DNA from: [Pseudomonas] carboxydohydrogena
Lineage (GTDB): Bacteria; Pseudomonadota; Alphaproteobacteria; Rhizobiales; Xanthobacteraceae
Direction of reading: 5' to 3'
DNA length: 64,000 bases
NCBI RefSeq assembly: GCF_029030725.1
Contig: NZ_CP113162.1
Coordinates: 62,001-126,000 of the forward strand
Part shown: positions 1-64,000 of the stretch, piece after piece
Layout of the letters: each line of letters begins with the position of its first letter
How positions within the stretch are numbered: position 1 is the stretch's first letter
Position numbers and translations under genes: made by a program
Notes under the pieces: model-generated
Seen by the model: the letters and a program-made list of their open reading frames with translations, nothing else
Told to the model about the DNA's origin: nothing
The model's database searches: none

Positions 1-1
1 C

Positions 2-541
2 CGCGAGGAGGTCGCCGCAATCGCCGCCGAATTGCGCGGCGAGATTTCGATCCCCCTCGATAACGGACGCAGCTTTACTCTGAGCGCGCGCGCGGATCGC
101 ATCGAGCACCGCAGCGACGGCACCTTCGCCATCGTCGATTACAAGACGGGCCAGCCGCCGAGCGGCAAGCAGGTGCGGCTTGGTCTGTCGCCGCAACTCA
201 CGCTGGAAGCCGCCATCCTGCGTGGCGGCGGGTTCAGGCCGTTCCCGGCTCGCGCCAGCGTCAGCGAACTGGTCTATGTCCGGCTCAACGGCAACAATCC
301 AGCGGGCGAGGAGAAGATCGTCGATCTGCGTATCGCGCGCGGCGACGAACCCCAACTGCCGGACGATGCAGCCGACGAGGCGCTCGCCAAGCTCACCGCG
401 CTCATCAGAAAATTCGAGAACCCCGATCAGGCCTACACCTCGCTCGATCTCGCGATGTGGTCGAACCGTTACGGCACCTATGACGATCTTGCCCGCATCA
501 AGGAATGGTCGGCTGCGGGCCTTGGCGGAGGCGGCGCATGA
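2..541 (+). CDS. addB: AddB, ATP-dependent helicase/nuclease subunit B, C-terminal part
   Basis: This is the last 179 codons of a gene that enters from the left edge; the frame is open from base 2 to a TGA at 539-541. The fragment is the RecB-family nuclease domain: a conserved acidic segment (IEHRSDGTFAIVDYKTG) followed by an SPQLTLEAAIL helix, the usual IVDYKTG...QL arrangement of AddB and AddA nuclease modules. AddB partners AddA in processing double-strand DNA ends for RecA loading, the alphaproteobacterial counterpart of RecBCD. Its stop overlaps the addA start as ATGA, which supports translational coupling. The N-terminal part lies outside the window. Confidence 0.93.
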   Translation, partial: REEVAAIAAELRGEISIPLDNGRSFTLSARADRIEHRSDGTFAIVDYKTGQPPSGKQVRLGLSPQLTLEAAILRGGGFRPFPARASVSELVYVRLNGNNPAGEEKIVDLRIARGDEPQLPDDAADEALAKLTALIRKFENPDQAYTSLDLAMWSNRYGTYDDLARIKEWSAAGLGGGGA

Positions 542-3500
542 GCAAGCCCCGCACCGACATTCCCGATGCCGTGCGCGATGCGCAGTTGCGCGCCTCGCAT
601 CCGCAATCCTCCGCCTTCGTCGCGGCCAATGCCGGATCCGGCAAGACCTATGTGCTCGTCAACCGCGTGATCCGCCTGCTGCTCAACGATGTCGCGCCGG
701 AAAAAATTCTCTGCATCACCTTCACCAAGGCCGCCGCCGCCAACATGGCGCAGCGCGTGTTCGACACGCTGGGCAAATGGGTCGCGCTCTCCGACGACGA
801 ACTCGATGCCGCGATCCGCAATTCCGGCGCGCAGGTCACGCGCGAGGTCCGCGCACGCGCGCGAAAGCTGTTTGCCTGCGCGCTGGAAACGCCGGGCGGC
901 CTGAAGGTGCAGACCATCCACGCGCTCTGCACCCGCCTGCTGCAACAGTTTCCGTTCGAGGCCAACGTGCCCGCGCATTTCGCCGTGCTCGACGAACGCG
1001 ACCAGACCGACATGATGGAGCGCGCCAACCTCGCGGTGCTTCTGGAGGCCGCGCGCGCGCCGGACGGCGCGCTCGGCCGCGCGCTCGCCTTCGCGATGGC
1101 GCAGGCCGCCGACGTCACCTTCAAGGAGGTCGTGCAGGAGGCGTGCCTGAGCCGCGAGCATTTCATGGCGTGGATCGAAGGCGCGGGCGGCATCGAGGCC
1201 GCGATGATTCAGGTCTGCCGCGCGCTCGACATCGCAGCCGATAGACGGATCGCCGATATCGAACGCGAGATGGTCGATGGCCCGCATCTGCCGCGCAGCC
1301 GCTGGCTCGTCGCGGCGGACGCCCTCGAGCAGGGCGGCAAGAGCGATGCCACGCAAGGCGCACGCCTGCGAGCCGCCGCGGCTCTGTCGGGCGAGGCGCA
1401 ACTCGACGAATATCTCGGCCTGTTCGTCACCAATGAGGGTGGCCCGCGCAAAACTCTGATGACCAAGGCGCTGGCCGCCACGCAAGGCACGCTCGCCGCA
1501 GCACTCATGCAGGAGCAGCCGCGCCTTCTCCAACTCGCCGGGCAGCGCCGCGCCGCGATCCAGCGCGACCGCACCCATGCCTTGCTCGTCATCGCAAGCG
1601 CGGTCGCGGCGCACTACCGGCGCGAGAAGCAGACGCGGGGCCTGCTGGATTATGACGATCTGATCGACAAGACCCACGCGATGCTGACCGGCGGCTACGC
1701 CTCGTGGGTGCATTTCAAGCTCGACCGCGGCATCGACCATGTGCTGATCGACGAGGCGCAGGACACCAGTCCCCGGCAATGGGACATCATCGAGAGCTTC
1801 GTTGCCGAATTCACCGCGGGCGCGGGCGCGCGCGGCGACATCCGCCGCACCGTGTTCGCGGTCGGCGACGAGAAGCAGTCGATCTTCTCGTTTCAGGGCG
1901 CGGCCCCGCGCGAATTCGATTTGCGCCGGCGCGCGATGATGACGCGTCATGCCCACGCGAAACTTGCCTTTGAATCGGTGTCGTTCAAGCACTCGTTCCG
2001 CTCGGGTGCCGCGATCCTCGACTCGGTCGATTACGTGTTCCGCGAACAGGCGATCTACAAGAGCATCCATAACGACGACGCCTATCCGGTCCACGACGCA
2101 CTGCCAGACGCAGCCCCCGCGATGGTCGAATTGTGGAATCTGGAAGAGCCGGACGAGCGCCCCGAGATCGAGGGCTGGGACGCGCCGTTCGACAGCGTCT
2201 CCACCACAAGCCCCGACGTGAAGCTCGCGCGCCGCGTGCAGGCCGGGATCAAGTCGTTGATCGACGCGGGCATCATGACAGGCACCACGGGCAACCGCCG
2301 CAAATTGCGCTACGGCGACGTGATGATTCTGGTGCGGCGGCGCGGCGCCACGTTCGATGCGGTCATTCAGGCGCTCAAGCACGCGGGCATTCCTGTCGCG
2401 GGCGCGGACCGGCTCAAGCTGACAGAGCACATCGCGGTGATCGACCTGATGCATCTCGCCGATGCGCTGCTACTCCCGCAAGATGATCTTGCGCTGGCGG
2501 TGGCGCTGAAAAGCCCGCTGTTCGGACTCGACGACGACGACCTGCTCGCCATCGCGCCTGCCCGCACCGGCTCGCTGCGCGAGGCGCTTGCAAGTCGCGC
2601 AGGCTCCTCGCCGAAATTGCAGGCGGCCAACGATTTTCTCATGCGATGCGAGCAGCGTTTCGCGCGGCTTGCGCCGTTCGCGTTCTTCGCATGGCTGCTC
2701 GGCGGCGAAGGCGGCGGCTCCGGCGGGCGCGCCCGCATCCTGCGGCGTCTGGGGCCGGAGGCGAACGACGCGCTCGACGAGTTTCTCGAACTCGCACTGA
2801 CCTATGAACGCAAGGCGGCCGCCTCATCGCAGGGCTTCATCGCGTGGCTGCGCGCCGCCGACACCGACGTGAAGCGCGACATGGAGATCCTGCGCGACGA
2901 GGTTCGCGTCATGACCGTGCACGGCGCGAAGGGCCTCGAGGCTTCCGTGGTGTTTCTGGTCGACACCACTACCTCGCCGTCGGATACCCAGCGGCTGAAG
3001 CTGATCCGCATGCCGCACGGCAATGCCGGACCGGGCGACGTGGTGCTGTGGGCGGGCGCGAAACGCGACGACACCGAGGCGGTGGCGCAGGCCCGCGCCG
3101 CGATGCGCGACGACACCGAGCACGAATACCGCCGCCTGCTCTATGTCGCGATGACGCGCGCCGCCGAACGGCTGATCGTCGGCGGCTGCCAGCCCGGCAA
3201 CCGCAACAATGTGCGCGAACTGTCATGGTACGACCTGATCGACAAGGGGCTTGCGGCCTCGCCGCTGACGATGGCCGAGATCGAAACGCCGTTCGGGCCT
3301 GTCAGGCGCTACACCCGCGCGGGCGATGTCGAGCCCGAGGCGATGGAGGATGTCGCCGCGAATCCCGCCGCGCCAGCGCCGCTGCCGGACTGGTTGCGCG
3401 CGAACGCGCCACTTGAGATTCCGCGCGAACGACCGATCGCGCCGTCAGACGCGCGCGACGACGCACACCTTCCCCTGCCGACCCCGGAAGCCGCGCTTGC

Positions 3501-4032
3501 GCGCCAGCGCGCGCGGCTGCGCGGCCAGTGGGTGCATCGCCTGCTGCAATCGCTGCCGGATATCGCGCCCGGCCAGCGCAAGGCGGCGGCGGAGCGTTTT
3601 CTCGCCCGCCATGCGCAGGATGGATTTAGCAAGGATGAACTCGATCAACTCGCGCAGCAAATTGTCGATCTGATCGGGGAGTCGCAATTCGCCTCGCTGT
3701 TCACGCCGGGCAGCCGCGCCGAAGTCTCGATCGCGGGGCGGATCGATATCGGCGGCAAGACCGTGCGCGTGTCAGGCCAGATCGACCGCCTCGTCATCGC
3801 GCCCGGCGAAATCATGATCGTCGATTACAAGACCGGCCCCGCGCCGCGCACGGAAGCGCCGCCGCAATATGTCAGCCAGCTCGCGCTTTACCGCGCGGTG
3901 CTCGCGAAACTCTATCCCGGCAGGACCATACGCTGCGCGCTGCTGTGGACGGAAACCGCGCGGATGGCCGAGGTCCCGTCTGCGACGTTGGACTCAGGGC
4001 TGGCGGCGGCCTTCTCCGGGGATATCGCCTAG
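538..4032 (+). CDS. addA: AddA, double-strand break repair helicase/nuclease
   Basis: UvrD/Rep-like helicase of 1164 aa. Visible motifs in order: Walker A (AGSGKTYV, about residues 32-39), Walker B/motif II (LIDEAQDTSPRQW, about 402), motif III (GDEKQSIFSFQGA), motif V (MTVHGAKGLEA), motif VI (LLYVAMTRA), then a C-terminal RecB-type nuclease domain (GQIDRLVI...IVDYKTG...SQLALYRAVL). I start it at the ATG at 538, which overlaps the addB stop, rather than the upstream in-frame GTG at 505 that would extend into addB. Length and domain order match alphaproteobacterial AddA. It works in the cytoplasm with AddB in recombinational repair. Confidence 0.97.
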   Translation: MSKPRTDIPDAVRDAQLRASHPQSSAFVAANAGSGKTYVLVNRVIRLLLNDVAPEKILCITFTKAAAANMAQRVFDTLGKWVALSDDELDAAIRNSGAQVTREVRARARKLFACALETPGGLKVQTIHALCTRLLQQFPFEANVPAHFAVLDERDQTDMMERANLAVLLEAARAPDGALGRALAFAMAQAADVTFKEVVQEACLSREHFMAWIEGAGGIEAAMIQVCRALDIAADRRIADIEREMVDGPHLPRSRWLVAADALEQGGKSDATQGARLRAAAALSGEAQLDEYLGLFVTNEGGPRKTLMTKALAATQGTLAAALMQEQPRLLQLAGQRRAAIQRDRTHALLVIASAVAAHYRREKQTRGLLDYDDLIDKTHAMLTGGYASWVHFKLDRGIDHVLIDEAQDTSPRQWDIIESFVAEFTAGAGARGDIRRTVFAVGDEKQSIFSFQGAAPREFDLRRRAMMTRHAHAKLAFESVSFKHSFRSGAAILDSVDYVFREQAIYKSIHNDDAYPVHDALPDAAPAMVELWNLEEPDERPEIEGWDAPFDSVSTTSPDVKLARRVQAGIKSLIDAGIMTGTTGNRRKLRYGDVMILVRRRGATFDAVIQALKHAGIPVAGADRLKLTEHIAVIDLMHLADALLLPQDDLALAVALKSPLFGLDDDDLLAIAPARTGSLREALASRAGSSPKLQAANDFLMRCEQRFARLAPFAFFAWLLGGEGGGSGGRARILRRLGPEANDALDEFLELALTYERKAAASSQGFIAWLRAADTDVKRDMEILRDEVRVMTVHGAKGLEASVVFLVDTTTSPSDTQRLKLIRMPHGNAGPGDVVLWAGAKRDDTEAVAQARAAMRDDTEHEYRRLLYVAMTRAAERLIVGGCQPGNRNNVRELSWYDLIDKGLAASPLTMAEIETPFGPVRRYTRAGDVEPEAMEDVAANPAAPAPLPDWLRANAPLEIPRERPIAPSDARDDAHLPLPTPEAALARQRARLRGQWVHRLLQSLPDIAPGQRKAAAERFLARHAQDGFSKDELDQLAQQIVDLIGESQFASLFTPGSRAEVSIAGRIDIGGKTVRVSGQIDRLVIAPGEIMIVDYKTGPAPRTEAPPQYVSQLALYRAVLAKLYPGRTIRCALLWTETARMAEVPSATLDSGLAAAFSGDIA

Positions 4033-4189
4033 CCATTGATATCATTACAGAATATTATGCCCGGCGATTCGGCATAGCAGCAACACGGCTGCTTTGCCAG
4101 CCTTGACCGGGTTGAAGGGCATTCATACGTTTGCGCCAATCAAACGGGCGCCGATTCTCAATCCGGCGCCTTCATCAACGAGGCAGATC

Positions 4190-4510
4190 ATGGGCGTAGG
4201 CAAGGTTTCTGATTCCGACTTCGAGGCTGAAGTTCTCAAGGCGGAAGGACCGGTCGTGGTGGATTTCTGGGCGGAATGGTGCGGCCCCTGCCGCATGATC
4301 GCTCCGGCGCTCGACGAGATCGCGGGCGCGATGGGCGACAAGGTGAAGATCGTCAAGCTCAACGTCGACGAGAGCCCGAAGACCGCATCGAAGTACGGCG
4401 TGATGTCGATTCCGACCCTGATGATCTTCAAGGGCGGCGAGATGGCCTCGCGCCAGGTCGGCGCCGCGCCTAAGCAGAAGCTGCAACAGTGGATCACCGC
4501 CGCCGTGTAA
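4190..4510 (+). CDS. trxA: Thioredoxin
   Basis: A 106-aa classical thioredoxin with the redox site [10 protein letters not shown] (C31 and C34), the structural Asp in VVDFWAEW, the cis-proline segment [11 protein letters not shown], and the C-terminal helix ending in the stop at 4510. It reduces cytoplasmic disulfides for ribonucleotide reductase and other partners. The ATG at 4190 has a GAGGC ribosome-binding site just upstream. A longer reading from 4094 adds 32 residues with no thioredoxin character. It stands alone behind addA with about 157 bp between, and is followed by a strong terminator shared with convergent folC. Confidence 0.96.
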
Positions 4511-4531
4511 GCGTTCGCATACTCGGATTTG

Positions 4532-4562
4532 AAACGGCCGGTGAAAATTTCACCGGCCGTTT
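4532..4562. terminator. Bidirectional terminator between trxA and folC
   Basis: A perfect 15-bp inverted repeat (AAACGGCCGGTGAAA on the left arm) closes on a single-base loop. It is followed by T-rich sequence on the + strand and preceded by A residues, so it can act in both directions. It sits 21 bp after the trxA stop and 11 bp after the end of convergent folC. Confidence 0.85.
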
Positions 4563-4573
4563 TGTTTTGCGAT

Positions 4574-5902
4574 TTAAGCCGGCAGCGTGCCGTTTTCCGC
4601 CAGCACATGGCCCGCGAGATAGAGCGAGCCGGTGATGAGAATGCGCGGCGGCGTCTCGTAGGCCATCGAGGCGACAAAGCTCAACGCCTCGCCGACATTG
4701 CGCGCGATGTCCGCGCGCATCTCCAGCGACCGCGCGATGGAAGCGAGTTGCTCGGGCGCCATCGCGTTGTCGTTGCCGGGGATCGGTACCGCGACCACAT
4801 GCCGGGTCAGGCCCGAGAAATTCGCGAGGAAGCCGCGCGCGTCCTTGTTGCCCATCATGCCTACGATCAACACCACGGGGCGCTCGATCCGCTCGCCGAG
4901 GTCCGCCAGCGCCGCCGCCGTGACGCGCCCGCCATCGGCATTATGGCCGCCGTCGAGCCAGATTTCGCAGCCTTCCGGCGCGTAGGCGAACAGAGCGCCG
5001 GACGGCAGCCGCTGCATTCGCGCCGGCCACTCGGCGCGCGCGATGCCCTGCTCGAACGCCGCGGGCTCGATGGCGAGAGAGTCGATCGCGCGCAGCGTGG
5101 CGATCGCCAGCCCGGCATTGTCGAACTGGTGACGACCGAACAAACGGGGCGCCGCGAGATCGAGCAGGCCGCGCTCGTCGGAATAGACGAGCCGTCCATG
5201 CTCGACGCCGACATGCCATTCCTGCGTCGCGGACGACAGCGGCGCGCGCAGCTTACGGGCCGTCTGTTCGATCACCGCCTGCGCCTCGGCCTGCTGCTCC
5301 GCCGCAATCACCGGCACGCCGCGTTTGATGACGCCGGCCTTCTCGCCCGCGATCTTGATCAGCGTGTCGCCGAGAAATTCCGGATGATCCATGCCGATCG
5401 GCGTAATCACGCTGGCGAGCGGCGCGTCCACCACGTTGGTCGCATCCAGCCTGCCGCCGAGGCCAACCTCGAGCAGCACCACGTCGGCGATATGCTGCGA
5501 GAACAGCACGAAGGCGGCGGCGGTTTCGATCTCGAACAGCGTGATCGGCGCGCCGCCATTGGCACGCTCGCACTGGGCAAACGCATCCTCCAGTTGCTCG
5601 TCGGTCGCAAGCACGCCCGCGACGCGGAAGCGTTCGTTGATGCGCACGAGATGCGGCGAGGTGTAAACGTGGACCCGCAGCCCCGCCGCTTCCAGGATCG
5701 CGCGCAGGAAGGCAACGGTCGAACCCTTGCCGTTGGTACCCGCGACATGGATCACCGGCGGCAGGCGACGCTCGGGATGATCCAGCGCCGCGAGGATGCG
5801 CTCGATGCGCGACAGATCGAGATCGATGCGCTTGGGATGCAGCGCCGTCAGCCGCGTCAGCAGATCGTCGAGCTCGCGGCGCGCGGGGACAGCGGCGCTC
5901 AC
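4574..5902 (-). CDS. folC: Bifunctional folylpolyglutamate/dihydrofolate synthase
   Basis: A Mur-ligase-like enzyme of 442 aa that adds glutamate to dihydropteroate and folates. The P-loop is [11 protein letters not shown] at about residues 52-62. Further family signatures are [12 protein letters not shown], a glycine-rich [15 protein letters not shown], the [13 protein letters not shown] metal-site segment and [10 protein letters not shown]. The start is a GTG whose GTGA overlaps the accD stop, so the two are probably translationally coupled; an upstream in-frame ATG (6007) would lie far inside accD. Confidence 0.94.
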
Positions 5903-6828
5903 GCCGGCGACGCAGCCGCGTCCGGCGGCAGCACTTCGACATCCGGCAGACGCGGCGCGGCCGCCTCCTCCGTGTGCGCGGACGGCGCTTTCATCAGCAG
6001 GCGGCACAGCCGCGCCAGCGTGGCGCGCATGTCATGGCGGTGCACCACCATATCGACCATGCCATGGTCTTTCAGATATTCGGCGCGCTGGAAGCCTTCC
6101 GGCAGCTTCTCACGGATGGTCTGCTCGATCACGCGCGCGCCGGCGAAGCCGATCAGCGCGCCCGGCTCGGCGAGTTGCACGTCGCCCAGCATCGCGTAGG
6201 ACGCGGTGACGCCGCCGGTGGTCGGGTTGGTCAGCACCACGATGTAGGGCAGCTTCGCTTCGCGCAGCAATTGAATGGCGACCGTGGTGCGCGGCATCTG
6301 CATCAGCGACAAAATGCCCTCCTGCATCCGCGCGCCGCCCGACGCCGCGAACATGATGAAGGGCGCATGCTTCTCGACCGCGAGTTGCAATCCCTTGACG
6401 ATCGCCTCGCCCGCCGCCATGCCGAGCGAGCCGCCCATGAAATCGAAATCCTGCACCGCGACCACGGCGGGCGAACTCTCGATCCGGCCATAACCGACCT
6501 TCACCGCATCGTTCATGCCGGTCTTGGCGCGCGCGTCCTTGATGCGGTCGGCATATTTGCGCTCGTCGCGAAACTTCAGCGGATCGGCGGCGACATCCGG
6601 CAGCGCGACATCGAACCAGGTCTCGTTGTCGAACACCGATTTCAGCCGCGCGGTCGCGCCCATGCGCATGTGATAGTTCGAGCCGGGAATGACGAACTGG
6701 TTGGCCTCGACATCCTTGTAGAACACGAGCTGGCCGGAATCCGGGCACTTGATCCACAAATTCTCCGGCGTCTCGCGGCGGATCATGTTGCGGATTTTCG
6801 GACGGACGACGTCGGTCAACCAGTTCAT
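5899..6828 (-). CDS. accD: Acetyl-CoA carboxylase carboxyltransferase subunit beta
   Basis: A 309-aa AccD, half of the carboxyltransferase that moves CO2 from biotin to acetyl-CoA in the first step of fatty acid synthesis. The crotonase-like core is clear ([45 protein letters not shown]). The N-terminal zinc ribbon is degenerate: of the four cysteine positions only C28 remains, the others being S31, I47 and S50. The last ~30 residues form an Ala/Pro/Glu-rich tail. It is followed directly by folC (GTGA overlap) and preceded by trpA with a 78-bp gap. Confidence 0.95.
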
Positions 6829-6906
6829 GGGCGGGCTCCCGCTTCAATTCAGCCGATATATGGACGCCCGGCGCGGGCCGGGCAACCCGAACATTTTCAA
6901 ATAAAT

Positions 6907-7743
6907 CTATTGCGCGCCGGGCTTTGACCCGCGCACTCCGGCAGCGAGCGCCGCCACCAAATCTGTGACCGCCGGGACCGTCTTCGCGCTGGCTTTCCCG
7001 TCCGCATCGAGCGTGGCGCGCAGCGCATCGATCAGCGCCGAGCCGACCACCGCGCCCTCGCCATGCCGCGCGATGCGCGCCGCAGCCTCCGGCGTGCGGA
7101 TGCCGAAACCGACGCAGACCGGAAGTTGCGTGTGACGCTTGATCCGCGCCACCGCCTCGCCGACCTCTTTGTCGTCGGCAGCGGCCGAGCCGGTGATGCC
7201 GGTGATGGAGACGTAATAGACAAAGCCCGAGGTATTGGCGAGCACCGCCGGCAGGCGCTTGTCGTCGGTGGTCGGCGTCGCGAGACGGATGAAGTTCACG
7301 CCCGCCTTCAGCGCGGGAATGCAAAGCTCTTCGTCTTCCTCCGGCGGCAGATCGACCACGATGAGGCCATCGACACCGGCGGCTTTCGCGTCCACCAGAA
7401 ACTTATCGACGCCGTAGATGAAGATCGGATTGTAGTAGCCCATCAGCACGACCGGCGTCGCGGGCTCGGTCGCGCGGAAGTCGCGCACCACCTGCAATGT
7501 CTTTTTCAGCGTGGTGCCAGACTTGAGTGCACGCAGGCCCGCGGCCTGAATCGCGGGACCGTCCGCCATCGGATCGGTGAACGGCATGCCGATCTCGATC
7601 ACGTCGGCGCCCGCCTTCGGCAGCGCCTTGAGGATTTCGAGCGAGGTTGCGAGGTCCGGGTCGCCGCACATTAAGAAGGTGACGAGCGCCGCGCGGCCCT
7701 CTTTCTTCAGTTCGGCGAAACGGGTGTCGAGGCGCGTGGTCAT
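6907..7743 (-). CDS. trpA: Tryptophan synthase alpha chain
   Basis: A 278-aa TIM-barrel subunit that cleaves indole-3-glycerol phosphate to indole, which is channelled to TrpB. Catalytic acids are visible as E50 (DVIEIGMPF) and D61 (DPMADGP). The phosphate-binding loop [11 protein letters not shown] and the GSALIDAL segment are present. The ATG at 7743 forms an ATGA overlap with the trpB stop, so I prefer it to the upstream in-frame extension, which lies inside trpB. Confidence 0.96.
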
Positions 7744-8957
7744 GACTTGCGCCCCCGCAGAATATCGCCGACCTGCGGCACGTCCTTGTCGCCACGGCCG
7801 GAGAGATTGACGACCATCAGATGATCGCGCGGACGTTTCGGCGCGAGTTCTGACAATTTGGCAATCGCATGCGCCGACTCCAGCGCCGGAATGATGCCTT
7901 CCAGCCGCGACAGCAACTGGAACGCGGCGAGCGCCTCCTCGTCTGTCGCGGACAGATACGTCACGCGGCCGGTCTCGTGCAGCCATGCATGCTCGGGACC
8001 GATGCCGGGATAATCGAGGCCCGCCGAGATCGAATGCGCGTCTTGAATCTGGCCGTCGTCATCCATCAAGAGATAGGTGCGGTTGCCGTGCAGCACGCCG
8101 GGACGCCCGCCCGCGAGCGAGGCCGCGTGCAGATTGGTGAGACCATGGCCTGCGGCCTCGACGCCGAAAATCTCGACGGAGGGATCGTCAAGGAACGGAT
8201 GAAACAGTCCCATCGCGTTGGAGCCGCCGCCGATGCAGGCGACGAGCGAATCCGGCAGGCGGCCTTCGGCGTCCATCATCTGCGCGCGCGTCTCGTGCCC
8301 GATGATCGACTGGAAATCGCGCACCATCGCCGGATACGGATGCGGACCCGCCACCGTGCCGATGCAATAGAACGTGGTCGCGACGTTGGTGACCCAATCG
8401 CGCAGCGCATCGTTCATCGCATCCTTGAGCGTGCGCGTGCCGGACTGCACCGGCACCACTTTCGCGCCCAGCATCTCCATGCGGATCACGTTCGGCTGTT
8501 GCCGCTCGACATCGACCGCGCCCATGTAGACGATGCACTCGAGCCCGAAGCGCGCGCACAGCGTCGCGGTGGCGACGCCATGCTGCCCAGCACCTGTCTC
8601 GGCGATGATGCGCTTCTTGCCCATGCGGCGCGCGACCATGATCTGGCCGAGCACATTGTTGACCTTGTGCGAGCCAGTGTGGTTCAGCTCCTCGCGCTTC
8701 AGATAGATTTTCGCGCCGCCGAGATGTTCGGTGAGCCGTTCGGCGAAATACAAAGGCGACGGACGGCCGACATAGTCCTTCAAATAGGCGTTCATCTCCT
8801 TCTGAAACGCCGGATCGGCCTTGGCCTGCGCATAGGCTTTTTCCAGATCGAGGATCAGCGGCATCAGCGTTTCGGCGACGAAGCGGCCGCCGAAGGTGCC
8901 GAAATGGCCGCGTTCATCGGGGCCGGAACGGAAGGAATTGGGTTTTGCCAAGCTCAT
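7740..8957 (-). CDS. trpB: Tryptophan synthase beta chain
   Basis: A 405-aa PLP enzyme that condenses indole with serine. The PLP lysine is K98 in HTGSHKVNN. Other signatures are [13 protein letters not shown], the phosphate-binding [12 protein letters not shown], and the C-terminal SGRGDKD. It overlaps trpA by 4 bp. It lies downstream of trpF on the same strand but is separated from it by a REP-like palindrome. Confidence 0.97.
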
Positions 8958-8971
8958 ATCTAACCTTCGTC

Positions 8972-8994
8972 ATGGCCGGATTCAGTCCGGCCAT
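8972..8994. repeat. REP-like palindrome between trpB and trpF
   Basis: A 9-bp perfect stem (ATGGCCGGA/TCCGGCCAT) with a 5-nt loop, within the context TTCGTC-stem-CCACG. A close relative occurs at 19641-19663. It matches the common intergenic palindromes of Bradyrhizobium-like genomes and may also form an RNA hairpin. Confidence 0.6.
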
Positions 8995-9026
8995 CCACGT
9001 CTTATTGATGATGCGATACTGCGAAA

Positions 9027-9704
9027 TTATCCCGCATTGGCTGTCGCCGTATGCAGGCTGGCCTCGGCCCCGCGCGCCGCGCCGATGAAGGCGCGGATCA
9101 TGTTGGCGTCCTTGACGCCGGGCGCGCGCTCGACGCCGGACGACACGTCGATACCCTGCGGACGAGCAATATTGATCGCCTGCGCGAGGTTGCCCGCGTT
9201 GAGACCGCCCGACAAAAAGAACGGCTTGCCCAGTTTTAGATCTTCCAGAATGCGCCAGTCGAACGGCACGCCGAGCCCGCCGGGACGGGTGGCATCCTTC
9301 GGCGCGCGGGCATCGAACAGAATGCGGTCCGCGACGGCGGCATAGCCCGCGACGGCGGCGAGATCGTCGCGGCTCTCCACCGGGATCGCCTTCATCACCG
9401 GCAGGCCGAATTGCTGCTTGAGGTCGCGGATGCGCGCCACGCTTTCACGCCCGTGCAGTTGCAGCCAGTCCGGGCGCAGCGTCTCGACGATGTTGGCGAT
9501 GGTGGCGTCGTCGGCATCGACCGTCAGCGCCACCTTGCCCGCGCGGTCCTTGACGCGGCGGCCGAGATCGCGCGCCGCCTCCAGCGACAGATGGCGCGGC
9601 GAGGGCGGAAAGAACACGAAGCCCACCATGTCGGCGCCAGCGTCCAGAGCCGCATCAAGCGTCTCCGGTTCGGACAGGCCGCAGATTTTCACGATCAGGG
9701 ACAT
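9027..9704 (-). CDS. trpF: Phosphoribosylanthranilate isomerase
   Basis: A 225-aa TIM-barrel enzyme for the third step of tryptophan synthesis, an Amadori rearrangement. The N-terminus VKICGL carries the catalytic cysteine (C8). GADMVGFVFFPPSPRHL, LQLHGRES, a catalytic-Asp-like strand ILFDA and the terminal phosphate-binding segment FLSGGLNAGN...DVSSGVE all match TrpF. I start at the ATG at 9704; the much longer upstream frame runs through the LapA-like gene in a different frame. Confidence 0.95.
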   Translation of the reverse strand: MSLIVKICGLSEPETLDAALDAGADMVGFVFFPPSPRHLSLEAARDLGRRVKDRAGKVALTVDADDATIANIVETLRPDWLQLHGRESVARIRDLKQQFGLPVMKAIPVESRDDLAAVAGYAAVADRILFDARAPKDATRPGGLGVPFDWRILEDLKLGKPFFLSGGLNAGNLAQAINIARPQGIDVSSGVERAPGVKDANMIRAFIGAARGAEASLHTATANAG

Positions 9705-9747
9705 GAGGTTGAGCTGGGTTAAGCGATCCAAGCAGGGAAGGCGCGTT

Positions 9748-10122
9748 CTACAACGTCGCGTGCTGCTTGTCTTGTGCAATGGCCAGCGGCGGAACGCCGG
9801 GCCGGGGCGAAGGAGCCGGAAAAGCCGGATTCCGCCGCAATTCCGCCAGCTCGGCGCGGGCCTGCGCGGCCTCCGCCTCCAGCCGGCGGGCCGCCTTGCG
9901 GTGACGGCGCTGCCCGAACCAGACCGCCAGCCCGCCCGCCAGAACCCCCAGCATCGCGGCGGCGACGATGACGATGAACAGCGGCAGCGCCAGGGCAAAC
10001 GAAGGATCGCCGGAATCGAAGGGGTTGAACGACACCGTGACGAAGCGGCGGTTGGCGAGCGCGAAGGCAAGCAACACCAATGCGAGCGGCACGATCAGCA
10101 CGGTGTTGACGATCTTGCGCAT
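9748..10122 (-). CDS. LapA-domain (DUF1049) membrane protein
   Basis: A 124-aa protein with two predicted membrane helices (residues about 7-24 and 44-66) around the motif ANRRFVTVSFNPF, then a basic, Ala/Arg-rich cytoplasmic coiled tail and a Pro-rich end. This is the layout of LapA/LapB-associated proteins implicated in lipopolysaccharide assembly. It sits between ihfB and trpF, a position often seen in this bacterial group. The molecular role is inferred from family only. Confidence 0.8.
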   Translation of the reverse strand: MRKIVNTVLIVPLALVLLAFALANRRFVTVSFNPFDSGDPSFALALPLFIVIVAAAMLGVLAGGLAVWFGQRRHRKAARRLEAEAAQARAELAELRRNPAFPAPSPRPGVPPLAIAQDKQHATL

Positions 10123-10178
10123 CCCGTCCTTCCCGAATGGTCCGGCATATCAGCGCGCGAGGGCGCCGCGCGAAGCGA

Positions 10179-10487
10179 TCAGGACGCCGCGGCTTCCCCG
10201 TCGAGGCCGTTGCGGTTGAGCCGTTCACGCATTTCCTTGCCGGTCTTGAAGAACGGCACGCTCTTCTGCTCGACAGGCACGTGCTCGCCGGTGCGCGGAT
10301 TGCGGCCCGCGCGCGCCGGGCGATGCTTCACAGAGAAAGCGCCGAAACCTCGCAGTTCGACACGATCGCCGCGCGACAATGCCGAGACGATCTCCTCGAG
10401 GATCGCGTTGACGATGTTCTCCACGTCCCTCTGGTAGAGATGCGGATTATGCTCGGCAATGCGCTGAACGAGTTCTGATTTGATCAT
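10179..10487 (-). CDS. ihfB: Integration host factor subunit beta
   Basis: A 102-aa HU/IHF-family DNA-bending protein. It has the family core [30 protein letters not shown] and the [17 protein letters not shown] end. The [11 protein letters not shown] arm carries the proline that intercalates in DNA. It pairs with IhfA for site-specific bending at promoters, including RpoN-dependent ones. Confidence 0.95.
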
Positions 10488-10646
10488 CGGTTCGGAGGCT
10501 CGCGGTCGTTGCGGGTGACATTTCCTTGAAAAAGCCTTGAACTGTCAAGTCGCATAACGCCCAAGACGAGAGCGATTTTGCGTGACAATTGAAAGCATTC
10601 GCTCACTTGGAGGTCTCGACGGGCCGATGAAACGTGATTCAGCCAT

Positions 10647-11627
10647 TCAATTCGTGCCCGCGGGCCGCCACAATGCCAGCATGCCTTCGAGTTGCAGTTG
10701 CTCACTCAGGCTCGCCGCGCCGTTACCGCCGACAAACCGCGCCACCGTGGGCAGCCCGAGCGATTCAAACGCCATCGCCGCCGCCGCGCGCAGGAACGTC
10801 ATGTCGGAAAAGCGCGGCGCGAGCTTGTAATCGCGCACCGGCAGGTCGCTCTTGATCTTGTTCTGGGCCAGCAGCCATTTCACCGCCGTCTTCTCGTCGC
10901 CGAGTTCGTCGATCAGCTTCAGCCCCACAGCCTGGCGGCCGGTGAACACGCGCCCGTCGGAGACGGTCTGCAACGTGGCGTCGTCCATGTGCCGCCGCGT
11001 CTTCACCAGATCCTTGAACCAGGCGAAGGAATCCTTCACCAGCGCGTCGAGCGCGGCGCGCGCTTCCGGCGAGGTCGGCTCAAAGCCGTTCGGCGCGGCC
11101 TTCAGCGGCGCCGACTTCACCTCCTCGACCTTGACGCCGACGGTCTTCAGCAGGTCGGCGAAATTCGGAAACTGAAACAGCACGCCGATCGAGCCGACCA
11201 GCGAGGTCTGCTGCGCGATGATGTGATCGGACGCCAGCGCCGTGATGTAGCCGCCCGAAGCCGCCAGACCCTCGACCACGACGACCAGCGGCTTCTTCGC
11301 CTTCAGCCGCGTCAGCGCGTCGAACAACTGCTCGGAGCCCGCCGTGGTGCCGCCGGGCGAATTGATGTGCACGATGACGGCGGCGGCGTTCGATTTCTCC
11401 AGCCGCTCCAGTGCCGCGACGCGCTCGTCGTTGCTGCGGATCAGCCCTTCGATCTTGATCCGGGCGATGGCGTCCTTGCCGGTCAGCGCCTGTCGCCCGG
11501 CGGGCGTGAGCAGCATTCCGCCCCCGACCACCGCGGCGATCACGAGCAGGCCGCTCACCACGCGCCAGAACGTCAGCTTGCGGCGAATGCGGCGGCGGTC
11601 AACGATCAGGTCGGATTCGAACGACAT
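10647..11627 (-). CDS. sppA: Signal peptide peptidase SppA
   Basis: A 326-aa membrane-anchored serine protease of the short (36K) SppA type that degrades cleaved signal peptides at the inner membrane. It has a basic N-terminus, one membrane helix (about residues 22-41), the HINSPGGT segment, the nucleophile S124 in EGLAASGGYITAL, and the general-base lysine K176 in KSAPLKAAP, 52 residues later as in the family. It follows rpsA with the rpsA terminator between them, so it probably has its own promoter. Confidence 0.93.
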   Translation of the reverse strand: MSFESDLIVDRRRIRRKLTFWRVVSGLLVIAAVVGGGMLLTPAGRQALTGKDAIARIKIEGLIRSNDERVAALERLEKSNAAAVIVHINSPGGTTAGSEQLFDALTRLKAKKPLVVVVEGLAASGGYITALASDHIIAQQTSLVGSIGVLFQFPNFADLLKTVGVKVEEVKSAPLKAAPNGFEPTSPEARAALDALVKDSFAWFKDLVKTRRHMDDATLQTVSDGRVFTGRQAVGLKLIDELGDEKTAVKWLLAQNKIKSDLPVRDYKLAPRFSDMTFLRAAAAMAFESLGLPTVARFVGGNGAASLSEQLQLEGMLALWRPAGTN

Positions 11628-11741
11628 GCGGCTCTCCGGTGGGCGGCGCGTTATCCCCGCTCAGTGCTTGAGATTGAGTGATCGGGATACATCAAATACG
11701 AGACAATTTGAACTCTTCCCCGTGCAACTCTCTGCAAACAA

Positions 11742-11767
11742 AAAGGGCCCCGAAACCGGGGCCCTTT
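11742..11767 (-). terminator. Rho-independent terminator of rpsA
   Basis: An 11-bp stem (AAAGGGCCCCG/CGGGGCCCTTT) with a 4-nt loop. Read on the minus strand it ends in a T-run. It lies about 20 bp after the rpsA stop. Confidence 0.85.
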
Positions 11768-11788
11768 CCGCAACAATGATGACAAGGC

Positions 11789-13489
11789 TTACTTGTCGCG
11801 CTTCTTCAGCGCGTTGCCGAGAATGTCGCCCAGCGTCGCGCCCGAATCCGAAGATCCGTACTGCGCGATGGCTTCCTTCTCCTCGGCCACCTCAAGCGCC
11901 TTGATCGACACCTGGACCTTGCGGGCCTTCTTGTCGAACTGGATGACGCGGGCATCGACCTTCTCGCCGACGGCGAAGCGCTCGGCGCGCTGGTCGTTGC
12001 GATCGCGCGCGAGTTCCGAACGCTTGATGAAGGTGGTGAAGTCGGTGCCGGCGATCTGCACGTCGATGCCGGCTTCCTTCACGTCGAGGATTTCGCAAGT
12101 CACGACCGCGCCCTTCTTGACGTCGCCAGGCTCCGCGAAGGGGTCGCCTTCGAGCTGCTTGACGCCGAGCGAAATGCGCTCCTTCTCGACATCCACGTCG
12201 AGCACCACGGCCTTGACCATGTCGCCCTTCTTGAAGTTGTCGATCACCTGCTCGCCCGGCTGCTTCCAGTCGAGGTCGGACAGATGCACCATGCCGTCGA
12301 CGTCGCCGTCGAGACCCAGGAACAGGCCGAACTCGGTCTTGTTCTTGACCTCGCCTTCCACGGTCGCGCCGACCGGGAACTTCTCGACGAACACTTCCCA
12401 CGGATTGCGCATGGTCTGCTTGAGACCGAGCGAGATGCGGCGCTTGGCCGAATCCACTTCCAGCACCTGCACTTCGACTTCCTGCGAGGTCGAAACGATC
12501 TTGCCGGGATGCATGTTCTTCTTGGTCCACGACATCTCCGAGACGTGGATCAGGCCTTCGATGCCCGGCTCCAGTTCGACGAACGCGCCGTAGTCGGTGA
12601 TGTTGGTGACGCGGCCGGTGACGCGGGCGTTGAGCGGATACTTCGCCTCGATGCCCTGCCACGGATCGTCCAGCAGCTGCTTCATGCCGAGCGAGATGCG
12701 GTGGGTCTCGTGGTTGATCTTGATGATCTTGACCTTCACCGTCTGGCCGATGGTCAGCACCTCGGTCGGATGGTTGACGCGGCGCCACGCGATGTCGGTG
12801 ACGTGCAGCAGGCCGTCGATGCCGCCGAGGTCAACGAACGCACCGTAATCGGTGATGTTCTTGACGACGCCGTCGATCACCTGACCCTCTTCGAGGTTCT
12901 GCACCAGTTCCTGGCGCTGCTCGGCGCGGGTCTCTTCGAGAACCGTGCGGCGGGAGACGACGATGTTGCCGCGGCGGCGATCCATCTTCAGAATTTGGAA
13001 CGGCTGCGAATTGTTCATCAGCGGGCCGACGTCGCGGATCGGGCGAATGTCGACCTGCGAGCGCGGCAGGAACGCCACAGCGCCGTCGAGGTCGACGGTG
13101 AAGCCGCCCTTGACCTGATTGAAGATGACGCCGTGAACCTTCTCGTTGGCGTTGAACGCCTTCTCGAGCTTGCCCCAGCTTTCCTCGCGGCGCGCCTTGT
13201 CGCGCGACAGCACGGCTTCGCCGAGGGCGTTTTCGATCCGGTCCAGGAAGACTTCGACTTCGTCGCCGACCTTGATGGTGTTCTCGCGGCCGGGGCCGTT
13301 GAACTCGCGAAGCGCCACGCGGCCTTCGGTCTTCAGGCCGACGTCGATGACGGCCATGTCCTTCTCGATCGCCACAACCTTGCCCTTGATGACAGAGCTT
13401 TCCTGAAGGTTGCCGCCCGAAAAGGATTCATCGAGCATCGCCGCGAAATCCTCGCGGCTCGGGTTATAGGAAGATGCAGTCGAAGCCAT
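11789..13489 (-). CDS. rpsA: 30S ribosomal protein S1
   Basis: A 566-aa protein with six S1 RNA-binding repeats, four of them nearly canonical (for example VTNITDYGAFVELEPGIEGLIHVSEMSW and VKNKTEFGLFLGLDGDVDGMVHLSDLDW). It binds mRNA on the 30S subunit. The ATG at 13489 begins MASTASSYNPSREDF, typical of rhizobial S1, with a GGAGA site 6 bp upstream; the in-frame extension to 13591 lies in the leader. A long leader (about 280 nt) and a strong promoter lie upstream, and a terminator follows. Confidence 0.97.
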   Translation of the reverse strand: MASTASSYNPSREDFAAMLDESFSGGNLQESSVIKGKVVAIEKDMAVIDVGLKTEGRVALREFNGPGRENTIKVGDEVEVFLDRIENALGEAVLSRDKARREESWGKLEKAFNANEKVHGVIFNQVKGGFTVDLDGAVAFLPRSQVDIRPIRDVGPLMNNSQPFQILKMDRRRGNIVVSRRTVLEETRAEQRQELVQNLEEGQVIDGVVKNITDYGAFVDLGGIDGLLHVTDIAWRRVNHPTEVLTIGQTVKVKIIKINHETHRISLGMKQLLDDPWQGIEAKYPLNARVTGRVTNITDYGAFVELEPGIEGLIHVSEMSWTKKNMHPGKIVSTSQEVEVQVLEVDSAKRRISLGLKQTMRNPWEVFVEKFPVGATVEGEVKNKTEFGLFLGLDGDVDGMVHLSDLDWKQPGEQVIDNFKKGDMVKAVVLDVDVEKERISLGVKQLEGDPFAEPGDVKKGAVVTCEILDVKEAGIDVQIAGTDFTTFIKRSELARDRNDQRAERFAVGEKVDARVIQFDKKARKVQVSIKALEVAEEKEAIAQYGSSDSGATLGDILGNALKKRDK

Positions 13490-13775
13490 TGGTTCTCCAG
13501 ATCGCGGGTTGGCCGGTGTTGGGTTGATGGCGCATCGCGCGGGAAGGGCCAAAGGTCCGCAACCTTTGACGACCGCCTCGCCAACCTTCACGGTTCACGA
13601 GAGCGGGCCGGCCTGTGCCTGCACGAGCGATGCGATGATTTCCGTCGGGGTCTTGAAATAAAATTCGACCTCAAAGACCTTCAGAGCGGGCTTTCCTCCA
13701 ATGACGGCAGGGATCGACCCGGTGCCGGCCCGCTCGGGAATGGCCTCGATCCTGTCGAGTAACCCGAACCGGGGC
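13490..13775 (-). other. rpsA leader region
   Basis: Between the predicted rpsA promoter and its start codon I see no gene. The stretch is GC-rich with several short inverted repeats, and would be the 5' untranslated leader of rpsA. The cmk gene ends upstream of the promoter. Confidence 0.5.
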
Positions 13776-13804
13776 GATATAGCCCTACATCCCTTTTGGG
13801 GCAA
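13776..13804 (-). promoter_or_regulatory. Predicted sigma-70 promoter of rpsA
   Basis: On the minus strand a -35 box TTGCCC and a -10 box TATATC are exactly 17 bp apart. The -10 form TATATC is common in alphaproteobacterial housekeeping promoters. Transcription from here gives a leader of roughly 280 nt before rpsA, long enough for S1 autoregulation, which is known in other bacteria but not shown here. Confidence 0.6.
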
Positions 13805-13897
13805 GGCTGGAATCGTCGCGGGGGGCTGCAAAATGGCCCTTTTGGCTCGATTTCGGGCGATTCCGGCCTGTTTCCGGCACGCGGTCCCGAAGTTCCT

Positions 13898-15867
<1,970 letters not shown>

Positions 15868-16007
15868 CTACAATTTGAACGGCTCCTACCATGGGTGCCG
15901 GGATACGTCACCCGTCCTGCGGCGAGGAGCCAGAGTACTATTGACAGAGCCGCCGCAACCGCCCAAGTGAAGCACCGCTTTTTTTGAAATTCCCAGGATC
16001 CTCGCCC

Positions 16008-16424
16008 GTGGCCAAAGCCGATCTCGGAACCAAACGCACTTGCCCTGTGACGGGCAAGAAGTTCTATGACCTCAACAAGACCCCGGTGATCTCGCCCTAC
16101 ACGGGCGAAATCGTGCCGATCGCGCCGATCGCGCCGCCCCGTGGTGCGCGCAACGACGCCGCCGCGCGCGCCGCCGCCTCCGAAGCCTCGCAGGAAACCG
16201 AAGTCGCGGAGAACGAGGAAGAATTGGTCTCGCTGGAAGAGGCCGACGCCGAGGAGAACACCGGCAAGGTCAAGGCGAACGTGCCGGAATCCGAGGACGA
16301 CATCGAGGTTGACGACTCCATCGACGACGACGATGACGATTCCACCTTCATCGCCGAAGACGAGGAAGAAGACGAGGACGTCACCGACATCATCGGCGAC
16401 GTCTCCGGCGACGAGGAATCCTGA
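16008..16424 (+). CDS. FYDLN acidic domain protein (TIGR02300 family)
   Basis: A 138-aa protein starting at GTG 16008 (AGGATC ribosome-binding site). The N-terminus, AKADLGTKRTCPVTGKKFYDL, carries the CP-x-CGxxFYDLN-like signature of the family, but here the second cysteine is replaced (CPVTGKKFYDLNK), so the potential zinc knuckle is incomplete. The C-terminal two thirds are extremely acidic (runs of Asp and Glu). It is transcribed divergently from aroA. No function is established for the family; the charge suggests a nucleic-acid-mimic or chaperone-like role, which is only a guess. Confidence 0.85.
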   Translation: MAKADLGTKRTCPVTGKKFYDLNKTPVISPYTGEIVPIAPIAPPRGARNDAAARAAASEASQETEVAENEEELVSLEEADAEENTGKVKANVPESEDDIEVDDSIDDDDDDSTFIAEDEEEDEDVTDIIGDVSGDEES

Positions 16425-16548
16425 GACAAGAGACTTGAGATACGGCCTGAAACGTGGTTTCAGGTCGGTCCTGACGATTCACGGGCACCGGCCAACGGCC
16501 TGTTCCCTCCGCCAGACGCATCGGACCCATCCGAACGCGGTGACTTAA

Positions 16549-16624
<76 letters not shown>

Positions 16625-16696
16625 ACCGCCCTTCCCCACCTCCCCACAAATCAGGCATCTTGTCGTGCATGGCCTGTCCCGCGGGCCGCCCCGGCC

Positions 16697-16725
16697 TTGA
16701 ACAGCCGCCCGAACATCGCCATATC
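16697..16725 (+). promoter_or_regulatory. Predicted promoter of the hsp20 operon
   Basis: TTGAAC and CATATC are 17 bp apart. The same region can be read as an RpoH-like promoter (CTTGAA at 16696, GCCATAT around the -10). The predicted start near 16731 gives a leader of about 108 nt, which is the ROSE element. Confidence 0.5.
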
Positions 16726-16730
16726 GGTTG

Positions 16731-16838
16731 AAGCTGGACGGGCGGGAACGCTCCCCGGCGAAGGGTGCCGAAAGGGCCCTTGGCGGAACGCCCATCCGGG
16801 CGCAACGCCTGGCAAAGTCGCTTCGAGAGGACTTTGGA
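16731..16838 (+). ncRNA. ROSE-type RNA thermometer in the hsp20 leader
   Basis: The 3'-most hairpin (16814-16835) pairs AAAG-TC-G-CT with AG-GA-CTTT around a 5-nt loop, leaving one bulged G. This reproduces the ROSE signature, in which UYGCU pairs with the Shine-Dalgarno AGGA through a bulged G. It would hide the ribosome-binding site (AGAGGA) at low temperature and open on heating. Upstream of it lie GC-rich segments able to form further stems. ROSE elements control small heat-shock genes in Bradyrhizobium and relatives. The assignment rests on the last hairpin and gene context. Confidence 0.72.
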
Positions 16839-17264
16839 ATGTCGCGTGTTCCTTCGTTATCCAGTCCGTTCCTGCTGGGATTCGACGAGATCGAGCGTGC
16901 GCTCGACCGCGTCGTGAAAGGCGCCGACGGGTATCCTCCCTACAACATCGAGCGATGCGAGCGTTGCAGCGGCCAGCCCGAAAAGCTGCGTATCACGCTG
17001 GCGGTGGCGGGCTTCACCCGCGACCAACTCGATGTAACCATTGAGGAAAACCAACTCGTCATCCGTGGCCGCCAGCAGGACGACAAGGCCCGGCAATACA
17101 TCCATCGCGGCATCGCCGCGCGCCACTTCCAGCGCACCTTCGTGCTGGCAGAGGGGATGTACGTGCTTGGCGCGGACCTGAAGAACGGGCTGTTGTCGGT
17201 AGATCTCGCAAGGCCGGAACCCGAGCGGATCGTTAAGACGATAGCCATCAATGAACACGAATAA
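16839..17264 (+). CDS. Small heat-shock protein, Hsp20/IbpA family
   Basis: A 141-aa ATP-independent holdase chaperone. It begins MSRVPSLSSPFLLGFDEIERALDRV, typical of rhizobial class A/B sHSPs, followed by an alpha-crystallin domain (YNIER...LRITLAVAGFTRDQLDVTIEENQLVIRGRQ...FQRTFVLAEGMYVLGADLKNGLLSVDLARPEPE). The start at 16839 lies 8 bp after an AGAGGA site that is sequestered in the ROSE hairpin. A longer in-frame reading from 16728 would run through the thermometer and is rejected. It is co-oriented with DUF1150 and shares its terminator. Confidence 0.93.
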   Translation: MSRVPSLSSPFLLGFDEIERALDRVVKGADGYPPYNIERCERCSGQPEKLRITLAVAGFTRDQLDVTIEENQLVIRGRQQDDKARQYIHRGIAARHFQRTFVLAEGMYVLGADLKNGLLSVDLARPEPERIVKTIAINEHE

Positions 17265-17312
17265 TGCAATGGGCGGACTCGACCGCTGTCTGACTTAGAA
17301 GGAGTCGAGGAC

Positions 17313-17585
17313 ATGGCTACTATTCTGCACCACGAGCCAAGAGATCAATCACCGGTTTCGCTGGAGGCGCTGGCCGCGCTGGGCGAGGGTCATCTCGCCT
17401 ACGTCAAGCAAATCCGTTCCGAGGACGTCCCTAGCCTGTTCCCACAGGCACCCGAAATCGCGCCGGGCGTGACGCTGTTCGCGCTGCACGCCGCCGATGG
17501 CACGCCGATCATGCTGACCGACAGCCGCGAGGCCGCGATCGCCAACGCCTGGAGCAACGAGCTTCAGACCGTCAGCCTGCACTGA
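17313..17585 (+). CDS. DUF1150 family protein
   Basis: A 90-aa protein recognised by its sequence ([41 protein letters not shown]). This short family commonly follows hsp20 in alphaproteobacteria, and here it starts 48 bp after hsp20 with a strong AAGGAG site. The function is unknown; co-transcription suggests a role under heat stress. It is followed by a terminator at 17622. Confidence 0.88.
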
Positions 17586-17621
17586 TCCCGTTCGGCTGAA
17601 CGGCCCATGGACGAGTTTCGA

Positions 17622-17651
17622 GGCGGCAGCGCGAAAGCGTTGCCGCCTTTT
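17622..17651 (+). terminator. Terminator of the hsp20-DUF1150 operon
   Basis: An 11-bp stem (GGCGGCA plus GCGC on the left arm, one G-T pair) closed by a GAAA tetraloop and followed by TTTT. Confidence 0.85.
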
Positions 17652-17763
17652 GCATGCCCGGCCGCCCTCGCCCGCCCGCGTATGGCAGCTATCCGCACGC
17701 CTTATTGGCTTCGCCGCCACAGGCGCGTATGGAACCAATCAATTGTCCTTGAGGAATTCCAAA

Positions 17764-19605
17764 ATGCCTCCCTATCGTTCCCGCACATCCACCCATGGCC
17801 GCAACATGGCCGGCGCGCGCGGCCTGTGGCGCGCCACCGGCATGAAGACCGAGGATTTCGGCAAGCCGATCATCGCGGTGGTGAACTCGTTCACGCAGTT
17901 CGTGCCGGGCCACGTCCATCTCAAGGACCTCGGCCAGCTCGTGGCGCGCGAGATCGAGAAGGCGGGCGGCGTCGCCAAGGAGTTCAACACCATCGCGGTC
18001 GATGACGGCATCGCCATGGGCCATGACGGCATGCTCTACAGCCTGCCCTCGCGCGAGATCATCGCCGACAGCGTCGAATACATGGTCAATGCGCATTGCG
18101 CCGACGCCATGGTCTGCATCTCGAACTGCGACAAGATCACGCCCGGCATGCTGATGGCCTCGCTGCGCCTCAACATCCCCACCGTGTTCGTGTCCGGCGG
18201 GCCGATGGAAGCTGGCAAGGTGAAGTGGAACGACACCGTTAAGGCAGTCGATCTGATCGACGCGATGGTCGCCGCCGCCGACGACAGCGTGACCGACGCC
18301 GAGGTGGATGCAATCGAGCGTTCGGCCTGCCCGACCTGCGGCTCGTGCTCCGGCATGTTCACCGCCAATTCGATGAACTGCCTCACCGAGGCGCTCGGCC
18401 TCGCTTTGCCGGGCAACGGCTCGGTGCTCGCCACCCATGCCGACCGCAAGGGCCTGTTCGTCGAGGCGGGTCACCTGATCGTCGATCTCGCGCGGCGTTA
18501 TTACGAGCAGAACGACGAGACCACGCTGCCGCGCAACATCGCGAGCTTCAAGGCGTTCGAGAACGCGATGACGCTCGACATCTCGATGGGCGGTTCGACC
18601 AACACCGTGCTGCATCTGCTCGCCGCCGCCTATGAGGGCGAAGTGCCGTTCACGATGGCCGACATCGACCGGCTGTCGCGCCGCGTGCCGGTGCTGTGCA
18701 AGGTCGCGCCCGCGGTCGCCAACGTGCATCTGGAAGACGTGCATCGCGCCGGCGGCATCATGGGCATTCTCGGCGAGCTCGACCGAGCCGGGCTGATCGA
18801 CACCAGCCTGCCGAACGTCCACAGCAAGAGCCTGAAGGATGCGCTGGATCGCTGGGACGTGATGCGCACCAAGAGCGACAGCGTGCGCACCTTCTATCGC
18901 GCGGCGCCGGGCGGCGTGCCGACGCAGGTCGCGTTCAGTCAGGATCGCCGCTACGACGACCTCGACACCGACCGCGCCACAGGCTGCATCCGCGATGCCG
19001 AACACGCGTTCCTCAAGGACGGCGGCCTCGCGGTGCTGTTCGGCAATATCGCGCGCGACGGCTGCATCGTAAAGACGGCGGGCGTCGATACCAGCATTCT
19101 CAAGTTCAAAGGCACCGCGCGCATCTTCGAGAGTCAGGATGCGGCGGTGGAAGCGATCCTCGGCAACAGGATCAAGGCCGGCGACGTCGTGCTGATCCGC
19201 TACGAGGGACCGCGCGGCGGCCCCGGCATGCAGGAGATGCTGTATCCGACGAGCTATCTGAAATCGAAGGGCCTCGGCAAGCAGTGCGCACTGATCACCG
19301 ACGGCCGCTTCTCCGGAGGCTCGTCGGGACTATCGATCGGCCACGTCTCGCCGGAAGCCGCCGAAGGCGGCGCCATCGGACTCGTGGAAGAAGGCGACCT
19401 GATCGAGTTCGACATTCCGAACCGCAAGGTTCATCTCGCCGTCGATGACGCCGAGTTGCAGCGCCGTCGCGCGGCGATGGATGCGCGCGGCGACAAGGCA
19501 TGGAAGCCCGGCCCGCGCACGCGGCGCGTGACGATGGCGCTGAAGGCCTACGCCGCGCACGCCACCAGCGCCGCGCTCGGCGCGGTGCGCGTCGTTCGGG
19601 ATTGA
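17764..19605 (+). CDS. ilvD: Dihydroxy-acid dehydratase
   Basis: A 613-aa Fe-S enzyme making the 2-keto acids for valine, leucine and isoleucine. Cluster cysteines appear in [13 protein letters not shown] and [32 protein letters not shown] and [21 protein letters not shown], with [24 protein letters not shown], are further signatures. The start [19 protein letters not shown] has a GAGGA site; the in-frame upstream extension is not family-like. Confidence 0.97.
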
Positions 19606-19636
19606 GGTCGTCCCTCATTCCGACAAACCCAGTATT

Positions 19637-19730
19637 TGTCATGCCCGGACTTGATCCGGGCATCCATCTAAAAACTAAAAAAGAGTCGAGCCAAGAAGAT
19701 GGATTGCCGGGTCAAGCCCTGCAATGACGA
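19637..19730. repeat. Pair of inverted REP-like palindromes
   Basis: The first hairpin (19641-19663, ATGCCCGGA/TCCGGGCAT) and the second (19703-19725, ATTGCCGGG/CCCTGCAAT, one mismatch) lie in opposite orientation about 40 bp apart. Each is extended by a conserved flank (GTCAT... and ...CATCCATC on one side, GATGGATT... and ...AATGACGA on the other). The whole resembles a REP doublet. It lies between the convergent ilvD and ptsN and may stop transcription from both. Confidence 0.65.
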
Positions 19731-19758
19731 GTGAGTGCGGAAGTGAGTGGGGTGAATC

Positions 19759-20220
19759 TTACGCCGCGCTCGCGGGCGGCAGCGCCAGCACCGAATAGAG
19801 CGCCTGCGCGTCGCTCGAGGCGCGCAGCTTCTTGGCGACTTCCTGATCGCGCAACAGACGCGCGACGCGCGCCAGAGCCTTGAGATGATCGGCGCCTGCG
19901 CCTTCCGGCGCGAGCAGCAGGAACAGAAGATCGACCGGTGCGCCATCCATCGCCTCGAAATCGATCGGCCGCTCAAGCCGTGCGAACAGACCGAACAATT
20001 TTTCAAGTTTCGGCAGCTTGCCGTGCGGGATGGCGATGCCGTAGCCGACAGCCGTGGTGCCGAGCTTCTCGCGCTGAAGCAACACTTCGAAGATCGCGCG
20101 CTCGTTCTGTCCGGTCAGTTCAGCCGCACGCGCCGCCAGTTCCTGCAACGCCTGCTTCTTGCTGTTGACCTTGAGCGCGGGAAGAATCGCTTCCGGCGCA
20201 ACCAGATCGGTGATCGTCAT
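19759..20220 (-). CDS. ptsN: Nitrogen PTS system EIIA component
   Basis: A 153-aa phosphocarrier of the PTSNtr regulatory chain that links nitrogen and carbon status to K+ transport and other outputs. The phosphorylated histidine is H66 in GYGIAIPHGKLP. The domain runs the whole length (DLLFLLLAPEGAGADHLKALARVARLLRD). It lies downstream of hpf and rpoN on the same strand, the classical rpoN neighbourhood. Confidence 0.95.
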   Translation of the reverse strand: MTITDLVAPEAILPALKVNSKKQALQELAARAAELTGQNERAIFEVLLQREKLGTTAVGYGIAIPHGKLPKLEKLFGLFARLERPIDFEAMDGAPVDLLFLLLAPEGAGADHLKALARVARLLRDQEVAKKLRASSDAQALYSVLALPPASAA

Positions 20221-20389
20221 GGAGCTGTCCGCGCGTGAAGGGTGAAACCGTAAGCCGTTAAAAGGCGGGAAGCCGGTAACCGGCCTGATCCGAACGGACC
20301 CGCCCCGGGTCCGTCGAGGCGGCGGACCATAGGGAGGGCCCGGCAGGGCGTCAAGGTCTTACCGGGGCTATTTCGACCCCAAATTCCGC

Positions 20390-21001
20390 TCACGATGACT
20401 TCGCCGCCGGGGGATCGATCCAGCCGACATTGCCGTCGGAACGACGGTAAATGATATTCACCCGTCCGCTCGAGCCATGCTGAAACACGATGACGGGCGC
20501 GCCCGTCATGTCGAGCTCCATCACCGCCTCGCTGACCGAAAAGCGCCGCAGCGCCTGAGTCGATTCCGCGATCACCACCGGATTGAACGCGGTGACCTCG
20601 TCATCGTCTTCATCGTAGGAGGGTCCTTCGAGCACGTAGCTCGATGCGTCGATGCCGGCGAGACCCATCGCCGCGATCGCTTCGGATTCCGCATGCGCCT
20701 TGCGCGCGGAGCGATCCTTGAGCCGGCTCTTGTAGCGGCGCAACCGCTTCTCGATCTGGATGAGTGCCTGATCCGCGCTGGCATAGGCATCGGCGGCCAT
20801 TGCGTCGGCCTCTAGCGTCACGCCGGAATCCAGATGCAGCGCGCAATCCGCCTTGAAGCCGAAACCATCCTTGCTGAAAGTGAAATGCCCCGAATAATTC
20901 CCGTCGAAATATTTTCGTAACACCTCTTCCGTTCGACCTTCCACACGACCGCGAATGGCTTCACCGATGTTGATGCTTTTGCCGGAAACTCGAAGCGTCA
21001 T
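20390..21001 (-). CDS. hpf: Ribosome hibernation promoting factor, long form
   Basis: A 203-aa long-HPF. The N-terminal S30AE domain (MTLRVSGKSINIGEAIRGRVE ... IEKRLRRYKSRLKDR) docks in the 30S decoding region. An acidic linker leads to the C-terminal dimerisation domain (VVIAESTQALRRFSVSEAVMELDMTG...FQHGSSGRVNIIYRRSDGNVGWI) that pairs ribosomes into 100S particles. It sits between rpoN and ptsN. Confidence 0.95.
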   Translation of the reverse strand: MTLRVSGKSINIGEAIRGRVEGRTEEVLRKYFDGNYSGHFTFSKDGFGFKADCALHLDSGVTLEADAMAADAYASADQALIQIEKRLRRYKSRLKDRSARKAHAESEAIAAMGLAGIDASSYVLEGPSYDEDDDEVTAFNPVVIAESTQALRRFSVSEAVMELDMTGAPVIVFQHGSSGRVNIIYRRSDGNVGWIDPPAAKSS

Positions 21002-21058
21002 GAACGCACCTCGTCGTCTTGTTTCAACATCCCCACAATGCCATTGCCCGGCAAACCG

Positions 21059-22693
21059 TCAAGCGGGAGCTATGTCGCGCGGCCGGTCGCTGGAAGAAGG
21101 GGTTGCGGCTCCGGAATGGCCGGAAACTTGACCAAGCGCATAACGCTTTTCACGGCGGCGCTGAACGGATGACGGTATCCTCAGAGCTTCCCGGTATTTC
21201 GCCACGGTGCGCCGGGCAATATCAACGCCCTCAGCGCGCAAGCGTTCCACCAGCGTGTCGTCTGACAGAATATCGTTCGGCTCCTCGGCATCGATCATCT
21301 GTTTGATGCGATGCCGCACGGATTCGGCCGAATGCGCCTCGCCGCCGTCGGCGGAAGCGATGGACGCAGTGAAGAAATATTTCAATTCGAAGATACCGCG
21401 ATTCGTCGCCATGTATTTGTTGGCGGTGACGCGCGACACCGTCGATTCGTGCATCTGGATCGCGTCCGCCACCGCCTTGAGGTTGAGCGGGCGCAAATGC
21501 GCAACGCCGCGCGTGAAGAAGCCATCCTGCTGGCGCACGATCTCGGTGGCCACTTTCAGGATGGTCCGCGCGCGCTGATCGAGCGCGCGCACCAGCCAGG
21601 TTGCGTTCTGCAAGCAATCGGCGAAATAGGACTTGTCCTCGTCCTTGCGCAGCGTCCTGGTGAGGCTCGCGTAATAGGACTGGTTGACGAGCACCTTGGG
21701 CAGCGTGTCGCTGTTGAGTTCGACGAGCCAGCCGCCGTCCGGCCCCGGCCGCACATAGACGTCGGGCACCACCGTTTGCGTCCGCCCGGTCGCGAATTTC
21801 AATCCGGGCTTGGGATCGAGATGACGGATCTCGCCGATCATGTCGGCGATGTCGTCGTCATCGACGCCGCAGATTTTTCGTAAAGCCGCGATCTCGCGCT
21901 TCGCCAGCAGATCGAGATGCTCGACCAGAGCGCGCATCGCCGGATCATATCGGTCGCGCTCGCGCAACTGGATCGCGAGGCACTCGCTCAGAGTCCGCGC
22001 GCAGATGCCCGGCGGATCGAACGTCTGCAACACCGCGAGCACATCATCGACGGCTTTCTGAGTGGTGCCGAGCTTGTCGGCGGCTTCGCCGAGATCCGGC
22101 GGCAGATAGCCCGCCTCATCGACGAGATCGATCAGGTACTGGCCGATCATGCGCTGCGCGGGATCGGTCAGCGCGACCGCGAGCTGTTCGGCCAGATGAT
22201 CCTGCAACGAGGTTTCGGCGGCGACGAAAGCCTCCAGATTATAGTCCTCGTCGCTGGAAGCGCCGCCGCCCCATTCGGTGTAGGAGGTCGGCGCGGCATC
22301 CTGCGCCGCGCGCGTCGCCGTCTCCGAAGGCTCCTCAGTGAAGACGTTGTCCATGCTGGTGTCGAAGGTCTGTTCGATCTCGGCGCGGCTGCCGAGTTCG
22401 CGATTCATCCAGTCGTCGGACGGCTCGCCGGGGCCGCGCGCAGGCTCGCTGCCCGGCTGGTCGTCCCCGCCATCGTCATTTCCGGAAAAATCCTGTTCCC
22501 CTGCCGCGCCTTCGCCGCGCACCGGCGCTTCTTCGTCGTTACGCTCCAGAAGCGGATTGCGCTCCAGCTCGCCCTCGACGAACGCCACCAGATCGAGATT
22601 GGACAATTGCAGCAGCTTGATCGCCTGCATCAACTGCGGCGTCATCACCAGTGCTTGCGACTGGCGAAATTCCAAGCGTTGCGTCAGCGCCAT
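21059..22693 (-). CDS. rpoN: RNA polymerase sigma-54 factor
   Basis: A 544-aa sigma-54. The N-terminal activator-interacting region is Gln-rich (MALTQRLEFRQSQALVMTPQLMQAIKLLQLSNLDL). An acidic linker, the core-binding domain and the C-terminal RpoN box (ARRTVAKYREALRIP) follow. The start at 22693 matches the usual N-terminus; the in-frame extension to 22732 is not family-like. It directs enhancer-dependent transcription of nitrogen and other genes. Confidence 0.97.
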   Translation of the reverse strand: MALTQRLEFRQSQALVMTPQLMQAIKLLQLSNLDLVAFVEGELERNPLLERNDEEAPVRGEGAAGEQDFSGNDDGGDDQPGSEPARGPGEPSDDWMNRELGSRAEIEQTFDTSMDNVFTEEPSETATRAAQDAAPTSYTEWGGGASSDEDYNLEAFVAAETSLQDHLAEQLAVALTDPAQRMIGQYLIDLVDEAGYLPPDLGEAADKLGTTQKAVDDVLAVLQTFDPPGICARTLSECLAIQLRERDRYDPAMRALVEHLDLLAKREIAALRKICGVDDDDIADMIGEIRHLDPKPGLKFATGRTQTVVPDVYVRPGPDGGWLVELNSDTLPKVLVNQSYYASLTRTLRKDEDKSYFADCLQNATWLVRALDQRARTILKVATEIVRQQDGFFTRGVAHLRPLNLKAVADAIQMHESTVSRVTANKYMATNRGIFELKYFFTASIASADGGEAHSAESVRHRIKQMIDAEEPNDILSDDTLVERLRAEGVDIARRTVAKYREALRIPSSVQRRREKRYALGQVSGHSGAATPSSSDRPRDIAPA

Positions 22694-22835
22694 TATGGCA
22701 TCCAGCCTGAAGAGTCGGGCCAATTGGTCCAATTCTTGCTTAGCTCTTTTAAATGCCCCTGTATATGACTTGACGGGACTGAGTTTTCGCCCGCAACGGG
22801 CGGCTGTGTCCTCCCGCCGGGCGGTACCGCCGGAA

Positions 22836-23966
22836 CTACAGGCGGAATTCCTCGCCGAGGTAGAGACGGCGCACGTCGGGATCGTTGACGATCTCCTCGG
22901 GCTGGCCCTCGGTCAGCACCTCGCCGGCATAGACGATGTAGGCGCGGTCGGTGAGGCCGAGCGTCTCGCGCACATTATGATCGGTGATCAAGACGCCGAT
23001 GCCGCGATTGGTGAGGTGGCGCACCAGCTGCTGGATGTCGCCGACCGCGATCGGGTCGATGCCCGCGAACGGCTCGTCGAGCAGCATGTAGTTCGGCTTG
23101 GTCGCCAGAGCGCGCGCGATCTCGACGCGGCGGCGCTCGCCGCCCGACAGCGCGATCGACGGCGACTTGCGCAGCCGCACGATGTTGAATTCCTCCAGCA
23201 GCGAATCCAGTTCGTATTCGCGCTTGCGCCGGTCGGGCTCGGCGACTTCCAGCACCGCGCGAATGTTGTCCTCGACCGAAAGTCCCCGGAAAATAGAGGC
23301 TTCCTGCGGCAGGTAGCCGATGCCGAGCCGCGCGCGCTGATACATCGGAAGATTCGTGACATCGTAGCCGTCGAGTTCGATGCGGCCCTTGTCGGCCTTG
23401 ATAAGGCCGGTGATCATGTAGAAGGCCGTGGTCTTGCCCGCGCCGTTCGGGCCCAGCAGGCCGACCGCCTCGCCACGACGCACATAGATGTTGATGCCGC
23501 GCACCACCTTGCGGGTGCCGAAACTTTTCTCGATGCCGTGCACGGCAAGATATCCGGCGCGCGGCTGCGAACGCTGCGCTGCGGCCCTACCCTGTTGCGG
23601 TGGCCTTTGCTGGGGCTGCCGTTGCTGCGCTTGTCGTGACTCTGGCTGTGGCGGGCGCCGCGCATCGCCGCGCGGGATCGGCGGCGACGTGCGCTCGAAG
23701 GATGTCACATCATCCTCCGTCAGCATGACCGCCATCTCGCTGTAGGAGGCCCATTGCTGCTGCTGTTCGGTCAACTGAAACGGCTGCCGCGATGCGGGCT
23801 GCGGCGCGGGATCGCTCTTCCCGCCCTTGAACATGTCGCCCATGCGGGCGCTGAACGAGGTGATGTCGCCCTTGATGTCACTTTTGATATCGCCTTTGGC
23901 GCGGCCAAAGCCCTGCTTGCCCCGCGAAGGGGCACGGCGGCGAAACATGCGCAGGAGATCCACCAT
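22836..23966 (-). CDS. lptB: LPS export ABC transporter ATP-binding protein with N-terminal extension
   Basis: A 376-aa protein whose residues from about 139 on form a standard LptB ATPase: Walker A GLLGPNGAGKTT (169-180), signature ALSGGERRR, Walker B NYMLLDEPFAGIDP, and switch TDHNVRETL. It powers LPS transport with LptFG. Residues 1-137 are an extra region: basic, then Gln/Pro/Arg-rich and probably disordered (QAQQRQPQQRPPQQG). The gene follows lptC-lptA on the same strand. Confidence 0.93.
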   Translation of the reverse strand: MVDLLRMFRRRAPSRGKQGFGRAKGDIKSDIKGDITSFSARMGDMFKGGKSDPAPQPASRQPFQLTEQQQQWASYSEMAVMLTEDDVTSFERTSPPIPRGDARRPPQPESRQAQQRQPQQRPPQQGRAAAQRSQPRAGYLAVHGIEKSFGTRKVVRGINIYVRRGEAVGLLGPNGAGKTTAFYMITGLIKADKGRIELDGYDVTNLPMYQRARLGIGYLPQEASIFRGLSVEDNIRAVLEVAEPDRRKREYELDSLLEEFNIVRLRKSPSIALSGGERRRVEIARALATKPNYMLLDEPFAGIDPIAVGDIQQLVRHLTNRGIGVLITDHNVRETLGLTDRAYIVYAGEVLTEGQPEEIVNDPDVRRLYLGEEFRL

Positions 23967-24106
23967 CCGCTCGATCGGCCTTTCAAAGACTGGCTTGTTT
24001 CAAAGCCTGGCTTGCCAGCTTGCGACCCCGCGGCGTGAGAGGCGCGCCGGCACCCCGCCTGTCAGAATCCGTCCCCGCCCTTTGATATAGGCTCGCGGGC
24101 CAAGGT

Positions 24107-24871
24107 TCAACCGCGCGATCCCGAACGGCCTTGCAAGTTATTGAGTTTCATCGGTTTTCCGGGAGCGCGCGAGGACGGCGCGTTCTCCGTCTTGGGACTT
24201 GAGCCGGGCACGAGGCTGAGCCCGCCGCCATTCTTGTTAGGCGAAGTGGAATTGAACAGGCCGGAGACGCCGCGCCCGCCGCTGGATTCGACGCGCGAGA
24301 CGCCGGTCGTCATATCCACCACCAGCCGGTCGCCCTTCAGCACGTTCTTGTCCTTGGTCAGCACCACGCCGCCGGTCATCGTCACGGTGTTGGTCTTCAT
24401 GTCGAAGATGCCGGTCTCGCCGGTCACGGTCTGATCGTTCTGCGTGACGACGACGCCGCCGCGCGCTTCCAGCCGCCGCACGCTCGAATTGCCGCCCGGC
24501 CCCGGCTGCGCCGTCTTCATGCCCGGCTTCGCCCCCGCCTTGTCCTGATCGTAGAACACCACGAGCGTCTTCGAGCGCATCGTGGTGTCGCCCTGCACGA
24601 CTTTCACATTGCCGGAGAAGGTCGCGATCTTGTCCTTGTCGCGCACCTCGAGCGAGAGCGCATCGATCTGGATCGGCTGGCCGCGATTCTTCGAGAAGCC
24701 CTGCACCGCGTTCGGCACGCCGGACACCGTGCTGGTCTGCGCCTGCGCGGCGGACACACACACCGCGAACGCCGAGAAAACAGCAATGAACACGGACAGG
24801 CCCAGCGCCGCGCGGCGGCACACCGCGCGCGCCTTCCGGCCGCCTGACAGATTGTGTCCCGTTACTCGCAT
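24107..24871 (-). CDS. lptA: LPS-transport periplasmic protein LptA
   Basis: A 254-aa OstA-like protein that bridges the inner and outer membranes for LPS. A signal sequence (ALGLSVFIAVFSAFAVCVSAAQAQ) precedes the beta-jellyroll repeats (PIQIDALSLEVRDKDKIATFSGNVKVVQGDTTMRSKTL..., FDMKTNTVTMTGGVVLTKDKNVLKGDRLVVDM). The C-terminus is Ser/Pro/Gly-rich. I start at the ATG at 24871 (GGATATGGAT upstream), 31 bp after the lptC stop. The alternative ATG at 24925 overlaps lptC and lacks a ribosome-binding site. Confidence 0.88.
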   Translation of the reverse strand: MRVTGHNLSGGRKARAVCRRAALGLSVFIAVFSAFAVCVSAAQAQTSTVSGVPNAVQGFSKNRGQPIQIDALSLEVRDKDKIATFSGNVKVVQGDTTMRSKTLVVFYDQDKAGAKPGMKTAQPGPGGNSSVRRLEARGGVVVTQNDQTVTGETGIFDMKTNTVTMTGGVVLTKDKNVLKGDRLVVDMTTGVSRVESSGGRGVSGLFNSTSPNKNGGGLSLVPGSSPKTENAPSSRAPGKPMKLNNLQGRSGSRG

Positions 24872-24902
24872 CGTGCATCCATATCCGATTTCAATCGCCG
24901 CC

Positions 24903-25607
24903 TCATTGGGATTCCGCAGGTGCATCGGCGGGCGCGCCCCCCGCCGTGGCGGCGGCATTGGTCTTGTCCGCGGGCGGATCGAGCAGCATCGTCACGCCGC
25001 CGCCGAACACCGCCGACGCGCCGTGATCGGTGATGCGCAAATTCTGCGAGTTCAGCGTGCCGTTGGTGAACTTTACCGCCACCGGCTGGTCCGAGCTGAT
25101 GATGCCGGTCGCGAGATCGACGCGCGCCTGCGTGAGCTTCGCCTCAGAACCGCTGGTTGTCTGCAAGAGAATGTCGTTGGCGAGATCGAGCAGTTGCGTC
25201 TTGGTGTCGAAATGGCCGTTCTGCGCGTCCACCCGCAGCGTCGACTTGTCCTGCATCTCCACCTGCGCGCGGATGCTGAGCATGTCCACCTTGGTCGGGT
25301 CGGTGACATCCTGCGTCGCGGCCTTCGCCCACACTTCATAGGGCCGCCGGTCGGGCAGATAGCCCGCGAGATGCGGCGCATCCATCGTGATCTTGGTACC
25401 CGAGACCGACAGCTTGCTGAGATCGATCGGCAGTTTTTTAAGGAAGCGGAACGGATTGAACACCGACGCGCCGACGATGAGCGCCAGCGACAGGATCACC
25501 ACCGCAGGCACGGCGCGGCGCAGCCAGCGCACGCGGCGGCTGTGGCGCGCGGCGCGCACGAAGCGGGGATCGTTTCCCTGATATGCCGGCGTCTGTGTGG
25601 CCACCAT
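24903..25607 (-). CDS. lptC: LPS export system protein LptC
   Basis: A 234-aa bitopic protein with a basic N-terminus, one membrane helix (VPAVVILSLALIVGASVF, about residues 33-50) and a periplasmic OstA-like fold (ISSDQPVAVKFTNGTLNSQNLRITDHGASAVFGGGVTMLL). It hands LPS from LptBFG to LptA. It is the first gene of lptC-lptA-lptB. Confidence 0.92.
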   Translation of the reverse strand: MVATQTPAYQGNDPRFVRAARHSRRVRWLRRAVPAVVILSLALIVGASVFNPFRFLKKLPIDLSKLSVSGTKITMDAPHLAGYLPDRRPYEVWAKAATQDVTDPTKVDMLSIRAQVEMQDKSTLRVDAQNGHFDTKTQLLDLANDILLQTTSGSEAKLTQARVDLATGIISSDQPVAVKFTNGTLNSQNLRITDHGASAVFGGGVTMLLDPPADKTNAAATAGGAPADAPAESQ

Positions 25608-25722
25608 GGTTCCCGGGTTACGCTATCAGGTTTACGCGCTATCGCGACAATATAAGGGCCGCGAACGGCCGCGCAGGGCCCCTGCCTTTCGGGCATCGCG
25701 GCTTTCGGACAATGCGCGCTCT

Positions 25723-26337
25723 TTACGAATGCGCGAAAATATCGGTTTCTTCCCAGCCTTGCAGATCAAGCCTCGCGCGTGTCGGCAGGAATTCAAAGCA
25801 GGCTTTCGCCAGAGGTTCGCGATTCTCGCGCGCGAGCATGGCGTCGAGCTTGTCGCGCAGCGCATGCAGATGCAGCACGTCGGAAGCGGCGTAGGTCAGT
25901 TGCGCTTCCGACAATGACGCAGCGCCCCAGTCGCTGGACTGCTGCTGCTTGGAAATCTCCACGCCGAGCATCTCGCGCACCAGATCCTTCAGGCCGTGCC
26001 GGTCGGTATAGGTGCGCACCAGCTTCGAGGCGATCTTGGTGCAATAGACCGGCTGCGCCATCACGCCGAAGGCATGGTACAGCACGGCGATGTCGAACCG
26101 GGCGAAATGAAACAGCTTGGTGATCGCGGGATCGCCGAGCAGCTTCTTCAGGTTGGGGGCGTCGGTGTGGCCCGCCGGAATCTGCACGACATCGGCGCTG
26201 CCGTCGCCGTTCGAAAGCTGCACCACGCACAGCCGGTCGCGATGCGGGTTGAGACCGAGGGTTTCGGTGTCGATCGCGACGGAGTCCGTGTAGCGCGAAA
26301 GGTCTGGCAGGTCGCCGCGGTGCAGCCGGATGGTCAT
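25723..26337 (-). CDS. rnd: Ribonuclease D-like 3'-5' exonuclease
   Basis: A 204-aa DEDDy exonuclease with exo I in VAIDTETLGLNP, exo II in KLFHFARFDIAVL, and exo III in LTYAASDVLHLHALRDKL, which includes the Tyr-x3-Asp. The HRDC domains of E. coli RNase D are absent, as in the short alphaproteobacterial form. It probably trims tRNA or other RNA 3' ends. The start MTIRLHRGDLPDLSRY at 26337 is preferred over an in-frame extension from 26412. It is the gene just upstream of lptC. Confidence 0.9.
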   Translation of the reverse strand: MTIRLHRGDLPDLSRYTDSVAIDTETLGLNPHRDRLCVVQLSNGDGSADVVQIPAGHTDAPNLKKLLGDPAITKLFHFARFDIAVLYHAFGVMAQPVYCTKIASKLVRTYTDRHGLKDLVREMLGVEISKQQQSSDWGAASLSEAQLTYAASDVLHLHALRDKLDAMLARENREPLAKACFEFLPTRARLDLQGWEETDIFAHS

Positions 26338-26635
26338 GTTGCGTGTTCCGAATCGAATGGTTGGCAAACTAGCCTGCCAACCCTGAAAAATCCTGAAGCT
26401 GAAAAATCCCAACTGGCGGCAGAAAGCAAATTTTTAGCGGATTTCATGCAAGTTTTTAAAAAACAAATAAAAATCAATGGCTTGATATTTTGTGCGCCCG
26501 CAATTTTGTTTGCCGGCGCGCCCCCACCTCCCGCCTGTGGCCTTAATCTTTGTTTGTTCTGGAACCCATCCCGCCGCTCTCCGGTTTGTCGTGCGGGATG
26601 AGTTTGCGATCACGCACCAAAGTGAGGGTGGCGGC
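26338..26635. other. Intergenic region between rnd and glgP
   Basis: A divergent promoter region of 298 bp. The middle (26440-26490) is unusually AT-rich for this genome, with A- and T-runs, and could carry promoters for either gene. I see no convincing gene. A GTG at 26591 could be an alternative glgP start. Confidence 0.4.
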
Positions 26636-29116
<2,481 letters not shown>

Positions 29117-29173
29117 AGAGCAAACACTCAGCTCACCGTCCCCAAGGCTTCCCTTCAACCCGCCGATCTTCGC

Positions 29174-30862
29174 TCAAGCCACCCGCACGGCGCTGATGAA
29201 GTTCACGACCTCTGATTTCAGCCGGCCGGAGTCCTGCGCCAGGGATTGCGCCGCGGCGAGAACCTGCGACGAGGCCGATCCGGTCGCGATCGCGCCACGC
29301 TGGACCTCCGTGACGTTGGACGACACCTGCTGCGTGCCTTCCGCCGCGTGCTGCACGTTGCGCGCGATCTCCTGCGTCGCCGCACCCTGTTCTTCGACAG
29401 CCGCCGCAATCGCCGACGAGATTTCGGACAGCCGTTCGATCGTGCGTCCGATCACCCTGATCGCCCCGACCGACTGCTGCGTCGCGGCTTGAATCCCCGA
29501 GATCTGCTGATCGATTTCGCCGGTTGCCTTGGCCGTTTGCTCGGCCAAAGCCTTCACCTCGGCGGCCACGACGGCAAACCCCCGTCCGGCCTCACCCGCC
29601 CGCGCCGCTTCGATAGTGGCGTTCAGCGCCAGCAGATTGGTCTGGCCTGCGATCGTATTGATCAACTCGATCACATCGCCGATTCGGGTTGCGGCCTTGG
29701 AGAGCTCGCCGACATGCTCATCCGTCAGGTGCGCCTGGGCAACGGCTTCCTTCGCAATTTCTGCGGATTCCTGAACCTGACGGCTGATCTCGGAAACCGA
29801 AGACGACAACTCCTCGGTCGCCGAAGCCACCGACTGGACATTGGCCGAAGCCTCTTCCGACGCCGAGGTCACAAACGTGGCAAGTTCACGCGAACGATCT
29901 GCCGTCCGCGTCAGGCTGTCGGCGGAAGCCTCCAGCCCGCACGATGCTTCGGAAACAGTTTCCACGATTTCACCGATCGCTGCCTCGAACTGCGTGGTCA
30001 ATGCCTCAAGACGTTTGGCGCGCTCGATCTTCCCTTGGGCATCACGGGCGGCTGCCTCGTCCGCCGCTTTCTTGGCGATCAACGCATCCTTGAAAATCTG
30101 CAACGCCACCGCCATCGATCCGATTTCCGTCTTTTCTCCGCCCTGTGGAATTTCGGCTGTCAGATCACCGCGACCAAGCGCCCGCATCGGGCGGACAATC
30201 GAGCCGATGGAAGATGAAATGTCGCGAATAAACAGAAAGCCCGCGATGGCGGCCAGAAGGATAGCCATCACAAGGACGGAGCAAACGATCCTGAAAGCCC
30301 AAAGGTGGCCCTCTTCTGCGTTTCTCGTTTCTGCTTTCGCGCCGTTATCATTGATCTCGATGGCTTTCGTCAGATACCCGTCCGATTCGTTCGCCACCGG
30401 ACGAACCGTCTTGATGAAAAGGTCTCTGGCCTGCTGAGCGGAGGCAGCATCGCCCTTTCGGGACAGCGCCAAAACGGCATCGGTCTCCTCGACATATTTT
30501 GTCCAGGCGCGCGACCAGTCGTTGAACAGCTCGCGCTCCTGCGGCGAAGACACCAGCGCCACGTAAGAATCGCGCGTCTGCGCGATTAACGCGAGGGTCT
30601 TTTTCATAACCTTGTCGAGAGTGGCGCGCTCCTTGTCATTATCAGCCATCATGTAGGCCCGGAGCTGCGCGCGGTTCAAATTGATTGCAGAGCGCAATTC
30701 GCCGAGATGACGAACGCTTGGCAGCCAGACCCTGGTAATGTTCGCCGTATGACCGCTCAGAACCTGAACGCTATGAAGTGCGATAGCTCCAAGCCCCGCC
30801 ATCGACAGAAGAAGCAGAGCAATGACGGCGATCAATTTTGACCGGATCGAGATGTTTGGCAT
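29174..30862 (-). CDS. Methyl-accepting chemotaxis protein
   Basis: A 562-aa chemoreceptor. It has a first membrane helix ([20 protein letters not shown]), a periplasmic four-helix-bundle sensor with no obvious extra domain, and a second helix ([20 protein letters not shown]). A HAMP domain ([18 protein letters not shown]) and the signalling hairpin with its tip ([40 protein letters not shown]) follow. The ligand cannot be told. The start [10 protein letters not shown] at 30862 fits a membrane insertion signal; the longer frame to 30913 adds a polar stretch. Confidence 0.93.
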
Positions 30863-31061
30863 GAATGACCCATGAATCGATGATCCTTGCCGAAGACAAG
30901 GCTCGACAGACAAGCGATGGACGCTCGTCCTGTTTAACGGACCATTTCTCGAAAAAGAGTTAAATTAGGTAATTCTAATATAATAAGCGGCCAGCATGGA
31001 TCGGGCCGCTTTCAAACGATCTCGATGAGCCAGCATATGAAACGCAAGCCGCACGCCACGA

Positions 31062-31472
31062 TTAGCGCCAGAGCCCGTACGATGCCCACTTGGTTTCGGG
31101 AATCGGCCCGCCGATCTTGTAGCTGAACGACAGCACCTTGTAGTGGTCCGGCGATCCCTTGCAAGTGAAGGAGTAAGCGTACCACTTGCCCTTGCTGCGA
31201 AAGGCGCCGCCATTGCCCTTCACCGTGTCGCCGACGTGGCGCGGCGTGCTCAGCACGTCGCTCTTGGCGCGGTCGGGATGGTAGGGGGTGGGATCGCGGT
31301 CGATCCGGTTCATCGCCTCGATGTCGCAGACCTGTTCGAGTCTGGTCTCGGGATCGAGCCGCTTCAGGCTGTTGTAAAACCGGGCATCGACGGCGGCAGC
31401 CGGAGCAACCCGGAGCGCGGGCACGGCGGCCACAACTATAAGCGCGTATTTCAAAGCCACTCTCAAAGCCAC
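31062..31472 (-). CDS. DUF930 domain exported protein
   Basis: A 136-aa protein with a signal-like N-terminus (YALIVVAAVPALRVAPAAA) and the DUF930 pattern DARFYNSLKRLDPETRLEQVCDIEAMNRI ... GGAFRSKGKWYAYSFTCKGSPDHYKVLSFSYKIG. The two cysteines may form a disulfide in the periplasm. The function is unknown. The start is ambiguous among the GTG at 31472, a TTG at 31466 (best spaced from AGGAG) and a GTG at 31460. Confidence 0.78.
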   Translation of the reverse strand: MALRVALKYALIVVAAVPALRVAPAAAVDARFYNSLKRLDPETRLEQVCDIEAMNRIDRDPTPYHPDRAKSDVLSTPRHVGDTVKGNGGAFRSKGKWYAYSFTCKGSPDHYKVLSFSYKIGGPIPETKWASYGLWR

Positions 31473-31604
31473 TCCTGGAAGATTCTCTTACAGTAATGTG
31501 CTTGCCGAAACGGGCGCACCCAACGACACGCGTTGAGACGGCCCGCGATCAGCGGCGGTGAGGCTCTGTACCCGCTGAACAGAATCTCCGCAACCCCGGC
31601 CGGT

Positions 31605-32813
31605 TCACCAATGAGAGAGCCATTGCCCGGCCGCACCGCACAGAACCACCACAAGCCACGGCGGCGCCTTCCATACGAACAGCAGCACGAACGCGCCCAA
31701 CCCGAGCGCGTAGTCATAGCTGTTGGTGATGCCCGCGGTCCAAACCGGATCGTAGAACGCGGCGAGCAGCAATCCGACCACCGCCGCGTTCACGCCCGCC
31801 AGCACGGCTTGCGCCGCCGGTTTTCTTCGCAGCGCATCCCAGAACGGCAGCACGCCGATCACCAGCAGAAACGACGGCAGAAAGATGCCGACAAGACAAA
31901 CGGCCGCGATGGTCCATCCACCCATGACCGCGCCGAGATAGGCGGCGAACGTGAACAGCGGACCCGGAACGGCCTGCGCGGCGCCGTAGCCCGCAAGGAA
32001 ATTGTCGCTGCTCACAAAGGCCGGGACGACTTCCGCCTTGAGCAGCGGCAGAACGACATGGCCGCCGCCGAACACCAGCGATCCGACGCGATAAAAGATG
32101 TCGAACAGTTTCAGTGACAGACTGTCGGTTGCCGCCGCGGCGAGAGGCAGACCCGCCAGCAAAACGGCGAACGCAACAAGCATCGCGACGCCAGCCCCGC
32201 GGCTGATCGGAAGCGGCAGCACGGCCTGATCGGCGGACGGTTTTCCCTCGATGCAAAACCAGCCGACACATCCGCCGAGCACGATGCCCGCGATCTGCCC
32301 CCACGCCGAGGGCAGCATGAGCGCCACCGCCATCGCGGCAATCGCAAACGTCACCCGGAGACGATCCGGCGTCAGCGTTCTGGCCATGCCGAGAATGGCC
32401 AGCGCCACGACGGCGACGGCGGCAACCTTCAACCCGTGCAGCCATCCGCCGCCGAAATGATTTTCAAAGACCGCGAGGCCATAAGCAAAGAGAACAAGTG
32501 CCAGTGCGGACGGCAGCGTGAATGCGGCCCACGCCGCGAGCGCACCGGGATAGCCGCCACGCAACAGGCCGATCGCGATTCCGACCTGGCTCGATGCAGG
32601 ACCGGGAAGAAACTGACAAAGCGCCACGAGGTCGGCGTAGCTTTCCTCGCTCAGCCATTTCCGCCGCTCGACGAACTCGGATCGGAAATAGCCGAGATGC
32701 GCGACCGGCCCGCCAAACGAGGTGAGCCCCAGTTTCAGGAAAACTGAAAATATTTCGGCAGGATTGCTTCCGACCGCGCGACCGTTCATTGCCCTCTGCC
32801 CGCCCGCATGCAT
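31605..32813 (-). CDS. chrA: Chromate transporter ChrA
   Basis: A 402-aa two-domain CHR transporter that exports chromate. The N-half signature is FLKLGLTSFGGPVAHLGYFRSEFVERRKWLSEESYADLVALCQFLPGPASSQ. The C-half copy is IFYRVGSLVFGGGHVVLPLLKAEVVP and AQAVPGPLFTFAAYLGAVMGG. About ten membrane helices are predicted. The start is the ATG at 32813 (AGAGG site). It is the last gene before the metal island and may be part of it. Confidence 0.94.
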   Translation of the reverse strand: MHAGGQRAMNGRAVGSNPAEIFSVFLKLGLTSFGGPVAHLGYFRSEFVERRKWLSEESYADLVALCQFLPGPASSQVGIAIGLLRGGYPGALAAWAAFTLPSALALVLFAYGLAVFENHFGGGWLHGLKVAAVAVVALAILGMARTLTPDRLRVTFAIAAMAVALMLPSAWGQIAGIVLGGCVGWFCIEGKPSADQAVLPLPISRGAGVAMLVAFAVLLAGLPLAAAATDSLSLKLFDIFYRVGSLVFGGGHVVLPLLKAEVVPAFVSSDNFLAGYGAAQAVPGPLFTFAAYLGAVMGGWTIAAVCLVGIFLPSFLLVIGVLPFWDALRRKPAAQAVLAGVNAAVVGLLLAAFYDPVWTAGITNSYDYALGLGAFVLLFVWKAPPWLVVVLCGAAGQWLSHW

Positions 32814-33160
32814 CACCTGCCTCTCACCTTACAGGCATCAGGCAGGCCGCCAGCCCGGCGATTTCATGTTTTGGCGCAAGATTTGTGGAAGCCGCATCGT
32901 GTATACCGCAAGACGGCGGAACAATCCCCGCGACGAGGGGAGATCAGCGATAGCCGCATGATCTAAAAATGGTGCCCAGGAAAGGATTGGCGACTCCTGA
33001 GCATTCATCTAGCAAAATCAGTAGGTTATTAGGGCCCCACTGCACTCCTTTGTACCACTAAATTGTCCCGAATCAACCCTCCAAAAAATCCGTGGGCCCT
33101 AGCCGCAATCGCTCCGAAAGCAACGGCGACTGCCTGCGAACACGAGCATTCACAGTCCTT
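32814..33160. other. Gene-free stretch at the left end of the island
   Basis: No convincing gene is seen. The stretch changes from GC-rich to mixed composition near 32960-33070 (TCTAGCAAAATCAGTAGG, an AT-rich block). The left boundary of the metal-resistance island may fall here, but I found no integrase, insertion-sequence end or obvious direct repeat of the right end. Confidence 0.35.
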
Positions 33161-33295
33161 TCACCGATCTCCTCCTTTGTTCGACGAACGCAGATATTTG
33201 ACCAGCGCGGCCACCACAAGCAGCAGGACAACAACAACCAATAATCCAATGAGACCCATTCCCCACATCATGCCTGGCACCATGTCGTGCATCAT
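33161..33295 (-). CDS. Tiny Met-rich single-pass membrane protein (44 aa)
   Basis: This ORF has an excellent GAGGTGA ribosome-binding site 5 bp before the ATG. The protein opens MMHDMVPGMMWGMG (six Met in 14 residues), continues with one hydrophobic helix (LIGLLVVVVLLLVVAALVKYL) and ends in a short basic tail. The Met/His N-terminus facing the periplasm could bind Cu(I). Comparable short MMWGMG-type membrane proteins are common beside copper genes. The function is unknown. Confidence 0.7.
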   Translation of the reverse strand: MMHDMVPGMMWGMGLIGLLVVVVLLLVVAALVKYLRSSNKGGDR

Positions 33296-33485
33296 GGTTC
33301 ACCTCATTTCGTCGGGCTTCGGAATGCGCCCCCGTTTCGAGCACGTCCATCATGATGAGCTTCGGCAAACATCAAGCCGCACAAGTTGACGTTGCCGTTG
33401 AGCGTTGCGACCGACCGATCGCCGTCCCTCATAAAACGTCCATGATGGGCTTCATCTGCACCGACAATGACAACTAGAAGTCAAT

Positions 33486-33746
33486 TCAACGAAGGCTTGC
33501 GCCGTTGATGAGGTTGGACGTTCGTTCACACGACCATGTGCCCGTTTTAGGTCCGCCGCGATAGTTGCAAGCTTTCGGGCCGAGATGCCGAGTAGCGACC
33601 CAGTTCTGGGGCGAGACCGTAGGAATCATCCGCTCCGCGGCCGTAGTCCGAAGACCAGAATCGGTCTTGGTCGCATGCGCAAAGCTTGGCGATGCGGAGG
33701 CGATCAGGAACAGCGACAGTAATGCAACCCTGTTTGATTTGCCCAT
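33486..33746 (-). CDS. Small secreted protein of unknown function, sigma-F-type promoter
   Basis: An 86-aa protein with a clean Sec signal peptide (ALLSLFLIASASPSFA, cleavage before HATKTDSG). The mature part is 60-odd residues with two cysteines (KACNYRGG and TWSCERT). A GGGAGA site precedes the ATG. A GTAACC-N16-CGAA promoter on the same strand ends 55 bp upstream. I do not recognise the family. Its placement suggests a metal-stress-induced periplasmic protein. Confidence 0.7.
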   Translation of the reverse strand: MGKSNRVALLSLFLIASASPSFAHATKTDSGLRTTAAERMIPTVSPQNWVATRHLGPKACNYRGGPKTGTWSCERTSNLINGASLR

Positions 33747-33773
33747 TTTTCATCTCCCGGCTCGGCTTGATGG

Positions 33774-34076
33774 TCACAGCATGGACCTCATGTAAATGAG
33801 TTCGAACGTGAGGTCTGACGGGTTACAGGTCACGACGATGTGAGCGCGACCGTGCATACTTAGAGCCGAGCGGAAGCAGTGATCGAGATATGCCCCGTTT
33901 TCGACGCTCTGGTGTTCCCCGGCCGTCTCGGTTGATTTGTCCGACAACGCCAGACAGACCGAGCCCATCGCCGTTGCGATACTGCAATTTGCCCCGGCCA
34001 AAGGCACGCTATAATCTTGGGTGAGGTACCGAAGCGTTGAATGATACGATCGATGCACCCAAGCTGTTGCGCTCAT
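33774..34076 (-). CDS. Hypothetical protein (100 aa)
   Basis: A reading frame starting MSATAWVHRSYHSTLRYL with an AGGAG site 12 bp upstream. Its codons keep a GC-rich third position (about 69 percent in the 42 codons I counted), which favours real coding. It contains four cysteines (NCSIATAMGSVC, DHCFRSAL, VTCNPSD). The 3' end overlaps the promoter of the secreted-protein gene downstream. I recognise no family, and it could still be a chance frame. Confidence 0.4.
   Translation of the reverse strand: MSATAWVHRSYHSTLRYLTQDYSVPLAGANCSIATAMGSVCLALSDKSTETAGEHQSVENGAYLDHCFRSALSMHGRAHIVVTCNPSDLTFELIYMRSML
33801..33844 (-). promoter_or_regulatory. Predicted ECF (sigma-F-type) promoter, copy 4
   Basis: On the minus strand: CTCAC-N6-GTGAC, one base, TGTAACC, 16 bases, CGAA (CGAA at 33804-33801). 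It matches the three + strand copies except for the last palindrome base and a spacer one base shorter. It points at the small secreted protein gene starting at 33746. Confidence 0.65.
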
Positions 34077-34120
34077 CTTTTGTGACTTCTCCTGAACTTC
34101 GCCTGTCGCAGCCACCTGCA

Positions 34121-34165
34121 CTCACTATCTCGTGAGTCTGTAACCACGGGCATTGTCCGTTCGAA
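34121..34165 (+). promoter_or_regulatory. Predicted ECF (sigma-F-type) promoter of the sigma factor operon
   Basis: CTCAC-N6-GTGAG (34121-34136), then TC, then TGTAACC (34139-34145), 16 bases, CGAA (34162-34165). The -10 lies 16 bp before the sigma factor ATG, which has its own GAGGGAG site. This would be autoregulation. Confidence 0.75.
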
Positions 34166-34180
34166 TCTAACGAGGGAGAG

Positions 34181-34735
34181 ATGACAAAGGAGTCGGACCT
34201 CAAAGCGCTCATGACGGCGAGCCTCGAAGGCGACTCCAACGCGCATCGATTACTGCTGACGACTTTGGGCGGACATCTGCGGAGCTACTACAAGACCAGG
34301 CTTTTGCGATCCGGGCGGACAGCCGAGGAAACTGAAGACCTCGTGCAGGAGGCCTTGATCGTCATCCATACGCAACGTCACACCTACGATCCGGAACAAC
34401 CGCTGACGCCGTGGGTATACGCTATTGCCCGCTACAAGCTCATCGACCATTTGCGACGCACCAGGGCTACGACGGCGGACGTACCGTTAGAAAACGCCGA
34501 CAACATCCTGGCATCGGACGACAATGCTGCCGCAGAAAGTCAATTCGACCTTTCCAAGCTATTGGAAAGGTTACCGGAACGAATGAGACTTTCGCTCCAA
34601 TACGTGAAACTCGAAGGCTTGAGTGTAGCCGAAGCCGCCGATCGTAGCGGGATGTCGCAATCTGCCGTCAAAGTGAATGTTCACCGTGGGTTAAAGATAC
34701 TCACCGCGTTAATTGCTCGGGAGACAAAGGCGTGA
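34181..34735 (+). CDS. sigF: ECF RNA polymerase sigma factor (SigF-like)
   Basis: A 184-aa group 4 sigma factor. Region 2 runs LGGHLRSYYKTRLLRSGRTAEETEDLVQEALIVIHTQRHTYDPEQPLTPWVYAIARYKLIDHLRR. Region 4 holds the helix-turn-helix (ERMRLSLQYVKLEGLSVAEAADRSGMSQSAVKVNVHRGLKIL). Its stop overlaps the next gene's GTG start as GTGA, an NrsF-type anti-sigma factor. In Caulobacter a SigF/NrsF pair responds to heavy metals. It probably recognises the four GTAACC-N16-CGAA sites here. Confidence 0.9.
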   Translation: MTKESDLKALMTASLEGDSNAHRLLLTTLGGHLRSYYKTRLLRSGRTAEETEDLVQEALIVIHTQRHTYDPEQPLTPWVYAIARYKLIDHLRRTRATTADVPLENADNILASDDNAAAESQFDLSKLLERLPERMRLSLQYVKLEGLSVAEAADRSGMSQSAVKVNVHRGLKILTALIARETKA

Positions 34736-35373
34736 AAACCAACGAATTGATTTCCATGCTCAGCTCACAGGTTGATCCGGTCGATACGCAAGAGGTCGTC
34801 CGGAATGTTCGGATTGCAATCTTGATAGGAGCTGCGGCATCCCTGCTGGTGGTGGTTTTTATCCTCGGCGTTCGCACCGACCTCGATGAACTGCACGCTC
34901 AAGTCTTTCTGGTTGCAAAACTGGCCTTCAGTTTGTCGGTCGTGATTTTGGCCTCGCATTATCTGGTCAAGTACATCCGCCCCGGCGGCGAATTCCGGGT
35001 CCGGTTCGCCCTCACCGTCCTACCGTTTCTCGCAGCCATGATCATTGCGGCCATCAATCTGGCCACGGCACCACGGTCACACTGGGAGACCATGGTGTTC
35101 GGCAGTTACTGGCTCGAATGCCTAATCGCCGTCCCCACGGTCGCGGTCGTACCATTCGCCACAATCATGGCGGCAGTCCGCCTCGCCGCCCCGACCGATT
35201 TGGTCCGCACCGGTGCGCTGGCCGGGCTGGTCGCGGGCGGCGTCAGCGCGACCGCCTATGCTTTGCATTGCATGGATGACCTGCTTCCCTTCATTGCGCT
35301 CTGGTATGGGGGCACGATCGTTTTGTGTACGGTCGCTGGCGCCGTGCTCGGCCCCAAACTGCTGCGTTGGTAA
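34732..35373 (+). CDS. nrsF: NrsF family membrane anti-sigma factor
   Basis: A 213-aa protein with six predicted membrane helices and the DUF1109/NrsF pattern (MKTNELISMLSSQVDPVD at the start, PLxRSHWETMVFG-type middle, YALHCMDDLLPFIALWYGG). C130 and C180 fall where the two cysteines critical for signal sensing lie in the Caulobacter protein; a third, C199, is also present. It would hold the sigma factor at the membrane until metal or oxidative stress releases it. It is translationally coupled to the sigma gene. Confidence 0.88.
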   Translation: MKTNELISMLSSQVDPVDTQEVVRNVRIAILIGAAASLLVVVFILGVRTDLDELHAQVFLVAKLAFSLSVVILASHYLVKYIRPGGEFRVRFALTVLPFLAAMIIAAINLATAPRSHWETMVFGSYWLECLIAVPTVAVVPFATIMAAVRLAAPTDLVRTGALAGLVAGGVSATAYALHCMDDLLPFIALWYGGTIVLCTVAGAVLGPKLLRW

Positions 35374-35544
35374 GGTTGGCATTGGCCGCGCTCGGCATTG
35401 CCCGGTGAAAAGACAAAATCCTTACTCCGTCTACACCAATGAGAGCTGAAGGTCGGGGCGGCGCGGATGAGCGCCGCCACGAAGGAAGACAGCACGTCAC
35501 CTGTTTGTCCCCGCCGAGAAGAGAAAACTGCTTCTCCGGTCGGT

Positions 35545-35589
35545 CTCACGAGAGCGTGAGCTTGTAACCGGCATGCGCCCCTTCGCGAA
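35545..35589 (+). promoter_or_regulatory. Predicted ECF (sigma-F-type) promoter, copy 2
   Basis: CTCAC-N6-GTGAG (35545-35560), CT, TGTAACC (35563-35569), 16 bases, CGAA (35586-35589). It lies 67 bp before the small membrane protein gene at 35657 and could also transcribe the Met-rich gene behind it. Upstream, a GC-rich hairpin (35457-35478) may end nrsF transcription. Confidence 0.75.
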
Positions 35590-35656
35590 CTAACGGATGA
35601 TGATCGCCCTCTTAAGCAAGCGGCGAGGGTGCAGGTGCATGGCAGGAGACGCAACC

Positions 35657-35950
35657 ATGACATGGTTAACGTCGGCATTGGATCGACAAGACCTGCGGCG
35701 CAGGATTCCCGATGCGTTTGGTTTTTGTAAACGCACGCTGTGGCTGCTTTTGGCTGCATTGGCGTTGCTTGCCGGAGTCGCGTTCAACTGGCGGTGGCTC
35801 GTAGCATCAGGTGTCCTGCCATTTCTCCTGCCAGCCCTTCCCTGTCTGGCCATGTGCGCCCTGCACCTATGTTCTCATGGCAACGATGCCTCGGGATGCG
35901 ACGAGCGGAGCGTCGCAGTTTGCCCCAAACCGTACCGCAGCACGCATTGA
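35657..35950 (+). CDS. Small Cys-rich membrane protein of unknown function
   Basis: A 97-aa protein. A polar N-terminus (MTWLTSALDRQDLRRRIPDAFGFCK) is followed by two hydrophobic helices (TLWLLLAALALLAGVAF and LVASGVLPFLLPALPCLAMCALHLC). The second ends in a CxxxCxxxxC series, then a short tail with two more cysteines. The LPCLAMCALHLC motif resembles small proteins seen in other metal islands. GGAGA lies 7 bp before the ATG. The likely role is metal handling at the membrane, by inference. Confidence 0.7.
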   Translation: MTWLTSALDRQDLRRRIPDAFGFCKRTLWLLLAALALLAGVAFNWRWLVASGVLPFLLPALPCLAMCALHLCSHGNDASGCDERSVAVCPKPYRSTH

Positions 35951-35986
35951 TCACCGATCCGTGCCATCCTTTAGAAAGGCAACAAA

Positions 35987-36259
35987 ATGAAGATCACCAC
36001 CACTCTCATCCCGCTCGCATTGATTGCGTCGTTAGCGGCTTCTGCCGCCGTCCAGGCGGACGAAACGTCCACGCCATCGAATCCGCCGCCAGAAACCAAT
36101 CAACCCATGATGGGCAACGGCTCACAGGGCATGCAGGAAATGATGGGCATGATGAGCCAAATGAAGCAGATGATGAAAAGCTGCAATCAAATGATGAAGG
36201 CCAGCAACGAACGTCACGACAAGCAAAATGCACCGAAGCAAAAAGACCATCACGGCTGA
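35987..36259 (+). CDS. Small secreted Met-rich protein, putative copper-binding
   Basis: A 90-aa protein with a signal peptide (TLIPLALIASLAASAAVQA, cleavage before DETS). The mature region of about 66 residues contains twelve methionines, mostly as MM pairs spaced 2-4 residues apart (MMGNGSQGMQEMMGMM, KQMMKSCNQMMK), one cysteine and a His-containing tail. This is the profile of a periplasmic Cu(I) chelator. It starts 36 bp after the membrane protein gene and probably shares its sigma-F-type promoter. No named family recognised. Confidence 0.75.
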   Translation: MKITTTLIPLALIASLAASAAVQADETSTPSNPPPETNQPMMGNGSQGMQEMMGMMSQMKQMMKSCNQMMKASNERHDKQNAPKQKDHHG

Positions 36260-36526
36260 AACAGTCGCCGTCCGATCGCCATGCCGGTCGATGAATTTTG
36301 CACACCCGGAAGGGCGCCCATAAATCGTTCGGCCTCGGCATTAATCGACTTCGGAGCATCGAACGACCATTCAGGTGGGTCTTTCACATCGGCGTGAGCC
36401 TGTAACCGGTCCGGAGTCCGATGCGAAATAATCGGTGGTTCGTTTGCAAATAGGATTTTCGATCCGGTGCACTGATGTGCCCGGCAGAACACAGCTCGGT
36501 CGATACAGAGGGATAGCCAGAACATC
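36260..36526. other. Leader region before cusB
   Basis: The 267 bp between the Met-rich gene and the next ORF hold the third sigma-F-type promoter (36383-36427) and then a leader of about 200 nt to cusB. Minus-strand frames here are not convincing. Confidence 0.5.
36383..36427 (+). promoter_or_regulatory. Predicted ECF (sigma-F-type) promoter of cusBAF
   Basis: TTCAC-N6-GTGAG (36383-36398), CC, TGTAACC (36401-36407), 16 bases, CGAA (36424-36427). The geometry is identical to copies 1 and 2. It points at the 36-aa ORF and cusB. Confidence 0.72.
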
Positions 36527-36637
36527 ATGGAACGGGCGACCTACTTACGATCGCTTCCCGGACTGGCATCGTTTCTGCCGGAAAGACCTAATCAGGTTCA
36601 GTTGCGGCATTCCGCAGCAGTGCCAAGGGTACACTGA
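36527..36637 (+). CDS. Possible 36-aa leader ORF coupled to cusB
   Basis: A short frame, MERATYLRSLPGLASF onwards, whose TGA overlaps the cusB ATG as TGATG. This is the geometry of translational coupling. The nearest purine-rich site (GAGGG) is far from the ATG, so initiation is uncertain. No homology recognised. Confidence 0.3.
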   Translation: MERATYLRSLPGLASFLPERPNQVQLRHSAAVPRVH

Positions 36638-38151
36638 TGGATAAGTTGACTGAACACCGTCCATTCGAGGATGGACGCGTGAGGCCCCGCGCCCAAACCG
36701 GAAGATCGACCGCGAAACGGATCGCGCTCCTTGCGTTTGCAATAAGCGCACTTGTCGCAATGCTGGGAGTTGGCTATCGACTCGGTCACGCTAACCAAAC
36801 GTTACCTAGCTGGGTTCCGCTTCGTGTCGCAGCCCTCCTCGGATCCCAGCCCGCCAAGCCCGCGGTAACCGGTCCGATCATTTACTACCGCGACCCCGAC
36901 GGCAAGACGCTCTATTCCAAGAACGCGAAGACGACACCGGACGGGCGTCCGTATATTGCAGTCTATGCCAACGAAGATGTCAGCTTCGATAACCCTTCGG
37001 AAACTGCGGCGCCGGCCCAGGACACCGGAGCCAAGCGGATTCTCTTCTATCGCAATCCGATGGGCCTGCCCGACACCTCTCCTGTTCCGAAGAAGGACTC
37101 AATGGGGATGGACTACATCCCCGTGTACGAAGGTGAGAACGACGCCTCCACGATCCAGATTTCACCGGGCAAGCTGCAACGCACCGGCGTCCGATCGGAA
37201 CCTGCCTCCCTGCGCACCGTGACACGGCCCGTTCGTGCTCCCGGAACGATCAAGCTCGATGAGCGACGCGTGGCCGTCGTCTCGTTGAGAGCGCAGTCGT
37301 TCATCGAGAGCGTCGAGAACGTCACTACAGGCGATCACGTCACCAAGGGGCAACCGTTACTGAAGCTATATTCGCCCGATGTGGCGGCTGCGGGTGCCCA
37401 ATACCTGTCCATCGTCAGCGACAGCGGTGGAACGGCCAATCTTGCTGGGCGCAAGCAACTGATCGAAGGCGCACGGCGGCGGCTCGAGAACCTAGCCGTA
37501 CCCGCCAGCGTGATCGCCGAAATCGATCGTACCAAAACGGTCCCACTGACCATAACCTGGACGGCCCCGCGCGATGGCGTGATTCTGGAGCGAACGGCGA
37601 TCGAGGGCATGCGGGCGATGCCGGGCGACGTGTTGTTTCGACTGGCCGACACCTCCGTGATCTGGGTGATCGCTGACGTCGCCGAACAGGATATCGATGC
37701 CGTGAAGATCGGCGCGGCAGCGACGATCAAGGTTCGCAGTCTGCCGGGTCGGGTATTCAAAGGATCTGTCGCTTTGATCTATCCTGAGGTGAACACGCAA
37801 ACGCGAACCACCAAGGTGCGCATCGAACTCCCCAATCCTGACGGCGTGCTTCTCCCCGATATGTTCGCCGACGTCGAAATCGCGTCCGGTGCCGAAAAGC
37901 CCGTGATCGCAGTACCAAACGGCGCGGTGATCGATACCGGAGCGCGGCAGATCGTTTTCATCGACAAAGGTAAAGGCCGTTTCGAGCCACGTGAAGTCAA
38001 GGTCGGCACACGTGGCGAGGACTACACCGAGATCCGCGAGGGTGTCGACGAAGGCGATCTCGTCGTAGTCGCCGCCAACTTCCTGATCGATGCCGAAAGC
38101 AACCTGAAATCGGCTTTGCAGGCATTTACAGATGGAGAAAAATCGAAATGA
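36637..38151 (+). CDS. cusB: Copper efflux RND periplasmic adaptor (CusB)
   Basis: A 504-aa membrane-fusion protein. It has an N-terminal anchor helix (IALLAFAISALVAMLGVGYRLG). Two tandem heavy-metal-binding-like segments follow: a degenerate IIYYRDPDGKTLYSKN and a canonical ILFYRNPMGLPDTSPVPKKDSMGMDYIPVYEGE, which carries the Cu-binding Met/His-type motif. Barrel, lipoyl and beta domains complete it (GTIKLDERRVAVVSLRAQSFIESV, GQPLLKLYSPDV, WTAPRDGVILER). It links CusA to an outer-membrane channel. Its stop overlaps cusA (ATGA). Confidence 0.93.
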   Translation: MDKLTEHRPFEDGRVRPRAQTGRSTAKRIALLAFAISALVAMLGVGYRLGHANQTLPSWVPLRVAALLGSQPAKPAVTGPIIYYRDPDGKTLYSKNAKTTPDGRPYIAVYANEDVSFDNPSETAAPAQDTGAKRILFYRNPMGLPDTSPVPKKDSMGMDYIPVYEGENDASTIQISPGKLQRTGVRSEPASLRTVTRPVRAPGTIKLDERRVAVVSLRAQSFIESVENVTTGDHVTKGQPLLKLYSPDVAAAGAQYLSIVSDSGGTANLAGRKQLIEGARRRLENLAVPASVIAEIDRTKTVPLTITWTAPRDGVILERTAIEGMRAMPGDVLFRLADTSVIWVIADVAEQDIDAVKIGAAATIKVRSLPGRVFKGSVALIYPEVNTQTRTTKVRIELPNPDGVLLPDMFADVEIASGAEKPVIAVPNGAVIDTGARQIVFIDKGKGRFEPREVKVGTRGEDYTEIREGVDEGDLVVVAANFLIDAESNLKSALQAFTDGEKSK

Positions 38152-41100
38152 TCGCCCGCCTGATCGCCTGGTCGGCGCGGAATCTCATGCTCGTCCTGAT
38201 CGGGACCGTGTTCGCAGTCACAGCGGGTATTTATGCACTGCGCACCCTGCCGCTCGACGCCATCCCCGATCTCTCCGACGTACAGGTCATCGTCTACACT
38301 GAATACCCCGGGCAAGCGCCCCAAGTCGTCGAAGATCAGGTCACCTATCCGTTGACGACGGCGATGCTGACGGTGCCGAAATCGAAGGTGGTGCGGGGCT
38401 TCTCGTTTTTCGGCGCGTCTTTCGTCTACGTCATTTTCGAAGATGGCACCGATCCATATTGGGCTCGCAGCCGCGTGCTGGAATATCTCAACACCGTAGC
38501 GCGCAGACTCCCGACGGGTGTGACCCCAACTCTTGGGCCTGACGCAACCGGCGTTGGATGGGTCTATCAATACGCCGTTGTGGCCAAGAACATGACCCTT
38601 GCTGAACTGCGTTCCCTCCAGGATTGGACCATCCGTTATGGAATCTCCAAAGCCGAAGGCGTCGCGGAAGTGGCCAGCGTCGGCGGCTTCGTCAAGCAAT
38701 ACAACATTGTCGTTGATCCACAAAAATTGCGCGCCCAGGGCATTTCCCTGGACAAGCTTCGCAGCGCCGTCCGGGCGAGCAACATGGATGTCGGCGGGCG
38801 CACCGTGGAGCTGTCCGAGTTTGAATTCGTCGTCCGCGGCCGTGGCTACCTCAGAGGCATCGAGGACATCGAGAACATCGTTCTGAAGACTGATGCGGGC
38901 GCTCCGCTTCGATTGCGGGATGTTGCGCGCGTCGAACTTGGTCCTGACGAGCGCCGCGGCATTACCGAACTCAACGGCGACGGCGAAGTCGTCAGCGGTA
39001 TTGCGCTGCAACGGTTCGGCGCCAATGCTCTCACCGTGATCGACAACGTCAAGGCGCGCCTCGCAGAGATCGCCTCAAGCCTGCCCAAGGGCGTCGAGAT
39101 CATCCCAGTCTACGATCGCTCCGAACTCATCAAAGCTGCCATCAAGACGCTCAAGGGCACCCTGCTCGAAGAGAGCATCATCGTTGCCTTGGTTTGCTTT
39201 GTCTTCCTGCTTCACCTGCGCAGCGCCCTCGTTGCCATCCTAATGCTCCCCGTCGGCATCCTGATGGCGTTCGCGGCCATGAAGTTCATGGGGCTTGGCG
39301 CCAACATTATGAGCCTCGGCGGCATTGCCATCGCGGTTGGCGCTATGATCGACGCGGCGATCGTCATGATCGAAAATGCGCACAAACATCTCGAGCGCGC
39401 GGAGCCTGGCACACCGCGGATGCAGATCCTGATCGATGCGGCCAGCGAAGTCGGGCCGTCGCTATTCTTCAGTTTGTTGGTGATCACCGTCTCGTTCTTA
39501 CCGATCTTTACCTTGGAGGCGCAGGAAGGACGCATGTTCGGGCCGCTCGCCTACACCAAAACCTTTTCGATGGCTGCGGCCGCCCTGCTCTCGATCACGC
39601 TGGTGCCGGCTCTCATGGTCATCTTTGTCCGCGGGCGCATCATCTCGGAACACAAGAATCCCGTGAACAGGTTCCTGATCTGGGTGTATCGACCGGTGAT
39701 CCGGTGGGTTCTCAAGGCGAAGACATTGACGATCGTACTTGCGCTGGCGGCGCTGGCGGTGACGATCTGGCCCGCCCGCCAACTCGGCAGCGAGTTCATG
39801 CCGACCCTCAATGAAGGCACCCTGATGTACATGCCGACAACGCTGCCCGGCCTGTCCATCACCAAGGCTGCTGAGCTGTTGCAGACCCAGGACCGCATCA
39901 TCAAGTCATTCCCCGAGGTTGCGTCGGTCTATGGCAAAGCGGGCCGCGCCTCGACCGCCACCGACCCGGCGCCGACCGAAATGTTCGAGACCATCATCAA
40001 TTTGAAGCCGAAGTCGGAATGGCGGCCTGGCGTAACGATCGACAGCCTCAAGGCCGAGATGGACAAGGCGCTGCAGTTTCCGGGGGTCTCAAATGCGTGG
40101 ACGATGCCGATCCGCGCCCGAATCGACATGCTGTCGACCGGAATCCGCACGCCCGTCGGGATCAAGATTTTCGGCAAGGATCTTGCGGAAATGGAGAAGC
40201 TCGCCCGCGAAGTCGAAGGGGTGGTCAAATCGGTGCCTGGTACCTCAAGCGCCTATGCTGAGCGCGTGATTGGCGGATACTATTTGGAGATCATTCCCGA
40301 TCGTTTGGCGTTGGGCCGCTACGGGTTGACGATCAGCGACGTCCAAGACGTGATCGCCACGGCGCTGGGCGGCGAAACCGTCACCACGACGGTCGAAGGT
40401 CGGGAACGCTACGCCGTCAACATCCGGTATCCGCGCGCATTGCGCTCTAGCCCACAGACGATCAGCACCGATGTCCAGGTACCGCTGGCGTCCGGTGGGA
40501 GCGTCCCGCTCGGCCAGGTCGCCAGCGTGAAATTGACCCGCGGCGCCACCTCGATCCGCACCGAGAACGGTCAACTCGCGGTTTACATTTACGTCGACAT
40601 TACCGGTCGCGATCTGGGCGGCTACGTCGCCGAGGCGCAGCAGGCGGTCGCGCAAAAAGTAAAATTTCCGCCGGGCTACTACGTCTCCTGGAGCGGACAA
40701 TTCGAGTATCTGCAGCGTGCCGAAGCGCGACTCAAGATAGTCGTGCCGGTGACTTTGCTGATCATCTTTCTGCTGCTCTACCTGAATTTCCGGAAACTGG
40801 CGGAAACCCTGATCGTGATGCTGTCATTGCCGTTTTCGTTGGTCGGCGGCATTTGGTTGATGTGGTGGCTCGGATTCAACATGTCGGTCGCGGTCGCCGT
40901 CGGCTTCATTGCGCTTGCGGGTGTCGCGGCCGAAACCGGCGTCGTAATGTTGATCTACCTCGAGCAGGCCATGTCCGAATTGAAGGCGAAACGATCGGCC
41001 GCTGGAGAGCAGTTCACGCGTGCCGACCTGTACGATGCGATCATGCTTGGCGCGGTGGACCGGGTACGGCCCAAGATGATGACCGTCGTCGCCATCATGG

Positions 41101-41348
41101 CGGGCTTGGTACCGATTCTCTGGAGCACGGGGACCGGCTCGGAGGTGATGCAGCGAATTGCCGTGCCGATGATCGGCGGCATGGTTTCCTCGACCGTGCT
41201 GACCTTGGTTGTCATTCCCGCGATCTTCGCGGTGGTCAAGGGAATCGGATTGCCCGCCGTGCCGTGGCAGGACAGCGACGAGAAAGGTACCGGACATCGA
41301 GGCCCGACGCGAACGCTCGAACTGCACCATACGGAGAATGTGCAATGA
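38148..41348 (+). CDS. cusA: Copper/silver efflux RND pump (CusA)
   Basis: A 1066-aa proton-driven inner-membrane pump. It has the HME-RND layout: TM1, porter domain, TM2-6, second porter domain and TM7-12. The N-terminus (LPLDAIPDLSDVQVIVYTEYPGQAPQVVEDQVTYPLTTAML) and TM4 (NIMSLGGIAIAVGAMIDAAIVMIENAHKHLE) are of the monovalent Cu/Ag class, unlike the DFGxIVDG of CzcA. It overlaps cusB and leads into cusF. Confidence 0.95.
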   Translation: MIARLIAWSARNLMLVLIGTVFAVTAGIYALRTLPLDAIPDLSDVQVIVYTEYPGQAPQVVEDQVTYPLTTAMLTVPKSKVVRGFSFFGASFVYVIFEDGTDPYWARSRVLEYLNTVARRLPTGVTPTLGPDATGVGWVYQYAVVAKNMTLAELRSLQDWTIRYGISKAEGVAEVASVGGFVKQYNIVVDPQKLRAQGISLDKLRSAVRASNMDVGGRTVELSEFEFVVRGRGYLRGIEDIENIVLKTDAGAPLRLRDVARVELGPDERRGITELNGDGEVVSGIALQRFGANALTVIDNVKARLAEIASSLPKGVEIIPVYDRSELIKAAIKTLKGTLLEESIIVALVCFVFLLHLRSALVAILMLPVGILMAFAAMKFMGLGANIMSLGGIAIAVGAMIDAAIVMIENAHKHLERAEPGTPRMQILIDAASEVGPSLFFSLLVITVSFLPIFTLEAQEGRMFGPLAYTKTFSMAAAALLSITLVPALMVIFVRGRIISEHKNPVNRFLIWVYRPVIRWVLKAKTLTIVLALAALAVTIWPARQLGSEFMPTLNEGTLMYMPTTLPGLSITKAAELLQTQDRIIKSFPEVASVYGKAGRASTATDPAPTEMFETIINLKPKSEWRPGVTIDSLKAEMDKALQFPGVSNAWTMPIRARIDMLSTGIRTPVGIKIFGKDLAEMEKLAREVEGVVKSVPGTSSAYAERVIGGYYLEIIPDRLALGRYGLTISDVQDVIATALGGETVTTTVEGRERYAVNIRYPRALRSSPQTISTDVQVPLASGGSVPLGQVASVKLTRGATSIRTENGQLAVYIYVDITGRDLGGYVAEAQQAVAQKVKFPPGYYVSWSGQFEYLQRAEARLKIVVPVTLLIIFLLLYLNFRKLAETLIVMLSLPFSLVGGIWLMWWLGFNMSVAVAVGFIALAGVAAETGVVMLIYLEQAMSELKAKRSAAGEQFTRADLYDAIMLGAVDRVRPKMMTVVAIMAGLVPILWSTGTGSEVMQRIAVPMIGGMVSSTVLTLVVIPAIFAVVKGIGLPAVPWQDSDEKGTGHRGPTRTLELHHTENVQ

Positions 41349-41512
41349 CGGCGAAACAGCTTCACAAGAATTGCGCACCGAAAACGGCGGCAATGGACGC
41401 GAAGACGATCCTAGCGGATTCAGTTCGTTCGCTCATCACCCTATCCACGCCCACCGTGGCATCCACAAATCATCACGCCAAACAGGAGAATATCAATGTA
41501 TTACGTCGATAA
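41345..41512 (+). CDS. Possible 55-aa ORF between cusA and cusF
   Basis: A frame starting MTAKQLHKNCAPKTAAMDAK with its ATG overlapping the cusA stop as ATGA, and running 17 bp into cusF. It has no signal or known motif. It could be a small coupled protein or a chance frame bridging the gap. Confidence 0.25.
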   Translation: MTAKQLHKNCAPKTAAMDAKTILADSVRSLITLSTPTVASTNHHAKQENINVLRR

Positions 41513-41906
41513 CCATCGCCGGACCCAACGTGCCGGAGTTCTTGCTGCCACGCTGCTCGGTGCCGCATTGACGCTGCAGGCAGGCGCCACTTTCGCTCAG
41601 GGAGGCGCGGGCATGTCCGACATCAATGGCATGAAGAACATGAAGAAGATGGCGCCGATGAGCGACGCGAAGGAGGTAAGGAGCGCGACCGCCTCCGGCA
41701 CGGTCACGGCGCTGAACGCCGCGGATCACAAAATCACCTTCGATCACGGCCCAATTCCGGCTATCGACTGGCCCGCCATGAAGATGGAGTTCGCTGTTGC
41801 ACCGTCGGTCGATCTCGCGAAGGTGAAGACCGGAGACAAGGTGAATTTCACCCTGAGCGGCTCCGGTGGCACCTATACCGTCCAGTCGATCACACCGACG
41901 CCCTGA
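41496..41906 (+). CDS. cusF: Periplasmic copper chaperone CusF
   Basis: A 136-aa exported protein with a signal peptide (LAATLLGAALTLQAGATFAQ) and a Met-rich linker (GMKNMKKMAPM). The OB-fold CusF domain follows, with the Cu(I) site in full: H84, W92, M95 and M97 (DHGPIPAIDWPAMKMEF), the same spacing as E. coli H36/W44/M47/M49. It delivers Cu(I) to CusCBA. AGGAGA precedes the ATG. Confidence 0.94.
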   Translation: MYYVDNHRRTQRAGVLAATLLGAALTLQAGATFAQGGAGMSDINGMKNMKKMAPMSDAKEVRSATASGTVTALNAADHKITFDHGPIPAIDWPAMKMEFAVAPSVDLAKVKTGDKVNFTLSGSGGTYTVQSITPTP

Positions 41907-42047
41907 CGCATGCGGCAGGCAGGATCGGATCGCAAGGCATCCTAACCGCACTCCGATCAGGTCAGGGCATCCGGTGCCGCTTACAAACTCCTCTGAAATT
42001 TGAGCGGCTTGCCCTGAGGAACATTTGAGCAGTCCAACGGCGGTTAA

Positions 42048-42521
42048 TCAACCGACGGGACGCAAGCCTTCGAATTCCATGTAGGCACGTCGACCATCCG
42101 GCCCGAACAGAACAACGACATATCGTTCGGGCTTGCCGCCCTCCATGCCGGGAGAACCCACTGGCATTCCCGGAACCGCCACGCCGGTGGCAACGGGGCG
42201 CTCCTTCAGCATCCGTTGAATGGCCGCGGCCGGAACATGTCCCTCGATGACATATCCGCCCGCTTCGGCTGTATGGCATGCGGACAGATCGGTCGGGACG
42301 CCCAAACGCTTCCGGATGACCCGGAGATCGGTGTCTTCTACAACCGCGACGCCGAATCCCGCAGCTTCCAAATGCCTCACCCATCCCGAGCAGCAGCCGC
42401 AATTCGGATCCTTGTGAACACGAATGACAGTGGTCTGTGCAGCCACAGAAACCGTCGGAGCGATCAATGCCGCCGCGACAAGTCCGAGCGCGCTCCGTCG
42501 CGATACGTCACCTGTATTCAT
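42048..42521 (-). CDS. DUF411 copper-binding protein, Tat-exported
   Basis: A 157-aa protein with a twin-arginine signal (SRRSALGLVAAALIAPTVSVAA). The DUF411 core holds the CGCC motif in HKDPNCGCCSGWVRHLEAAGF, the LSACHTAEAGGYVIEGHVPA segment with a second Cys/His, and GVAVPGMPVGSPGME. DUF411 proteins accompany copper resistance genes and probably bind Cu. GGAGG lies 7 bp before the ATG at 42521; longer frames are rejected for lack of such a site. Confidence 0.87.
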   Translation of the reverse strand: MNTGDVSRRSALGLVAAALIAPTVSVAAQTTVIRVHKDPNCGCCSGWVRHLEAAGFGVAVVEDTDLRVIRKRLGVPTDLSACHTAEAGGYVIEGHVPAAAIQRMLKERPVATGVAVPGMPVGSPGMEGGKPERYVVVLFGPDGRRAYMEFEGLRPVG

Positions 42522-42583
42522 CTTGATCCTCCCTTTAAGTTCATTTCCTTCATCTTCGATCATCTCTTTGCGTGAAGCCATTA

Positions 42584-43522
42584 TCACTGCCCGACGGCCG
42601 GCTGCATAGTTCCGAGGATGCTTACCGCCAAGAGAACCGCGCATCCCAAAAACTGCTCACCGAGCACGTGACGGCGCAGCCTTGTGGACCACATGGCCAA
42701 TTCACCTGCCGTATCCGTTCGAAGCTTGCTCATCGACGGCACGAGCCAGAACCGATTCGCAACCGCGAGCGCGAGCATTCCGACAAACAGCACAAGCTTT
42801 CCAAGGAGGATTTGGCCATAGGCAGTGTCCAGTAATCCGGAAAACGATCCAACCAAGAACCAACTGTTGACGAGACCCGACCCGATCAATGTGGCGACCG
42901 CGGCATAACCCATTCCGGAAAATCGCGTCAAAATGCAATTTAAGTCCTCCGACCTCACATTCACGTCTCTTATTTTGGAGCGATGCAGGATCACCGCAAG
43001 CGGAATGAGCCCTCCGAGCCAAGTCCCGGCGGCGAGAAGATGTGCGGCGTCGGCAACAACGTGAATGATGCCAAGCCGCCCTTCCTCGATCTGGGCGTGC
43101 CCCGTCCCGGCCAGCGATGCCAAAAGAACCGCGGTTAGGAGCGACATCATCCAATTATAATGATGCGCCGCTACCTTCGAACGGAGACCTGATGCCGCGA
43201 CGCCAATCGTGAGCACCGCAAGAAGCATACGTAGCGCCCAGACATGACCGAAACTCATGTCGTGGACGATCGTCCAGAGCGTTTCTGCATCAGCGAGATC
43301 GCGCATGCTCCCGCTCATGTTCGCGGCAGCAAATGTGAACCAGCAAAGACCGCTCAACAGTGCAGCAATGGCGGTCCACAAGAGCCATTTGTGCCGCCAG
43401 CGGCCTAAGACTTCCGGTTCGGCTCCCGAGTATGCGTACAGCGGAAAAAACGATAGCCCCGCAAGGGCCGTCGTCGCCAGATAATGCAGAAGCCGCGCGA
43501 TAATAAGCCCGACCTCAATCAT
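42584..43522 (-). CDS. copD: Copper resistance membrane protein CopD
   Basis: A 312-aa protein with eight predicted membrane helices. It carries the CopD-type His-containing segments (ARLLHYLATTALAGLSFFPLYAY, DAAHLLAAGTWLGGLIPLAVIL, LGKLVLFVGMLALAVANRFWLVP). It is thought to move copper across or to the inner membrane with CopC. Its ATG overlaps the copC stop (ATGA). Confidence 0.9.
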   Translation of the reverse strand: MIEVGLIIARLLHYLATTALAGLSFFPLYAYSGAEPEVLGRWRHKWLLWTAIAALLSGLCWFTFAAANMSGSMRDLADAETLWTIVHDMSFGHVWALRMLLAVLTIGVAASGLRSKVAAHHYNWMMSLLTAVLLASLAGTGHAQIEEGRLGIIHVVADAAHLLAAGTWLGGLIPLAVILHRSKIRDVNVRSEDLNCILTRFSGMGYAAVATLIGSGLVNSWFLVGSFSGLLDTAYGQILLGKLVLFVGMLALAVANRFWLVPSMSKLRTDTAGELAMWSTRLRRHVLGEQFLGCAVLLAVSILGTMQPAVGQ

Positions 43523-43887
43523 CAGCGGGTCACGCTGAACGAATAGGTCCCCTTGACGCGATGGGTATCGTCCGAGACGGCGTGCCAATCGACCCTGTAC
43601 TCGCCAGAAGGCAATGCCTCTTTCACCGGCACAATCAATCGCTTCTTGTCGGCGGGATCGACGGCCGGCTTCCCGACCGTGATCGTTCGGCCCGCCTTGT
43701 CCTTGATCTCAATTCCGGAAAATTGCGGGATGACGGTTTCGTTGAAGGTGATCTTGATCTGCTTGGGTGCAGTCGTCGCTGCTCCTGCGGCAGGTTCAGA
43801 CGTCTCGAGTTGTGGATGAGCGAGGGCTGCTCCGCTTGAAAAGATTGCTGCGATCAATGCAATGGTAGCCGTTGAAGTCTTCGACAT
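43522..43887 (-). CDS. copC: Periplasmic copper-binding protein CopC
   Basis: A 121-aa exported protein. After a signal peptide (ATIALIAAIFSSGAALA) the mature chain begins with the ligand histidine (HPQLETSEPAAG). The C-terminal strand DWHAVSDDTHRVKGTYSFSV holds the other Cu(II) ligands. There is no Met-rich Cu(I) loop, so this is the Cu(II)-only type. The ATG at 43887 gives a proper signal peptide; an ATG at 43920 overlapping the upstream stop is the alternative. Confidence 0.92.
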   Translation of the reverse strand: MSKTSTATIALIAAIFSSGAALAHPQLETSEPAAGAATTAPKQIKITFNETVIPQFSGIEIKDKAGRTITVGKPAVDPADKKRLIVPVKEALPSGEYRVDWHAVSDDTHRVKGTYSFSVTR

Positions 43888-43916
43888 TTGTTTTCCTGTT
43901 GCGGTGAAGCGGAGGC

Positions 43917-45785
43917 TCATTTCACGTCGAGAACGAGCATCAGGCCTCCGCCGCCGTGCTGCTCGACATTGTTGTTAGCCGTGTGATGCGGAATGTGGCA
44001 GTGCACCAGCCATTTGCCGGGCTTGCGGGCGGTCCAGATCACATCGTATCGCTGGCCTGGGCCGACGTTGACGGTGTCCGCTTGATAACGCGCGCTTTCG
44101 TTCAACGTCACACCATCGACCGCAACGACCTCGAACGGACCGCCGTGGACGTGCATGGGATGAATGAAGTTATTGTTGGTGCCGATGAACCGCAGCTTGA
44201 TGGTTTGCCCGACCTTCATTGCAATCGTGTCGGTCGAAGGATAGGCCTTGCCATTAATGGTGAAGTAGTTCGGCATCGCTCCTTCCATCGACATGGCGGG
44301 ATAGGTGAGCCATTCGCGTTTCAGCCATTCCTGCAACTGGATCGTGTAATCCAGATCGGCTTTCACTTCAGCCGATGGATCCTTGGGCGCAATCAGCAAT
44401 GCGCCATAGAGCCCGAGCGCCTGCTGCCGGTCCGGGTGGTCGTGGCTGTGGTAAAAATATGTGCCGCTTTGCCCGACCGTGAATTCGTAGGTGTAGGAAC
44501 CACCTGGAGGCACCGGATCCTGAGTGATCTTCGCCGGTCCATCCATTTCGTTTGGCACGATCAGGCCGTGCCAATGCACGGTCGTGGATTCCGGGAGATT
44601 GTTGTGGAAGTTGATTCGGACGTGATCGCCCTCGGTCATCTGTAACCGGGGCCCCGGCACCTGATGATTGTAGGCGTAGGCATCGACCGCGACGTCGGGA
44701 AGGATGTTCCAGCGGATGACGGAAGCTTCCAGCTCAAACACTTTGACGCCATTCTCGATCCGCGGTTGCAGCACCTGGTCGCCCTTTGCGTCGAGCGGAG
44801 CAATATAAGTAACCTGTCGCGGCTTCACAGCGGCCATGTCCTTCATGGCCTCGCCGGGTAGATCGAACGTGTTGATCATACCTGGCGGCATGATGGAGGC
44901 ATCGACGTCGCGGGCGCTGAGACCGAGGTTCACGGAAAAGCCGGGAATGACCATTCCGGATATCAGGAGAAATCCCGTCACGCCGGCGAGCGCCACCAAC
45001 TGCGGAGTGGTTGCGTCGCCGGCCATCTGATGGCCGCTGCCGTGAGCCATCCTAGAATGGGCCATCTTGTCCATGGCCGGCTTCTTTGCGTGGTCATCGT
45101 GGGCTTTTGCGTCATCATTGGAGCGAACGGTCATCAGGCCGTGCTTGACCTTCTTCTTCACCATCCAGACGTTGAATGGATAGGCGGTCGAGAATCCGAC
45201 CATGACGCCGATCGACATCACACCCCAGAAGACCAGTTCAAGCGGATCCATGGCGCGCATGTCGCGGCCCATCATCAACAAGCTCATCGTCGGCGCCATT
45301 CCCGCCATCATAGCATTCATGCTGATGAATTCGGGCATGAAGCTCTTGCGCACGTTTTCCCAGTAGGTGCCGCCCATCATCTTTTTCATGAAAAGCGACT
45401 GGAAGATGAAAAGCCCGAACGAAAACCCGGCGATATATTCGACGATCAGGTCGATCCACATCGGCAGTCCGAGCGACGCCGTCACGACCGCCGCGAGAAT
45501 AATCCCGGTGGCGTCGCCAGCGACACAATGGATGGTGCTTCCGATTCCCTGCTTCCAAAGAGGCGCGGTGAACCGTTCATGTTCACCGGGACGCGGCTCC
45601 TTGTCCGCCAGTACGTAGAGCAGCAGACCGAATGGCCCCATGTAGAGAGTGACGAGGATGAAGCCCCACTTCATCACCGTCGGTTCCGGGTTGCCGTTGA
45701 ACTGGTCGAACGCAACGTACGCCGTGGAAGCGGCTGCGAGGATGAACCAGACGATCAAGAAGTAGTCATATGGAAGAGCAATCAT
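43917..45785 (-). CDS. DUF4396-like membrane domain fused to a multicopper oxidase
   Basis: A 622-aa two-part protein. Residues 1 to about 230 form a multi-helix membrane domain resembling DUF4396 (HCVAGDATGIILAAVV, FMPEFISMNAMMAGMAPTMSLLM, VGFSTAYPFNVWMVKKKVKHGL). A His/Met-rich linker (AHDDHAKKPAMDKMAHSRM) and another helix follow. The rest is a multicopper oxidase with all four His motifs: VHWHG (about 402), FYHSHDH, HPMHVHG and VHCHIPHH (about 592). The position of the usual type-1 axial ligand is Asn. GAGGAGG lies before the ATG. Probably a membrane-tethered periplasmic Cu(I) oxidase. Confidence 0.85.
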   Translation of the reverse strand: MIALPYDYFLIVWFILAAASTAYVAFDQFNGNPEPTVMKWGFILVTLYMGPFGLLLYVLADKEPRPGEHERFTAPLWKQGIGSTIHCVAGDATGIILAAVVTASLGLPMWIDLIVEYIAGFSFGLFIFQSLFMKKMMGGTYWENVRKSFMPEFISMNAMMAGMAPTMSLLMMGRDMRAMDPLELVFWGVMSIGVMVGFSTAYPFNVWMVKKKVKHGLMTVRSNDDAKAHDDHAKKPAMDKMAHSRMAHGSGHQMAGDATTPQLVALAGVTGFLLISGMVIPGFSVNLGLSARDVDASIMPPGMINTFDLPGEAMKDMAAVKPRQVTYIAPLDAKGDQVLQPRIENGVKVFELEASVIRWNILPDVAVDAYAYNHQVPGPRLQMTEGDHVRINFHNNLPESTTVHWHGLIVPNEMDGPAKITQDPVPPGGSYTYEFTVGQSGTYFYHSHDHPDRQQALGLYGALLIAPKDPSAEVKADLDYTIQLQEWLKREWLTYPAMSMEGAMPNYFTINGKAYPSTDTIAMKVGQTIKLRFIGTNNNFIHPMHVHGGPFEVVAVDGVTLNESARYQADTVNVGPGQRYDVIWTARKPGKWLVHCHIPHHTANNNVEQHGGGGLMLVLDVK

Positions 45786-45936
45786 GGAGACCTCCTCGTT
45801 CAACCCAATCGCTGGCATATGTGGACCATCGACCGCAGGTCTGTTCCCGGTGCTTTTTAGACGCCCTAGCTATCTCATTGTTCTTTCCAAGAAGGCCGCC
45901 CACGTCGCAAAACGCGATGACCGGTGGGTGCATCAT

Positions 45937-47139
45937 TCATTCTCCCTTTTCCGGCTGATTGCGTTGCGTGACCGGAGCGTTGGGAGAACGCGCGTCAAGA
46001 GTTCGGGACCACGTCCGATAGAGCGCGACGGCCGTCATCAGAAGAATTCCACCAACGCTCACTCCAATTTGGGTAAGCAGGCGGTCCGAATACATCTCCA
46101 AAATGAAATGCCCGACGAACGACAGGAAAATCCCCGTGCAGAACACTTCTAACGATCTCTGCCCGCACACGATGGCCGGGCGAGCCAGTTTTGAATCGAG
46201 ACCTTTCCAGTTTCGTGGAACGAGGTGAACCACGATCACGGCAAGGGCTAAAAAATGTAGGATCCTATAGGGCGCGAGATTGGTTTTCTCACTGAGAACA
46301 TTGAACATAGGCGACAACGCCGATAGCCCAAGGCGAGCGCCGACCGTCACGATGAATGCGAAAACCACGAAAGCCACGCTCGCGGTCAGGATCATTCGGG
46401 AGCGAGCCAACGCCTGTGCCCGGGAGGCGCCTCCCAATGCCGCCCAAGCGCCCATCGTGAACAGAAGCTGCCATGTGAACGGATTAAAGTACCAGCCGCC
46501 GGAAGGATGCGCAGGGAAATTCCAGCCGAAATGACGCGCCAGCACATAGACCAAAATTGCCGCAGCCAGCGCCGCGTCCGGAGCTCGCATCATCAGCATC
46601 AGCAACGGTGCAAATCCAGCCATCAGCACGATGTACAAAGGCAGGACGTCCAGGTTGAGCGGCTTGAACCTGAGAAGGAGTCCCTGCGTAAGTGTCGCCA
46701 CTGGTTGCTCGATCAATCCGGCTACGTTGAATTCGTCCAGAAGGTGGGAATGTCCGTAGTCTTGCGCGACATACCCAATGGCGGCGGCGTAGAACACGAA
46801 CAACAGGACATGCGCCACATAAAGTTGCCAAACGCGGCGGACCAGCAGGGCCGTCCCCGCGAGGTATCCCTGCGCGGCCATCCTGCGTGCGTAGATGAAC
46901 GCGGCGGTGTAACCGGAAATGAACACGAAAACGTCCGCCGCATCGCTGAAGCCGTAGTTTCGCGTGGTTATCCAGGCAACCAAGTTGTTCGGAATGTGAT
47001 CCAGGAAGATCGCCCAGTTAGCCAATCCACGGAACAGATCCAGCCGGAGGTCACGCTTGGCGGGTGAACTTTCTCGCTCCTTTGTGATCGCTCTCTCCGT
47101 CGGCATCGATATGGGCGCACCGGGCATGACGAGGCTCAT
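45937..47139 (-). CDS. OpgC-like membrane acyltransferase
   Basis: A 400-aa polytopic protein of the OpgC (DUF1624/acyltransferase-3-like) type. It has RDLRLDLFRGLANWAIFLDHIPNNLVAWITTRNYGFSDAADVFVFISGYTAAFIYARRM and about ten helices. OpgC transfers succinyl groups to osmoregulated periplasmic glucans. The gene sits inside the copper cluster, so it may alter periplasmic glucan charge under metal stress, which is inference. I start at the ATG at 47139 (GGAAGGG site); 47196 is an alternative. Confidence 0.82.
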   Translation of the reverse strand: MSLVMPGAPISMPTERAITKERESSPAKRDLRLDLFRGLANWAIFLDHIPNNLVAWITTRNYGFSDAADVFVFISGYTAAFIYARRMAAQGYLAGTALLVRRVWQLYVAHVLLFVFYAAAIGYVAQDYGHSHLLDEFNVAGLIEQPVATLTQGLLLRFKPLNLDVLPLYIVLMAGFAPLLMLMMRAPDAALAAAILVYVLARHFGWNFPAHPSGGWYFNPFTWQLLFTMGAWAALGGASRAQALARSRMILTASVAFVVFAFIVTVGARLGLSALSPMFNVLSEKTNLAPYRILHFLALAVIVVHLVPRNWKGLDSKLARPAIVCGQRSLEVFCTGIFLSFVGHFILEMYSDRLLTQIGVSVGGILLMTAVALYRTWSRTLDARSPNAPVTQRNQPEKGE

Positions 47140-47262
47140 CGCGGCCCTTCCGGTCCAGTGTAATTTCGTTCTGTTTCCAACGCCGTCGCTCTCCATGCGA
47201 ACTTCTACTCCGCCGTATCCGACGCCGCCGACGTGAGATCGACGGCGTCGAACTGCCGGGTG

Positions 47263-47568
47263 CTATTTCTGCTTCTCGATCTTGGTGACGGTGATGCCCG
47301 CCGTTGCTCGTTCAGCCTGGAATTGCACTTTGTCGCCGACCTTGACCTGTTTCAGCATCGCTGGGTCCTGGACGCGGAACACCATTGTCATGCCGTCCTC
47401 GTCCATATCGAGGTTCTTGATCGGCCCGTGCTTCATGGTGATCTTGCCCGCGGACTCGTCGATCTTTTTGACTTCACCCTTCACCATGTCCGCCTGCGCC
47501 AATGCAGCGGAGGACGACAAGGCGAAAGCGAACGCGGCAATTCCCGCTATGATGTTACGTGTTTTCAT
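47263..47568 (-). CDS. CusF-like periplasmic copper-binding protein, Trp-less variant
   Basis: A 101-aa exported protein with a signal peptide (IIAGIAAFAFALSSSAALAQ) and a CusF-type OB fold. The site reads KHGPIKNLDMDEDGMTMVFRV. The His and the two Met (MTM) are kept, but the Trp position is Met and two residues are inserted. It probably still binds Cu(I), by a different ligand set. GAGGAG lies before the ATG. Confidence 0.86.
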   Translation of the reverse strand: MKTRNIIAGIAAFAFALSSSAALAQADMVKGEVKKIDESAGKITMKHGPIKNLDMDEDGMTMVFRVQDPAMLKQVKVGDKVQFQAERATAGITVTKIEKQK

Positions 47569-47858
47569 TTTTTACTCCTCTTCAGTTACTGCACCTTCCC
47601 TTGGAAGGTCTTCTTTCACGCCGCCCGCGGTGTATCCTGTTGTGCGCGTCGCGGAGGATGAACAGTTCCGACGACCACGCGCTCGGTCACGTTTAGGCAG
47701 CAGTGAATTTTCGGACGGCAAGTAGATCGCCTCGCTTGTTCACGAGTTTTTTTGAATGCCGATGAAATGGACTCCCGACAGAATATGGCTCGATCGTTCG
47801 CTCCGTTGCCCGGAGCCATAAATTTCCGTTGGTCTTCCCTGCATGGCAATCATGCGGG
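47569..47858. other. Gap between the CusF-like and cupredoxin genes
   Basis: A 290-bp stretch with no convincing gene. A 77-codon minus-strand frame (47616-47849) has no signal sequence or recognisable family. An A/T-run at 47744-47755 might belong to a promoter for the genes downstream. Confidence 0.35.
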
Positions 47859-48341
47859 TTACTTGACGACAACCGTGCCGATCATTCCCGCCTCGCGGTG
47901 ACCTGGAATCAGGCAAGAGTATTCAAACGTGCCACTCTTCGTGAATTTCCAGACGATCTCGCCGGTCTTCTTCGGCGCCAGGCGCTTGCCGTTCGGATCA
48001 TCATGCTCCATGTCGGGATTTTTCTTCATCGACTCGGCATGCTTGAGATTTTCGGCCGTGGTCGCGAGAATGAACTCGTGGTCGAATTCGCCGTTGTTGC
48101 GCAGCATGAACTTGATCTGCTCGCCTTTTTTGACCTCGATCTTGTTCGGCGTGAACGTCATCTTGCCATCGGCTTTGCCCATCGTCACTTGAACGATCCG
48201 TGCTGGTTTATTCGCCTCGCCCGGCTCACCAGCCGAAAACGTGTCGTCCTGATGTCCGGCAGGCCCTGCCCCGGCCCATGCCGGCGCCGCCAAGATCAGT
48301 GTTGCAAATAATGCGACGCCAGTTCGATGCAGTTCTTTCAT
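47859..48341 (-). CDS. Periplasmic cupredoxin (blue copper protein)
   Basis: A 160-aa exported protein (signal GVALFATLILAAPAWAGA). It has a plastocyanin-like domain. Type-1 copper ligands are all visible: His in GEFDHEFILA, then Cys, His and Met in YSCLIPGHREAGM. It can carry electrons or copper between the oxidases and other periplasmic proteins. It belongs to the same strand cluster as the two multicopper oxidases. Confidence 0.9.
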   Translation of the reverse strand: MKELHRTGVALFATLILAAPAWAGAGPAGHQDDTFSAGEPGEANKPARIVQVTMGKADGKMTFTPNKIEVKKGEQIKFMLRNNGEFDHEFILATTAENLKHAESMKKNPDMEHDDPNGKRLAPKKTGEIVWKFTKSGTFEYSCLIPGHREAGMIGTVVVK

Positions 48342-48387
48342 GTCGCGTCTCCTTCGTTCGGTGAAACATTCGGTCTGAACGTCGCAC

Positions 48388-49758
48388 TCACATCCCCTTC
48401 ATCTTCATGCCTTTCATGCCTTTCATCTTTGCAGCGCCCGCATCGTCTTTGCCGTTCTGCGGTCGGACCGGCTCCGCGGCCGGAGCATCGACTTCATATG
48501 CGACGGTGCCAGGCGGGTTCTTGTAGGGCCCGGGATCGCTGTAATCGTCGCGGGCCATGCCTTCGCGGATCTTCATCACCGTGAACATCCCGCCCATCTC
48601 GATCGGCCCGAATTGTCCCGAGCCCGTCATCATCGGCAGCGTGTTGTCCGGCGCAGGCATTTCCATCTCGCCCATCGCCATGCCCGTCGATCCCATCACC
48701 ATGGCGTCTGGCGCCAGCTTGCCGACCGCTTTCGCCAGATCCTTCTTCGAGACGCCGATCATGTTGCGCATGTCGTGGCCCATGGCGTTCATGGTGTGGT
48801 GCGACTTGTGGCAATGCAGTGCCCAGTCCCCCGGGTTGTCGGCCAACACATCGAACGCCCGAACCGCACCGACCGGAACGTCCGTCGTGGTCTCCGGCCT
48901 CTGAGCGCTTTCCGGAATCCAGCCGCCGTCGGTGCAGGTCACTGCAAAGTGGTGTCCATGCAGGTGAATCGGATGGTTGGTCATGGTGAGATTGCCGATC
49001 CGGACCCGTACCCTGTCGCCGAGCCGCACCGGCAGCGGATCGATGCCCGGAAACACGCGGCTGTTGAACGTCCACATGTTGAAGTTGGTCATCTCGTTGA
49101 CCTTCGGCAGATAGGTCCCGGGGTCGATGTCGTAGGTGCTCATGATGAAGACGAAGTCGCGATCGACCGGACGGAACGACGGATCGCGCGGGTGCACAAT
49201 GACCATGCCCATCATGCCCATTGCCATCTGCACCATTTCGTCGGAGTGCGGGTGGTACATGAACGTCCCACTGTTCTTCATCTCGAACTCGTAGACGAAG
49301 GTCTTGCCGGGCTTGATATGCGGCTGATTGAGACCACCGACGCCGTCCATGCCGTTCGGCACGATCATGCCGTGCCAATGCACGGTCGTATGCTCGGGCA
49401 GCTTGTTGGTGACGAAGATGCGGACCTTGTCGCCTTCGACGGCCTCGATCGTCGGGCCCGGCGCCTGGCCATTGTAACCCCACAGATACGCCTTCATACC
49501 GTCGGCGAACTCTCGCACCACGGGCTCCGCGACGAGATGGAATTCCTTCCAGTCGCCATTCATCCGCCAGGGCAGTGACCAGCCGTTGAGGGTCACGACC
49601 GGGCGGTAATCCGGACCGCTGGTGGGATGCAGCGGCGGCTGCATCGTCACCTTGTCCATGATCGGCGCTTCCGGAATGTTCGCCGCCTGCACGCGACCGC
49701 TGACGGCGCTCGCGCCGACCAGCGCGGCCGTTCCCAAAAATCCTCTTCGCGATAGCAT
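48388..49758 (-). CDS. Multicopper oxidase, CopA-like, Tat-exported
   Basis: A 456-aa enzyme with a twin-arginine signal (MLSRRGFLGTAALVGASAVSGRVQA). Copper motifs in order: VHWHGMIVPNGMDG, MYHPHSDE, HPIHLHGHHF, and ALHCHKSHHTMNAM with Met as the type-1 axial ligand. The middle of HPHSD deviates from HSH. Met-rich loops (MGSTGMAMGEMEM) and a C-terminal MKGMKGMKMKGM repeat suggest Cu(I) binding. I choose the ATG at 49758 (GGAGA 6 bp upstream); an in-frame ATG at 49770 overlaps the cusC stop. Confidence 0.9.
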   Translation of the reverse strand: MLSRRGFLGTAALVGASAVSGRVQAANIPEAPIMDKVTMQPPLHPTSGPDYRPVVTLNGWSLPWRMNGDWKEFHLVAEPVVREFADGMKAYLWGYNGQAPGPTIEAVEGDKVRIFVTNKLPEHTTVHWHGMIVPNGMDGVGGLNQPHIKPGKTFVYEFEMKNSGTFMYHPHSDEMVQMAMGMMGMVIVHPRDPSFRPVDRDFVFIMSTYDIDPGTYLPKVNEMTNFNMWTFNSRVFPGIDPLPVRLGDRVRVRIGNLTMTNHPIHLHGHHFAVTCTDGGWIPESAQRPETTTDVPVGAVRAFDVLADNPGDWALHCHKSHHTMNAMGHDMRNMIGVSKKDLAKAVGKLAPDAMVMGSTGMAMGEMEMPAPDNTLPMMTGSGQFGPIEMGGMFTVMKIREGMARDDYSDPGPYKNPPGTVAYEVDAPAAEPVRPQNGKDDAGAAKMKGMKGMKMKGM

Positions 49759-49769
49759 GTTGGTCTCCA

Positions 49770-51227
49770 TCAATTGCCTCCGCCGCCGGCCTGGGCGGTC
49801 GTCGTCGGACTGGACTTCGTTGGTGTTTCTCCCGAGCCGCCGCCGTTGACGGCGGTCTGCAGGTCGGATTGGGCGAGCCAGAAGCTGCGCTTGGCTTCGA
49901 TCGCCGCGCGCAATGAGGCGGTGCGCTGCCGCGCTTCCGTCAACAGTGTGAACACGTCCACCTGCATGCTCGAAAAGCGCAGTTGCATCTCTTCGGTGAT
50001 AATCTTCCGGAGCGGCAGAACCTCGCGCTCGTACTGCCGGGCGATCTCATAGCTCGATCGATACGTCCGGTACGCGTCACGCGCTTCCGAGCGCACGTTG
50101 ATCGCCTTCTCGGTCAGACGATTGAAGGCCTGGTTGTAGGTCTCGCTCGCTTGCCGCACCCGGACCTCGCCGCCGTCGAAGATCGGGATCTGGAACTGGA
50201 TGTCGAAGCCGCGTTCGCGGGACCGGGAGCCATCGGGGTTCCTGGTGGTCTTCGAAATTCCCGCAACATCGAGCAGCGTGACGAAACGGCTCGCTTCCGT
50301 CAGATTGAGCGCTTTTGCCAAAGCAACCAGTTCGATACGGGCGATCTGTAGATCGATACGGTGTTCAACGGCGTCGACTTCGATGCGTGGCAAGGTCTGC
50401 GGACGCGGCGGCAAAGCCGGCAGATGGCTCGGCAGCTTGAAATTGAGATCGCCGTCCCACAGCCCCAACAGCCGTGCCAGAGCTTCGCGCGAACTGGTCG
50501 CTTCCTGACGCACCGTCGCAAGGTCCGCTGTGGTTTCCGCATAGAAGACCTGCTCACGCGCCTGATCGAGTTTGTTCATCGATCCGGTCTGGCCAAGGTT
50601 CTTCGACAATTGCGCGATGGATTCGGCGGTGGCCTTGGCGTCGCTAAGAAGGCCGACCAGTTCGTTTGCGGCAACCGCGCGGTAGTAAGCACGTCTGACA
50701 TCGGCGGCAAGGCGAAGTGTTTCCAGGGCGGCGCGAAGCTGTGCCTGATGGAAACGCTGTTTTGCGATTTCGGATCGGAACGGTAGCGTCGCAAGTGCGA
50801 GGATGTCTCCCACGATCTGGCGCTCGATCTCGGTCGCGCCATTGCCCGAAATGCGCGAGACTGAGAACGTCGGATTGGGCGGCAGGCTTTCCTGGACACG
50901 ATCGGCTTCCGCCAATGCCAATTCATTGTATGCGGCCTGCAAGCCGCGATTGTTGAGCAGCGCGACCTGAACGGCGGTATCAACATTGAGCGTCCGGCGT
51001 AGCAAATGCTTGACTCTGTCGCTGGTCTGCTGCGCCTCATCCACCGAGCGGATCGCGATCACATCCTTCTTGATCGTATGGTCGGCGACATCGGCGACGA
51101 CGCCCATTCCCAGATCCGGCGAGAAGGTCGCACAACCAGAAAGAAGGAGGGAAACGGTGAGTGCCAACGCCGACCGATTGTTTCGGAGGAGGCTCTGATG
51201 CGGCAGCACGCCACGGATAATTTTCAT
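49770..51227 (-). CDS. cusC: Outer-membrane efflux lipoprotein, CusC-like
   Basis: A 485-aa TolC-family channel with a lipobox (LLLSGCATF). The paired coiled-coil repeats are typical (VQVALLNNRGLQAAYNELALAEADRVQESLPPNPTFSVSRI, FDIQFQIPIFDGGEVRVRQASETYNQAF). It should complete CusBA although it is encoded on the opposite strand, 10 kb away. It is the only RND outer-membrane channel in the window, so CzcBA may use it too. The C-terminus is Ser/Thr/Gly-rich. Confidence 0.9.
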   Translation of the reverse strand: MKIIRGVLPHQSLLRNNRSALALTVSLLLSGCATFSPDLGMGVVADVADHTIKKDVIAIRSVDEAQQTSDRVKHLLRRTLNVDTAVQVALLNNRGLQAAYNELALAEADRVQESLPPNPTFSVSRISGNGATEIERQIVGDILALATLPFRSEIAKQRFHQAQLRAALETLRLAADVRRAYYRAVAANELVGLLSDAKATAESIAQLSKNLGQTGSMNKLDQAREQVFYAETTADLATVRQEATSSREALARLLGLWDGDLNFKLPSHLPALPPRPQTLPRIEVDAVEHRIDLQIARIELVALAKALNLTEASRFVTLLDVAGISKTTRNPDGSRSRERGFDIQFQIPIFDGGEVRVRQASETYNQAFNRLTEKAINVRSEARDAYRTYRSSYEIARQYEREVLPLRKIITEEMQLRFSSMQVDVFTLLTEARQRTASLRAAIEAKRSFWLAQSDLQTAVNGGGSGETPTKSSPTTTAQAGGGGN

Positions 51228-51236
51228 GACGCGCTC

Positions 51237-51536
51237 CTAGTGCTCGTGCCCGGATTTCGGTGACGGGGTGACGCGCTGGTTCTGCTCCGCCCAGCCGGTA
51301 GGCGTGGTCGGGCGGAGGCTGGTATAAGGAGCGATGGTCGATCGGTAGCCGACGCCCGCGACTCTTGCCCCAGCATCAGCAGGGTCTGCGCCGACGAGCG
51401 GCCCAGTCGGTACCGTGCAGCCGCCCAGTGTCATAGCCGCCAAAGCCACGCCTGCAAATGCTCTAAGTGTTCTTCCGAATATTTCGCGCACCACCGAACC
51501 AACGGCGGCGACGATCGCCCCAATTTGCGCTGACAT
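51237..51536 (-). CDS. Small putative lipoprotein
   Basis: A 99-aa protein with a lipobox (ALAAMTLGGCTVP) about 40 residues from the ATG; a GTG nearer the lipobox may be the true start. The mature part is Pro/Thr-rich and ends in SPKSGHEH, a possible His metal site. It starts the run into cusC (9 bp gap), so it is probably in the same operon. The function is unknown. Confidence 0.72.
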   Translation of the reverse strand: MSAQIGAIVAAVGSVVREIFGRTLRAFAGVALAAMTLGGCTVPTGPLVGADPADAGARVAGVGYRSTIAPYTSLRPTTPTGWAEQNQRVTPSPKSGHEH

Positions 51537-51615
51537 AGATGTTTCCTGAACTGACGATGGACCACAGGTGCGCGTACCCCGAACGGGTACGGCGCCGCGT
51601 CACGCTGTTGTCAGG

Positions 51616-52110
51616 TCAGGAATTGGGGGGACGATAAAGCTGTGGGGGCGAATTATCCGCAAGCTTCCGATGGTTGTCGGAAGCTTGGATGGCCTTCGGC
51701 ACTGACGGATGTGCCACGGCGAGGAGCGCGGGCGCAGGGAGCGCGGTGACGCAAATCAGGCCACAACACTTTCCATCCGCCGAATGCGGCGCCTTTGTCG
51801 AACCGACATCACTCTTCAACGCGACAAGGTTCGCATCATGATCTGCGGATGAACTCGCGTGGGTCTCGATGCCGGAATGAGGATGAGCATTCCCGTCCTT
51901 ATGGACGTGGATCGCGCCTTCACTATGCATATGATCGTTGTGCACGTGAACCATGCCCGGCACATGATCATCGTCAGTCAGGCAGTAAGGCGTTGCCTGA
52001 CTGCCTGGTAAGGCGAAGGACAACGTCGGCGCCATCACGCAAAACAGATAAGCCAGGGCGATGAACCACCCTGCTTTCCGCCGTTGCGTCTTGGTAAGTC
52101 CGACCAACAT
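51616..52110 (-). CDS. His-rich exported or membrane protein of unknown function
   Basis: A 164-aa protein with one N-terminal hydrophobic segment (AGWFIALAYLFCVMAPTLSFAL). A His/Asp-rich middle (DDDHVPGMVHVHNDHMHSEG, HVHKDGNAHPHSG) is followed by a CCGLICVTALPAPALLAVA segment that resembles the DUF2946-like Cys/hydrophobic module. Probably a periplasmic metal-binding protein. The start at 52110 is supported by an upstream GAGGG; a TTG at 52152 is possible. Confidence 0.68.
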   Translation of the reverse strand: MLVGLTKTQRRKAGWFIALAYLFCVMAPTLSFALPGSQATPYCLTDDDHVPGMVHVHNDHMHSEGAIHVHKDGNAHPHSGIETHASSSADHDANLVALKSDVGSTKAPHSADGKCCGLICVTALPAPALLAVAHPSVPKAIQASDNHRKLADNSPPQLYRPPNS

Positions 52111-52195
52111 TAACGCGTTAGTACCCTCGATTTGCCGTGTCCGAATTTGCAACCATAGTCGCGAATCCTTGTACCGCCAAGATGGAACCTAGAGC

Positions 52196-52471
52196 TTATC
52201 GTTCCGTCCGTCCAACTACAGCCATCAATTCCGCGATCTTGCGGCGCTGATCCGCTTTGTCGCCACTCGCGATCGCATGCTCGACGCAATGGGCGACATG
52301 ATCCTTCAACACCTCTTCCTCAACGCGGCGCAGAGCGGCACGAACGGCGGAGATCTGCGTTACGATATCGATGCAGTACCGGTCTTCATCCACCATCTTA
52401 GCAAGGCCCCGGACCTGACCTTCAATCCGGCTGAGGCGTTTCTGGCACGAAGTCTTGATGTCTTTGCGCAT
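52196..52471 (-). CDS. csoR: Copper-sensing transcriptional repressor CsoR
   Basis: A 91-aa all-helical repressor (CQKRLSRIEGQVRGLAKMVDEDRYCIDIVTQISAVRAALRRVEEEVLKDHVAHCVEHA). Cu(I) ligands C33, H58 and C62 have the exact C-x24-H-x3-C spacing of CsoR. It is divergent from the Cu-ATPase across a palindromic operator, so copper should relieve repression of both. The start at 52471 is the family-like ATG (AGGAGG immediately upstream). Confidence 0.93.
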   Translation of the reverse strand: MRKDIKTSCQKRLSRIEGQVRGLAKMVDEDRYCIDIVTQISAVRAALRRVEEEVLKDHVAHCVEHAIASGDKADQRRKIAELMAVVGRTER

Positions 52472-52479
52472 TCCTCCTA

Positions 52480-52498
52480 TATACCCCCATAGGGTATA
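52480..52498. promoter_or_regulatory. Predicted CsoR operator
   Basis: A perfect inverted repeat TATACCC-N5-GGGTATA with a C/G-tract centre, typical of CsoR/RcnR-family sites. It lies between csoR (start 52471) and the Cu-ATPase (start 52525) and overlaps likely promoter elements of both. Confidence 0.8.
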
Positions 52499-52524
52499 AG
52501 TTGCAAGTCCCACAGGAGACTTAG

Positions 52525-54972
52525 ATGACCAGTCCGGAAAAGGCTAATTCCAAAGGAGAATGCGGCTGCTCCTCGAAAACGATCGCGACACCGGGCCCTG
52601 ACGAAACCAAAGCAGCTTGTTGCGGTGGCGGCCATGATCACGACGCTCATGAGCATCACCACCATCCCGTTTCGGGAGACGGAAAGGTCGTGGACCCAGT
52701 TTGCGGGATGACCGTCGATCCGACGACGAGCAAGCACCGGTTCGATTACCAAGGTCACACCTACCATTTCTGCTCGGCCAGCTGTCGTACGAAGTTCGCC
52801 GCCGCCCCCGAAACGTATCTCGATAAGTCCAAGGCCGCACCGAAAGAGCCTGTTCCGGAAGGCACCATCTACACATGCCCGATGCATCCCGAGATCCGGC
52901 AGATCGGACCCGGCAGCTGCCCGATCTGCGGCATGGCTCTGGAGCCCGAAGTGGCAACTCTGGACGCCGCACCGAATCCCGAGTTAGCGGACATGACCCG
53001 GCGGTTCTGGATAGGCTTGGTGTTCGCCCTGCCTGCAGTCGTCCTTGAGATGGGCGGGCATTTGGTCGGCGGCCACGGCTGGGTCGACCAAACATTGTCG
53101 AACTGGATACAACTCGTCTCGGCGACACCGGTCGTGATCTGGGCGGGTTGGCCGTTCTTCGTGCGCGGCTGGCAGTCGCTGGTGACCCGCAACCTCAACA
53201 TGTTCACCCTGATCGCGATGGGGACTGGCGTCGCTTACGTCTACAGCGTCGTCGCCACGGTCGCCCCGCAGATCTTTCCGCTCGCGTTTCGCGGACACGA
53301 TGGTGCCGTTGCCGTCTATTTCGAAGCGGCGGCCGTGATCACCGTTCTGGTGTTGCTGGGCCAGGTGCTCGAATTGCGTGCCCGCGAGGCAACGTCGGGA
53401 GCGATCAAGGCTCTGCTCGACCTCGCTCCGAAGACGGCGCGCCTCGTTGCAGAGGACGGCACCGATCATGAAGTCCCGCTCGACGGCCTGAACGTGGGTG
53501 ACAAACTGCGCGTCCGGCCCGGCGAAAAGGTGCCGGTCGACGGCGTTATCCTTGAGGGGCGCTCATCGCTCGATGAGTCCCTGGTGACCGGAGAATCCAT
53601 GCCCGTCACCAAAGAGGCCGATGCCAAGGTCATCGCAGGCACCCTGAATCAATCCGGCAGCTTCGTGATGCGGGCCGAGAAGGTCGGTCGCGATACCATG
53701 TTGTCCCAGATCGTGCAGATGGTGGCGCAGGCCCAGCGCTCGCGCGCGCCGATTCAGCGGCTCGCGGATCAGGTTGCCGGATGGTTCGTTCCAACAGTCA
53801 TCGTCGCGGCGCTTGTCGCCTTCGCCGCCTGGTGGATTTTCGGGCCCGAACCGCGCCTGGCGTTCGGTCTCGTGGCGGCTGTCAGCGTTCTGATCATCGC
53901 ATGTCCGTGCGCCCTCGGGCTGGCCACGCCGATGTCGATTATGGTTGGCGTCGGGCGTGGTGCCCATGCTGGCGTGTTGATCAAGAACGCTGAAGCGCTG
54001 GAACGTCTCGAGAAGGTCGACACCCTGGTGGTCGATAAAACGGGTACGCTCACCGAAGGCAAGCCAAAGGTCGTCTCCATCGTTGCCGCTGCGGGATTTC
54101 AAGAAGATGAACTCCTGCGATTGGCGGCCAGTGTCGAACGCTCCAGCGAGCATCCGCTGGCCGATGCCATTGTACGGGCGGCCAAAGAGCGCAATCTGAC
54201 ATTGATTAATGTGGAGGAATTCGACTCGCCAACAGGCAAAGGTGTAACCGGCAGGGTGGAGGACAAATCGGTCTTGCTTGGTAATGCGGCCTATTTGAAA
54301 TCGTTAGGTGTCCAGACACAAACGTTGGAGTCACAAGCCGAAATCCTGCGCGGTGAAGGTGCAACCGTGATCAATATCGCACTCGATGGAAAGTTGGCGG
54401 GCCTGTTTGCAATCGCCGATCCAGTGAAGCAATCGACGCCCGACGCCTTGAAGGCGCTGGCGGCAGAAGGCATCAAGGTCATTATGCTGACCGGCGACAA
54501 TAGAACGACGGCAAATGCGGTCGCGAAACGGCTCGGCATCCCCGATGTGGAGGCAGAAGTGTTGCCGGATCAGAAGAGTGCAGTCGTTAGCGATCTGCAG
54601 AAGTCGGGTCGCATTGTCGCAATGGCCGGCGACGGTGTAAATGATGCCCCTGCCCTTGCTGCAGCCGAAGTCGGCATCGCGATGGGCACCGGCACCGACG
54701 TCGCGATGGAAAGCGCGGGAGTAACCCTTCTTAAGGGCGACTTGATGGGAATTGTTCGCGCTCGCCGTCTTTCCGAAGCGACGATGAGCAACATCCGGCA
54801 GAACCTGTTCTTCGCGTTCATCTACAACGCTGCCGGAATTCCGATCGCGGCCGGCGTCCTCTATCCGACGTTCGGATTGCTACTGTCACCCATCATTGCC
54901 GCGGCGGCGATGGCGCTATCTTCAGTCAGCGTCGTGGGCAATGCGCTCCGATTGAAGTCCGTGAACTTGTGA
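52525..54972 (+). CDS. copA: Cu(I)-translocating P-type ATPase
   Basis: An 815-aa P1B ATPase that exports Cu(I) from the cytoplasm. The N-terminus is Cys/His-rich ([24 protein letters not shown]). It is followed by a YHS-like domain ([11 protein letters not shown]...YHFCSASC) and a heavy-metal-binding module ([24 protein letters not shown]). There is no classical CxxC ferredoxin-like domain. The core has the CPC motif at 460-462, DKTGTLTEG at about 504, [10 protein letters not shown], and [20 protein letters not shown] lies before the ATG. Confidence 0.95.
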
Positions 54973-55125
54973 GGTGTGGCTGCTCGAACTTAGCGGATCT
55001 GCGATTGAGTACTCGCTGAGTTCGAAGATGATCGAGCCCCAAGATGTTCATATCCGAGCCTTGACCATATCTGTTCACGGGGAGACGCATTCAGATGTCA
55101 CCTCGTTTTTGAAGCTGCTCCGAAC

Positions 55126-55150
55126 CGATGTCGATTGACAATCGACATCG
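55126..55150. repeat. Palindrome upstream of the FNT gene
   Basis: A perfect 11-bp inverted repeat (CGATGTCGATT/AATCGACATCG) around a 3-nt centre. It lacks a following T-run, so it looks more like an operator than a terminator. It lies 104 bp before the FNT-family gene. The rest of 54973-55253 shows no gene. Confidence 0.5.
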
Positions 55151-55253
55151 CTTCCAGTCAATTTTGATATCTGCTGAATCCGCTCTTTGACTGCGATGCC
55201 CGTCAAGAACGTGAAGCTGGACGTCTTGGACGCAAGACCAAGGGAGACAGTCC

Positions 55254-56135
55254 ATGGGCGCGGAACAACCTACATCCGGCCGGACGACCAACGTGCCGCC
55301 GGCCCAGTATCTTGATGCAAGGCACGCCATCGAGGCAATAGCGATGTCCAGCGGACGGCGCATGCTGGATGCACCATTCACTCATGTCTGCGTGATGGCG
55401 GCATATGCTGGCGCACTGATTGCCCTGGGAGCGCTGTTCTCGGTACTTCTCTCCGCAGGGGTGGACACGCAGGGCCCGCGGCGGTTGCTTGAGGGCCTCG
55501 GTTTTAGTGCCGGATTCTTTTTCGTGATTCAGTCGCAAGCTGCGCTGTTCACCGAAATCAACGTCGTCATGCCTGTGACCTTACTTCACTACTCCAAAGG
55601 AGCTCTCCTGGCGAAAGCGGGACGATTCTGGGTATTGGCGTTTGTCGCCAATCTGGTTGGCGCGCTGGCAATTGGTTATCTCGTGCCGACAGTGCAGTCC
55701 TACCCGCCCGAAATGGCTTCGCGGCTGGCGGAAATTGTCTCGACCAAAATGGCGTATCGCGAAATCGGCGGTATCAATGGATGGATTCAGGCCGTCCTAT
55801 CCGGGATGCTCGCAAACTGGCTCGTGGGTTTAGCAGCCTTCTTCGCCACAATGGGACGTACGATCATCGACAGGTTCGTCCCCGTGTTCCTCGCTGTGTC
55901 GCTGTTCGTCGCTGCGGGATTTCAGCACAGCCCGGCAAACATGGCGTATTTTTCGCTTGCTGCCGGGGCTGGAATGGGACCCGGATGGGGGGTGGCAATG
56001 GGTTGGAGCATCCTCCCTGCTGCCCTCGGAAATCTCCTCGGGGGATTTCTGCTCGTCACCATGCCGTTATGGATTTCCTTCGGCTCAAAGCACAGCGCCA
56101 TGATCGAAGACGATCAATCAGGCTCTGGCCCCTGA
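55254..56135 (+). CDS. Formate/nitrite transporter family protein
   Basis: A 293-aa membrane protein with six predicted helices and the FNT layout (GALIALGALFSVLL..., FVIQSQAALFTEINVVMPV..., GFQHSPANMAYFSLAAGAG, the last with the HSPANM pore motif). FNT channels pass formate, nitrite or hydrosulfide. No formate or nitrite enzyme lies nearby, so the substrate is open; a metal-stress role is only suggested by position. It is convergent with dmeF, the two stops being 1 bp apart. Confidence 0.85.
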   Translation: MGAEQPTSGRTTNVPPAQYLDARHAIEAIAMSSGRRMLDAPFTHVCVMAAYAGALIALGALFSVLLSAGVDTQGPRRLLEGLGFSAGFFFVIQSQAALFTEINVVMPVTLLHYSKGALLAKAGRFWVLAFVANLVGALAIGYLVPTVQSYPPEMASRLAEIVSTKMAYREIGGINGWIQAVLSGMLANWLVGLAAFFATMGRTIIDRFVPVFLAVSLFVAAGFQHSPANMAYFSLAAGAGMGPGWGVAMGWSILPAALGNLLGGFLLVTMPLWISFGSKHSAMIEDDQSGSGP

Positions 56136-56136
56136 T

Positions 56137-57399
56137 CTACCGTTGGACTTCGATTGTTAGATGCGAGAGATCGGAAAATCTGGCCAATCTCTCGCGGTAG
56201 TATCCAACATCACGCGCTTTCGTAGTCGAAACAGACACGATGGCGCCAAGGTGTCCGGGTCCCAGTCGCCAGAGGTGCAAGTCAGTCACCCGGTCTCCGT
56301 CGCCTTCGATCGTCTGTCTGACCTTTTCCGTCATCCGCGGGTCCGGATTGCGGTCAAGCAGGATACCGCCGGTGTCGCGCAACAAACCGAATGACCAGTT
56401 CGCGATGACGACAGCGCCGATTAAGCCGGCGAGCGGATCCATCCAAAGCCATCCGAAGGTGCGCGCGAGGAGAAGCCCGACGATGACCAGCACCGACACG
56501 GCGGCATCGGCCGCGACATGGACGATCGCGGCGCGCATGTTGTTGTCACGATGATGGGCGCCCGCAGGCGCATTGTGATCGTGCTCTGCGAAACGTTCTT
56601 CAAATTCCTTGAACTGATCGTCATGCTTCAGACGAAGCTTGACCATGAACTCATGAGGTTCCGGAATCTCATCGAGCGATTCCAGATAATCTCCACGATC
56701 CGCGAACGTGAATGTCTGTCTGCTGTCGGCGGGTCTTATGGTCTCAACGGCGACGTGTGAAACTTGCAACCGCGAGCCATCCGGAAGCCGCAATCGGAAA
56801 CGAGGCGGCACACCGCTTTCAAAAATCTCAAGTTCGATCACGCCGGCTCCGGACCCGAGATTTATCCGGCGAATATCATCACCGTGATCGTGTGGATGCT
56901 CATGGCCGTGCCCGTGCCCGTGGTCGTGCCCGTGATGACCGCCGGACAACAGCCACGCACTTGCCAGATTGACCGCAAGACCGAGCACGGCAATCGGGAT
57001 AGCCTCGTTGAAACTGATGGCGACCGGGGAGAGAAAACGCGAGACCGCCTCGTAACCGATCAGCAAGGCGATCATCGCCAATATGATCGCACTGCTATAT
57101 CCGGCGAGATCCCCGAACTTCCCGGTGCCGAAAGTGAAATTCCGATCGCCCGCATATCGGCGTGCATACGTGTAGGCCAACGCCGCCAGTAAAAGTGCGC
57201 CGGCGTGTGTCGACATATGCAAACCGTCGGCGATCAGAGCCAGCGATCCGAATAATGCACCGCCGACGATCTCAGCGATCATCATGGCCGTGCACAGCGC
57301 GATGACCGCCCAAGTCCGGCGCGCTGCCTTGTCGTGGTCCTCTCCCAAAAAAATGTGATCATGCACAGCGAGAGGATCGATCGTTCGGTCGGCGGTCAT
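56137..57399 (-). CDS. dmeF: CDF-family Co/Ni exporter DmeF
   Basis: A 420-aa cation diffusion facilitator. The helices carry the ALIADGLHMSTHAGALLLAALAY metal site and HVAADAAVSVLVIVGLLLA. A long His-rich loop (GGHHGHDHGHGHGHEHPHDHGDD, about residues 153-175) and a second HDHN-containing insertion, plus extra cytoplasmic sequence, mark the DmeF subfamily. Co(II)/Ni(II) export is expected. It follows dmeR with a 13-bp gap. Confidence 0.92.
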   Translation of the reverse strand: MTADRTIDPLAVHDHIFLGEDHDKAARRTWAVIALCTAMMIAEIVGGALFGSLALIADGLHMSTHAGALLLAALAYTYARRYAGDRNFTFGTGKFGDLAGYSSAIILAMIALLIGYEAVSRFLSPVAISFNEAIPIAVLGLAVNLASAWLLSGGHHGHDHGHGHGHEHPHDHGDDIRRINLGSGAGVIELEIFESGVPPRFRLRLPDGSRLQVSHVAVETIRPADSRQTFTFADRGDYLESLDEIPEPHEFMVKLRLKHDDQFKEFEERFAEHDHNAPAGAHHRDNNMRAAIVHVAADAAVSVLVIVGLLLARTFGWLWMDPLAGLIGAVVIANWSFGLLRDTGGILLDRNPDPRMTEKVRQTIEGDGDRVTDLHLWRLGPGHLGAIVSVSTTKARDVGYYRERLARFSDLSHLTIEVQR

Positions 57400-57412
57400 G
57401 GCGTGCCCTTAC

Positions 57413-57691
57413 TTACTTCAGGTAGGTGTGAACGACTTCGATCAATTGATCCGTCGCATCCGCATTGAGCGCGCCGGGGTTCTTCTGGGGATCGACCAGA
57501 TGAGTGCGGATGTGATCCTCGACCACCTCAGCCATCAGACCCGCGACACTGCCGCGGATGCCGGCGATCATATGCATAATGCGCTCGCACTCGGCCTCGT
57601 CGCCCAGAGCGCGTTCGATGGCTTCGACCTGACCGCGAATACGACGAACGCGAGCAAGCAGTTTCTTCTTCTCTCGGACGGTGTGACTCAT
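57413..57691 (-). CDS. dmeR: Ni/Co-responsive repressor DmeR (RcnR/CsoR family)
   Basis: A 92-aa repressor with the full RcnR ligand set in register: H3, C35, H60 and H64 (MSHTV, EAEC, EDHIRTH). CsoR has Cys at the last position, so this fits Ni(II)/Co(II) sensing. It is co-directional with dmeF and should repress dmeRF. Confidence 0.92.
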   Translation of the reverse strand: MSHTVREKKKLLARVRRIRGQVEAIERALGDEAECERIMHMIAGIRGSVAGLMAEVVEDHIRTHLVDPQKNPGALNADATDQLIEVVHTYLK

Positions 57692-57699
57692 GCGACAAT

Positions 57700-57722
57700 A
57701 TAGCCTACTCCCCTAACCTTAG
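57700..57722 (-). promoter_or_regulatory. Candidate DmeR operator
   Basis: TAGCCTACTCCCCTAACCTTA, directly upstream of dmeR. It holds the TACT plus C4 half (GGGGAGTA on the other strand) of RcnR-type sites, with an imperfect second half. Confidence 0.45.
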
Positions 57723-57744
57723 CAACCTCCGCGCTCCGGATTGG

Positions 57745-57767
57745 CTTATCCCCCCGGGGAGGATAAG
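57745..57767 (+). promoter_or_regulatory. Candidate operator of the second CsoR/RcnR-type regulator
   Basis: A near-perfect inverted repeat, CTTATCC then CCCCGGGGA then GGATAAG, with the C/G-tract centre typical of CsoR/RcnR-family operators. It ends 9 bp before the regulator ATG and probably autoregulates the czc-type operon. Confidence 0.65.
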
Positions 57768-57775
57768 GTCCACGG

Positions 57776-58054
57776 ATGGCAAAAGTTCATGTGCACGAAA
57801 CTCATCCCAATATCGTCAAGCGACTCCGTCGCGCCGAGGGACACCTTCGCCGTGTCATCGGCATGTTCGACGAAGGTCGGTCATGCTTGGATCTGGCTCA
57901 ACAGCTTCATGCCGTCGAGAAGGCCGTTGGCGAGGCGAAGAGAACGCTGATCCACGACCACGTGGACCACTGCCTCGATCTCGCCGTGAGCGGCCCCGGC
58001 AAATCGACAAGAACCGTCGTCGACGAGTTCAAGGCCATTTCCAAATATCTGTGA
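57776..58054 (+). CDS. CsoR/RcnR-family metal regulator (NreA/InrS-like)
   Basis: A 92-aa repressor. The ligand positions are C37, H62 and C66, with the CsoR spacing, and there are extra His at H5, H7, H10 and H65. The N-terminal His plus C-H-C is the pattern of Ni(II) sensors such as InrS rather than of Cu-CsoR. It precedes czcB by 34 bp, so it most likely controls czcBA. Cu(I) sensing cannot be excluded. Confidence 0.85.
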   Translation: MAKVHVHETHPNIVKRLRRAEGHLRRVIGMFDEGRSCLDLAQQLHAVEKAVGEAKRTLIHDHVDHCLDLAVSGPGKSTRTVVDEFKAISKYL

Positions 58055-58088
58055 CGGTGCCGCGCTGGCAGCACGTCGGAAGAGTATC

Positions 58089-59306
58089 ATGATGAGTCGC
58101 TCGACAATCGTTGCGCTTGCGTTCGCGGCAGGAGCCGCGATTTTCGCGTTCACTCCGGGGCTGTCGACGATCGCCCAACGAGCGGTCGGAATAGGCCCCC
58201 AGTCGAAGAGAGCAATTTCGACGAAGCCGTCGGCACCTGAGCCGATCTCCGGCTTTCTTTCTATGAGCGATGAGCAAATCAAGCTCGCGCAGATCGATCT
58301 GGTCGATGTCGGACCGGCAGCAATCGCCAAGCGTCTCGTCGTTCCGGGTTCGGTCGTTCCCGACGCGAACCTGGTCGCGCATGTCTCAGTCAAGCTATCC
58401 GGGACGGTCGCAGAGCTGCGCAAGAATATCGGTGAAGATGTCGCAAAGGATGAAGTGGTCGCCGTCCTAGAAAGTCGCGAGGTCGCAGATGCCAAGAGCG
58501 AATACTTAGCAGCCAAGCTCACAAACGATCTGCAACAGGATTTGTCCACGCGTGACAAGACGCTTTGGGACAGCCGTGTAGGCACCGAACAGCAATACCT
58601 ACGCTCACGCAACGCAGCGGCGCAAACCGAAATGCGCGTCAAGATCGCGCGGCAGAAATTACTCGCGTTGGGCCTCGGCGAAAGGGAGATCACCGCGGTG
58701 CCCGAGGCTCCAGAGGCCTCGCTTCGACGCCAGGATGTACGTTCGCCAATCTCTGGGCGGGTGGCCGAACGCAAGGTGGAGTTGGGCACAGCCGTTGGAC
58801 GGGACAGTCTGGAGACCGAATTGTTCGTCGTGGTCGATCTGAGCCGCGTCTGGGTCGAATTGTCTGTCGCCTCCTCCGACCTCCCGTTGATCAAGGAAGG
58901 CCAATCGGTCAAAATTTCTGCGCGAGGTCTTGCCGACACAACCATCGGCAAGATCGTCTTCGTGAGCCCGCTGGTCGACAAGGATACGCGCACCGCGCGC
59001 GTTGTGACTGAAATCTCGAATCCCGACCAGGCCTGGCGTCCGGGATCGTTCGTCACGGCGGGGATCGTCCTTGATGAGCAGACCGTAGCTGTCGCGGTGC
59101 CAGCGACCGCAATTCAGAAGCTGGACGGCCAACCGATCGTGTTCGTCCGGACGAAAGACGGCTTCGAGAAGCGCAACGTCGTGGTCGGCGAGAGCGAGGA
59201 TCAGGCCGTCGAGATCGTATCCGGTCTGACGCCCGGCGAGGCCATCGCGGCGACGAACACGTTCCCGCTTAAGGCCGAGCTTTCGAAGCTGCGGGACGAG
59301 GACTGA
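58089..59306 (+). CDS. czcB: Divalent-metal RND periplasmic adaptor (CzcB-like)
   Basis: A 405-aa membrane-fusion protein with a signal/anchor (IVALAFAAGAAIFAFTPGL), MSDEQIKLAQIDLVDVGPAAI, a lipoyl/hairpin region, and a beta-barrel domain (DLPLIKEGQSVKISARGLADTTIGKIVFVSPLVDKDTRTARVV). It has no Cu-type heavy-metal-binding module, unlike cusB. It joins CzcA to an outer-membrane channel. czcA starts 3 bp after its stop. Confidence 0.9.
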   Translation: MMSRSTIVALAFAAGAAIFAFTPGLSTIAQRAVGIGPQSKRAISTKPSAPEPISGFLSMSDEQIKLAQIDLVDVGPAAIAKRLVVPGSVVPDANLVAHVSVKLSGTVAELRKNIGEDVAKDEVVAVLESREVADAKSEYLAAKLTNDLQQDLSTRDKTLWDSRVGTEQQYLRSRNAAAQTEMRVKIARQKLLALGLGEREITAVPEAPEASLRRQDVRSPISGRVAERKVELGTAVGRDSLETELFVVVDLSRVWVELSVASSDLPLIKEGQSVKISARGLADTTIGKIVFVSPLVDKDTRTARVVTEISNPDQAWRPGSFVTAGIVLDEQTVAVAVPATAIQKLDGQPIVFVRTKDGFEKRNVVVGESEDQAVEIVSGLTPGEAIAATNTFPLKAELSKLRDED

Positions 59307-59309
59307 GCG

Positions 59310-62300
59310 ATGATTGAACGCATCATCGATTTTTCGGTTCGGCGCCGATGGCTCGTCCTACTGATCACGCTCGCGGCGGTCGCCTCAGGTCTCTGGTCGC
59401 TAACCAAGCTTCCGATCGATGCGGTTCCAGACGTCACCAACGTCCAGGTTCAGGTCAACGCCGTGGCCCCGGCACTGACGCCCGTAGAAATCGAGAAGCA
59501 GGTCACCGTGGCTCTAGAGACGGTGCTGGCCGGCACGCCCGGTTTGGAATCGACGCGGTCCTTTTCGCGAAACGGTTTTGCCCAGATTACCGCCGTGTTC
59601 ACCGATCGCACCAACATCTACTTTGCGCGCCAGCAGGTCTCAGAGCGCATCAACGAGGCCAAGGCCAATCTGCCGCCCGGCGTGGACATCAAGCTCGGGC
59701 CGATTTCGACCGGACTTGGTGAGATCTACTGGTGGGCGGTCGAATACGCCAAGCCGGGCGCAACTACGCCGGTGCGCGACGGGCAGCCGGGCTGGCAGTC
59801 CGACGGCACTTACCTGACGCCCGAAGGTGAGCGCCTGACCGACGATTTTCAGAGGACGGTGTATCTGCGCACCGTGCAGGACTGGATTATTCGCCCGCAG
59901 ATGAAGACGGTCCCCGGGGTGGCCGGAGCCGACGCCATCGGTGGTTTCGTCAAGCAGTTTCAGGTGCAGCCCGACCCTTCAAAGCTGATCAGCTTTGGAC
60001 TGTCGCTCAATCAAATCATCGAGGCGATTGAGGCCAACAATGTCAGCCGCGGCGCCAACTACATCGAACAAAATGGCGAAGGTTACGTCGTCCGCGCCAG
60101 TGGCCGGGTCGAAAACATCGAAGACATCTCGCAAATCGTCGTGGCCACGCGGGCCGGCGTCCCGATCCGCGTCAAAGATGTCGCCGAGGTCGTGATCGGA
60201 AAGGAGTTGCGGACCGGCAGCGCAAGCGTCAACGGCCGAGAGGTCGTTCTAGGAACGGCTCTCATGCTGATCGGAGGCAACAGCCGTACGGTCGCAGCGG
60301 CGGCGGATGCGAAGATCAAAGAAATCAGCCGCACGCTTCCGCCCGGCATCTATGCCCATACCGTGCTTAACCGGACGCAATTGGTCGATGCCACGATCGA
60401 GACCGTAGCCACCAATCTTGCGGAAGGTGCCCTGCTCGTCATTGTCGTGCTCTTCCTCCTGTTGGGCAACCTGCGGGCCGCAATGGTGACTGCATGCGTC
60501 ATCCCAGTCACCATGATGCTGACTGCAACTGGCATGCTGCAGGGCAAGATAAGCGCCAATCTCATGAGCCTGGGCGCCTTGGATTTCGGGCTGATCGTGG
60601 ACGGCGCCGTGATCATCGCAGAAAACAGTCTCCGTCATCTCGCTGAACGTCAGCGTGAGTTGGGGCGAGCGCTCGGGCTGGACGAACGGCTCCAGACCAT
60701 CAAGGAATCTGCCATCGAAATGATCCGGCCGACTGTCTACGGCCAACTCATCATCATCCTCGTCTATGTGCCATTGCTGACGTTCACTGGCGTCGAAGGC
60801 AAGACGTTCGAGCCGATGGCGCTGACGGTCATCATCGCACTCCTTGCGGCTTTCGTTGTCTCGTTGACGTTCGTCCCAGCCATGATTGCACTGACCGTCA
60901 CCAAACCCGTTAACGAGCAGGAAAATGCCATCATCCGCAAGCTGAAAGCCGGCTATGCGCCGCTGTTGACGCGAGTGATCGCGTCGCCGCTACCGGCGGT
61001 CGCCGTCGCTGCAGTGCTGTTCATCGCTGCGGGTTTGCTGTTCACCCGACTAGGGCAGGAGTTCACGCCAACGCTGGACGAAAAGAACATCGTGATGGAG
61101 GTCAAGCGCATCCCGAGTACGTCGATAACCCAATCGCAGGCGATGCAACTCCAGATCGAGAGTCTCGTTAGCAAGTTTCCTCAAGTGGCATTCGTATTCT
61201 CCCGCACCGGAACGCCGGACCTCGCCGCCGACCCGATGCCGCCGAACGCGTCCGACACCTATATTATCGTCAAGCCGCAGGCCGAGTGGCCCGATCCATC
61301 GATGACGAAGGACGACCTTATCAAGCAGATCGAAGCGGAAGCCTCCAAACTGCCGGGCAACAAACTCGGCTTCTCCCAGCCCATCGAAATGCGGTTTAAT
61401 GAACTGATCGCCGGCGTACGCGAGGATCTAGCGGTGAAGGTATTCGGCGATGATTTCGAGCAAATGCAGCGGACCGCTGGCAGCATCGCAAATGTGCTGC
61501 GGCGCATTGACGGTGCTCAGAACGTGAAGGTGGAAGAGACCGCCGGTCTTCCTTTCCTGGAGATAAAGATAGACAAGGCTGAAATCGCACGCCGCGGCCT
61601 TAGCCTGCTCGCAATCCAGGACGTGATCGAGGCCGCGGTCGGCGGCCGGGTTGCTGGACTGGTCTTCGAGGGCGATCGGCGTTTCCAGATCGTCGTTAGA
61701 CTGAACGACGATCTGCGCAACGACATCGCAGCACTCGAAAATTTGCCGGTTCAATTACCGCGCCTAACCGCGAACGCTGCAATGGCGTCTGTCCCTCTTC
61801 GCACTCTGGCGACGTTCAAGCAAACCGAGGGTGCCAACCAGATCAGCCGCGAGAACGGCAAGCGGCGTGTCGTCGCGACAGCTGAAGTCCGTGGGCGGGA
61901 TATCGGATCGTTGGTTGCCGAGGCGCAGGCAGCAGTTGGAGAGAAGGTCAAACTAGCTCCGGGGACTTGGCTCTCCTGGGGCGGGCAGTTCGAGAATTTC
62001 TCCGTCGCTCGGCAGCGTCTGATGTTCGTGGTCCCCGGCTGTTTTCTCCTGATCTTCCTGCTGCTGTTTAGTGCCCTCGGTTCCGCACGCGACGCGCTTC
62101 TTGTCTTTAGCGCGGTGCCCCTCGCGCTTACCGGCGGCGTTGCCGCACTGTGGCTGCGCGGAATGCCATTCTCGATCTCGGCTGCTGTCGGCTTCATTGC
62201 GCTGTCCGGCGTCGCGGTGCTGAACGGATTGGTGATGATCACCCAGATACGGAAAATGATTTCGGAAGGTGTGGACACAGGCGCGGCCATCAGCCAAGGG

Positions 62301-62549
62301 GCACTGACGCGGTTTCGTCCGGTCATAATGACTGCGCTGGTCGCCTCACTCGGCTTCGTTCCGATGGCACTTGCGACGGGTACCGGGGCGGAGGTGCAGA
62401 GGCCGTTGGCCACCGTGGTGATCGGCGGTCTGTTGAGCGCAACGCTACTTACCCTGCTCGTTTTGCCGGCGCTTTATTCTTACTTCGTGCCGTTTGAAAA
62501 TCAGGCAAAACCCGACCGCGCGTTCGTTCCGAGCCGGGTCGCTGAGTAG
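59310..62549 (+). CDS. czcA: Divalent-metal RND efflux pump (CzcA/NccA-like)
   Basis: A 1079-aa HME-RND pump. TM4 reads NLMSLGALDFGLIVDGAVIIAENSLRHL, the divalent (CzcA/CnrA/NccA) signature. The N-terminus is LPIDAVPDVTNVQVQVNAVAPALTPVEIEKQVTVALETVLAG. Given the Ni-type regulator, dmeRF and the absence of Zn-type genes, Ni/Co is more likely than Zn/Cd, which is inference. No czcC is present. Confidence 0.93.
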   Translation: MIERIIDFSVRRRWLVLLITLAAVASGLWSLTKLPIDAVPDVTNVQVQVNAVAPALTPVEIEKQVTVALETVLAGTPGLESTRSFSRNGFAQITAVFTDRTNIYFARQQVSERINEAKANLPPGVDIKLGPISTGLGEIYWWAVEYAKPGATTPVRDGQPGWQSDGTYLTPEGERLTDDFQRTVYLRTVQDWIIRPQMKTVPGVAGADAIGGFVKQFQVQPDPSKLISFGLSLNQIIEAIEANNVSRGANYIEQNGEGYVVRASGRVENIEDISQIVVATRAGVPIRVKDVAEVVIGKELRTGSASVNGREVVLGTALMLIGGNSRTVAAAADAKIKEISRTLPPGIYAHTVLNRTQLVDATIETVATNLAEGALLVIVVLFLLLGNLRAAMVTACVIPVTMMLTATGMLQGKISANLMSLGALDFGLIVDGAVIIAENSLRHLAERQRELGRALGLDERLQTIKESAIEMIRPTVYGQLIIILVYVPLLTFTGVEGKTFEPMALTVIIALLAAFVVSLTFVPAMIALTVTKPVNEQENAIIRKLKAGYAPLLTRVIASPLPAVAVAAVLFIAAGLLFTRLGQEFTPTLDEKNIVMEVKRIPSTSITQSQAMQLQIESLVSKFPQVAFVFSRTGTPDLAADPMPPNASDTYIIVKPQAEWPDPSMTKDDLIKQIEAEASKLPGNKLGFSQPIEMRFNELIAGVREDLAVKVFGDDFEQMQRTAGSIANVLRRIDGAQNVKVEETAGLPFLEIKIDKAEIARRGLSLLAIQDVIEAAVGGRVAGLVFEGDRRFQIVVRLNDDLRNDIAALENLPVQLPRLTANAAMASVPLRTLATFKQTEGANQISRENGKRRVVATAEVRGRDIGSLVAEAQAAVGEKVKLAPGTWLSWGGQFENFSVARQRLMFVVPGCFLLIFLLLFSALGSARDALLVFSAVPLALTGGVAALWLRGMPFSISAAVGFIALSGVAVLNGLVMITQIRKMISEGVDTGAAISQGALTRFRPVIMTALVASLGFVPMALATGTGAEVQRPLATVVIGGLLSATLLTLLVLPALYSYFVPFENQAKPDRAFVPSRVAE

Positions 62550-62614
62550 AGGTGGTCTTGAGTGGCAGACATAGAGAGCAATGTTATGGCACGCGGAATT
62601 CCAAGTATTGGATA

Positions 62615-62791
62615 TCAACGTGGCGTCTTGAAGTTCACGCCAATGCCATTTTCCTTTTTGTAGGCATCAGCCCATTTCGCAAGAATTGGGTTACACGAAG
62701 GTCGAACTGGGCCCCGAGATGTCGGTCGCGAATGCTGGGACCGCCGAAGCAACGGCGAAACCGACAGCACTAGAACCTTTGTGAATTTCAC
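62615..62791 (-). pseudogene. pstS: Relic of pstS (phosphate-binding protein), N-terminal fragment
   Basis: On the minus strand, a GTG with an AGGAGAGGG site begins KFTKVLVLSV. One frame away follows GFAVASAVPAFATDISGPSSTF, and back in the first frame NPILAKWADAYKKENGIGVNF. Joined, they give the signal peptide and first strand of PstS (ATFPYPIYAKWADAYKKE-type). Two compensating frame changes and a stop break it, and nothing of the remaining ~280 residues follows. It is a scar left at the right end of the island. Confidence 0.75.
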
Positions 62792-63237
62792 TGGCCCTCT
62801 CCTGTTTGAGCGAGGCGCAGGTGACACCATCGGGCATCCCTTCGGGATTGGCCAATTGCGCTTCTATGCCGTTAGAAATACCGACATATTATGTCATAAG
62901 GTCGAATTGCGCATTTAAATCGGTTAGTCTCGACTTATTGAAGTTCGCCTCGGAGGCGGGGCGAACCGACAAATCAGGATGAACCACAGATGGGAGATTT
63001 TGGACCGAGATGAACCGTGGTGAACCAAATGGTCTTAGAATCCAGCCGCAGACATACTGGAAATGACGCATCGTCAGTATTCTGAAAATAAAAAATCATA
63101 AATTATGAAAACTGACGTGCTTAATTCTCAGGGCAGAATGATGATTTGGCGCTTCGATGTCTAATTAGGTATATGATTTAACATTTCTTTTATCGACGAC
63201 AGAGCCTCTGTACCCCTTGGGCCTTTTAAAATCCATA
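62792..63237. other. AT-rich gene-free stretch at the right end of the island
   Basis: No gene is seen. The GC content falls visibly. A short palindrome GACAT-ATT-ATGTC lies at 62883-62895 and AT-rich blocks follow to 63230. This region separates the metal island from a different kind of DNA. Confidence 0.35.
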
Positions 63238-63996
63238 TTATGAAAATAACGGCCTTCCTGCTTCTCGGAGCTTTTCCCCTTTGGCCCATTGTTCACGGAG
63301 AGCCCTAAGACGCAATTCGTGATCTGCGTGTTGCATAGCCACCTTTTCAAGGCCGTTACGTTCATCGATCAGCATTTTTCGATATTCGTACTGCTCTAAT
63401 TCCCACCCCGAACAGGCATCCACATCGCGCTTTTCTATTGCGAAAATTACTTTCAGGTCGTTTCCGGCTTTCCTCTGAGCATCTACGTCGATAAGCCGCG
63501 AAACACCTTTTCTCTGAGACGTAATTTTATCACCTGGCACCCAACCTAAGCGATGATCGATCTGCGTACGGTTGAAAAAGGCTAGATTGGCTCGATCGGA
63601 TGGGGCCAAACCAGCACATAATTGTCTTATGAGATTCAGATGGACAGCCAACGGCTGACTCTTCGGGAACAACTCGATTTGAACCGGAGTTTCTGGATTC
63701 ATCGCTAAAGCGCGCCGTCTGAAGAATTTATTCAGAATCCAGTTTGAAACGTCCGTCGCACAAGGAGGGAAATGGGCAGCTATTCGAGTAATAAGCCCAT
63801 CCTTCGGATCGTTCTGGTGAACATAAAGCCAATGAAGATGATCGTCTGCCGATAACTTCGCTCGGTTGACGAAATCACGAAGCTCCCTGCCAAAATCAGT
63901 CAGATGCTGCTCGGACCCGCCCTTCTTATGCGGCCGAAGATGCTCGTGGCGGATCAAAATGCGGGTATTGAGGAGCGCACCATAGGCTTGGACCAT
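63238..63996 (-). CDS. Hypothetical protein, possibly continuing past the window
   Basis: A 252-aa frame from the ATG at 63996; the frame is still open at the right edge, so the true start may lie outside. It is rich in charged residues, with no membrane helix and no motif I recognise (HLHWLYVHQNDPKDGLITRI, QIDHRLGWVPGDKIT). The C-terminal ~70 residues look like a charged coiled coil. Codon use is AT-richer than the core genes, suggesting transfer. Confidence 0.6.
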   Translation of the reverse strand: MVQAYGALLNTRILIRHEHLRPHKKGGSEQHLTDFGRELRDFVNRAKLSADDHLHWLYVHQNDPKDGLITRIAAHFPPCATDVSNWILNKFFRRRALAMNPETPVQIELFPKSQPLAVHLNLIRQLCAGLAPSDRANLAFFNRTQIDHRLGWVPGDKITSQRKGVSRLIDVDAQRKAGNDLKVIFAIEKRDVDACSGWELEQYEYRKMLIDERNGLEKVAMQHADHELRLRALREQWAKGEKLREAGRPLFS

Positions 63997-64000
63997 GAAG

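Follow-up and report, generated by a model that had tools for sequence, protein, structure and literature searches.

The SigF-NrsF system of Caulobacter crescentus, which belongs to ECF16, provides the published frame for the locus described here. Its SigF-binding sequence is GTAACC-N16-CGAA, and a conserved SigF-dependent sequence is found upstream of all genes of the SigF regulon; the role of NrsF and of the NrsF cysteines was shown in the same organism (PMC3511200). Copper induces the Caulobacter SigF regulon, and a sigF mutant is copper-sensitive (PMC8224329). The targets are MsrPQ and bufferin (DUF2282/DUF692) clusters, and Buf1 bufferin clusters contain sigma and NrsF genes (PMC12452194). 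A second ECF16 pair, BcrS-AbcS of Brucella, combines the sigma factor with a DUF1109 anti-sigma factor, a TGTAAC/CGAA promoter and a Met-rich small protein as target; it serves a HOCl response with MsrPQ, and no copper pump is reported among its targets (PMC8315932). Copper genes are also controlled by the CorE-type ECF sigma factors of Myxococcus, in which copper is sensed via a Cys-rich C-terminal extension of the sigma factor itself (PMC10141476), while in Escherichia coli the cusCFBA efflux genes are associated with the two-component system CusRS.

In the window, that is, the whole 64-kb stretch of [Pseudomonas] carboxydohydrogena DNA that was analysed, the -35 and -10 consensus with its spacing, the sigma-nrsF operon, its putative autoregulation and the two NrsF cysteines are as in Caulobacter, whereas the targets are cusBAF and other small proteins. 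Copper induction of SigF in Caulobacter is thus already known, and what is different here is the target set, with cusBAF instead of bufferin genes. A bufferin-type (Buf1) regulon is ruled out, since the genome contains no match to DUF692 (PF05114), the MNIO enzyme gene. The locus shares with Brucella the ECF16 sigma factor, the DUF1109 anti-sigma factor, the promoter type and the Met-rich target, and differs from it in the copper pump; it shares with CorE the control of copper genes by an ECF sigma factor, but has a separate NrsF membrane anti-sigma factor in place of the extension. The efflux components CusA, CusB and CusF are common to E. coli and the window, which however uses a sigma/anti-sigma promoter instead of a two-component system and has no cusC among the operon genes; a gene for an outer-membrane efflux protein is located at 49770-51227 on the other strand. 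We found no report of sigF-controlled cus operons in the open-access literature, which is no proof of novelty. We propose, with a probability of about 0.8, that the locus is a copper-resistance module which is mobile and brings along an ECF16 sigma/anti-sigma switch of its own, driving four promoters, among them that of cusBAF. The proposal is based on the promoter motifs and the plasmid copies, on the sigma/NrsF pair with its conserved cysteines, and on an inverted repeat. In this way a published copper-responsive sigma/anti-sigma system is carried beyond small metal-binding peptides to a full efflux pump, and the switch is seen to move on plasmids together with its own targets. Two testable points arise, namely an inverted-repeat-binding protein and the role of a family of small exported proteins.

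The sigma factor (184 aa, 34181-34735, + strand) scores 320 bits against NF009191 (cut-off 171), with Sigma70_r2 and r4_2 also above cut-off. Regions 2 and 4, the adjoining DUF1109/NrsF gene and GTAACC-N16-CGAA in front of both sigF and the target genes assign it to ECF16 (SigF). The NrsF-type (DUF1109) membrane anti-sigma factor follows at 34732-35373 on the same strand (PF06532, E 4e-58). With 85 bits it remains below the 300-bit cut-off of the NCBIfam equivalog AntiSigF_NrsF, and so shares the Pfam family of Caulobacter NrsF without being its equivalog. A second ECF sigma/NrsF pair is located at 2.2 Mb (L053, 7620-8806) and could allow cross-talk or a division of labour. As the controlling sigma factor of the locus it was rejected, because it is only 37% identical, is preceded by a different sequence (GTAACA...CGTA) and has no exact motif.

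Four exact GTAACC-N16-CGAA sites are present, and the positions and strands given for them in an earlier sequence-only reading are all exact. The first, at 33801-33826 on the - strand, precedes a gene for a small exported protein, with 54 bp from CGAA to the ATG; the second (34140-34165, +) precedes sigF-nrsF at a distance of 15 bp; the third (35564-35589, +) lies before two small-protein genes; and the fourth (36402-36427, +) is found 209 bp before the start of cusB. That reading had correctly named the sigF-nrsF operon and cusBAF behind these sites, but had counted two small-protein genes where there are three. The resemblance to the Caulobacter SigF consensus that it had pointed out is exact, the sequence being identical to the published one (PMC3511200). 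Dependence of the four promoters on SigF is predicted from the motif, and the distribution of the motif across 199 genomes of the family is in agreement with this. TGTAACC-N16-CGAAYT occurs in 24 of the 26 genomes with a close SigF homologue (E <= 9e-60) as opposed to 11 of the 173 others (Fisher p 2e-20, although the genomes are not independent), and the motif is missing from the four genomes of the window's own genus that lack a close SigF. When orthologous promoters of the mobile lineage are compared, neither the -35 nor the -10 box shows any change, as opposed to 5 to 12 variable positions among the 16 of the spacer.

Upstream of the -35 box, the window and related loci have in common an inverted repeat with the consensus CTCACG-N4-CGTGAG, centred 11.5 bp upstream of GTAACC. 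In a comparison of 98 distinct upstream regions, this is the only centre with a peak of dyad symmetry: 29 sites have at least 5 of 6 pairs, as opposed to 0-5 for every other centre. We attach no formal p value to this peak, since the repeat came to notice only when alignments were inspected and the sites share common ancestry. All four window promoters have it. Before the promoter on the - strand it is located at 33829-33844 (GTCACGACGATGTGAG on the +, CTCACATCGTCGTGAC on the - strand), where its distance from the -35 box is about 1 bp shorter than at the other three promoters; it is found upstream of the sigF promoter at 34121-34136 (CTCACTATCTCGTGAG), as a perfect repeat upstream of the small-protein promoter at 35545-35560 (CTCACGAGAGCGTGAG) and in imperfect form upstream of the cus promoter at 36383-36398 (TTCACATCGGCGTGAG). 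In descending order, the agreement of the copies with the consensus is 12/12, 11/12, 10/12 and 10/12 letters, the last being the copy at 33829-33844, which is shifted by 1 bp. The repeat is absent from the Methylobacterium, Caulobacterales and Burkholderiales sites examined (the C. crescentus promoters were not among them). Outside the window lineage, it is missing from many sigF self-promoters but present at the promoter that follows nrsF. Its fixed place beside the -35 box implies a putative dimeric regulator acting with the polymerase. We regard it as slightly better than an even bet that control is dual, with a dimeric DNA-binding protein on CTCACG-N4-CGTGAG acting together with SigF, in which case the conjugatively spread copper module would carry, or borrow from its hosts, a second input. 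The regulator was sought via other genomic copies of the repeat, but no candidate emerged from those examined, none of which has a sigma-F promoter.

The pump genes comprise cusB, encoding an RND periplasmic adaptor (36637-38151, +; PF16576, E 2.7e-71), cusA (38148-41348, +) and cusF, encoding a periplasmic copper-binding protein (41496-41906, +; PF11604, E 4e-26). With 1251 bits against TIGR00914 (cut-off 701) and CusF as partner, CusA is assigned to the CusA/CzcA family of heavy-metal RND pumps. Among the 50 sigma-factor rows examined, 24 have a cusA homologue no more than 10 kb from sigF; they come from Afipia, Bradyrhizobium, Nitrobacter and Methylobacterium relatives. However, the motif stands directly before cusB only in the window lineage, with copies in the window itself, Nitrobacter winogradskyi, plasmid 2 of N. 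hamburgensis, pOC167 of Afipia carboxidovorans and genome G050; in the related copy L041, CGAT replaces CGAA, and in the more distant loci L044 and L050 the motif is found about 500 bp upstream. Most cus-linked sigF loci outside this lineage have no motif within about 700 bp before cusB, and therefore direct SigF control of the pump would be largely a feature of the mobile lineage and not general. The same absence, together with the inverted repeat adjoining all four window promoters, favours an alternative in which the sigma-F promoter is a minor input to cusB and the pump is mainly controlled by the repeat-binding regulator or by a distant one-component copper sensor. We consider this rather unlikely, as the mobile lineage keeps the cusB motif while the spacer diverges, and no other copper-gene regulator was recognised among the window ORFs examined. 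No response regulator (PF00072) is present anywhere in the window, which bears out the earlier statement that no two-component CusRS is nearby. Positions 36428-36636 form a 5' leader of cusB of roughly 200 nt, with insertions of variable length between relatives. An ORF in this leader that overlaps the cusB start (36527-36637) was rejected, because relatives differ by indels of any length and the frame is broken in N. winogradskyi.

The mechanism that we favour, direct control of all four promoters by the SigF-NrsF switch, would begin with NrsF, a six-helix inner-membrane protein, keeping SigF inactive. C130 and C180 of NrsF, possibly together with H117 and E129, would sense a surplus of copper in the periplasm, or another thiol-reactive metal, and SigF would be released. 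Free SigF would then guide RNA polymerase to the four TGTAACC-N16-CGAA promoters and thereby to its own operon, the small exported protein on the - strand, the membrane/Met-rich small-protein pair and cusBAF, probably with modulation of all four by the dimeric regulator at the repeat by the -35 box. C130 and C180, which correspond to C131 and C181 of Caulobacter, are both present in 44 of 44 homologues. The predicted NrsF model (pLDDT 90) shows six long helices, and their order would put the two cysteines in loops that both face the periplasm. By analogy with Caulobacter (PMC8224329), copper would be the inducing signal in [Pseudomonas] carboxydohydrogena. However, copper may not be the direct signal, because ECF16 systems elsewhere answer HOCl or oxidants (PMC8315932). 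The switch might accordingly sense oxidants (HOCl, ROS), with the Met-rich protein as a sacrificial methionine scavenger and the copper genes induced only via copper-driven oxidation. Such a role would match the Brucella ECF16 system, which answers HOCl and controls a Met-rich protein and MsrPQ (PMC8315932), and Bradyrhizobium EcfF, which answers ROS (cited in PMC8315932). It is nevertheless improbable here, where the targets are a copper pump and small Cys/His/Met proteins within a copper-gene island; moreover, the Caulobacter SigF genes are induced by Cu (PMC8224329) but not by agents that generate ROS (PMC3511200). All 11 close homologues have H117 and E129, and none of the 8 distant ones does; this restriction to the close lineage fits a metal site, but is no proof of one.

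The sequence-only reading had called the cluster very unlikely to arise by chance, and the counts agree. The four exact matches in the 64-kb window all lie within 2.6 kb (2,627 bp), as opposed to 0.03 expected in the window from dinucleotide shuffles, none of 100 of which gave four. A genome-wide scan, as that reading had suggested, returned seven exact matches in 3.27 Mb, four of them being the window cluster; the reversed pattern, used as a control, gave five. The three exact sites outside the island lack the T directly before GTAACC, which is present in 34 of 34 aligned sigF self-promoters, and were therefore rejected as regulon members and are probably due to chance. Near-matches with up to 2 mismatches are not in excess in the window (9 including the four exact ones, 10.3 expected). 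That the four sites are chance or non-promoter repeats is refuted at the sequence level and has a negligible probability, given about 0.003 sites expected per 2,627 bp at genome background against 4 observed, their fixed place before genes and their conservation in relatives.

The copper-resistance module is mobile. Plasmids carry matches to the entire segment, with about 86% DNA identity, and the same module (L136, L137) is present on A. carboxidovorans OM5 pOC167 and on an N. hamburgensis X14 plasmid, both typed as conjugative. SigF shares 90-91% identity with copies from Nitrobacter and other genera, as opposed to at most about 65% within its own genus among the genomes searched. Near 30 kb of the window, the GC content goes down from about 0.64 to 0.58, and this drop from about position 30000 is consistent with a large acquired metal island. 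The claim that a copper pump and small proteins stand under a sigma/anti-sigma pair is supported, since the motif tracks the sigma factor and precedes cusB in related copies; the sequence-only reading was thus essentially right, but had overlooked the mobility, the inverted repeat, the missing cusB motif in most other sigF-cus loci and the family to which the small exported protein belongs.

This protein (86 aa, 33486-33746, -) ends in CxYRGGPKTGxWSC and has no Pfam or NCBIfam match. It belongs to a family, named here Y-x-GGPK, of exported proteins of about 75-110 aa with a C-terminal Y-x-G-G-P-K, for which there is no Pfam family. In Afipia, Bradyrhizobium and relatives, the genes directly follow sigma-F promoters, and the family is present in 18 of the 26 genomes with a close SigF as opposed to 5 of the 173 without, a comparison with some circularity, as the rows of the alignment had been chosen from sequences downstream of motifs. 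The N. winogradskyi gene (L040, 9989-10253) looks broken, as it matches in two separate pieces. The other two small proteins, a Cys/His-rich membrane protein of 97 aa (35657-35950, +; PCLAMCALHLC) and an exported Met-rich protein of 90 aa (35987-36259, +; MMGMMSQMKQMMKSCNQMM), are conserved in related loci. All three would presumably have roles in the copper response. A further sigma-F-type promoter precedes a membrane-protein gene in three related loci, at 5689-5714 (-) in L041, 2371-2396 (-) in L042 and 7139-7164 (-) in L056, and this gene is possibly an additional regulon member in relatives.
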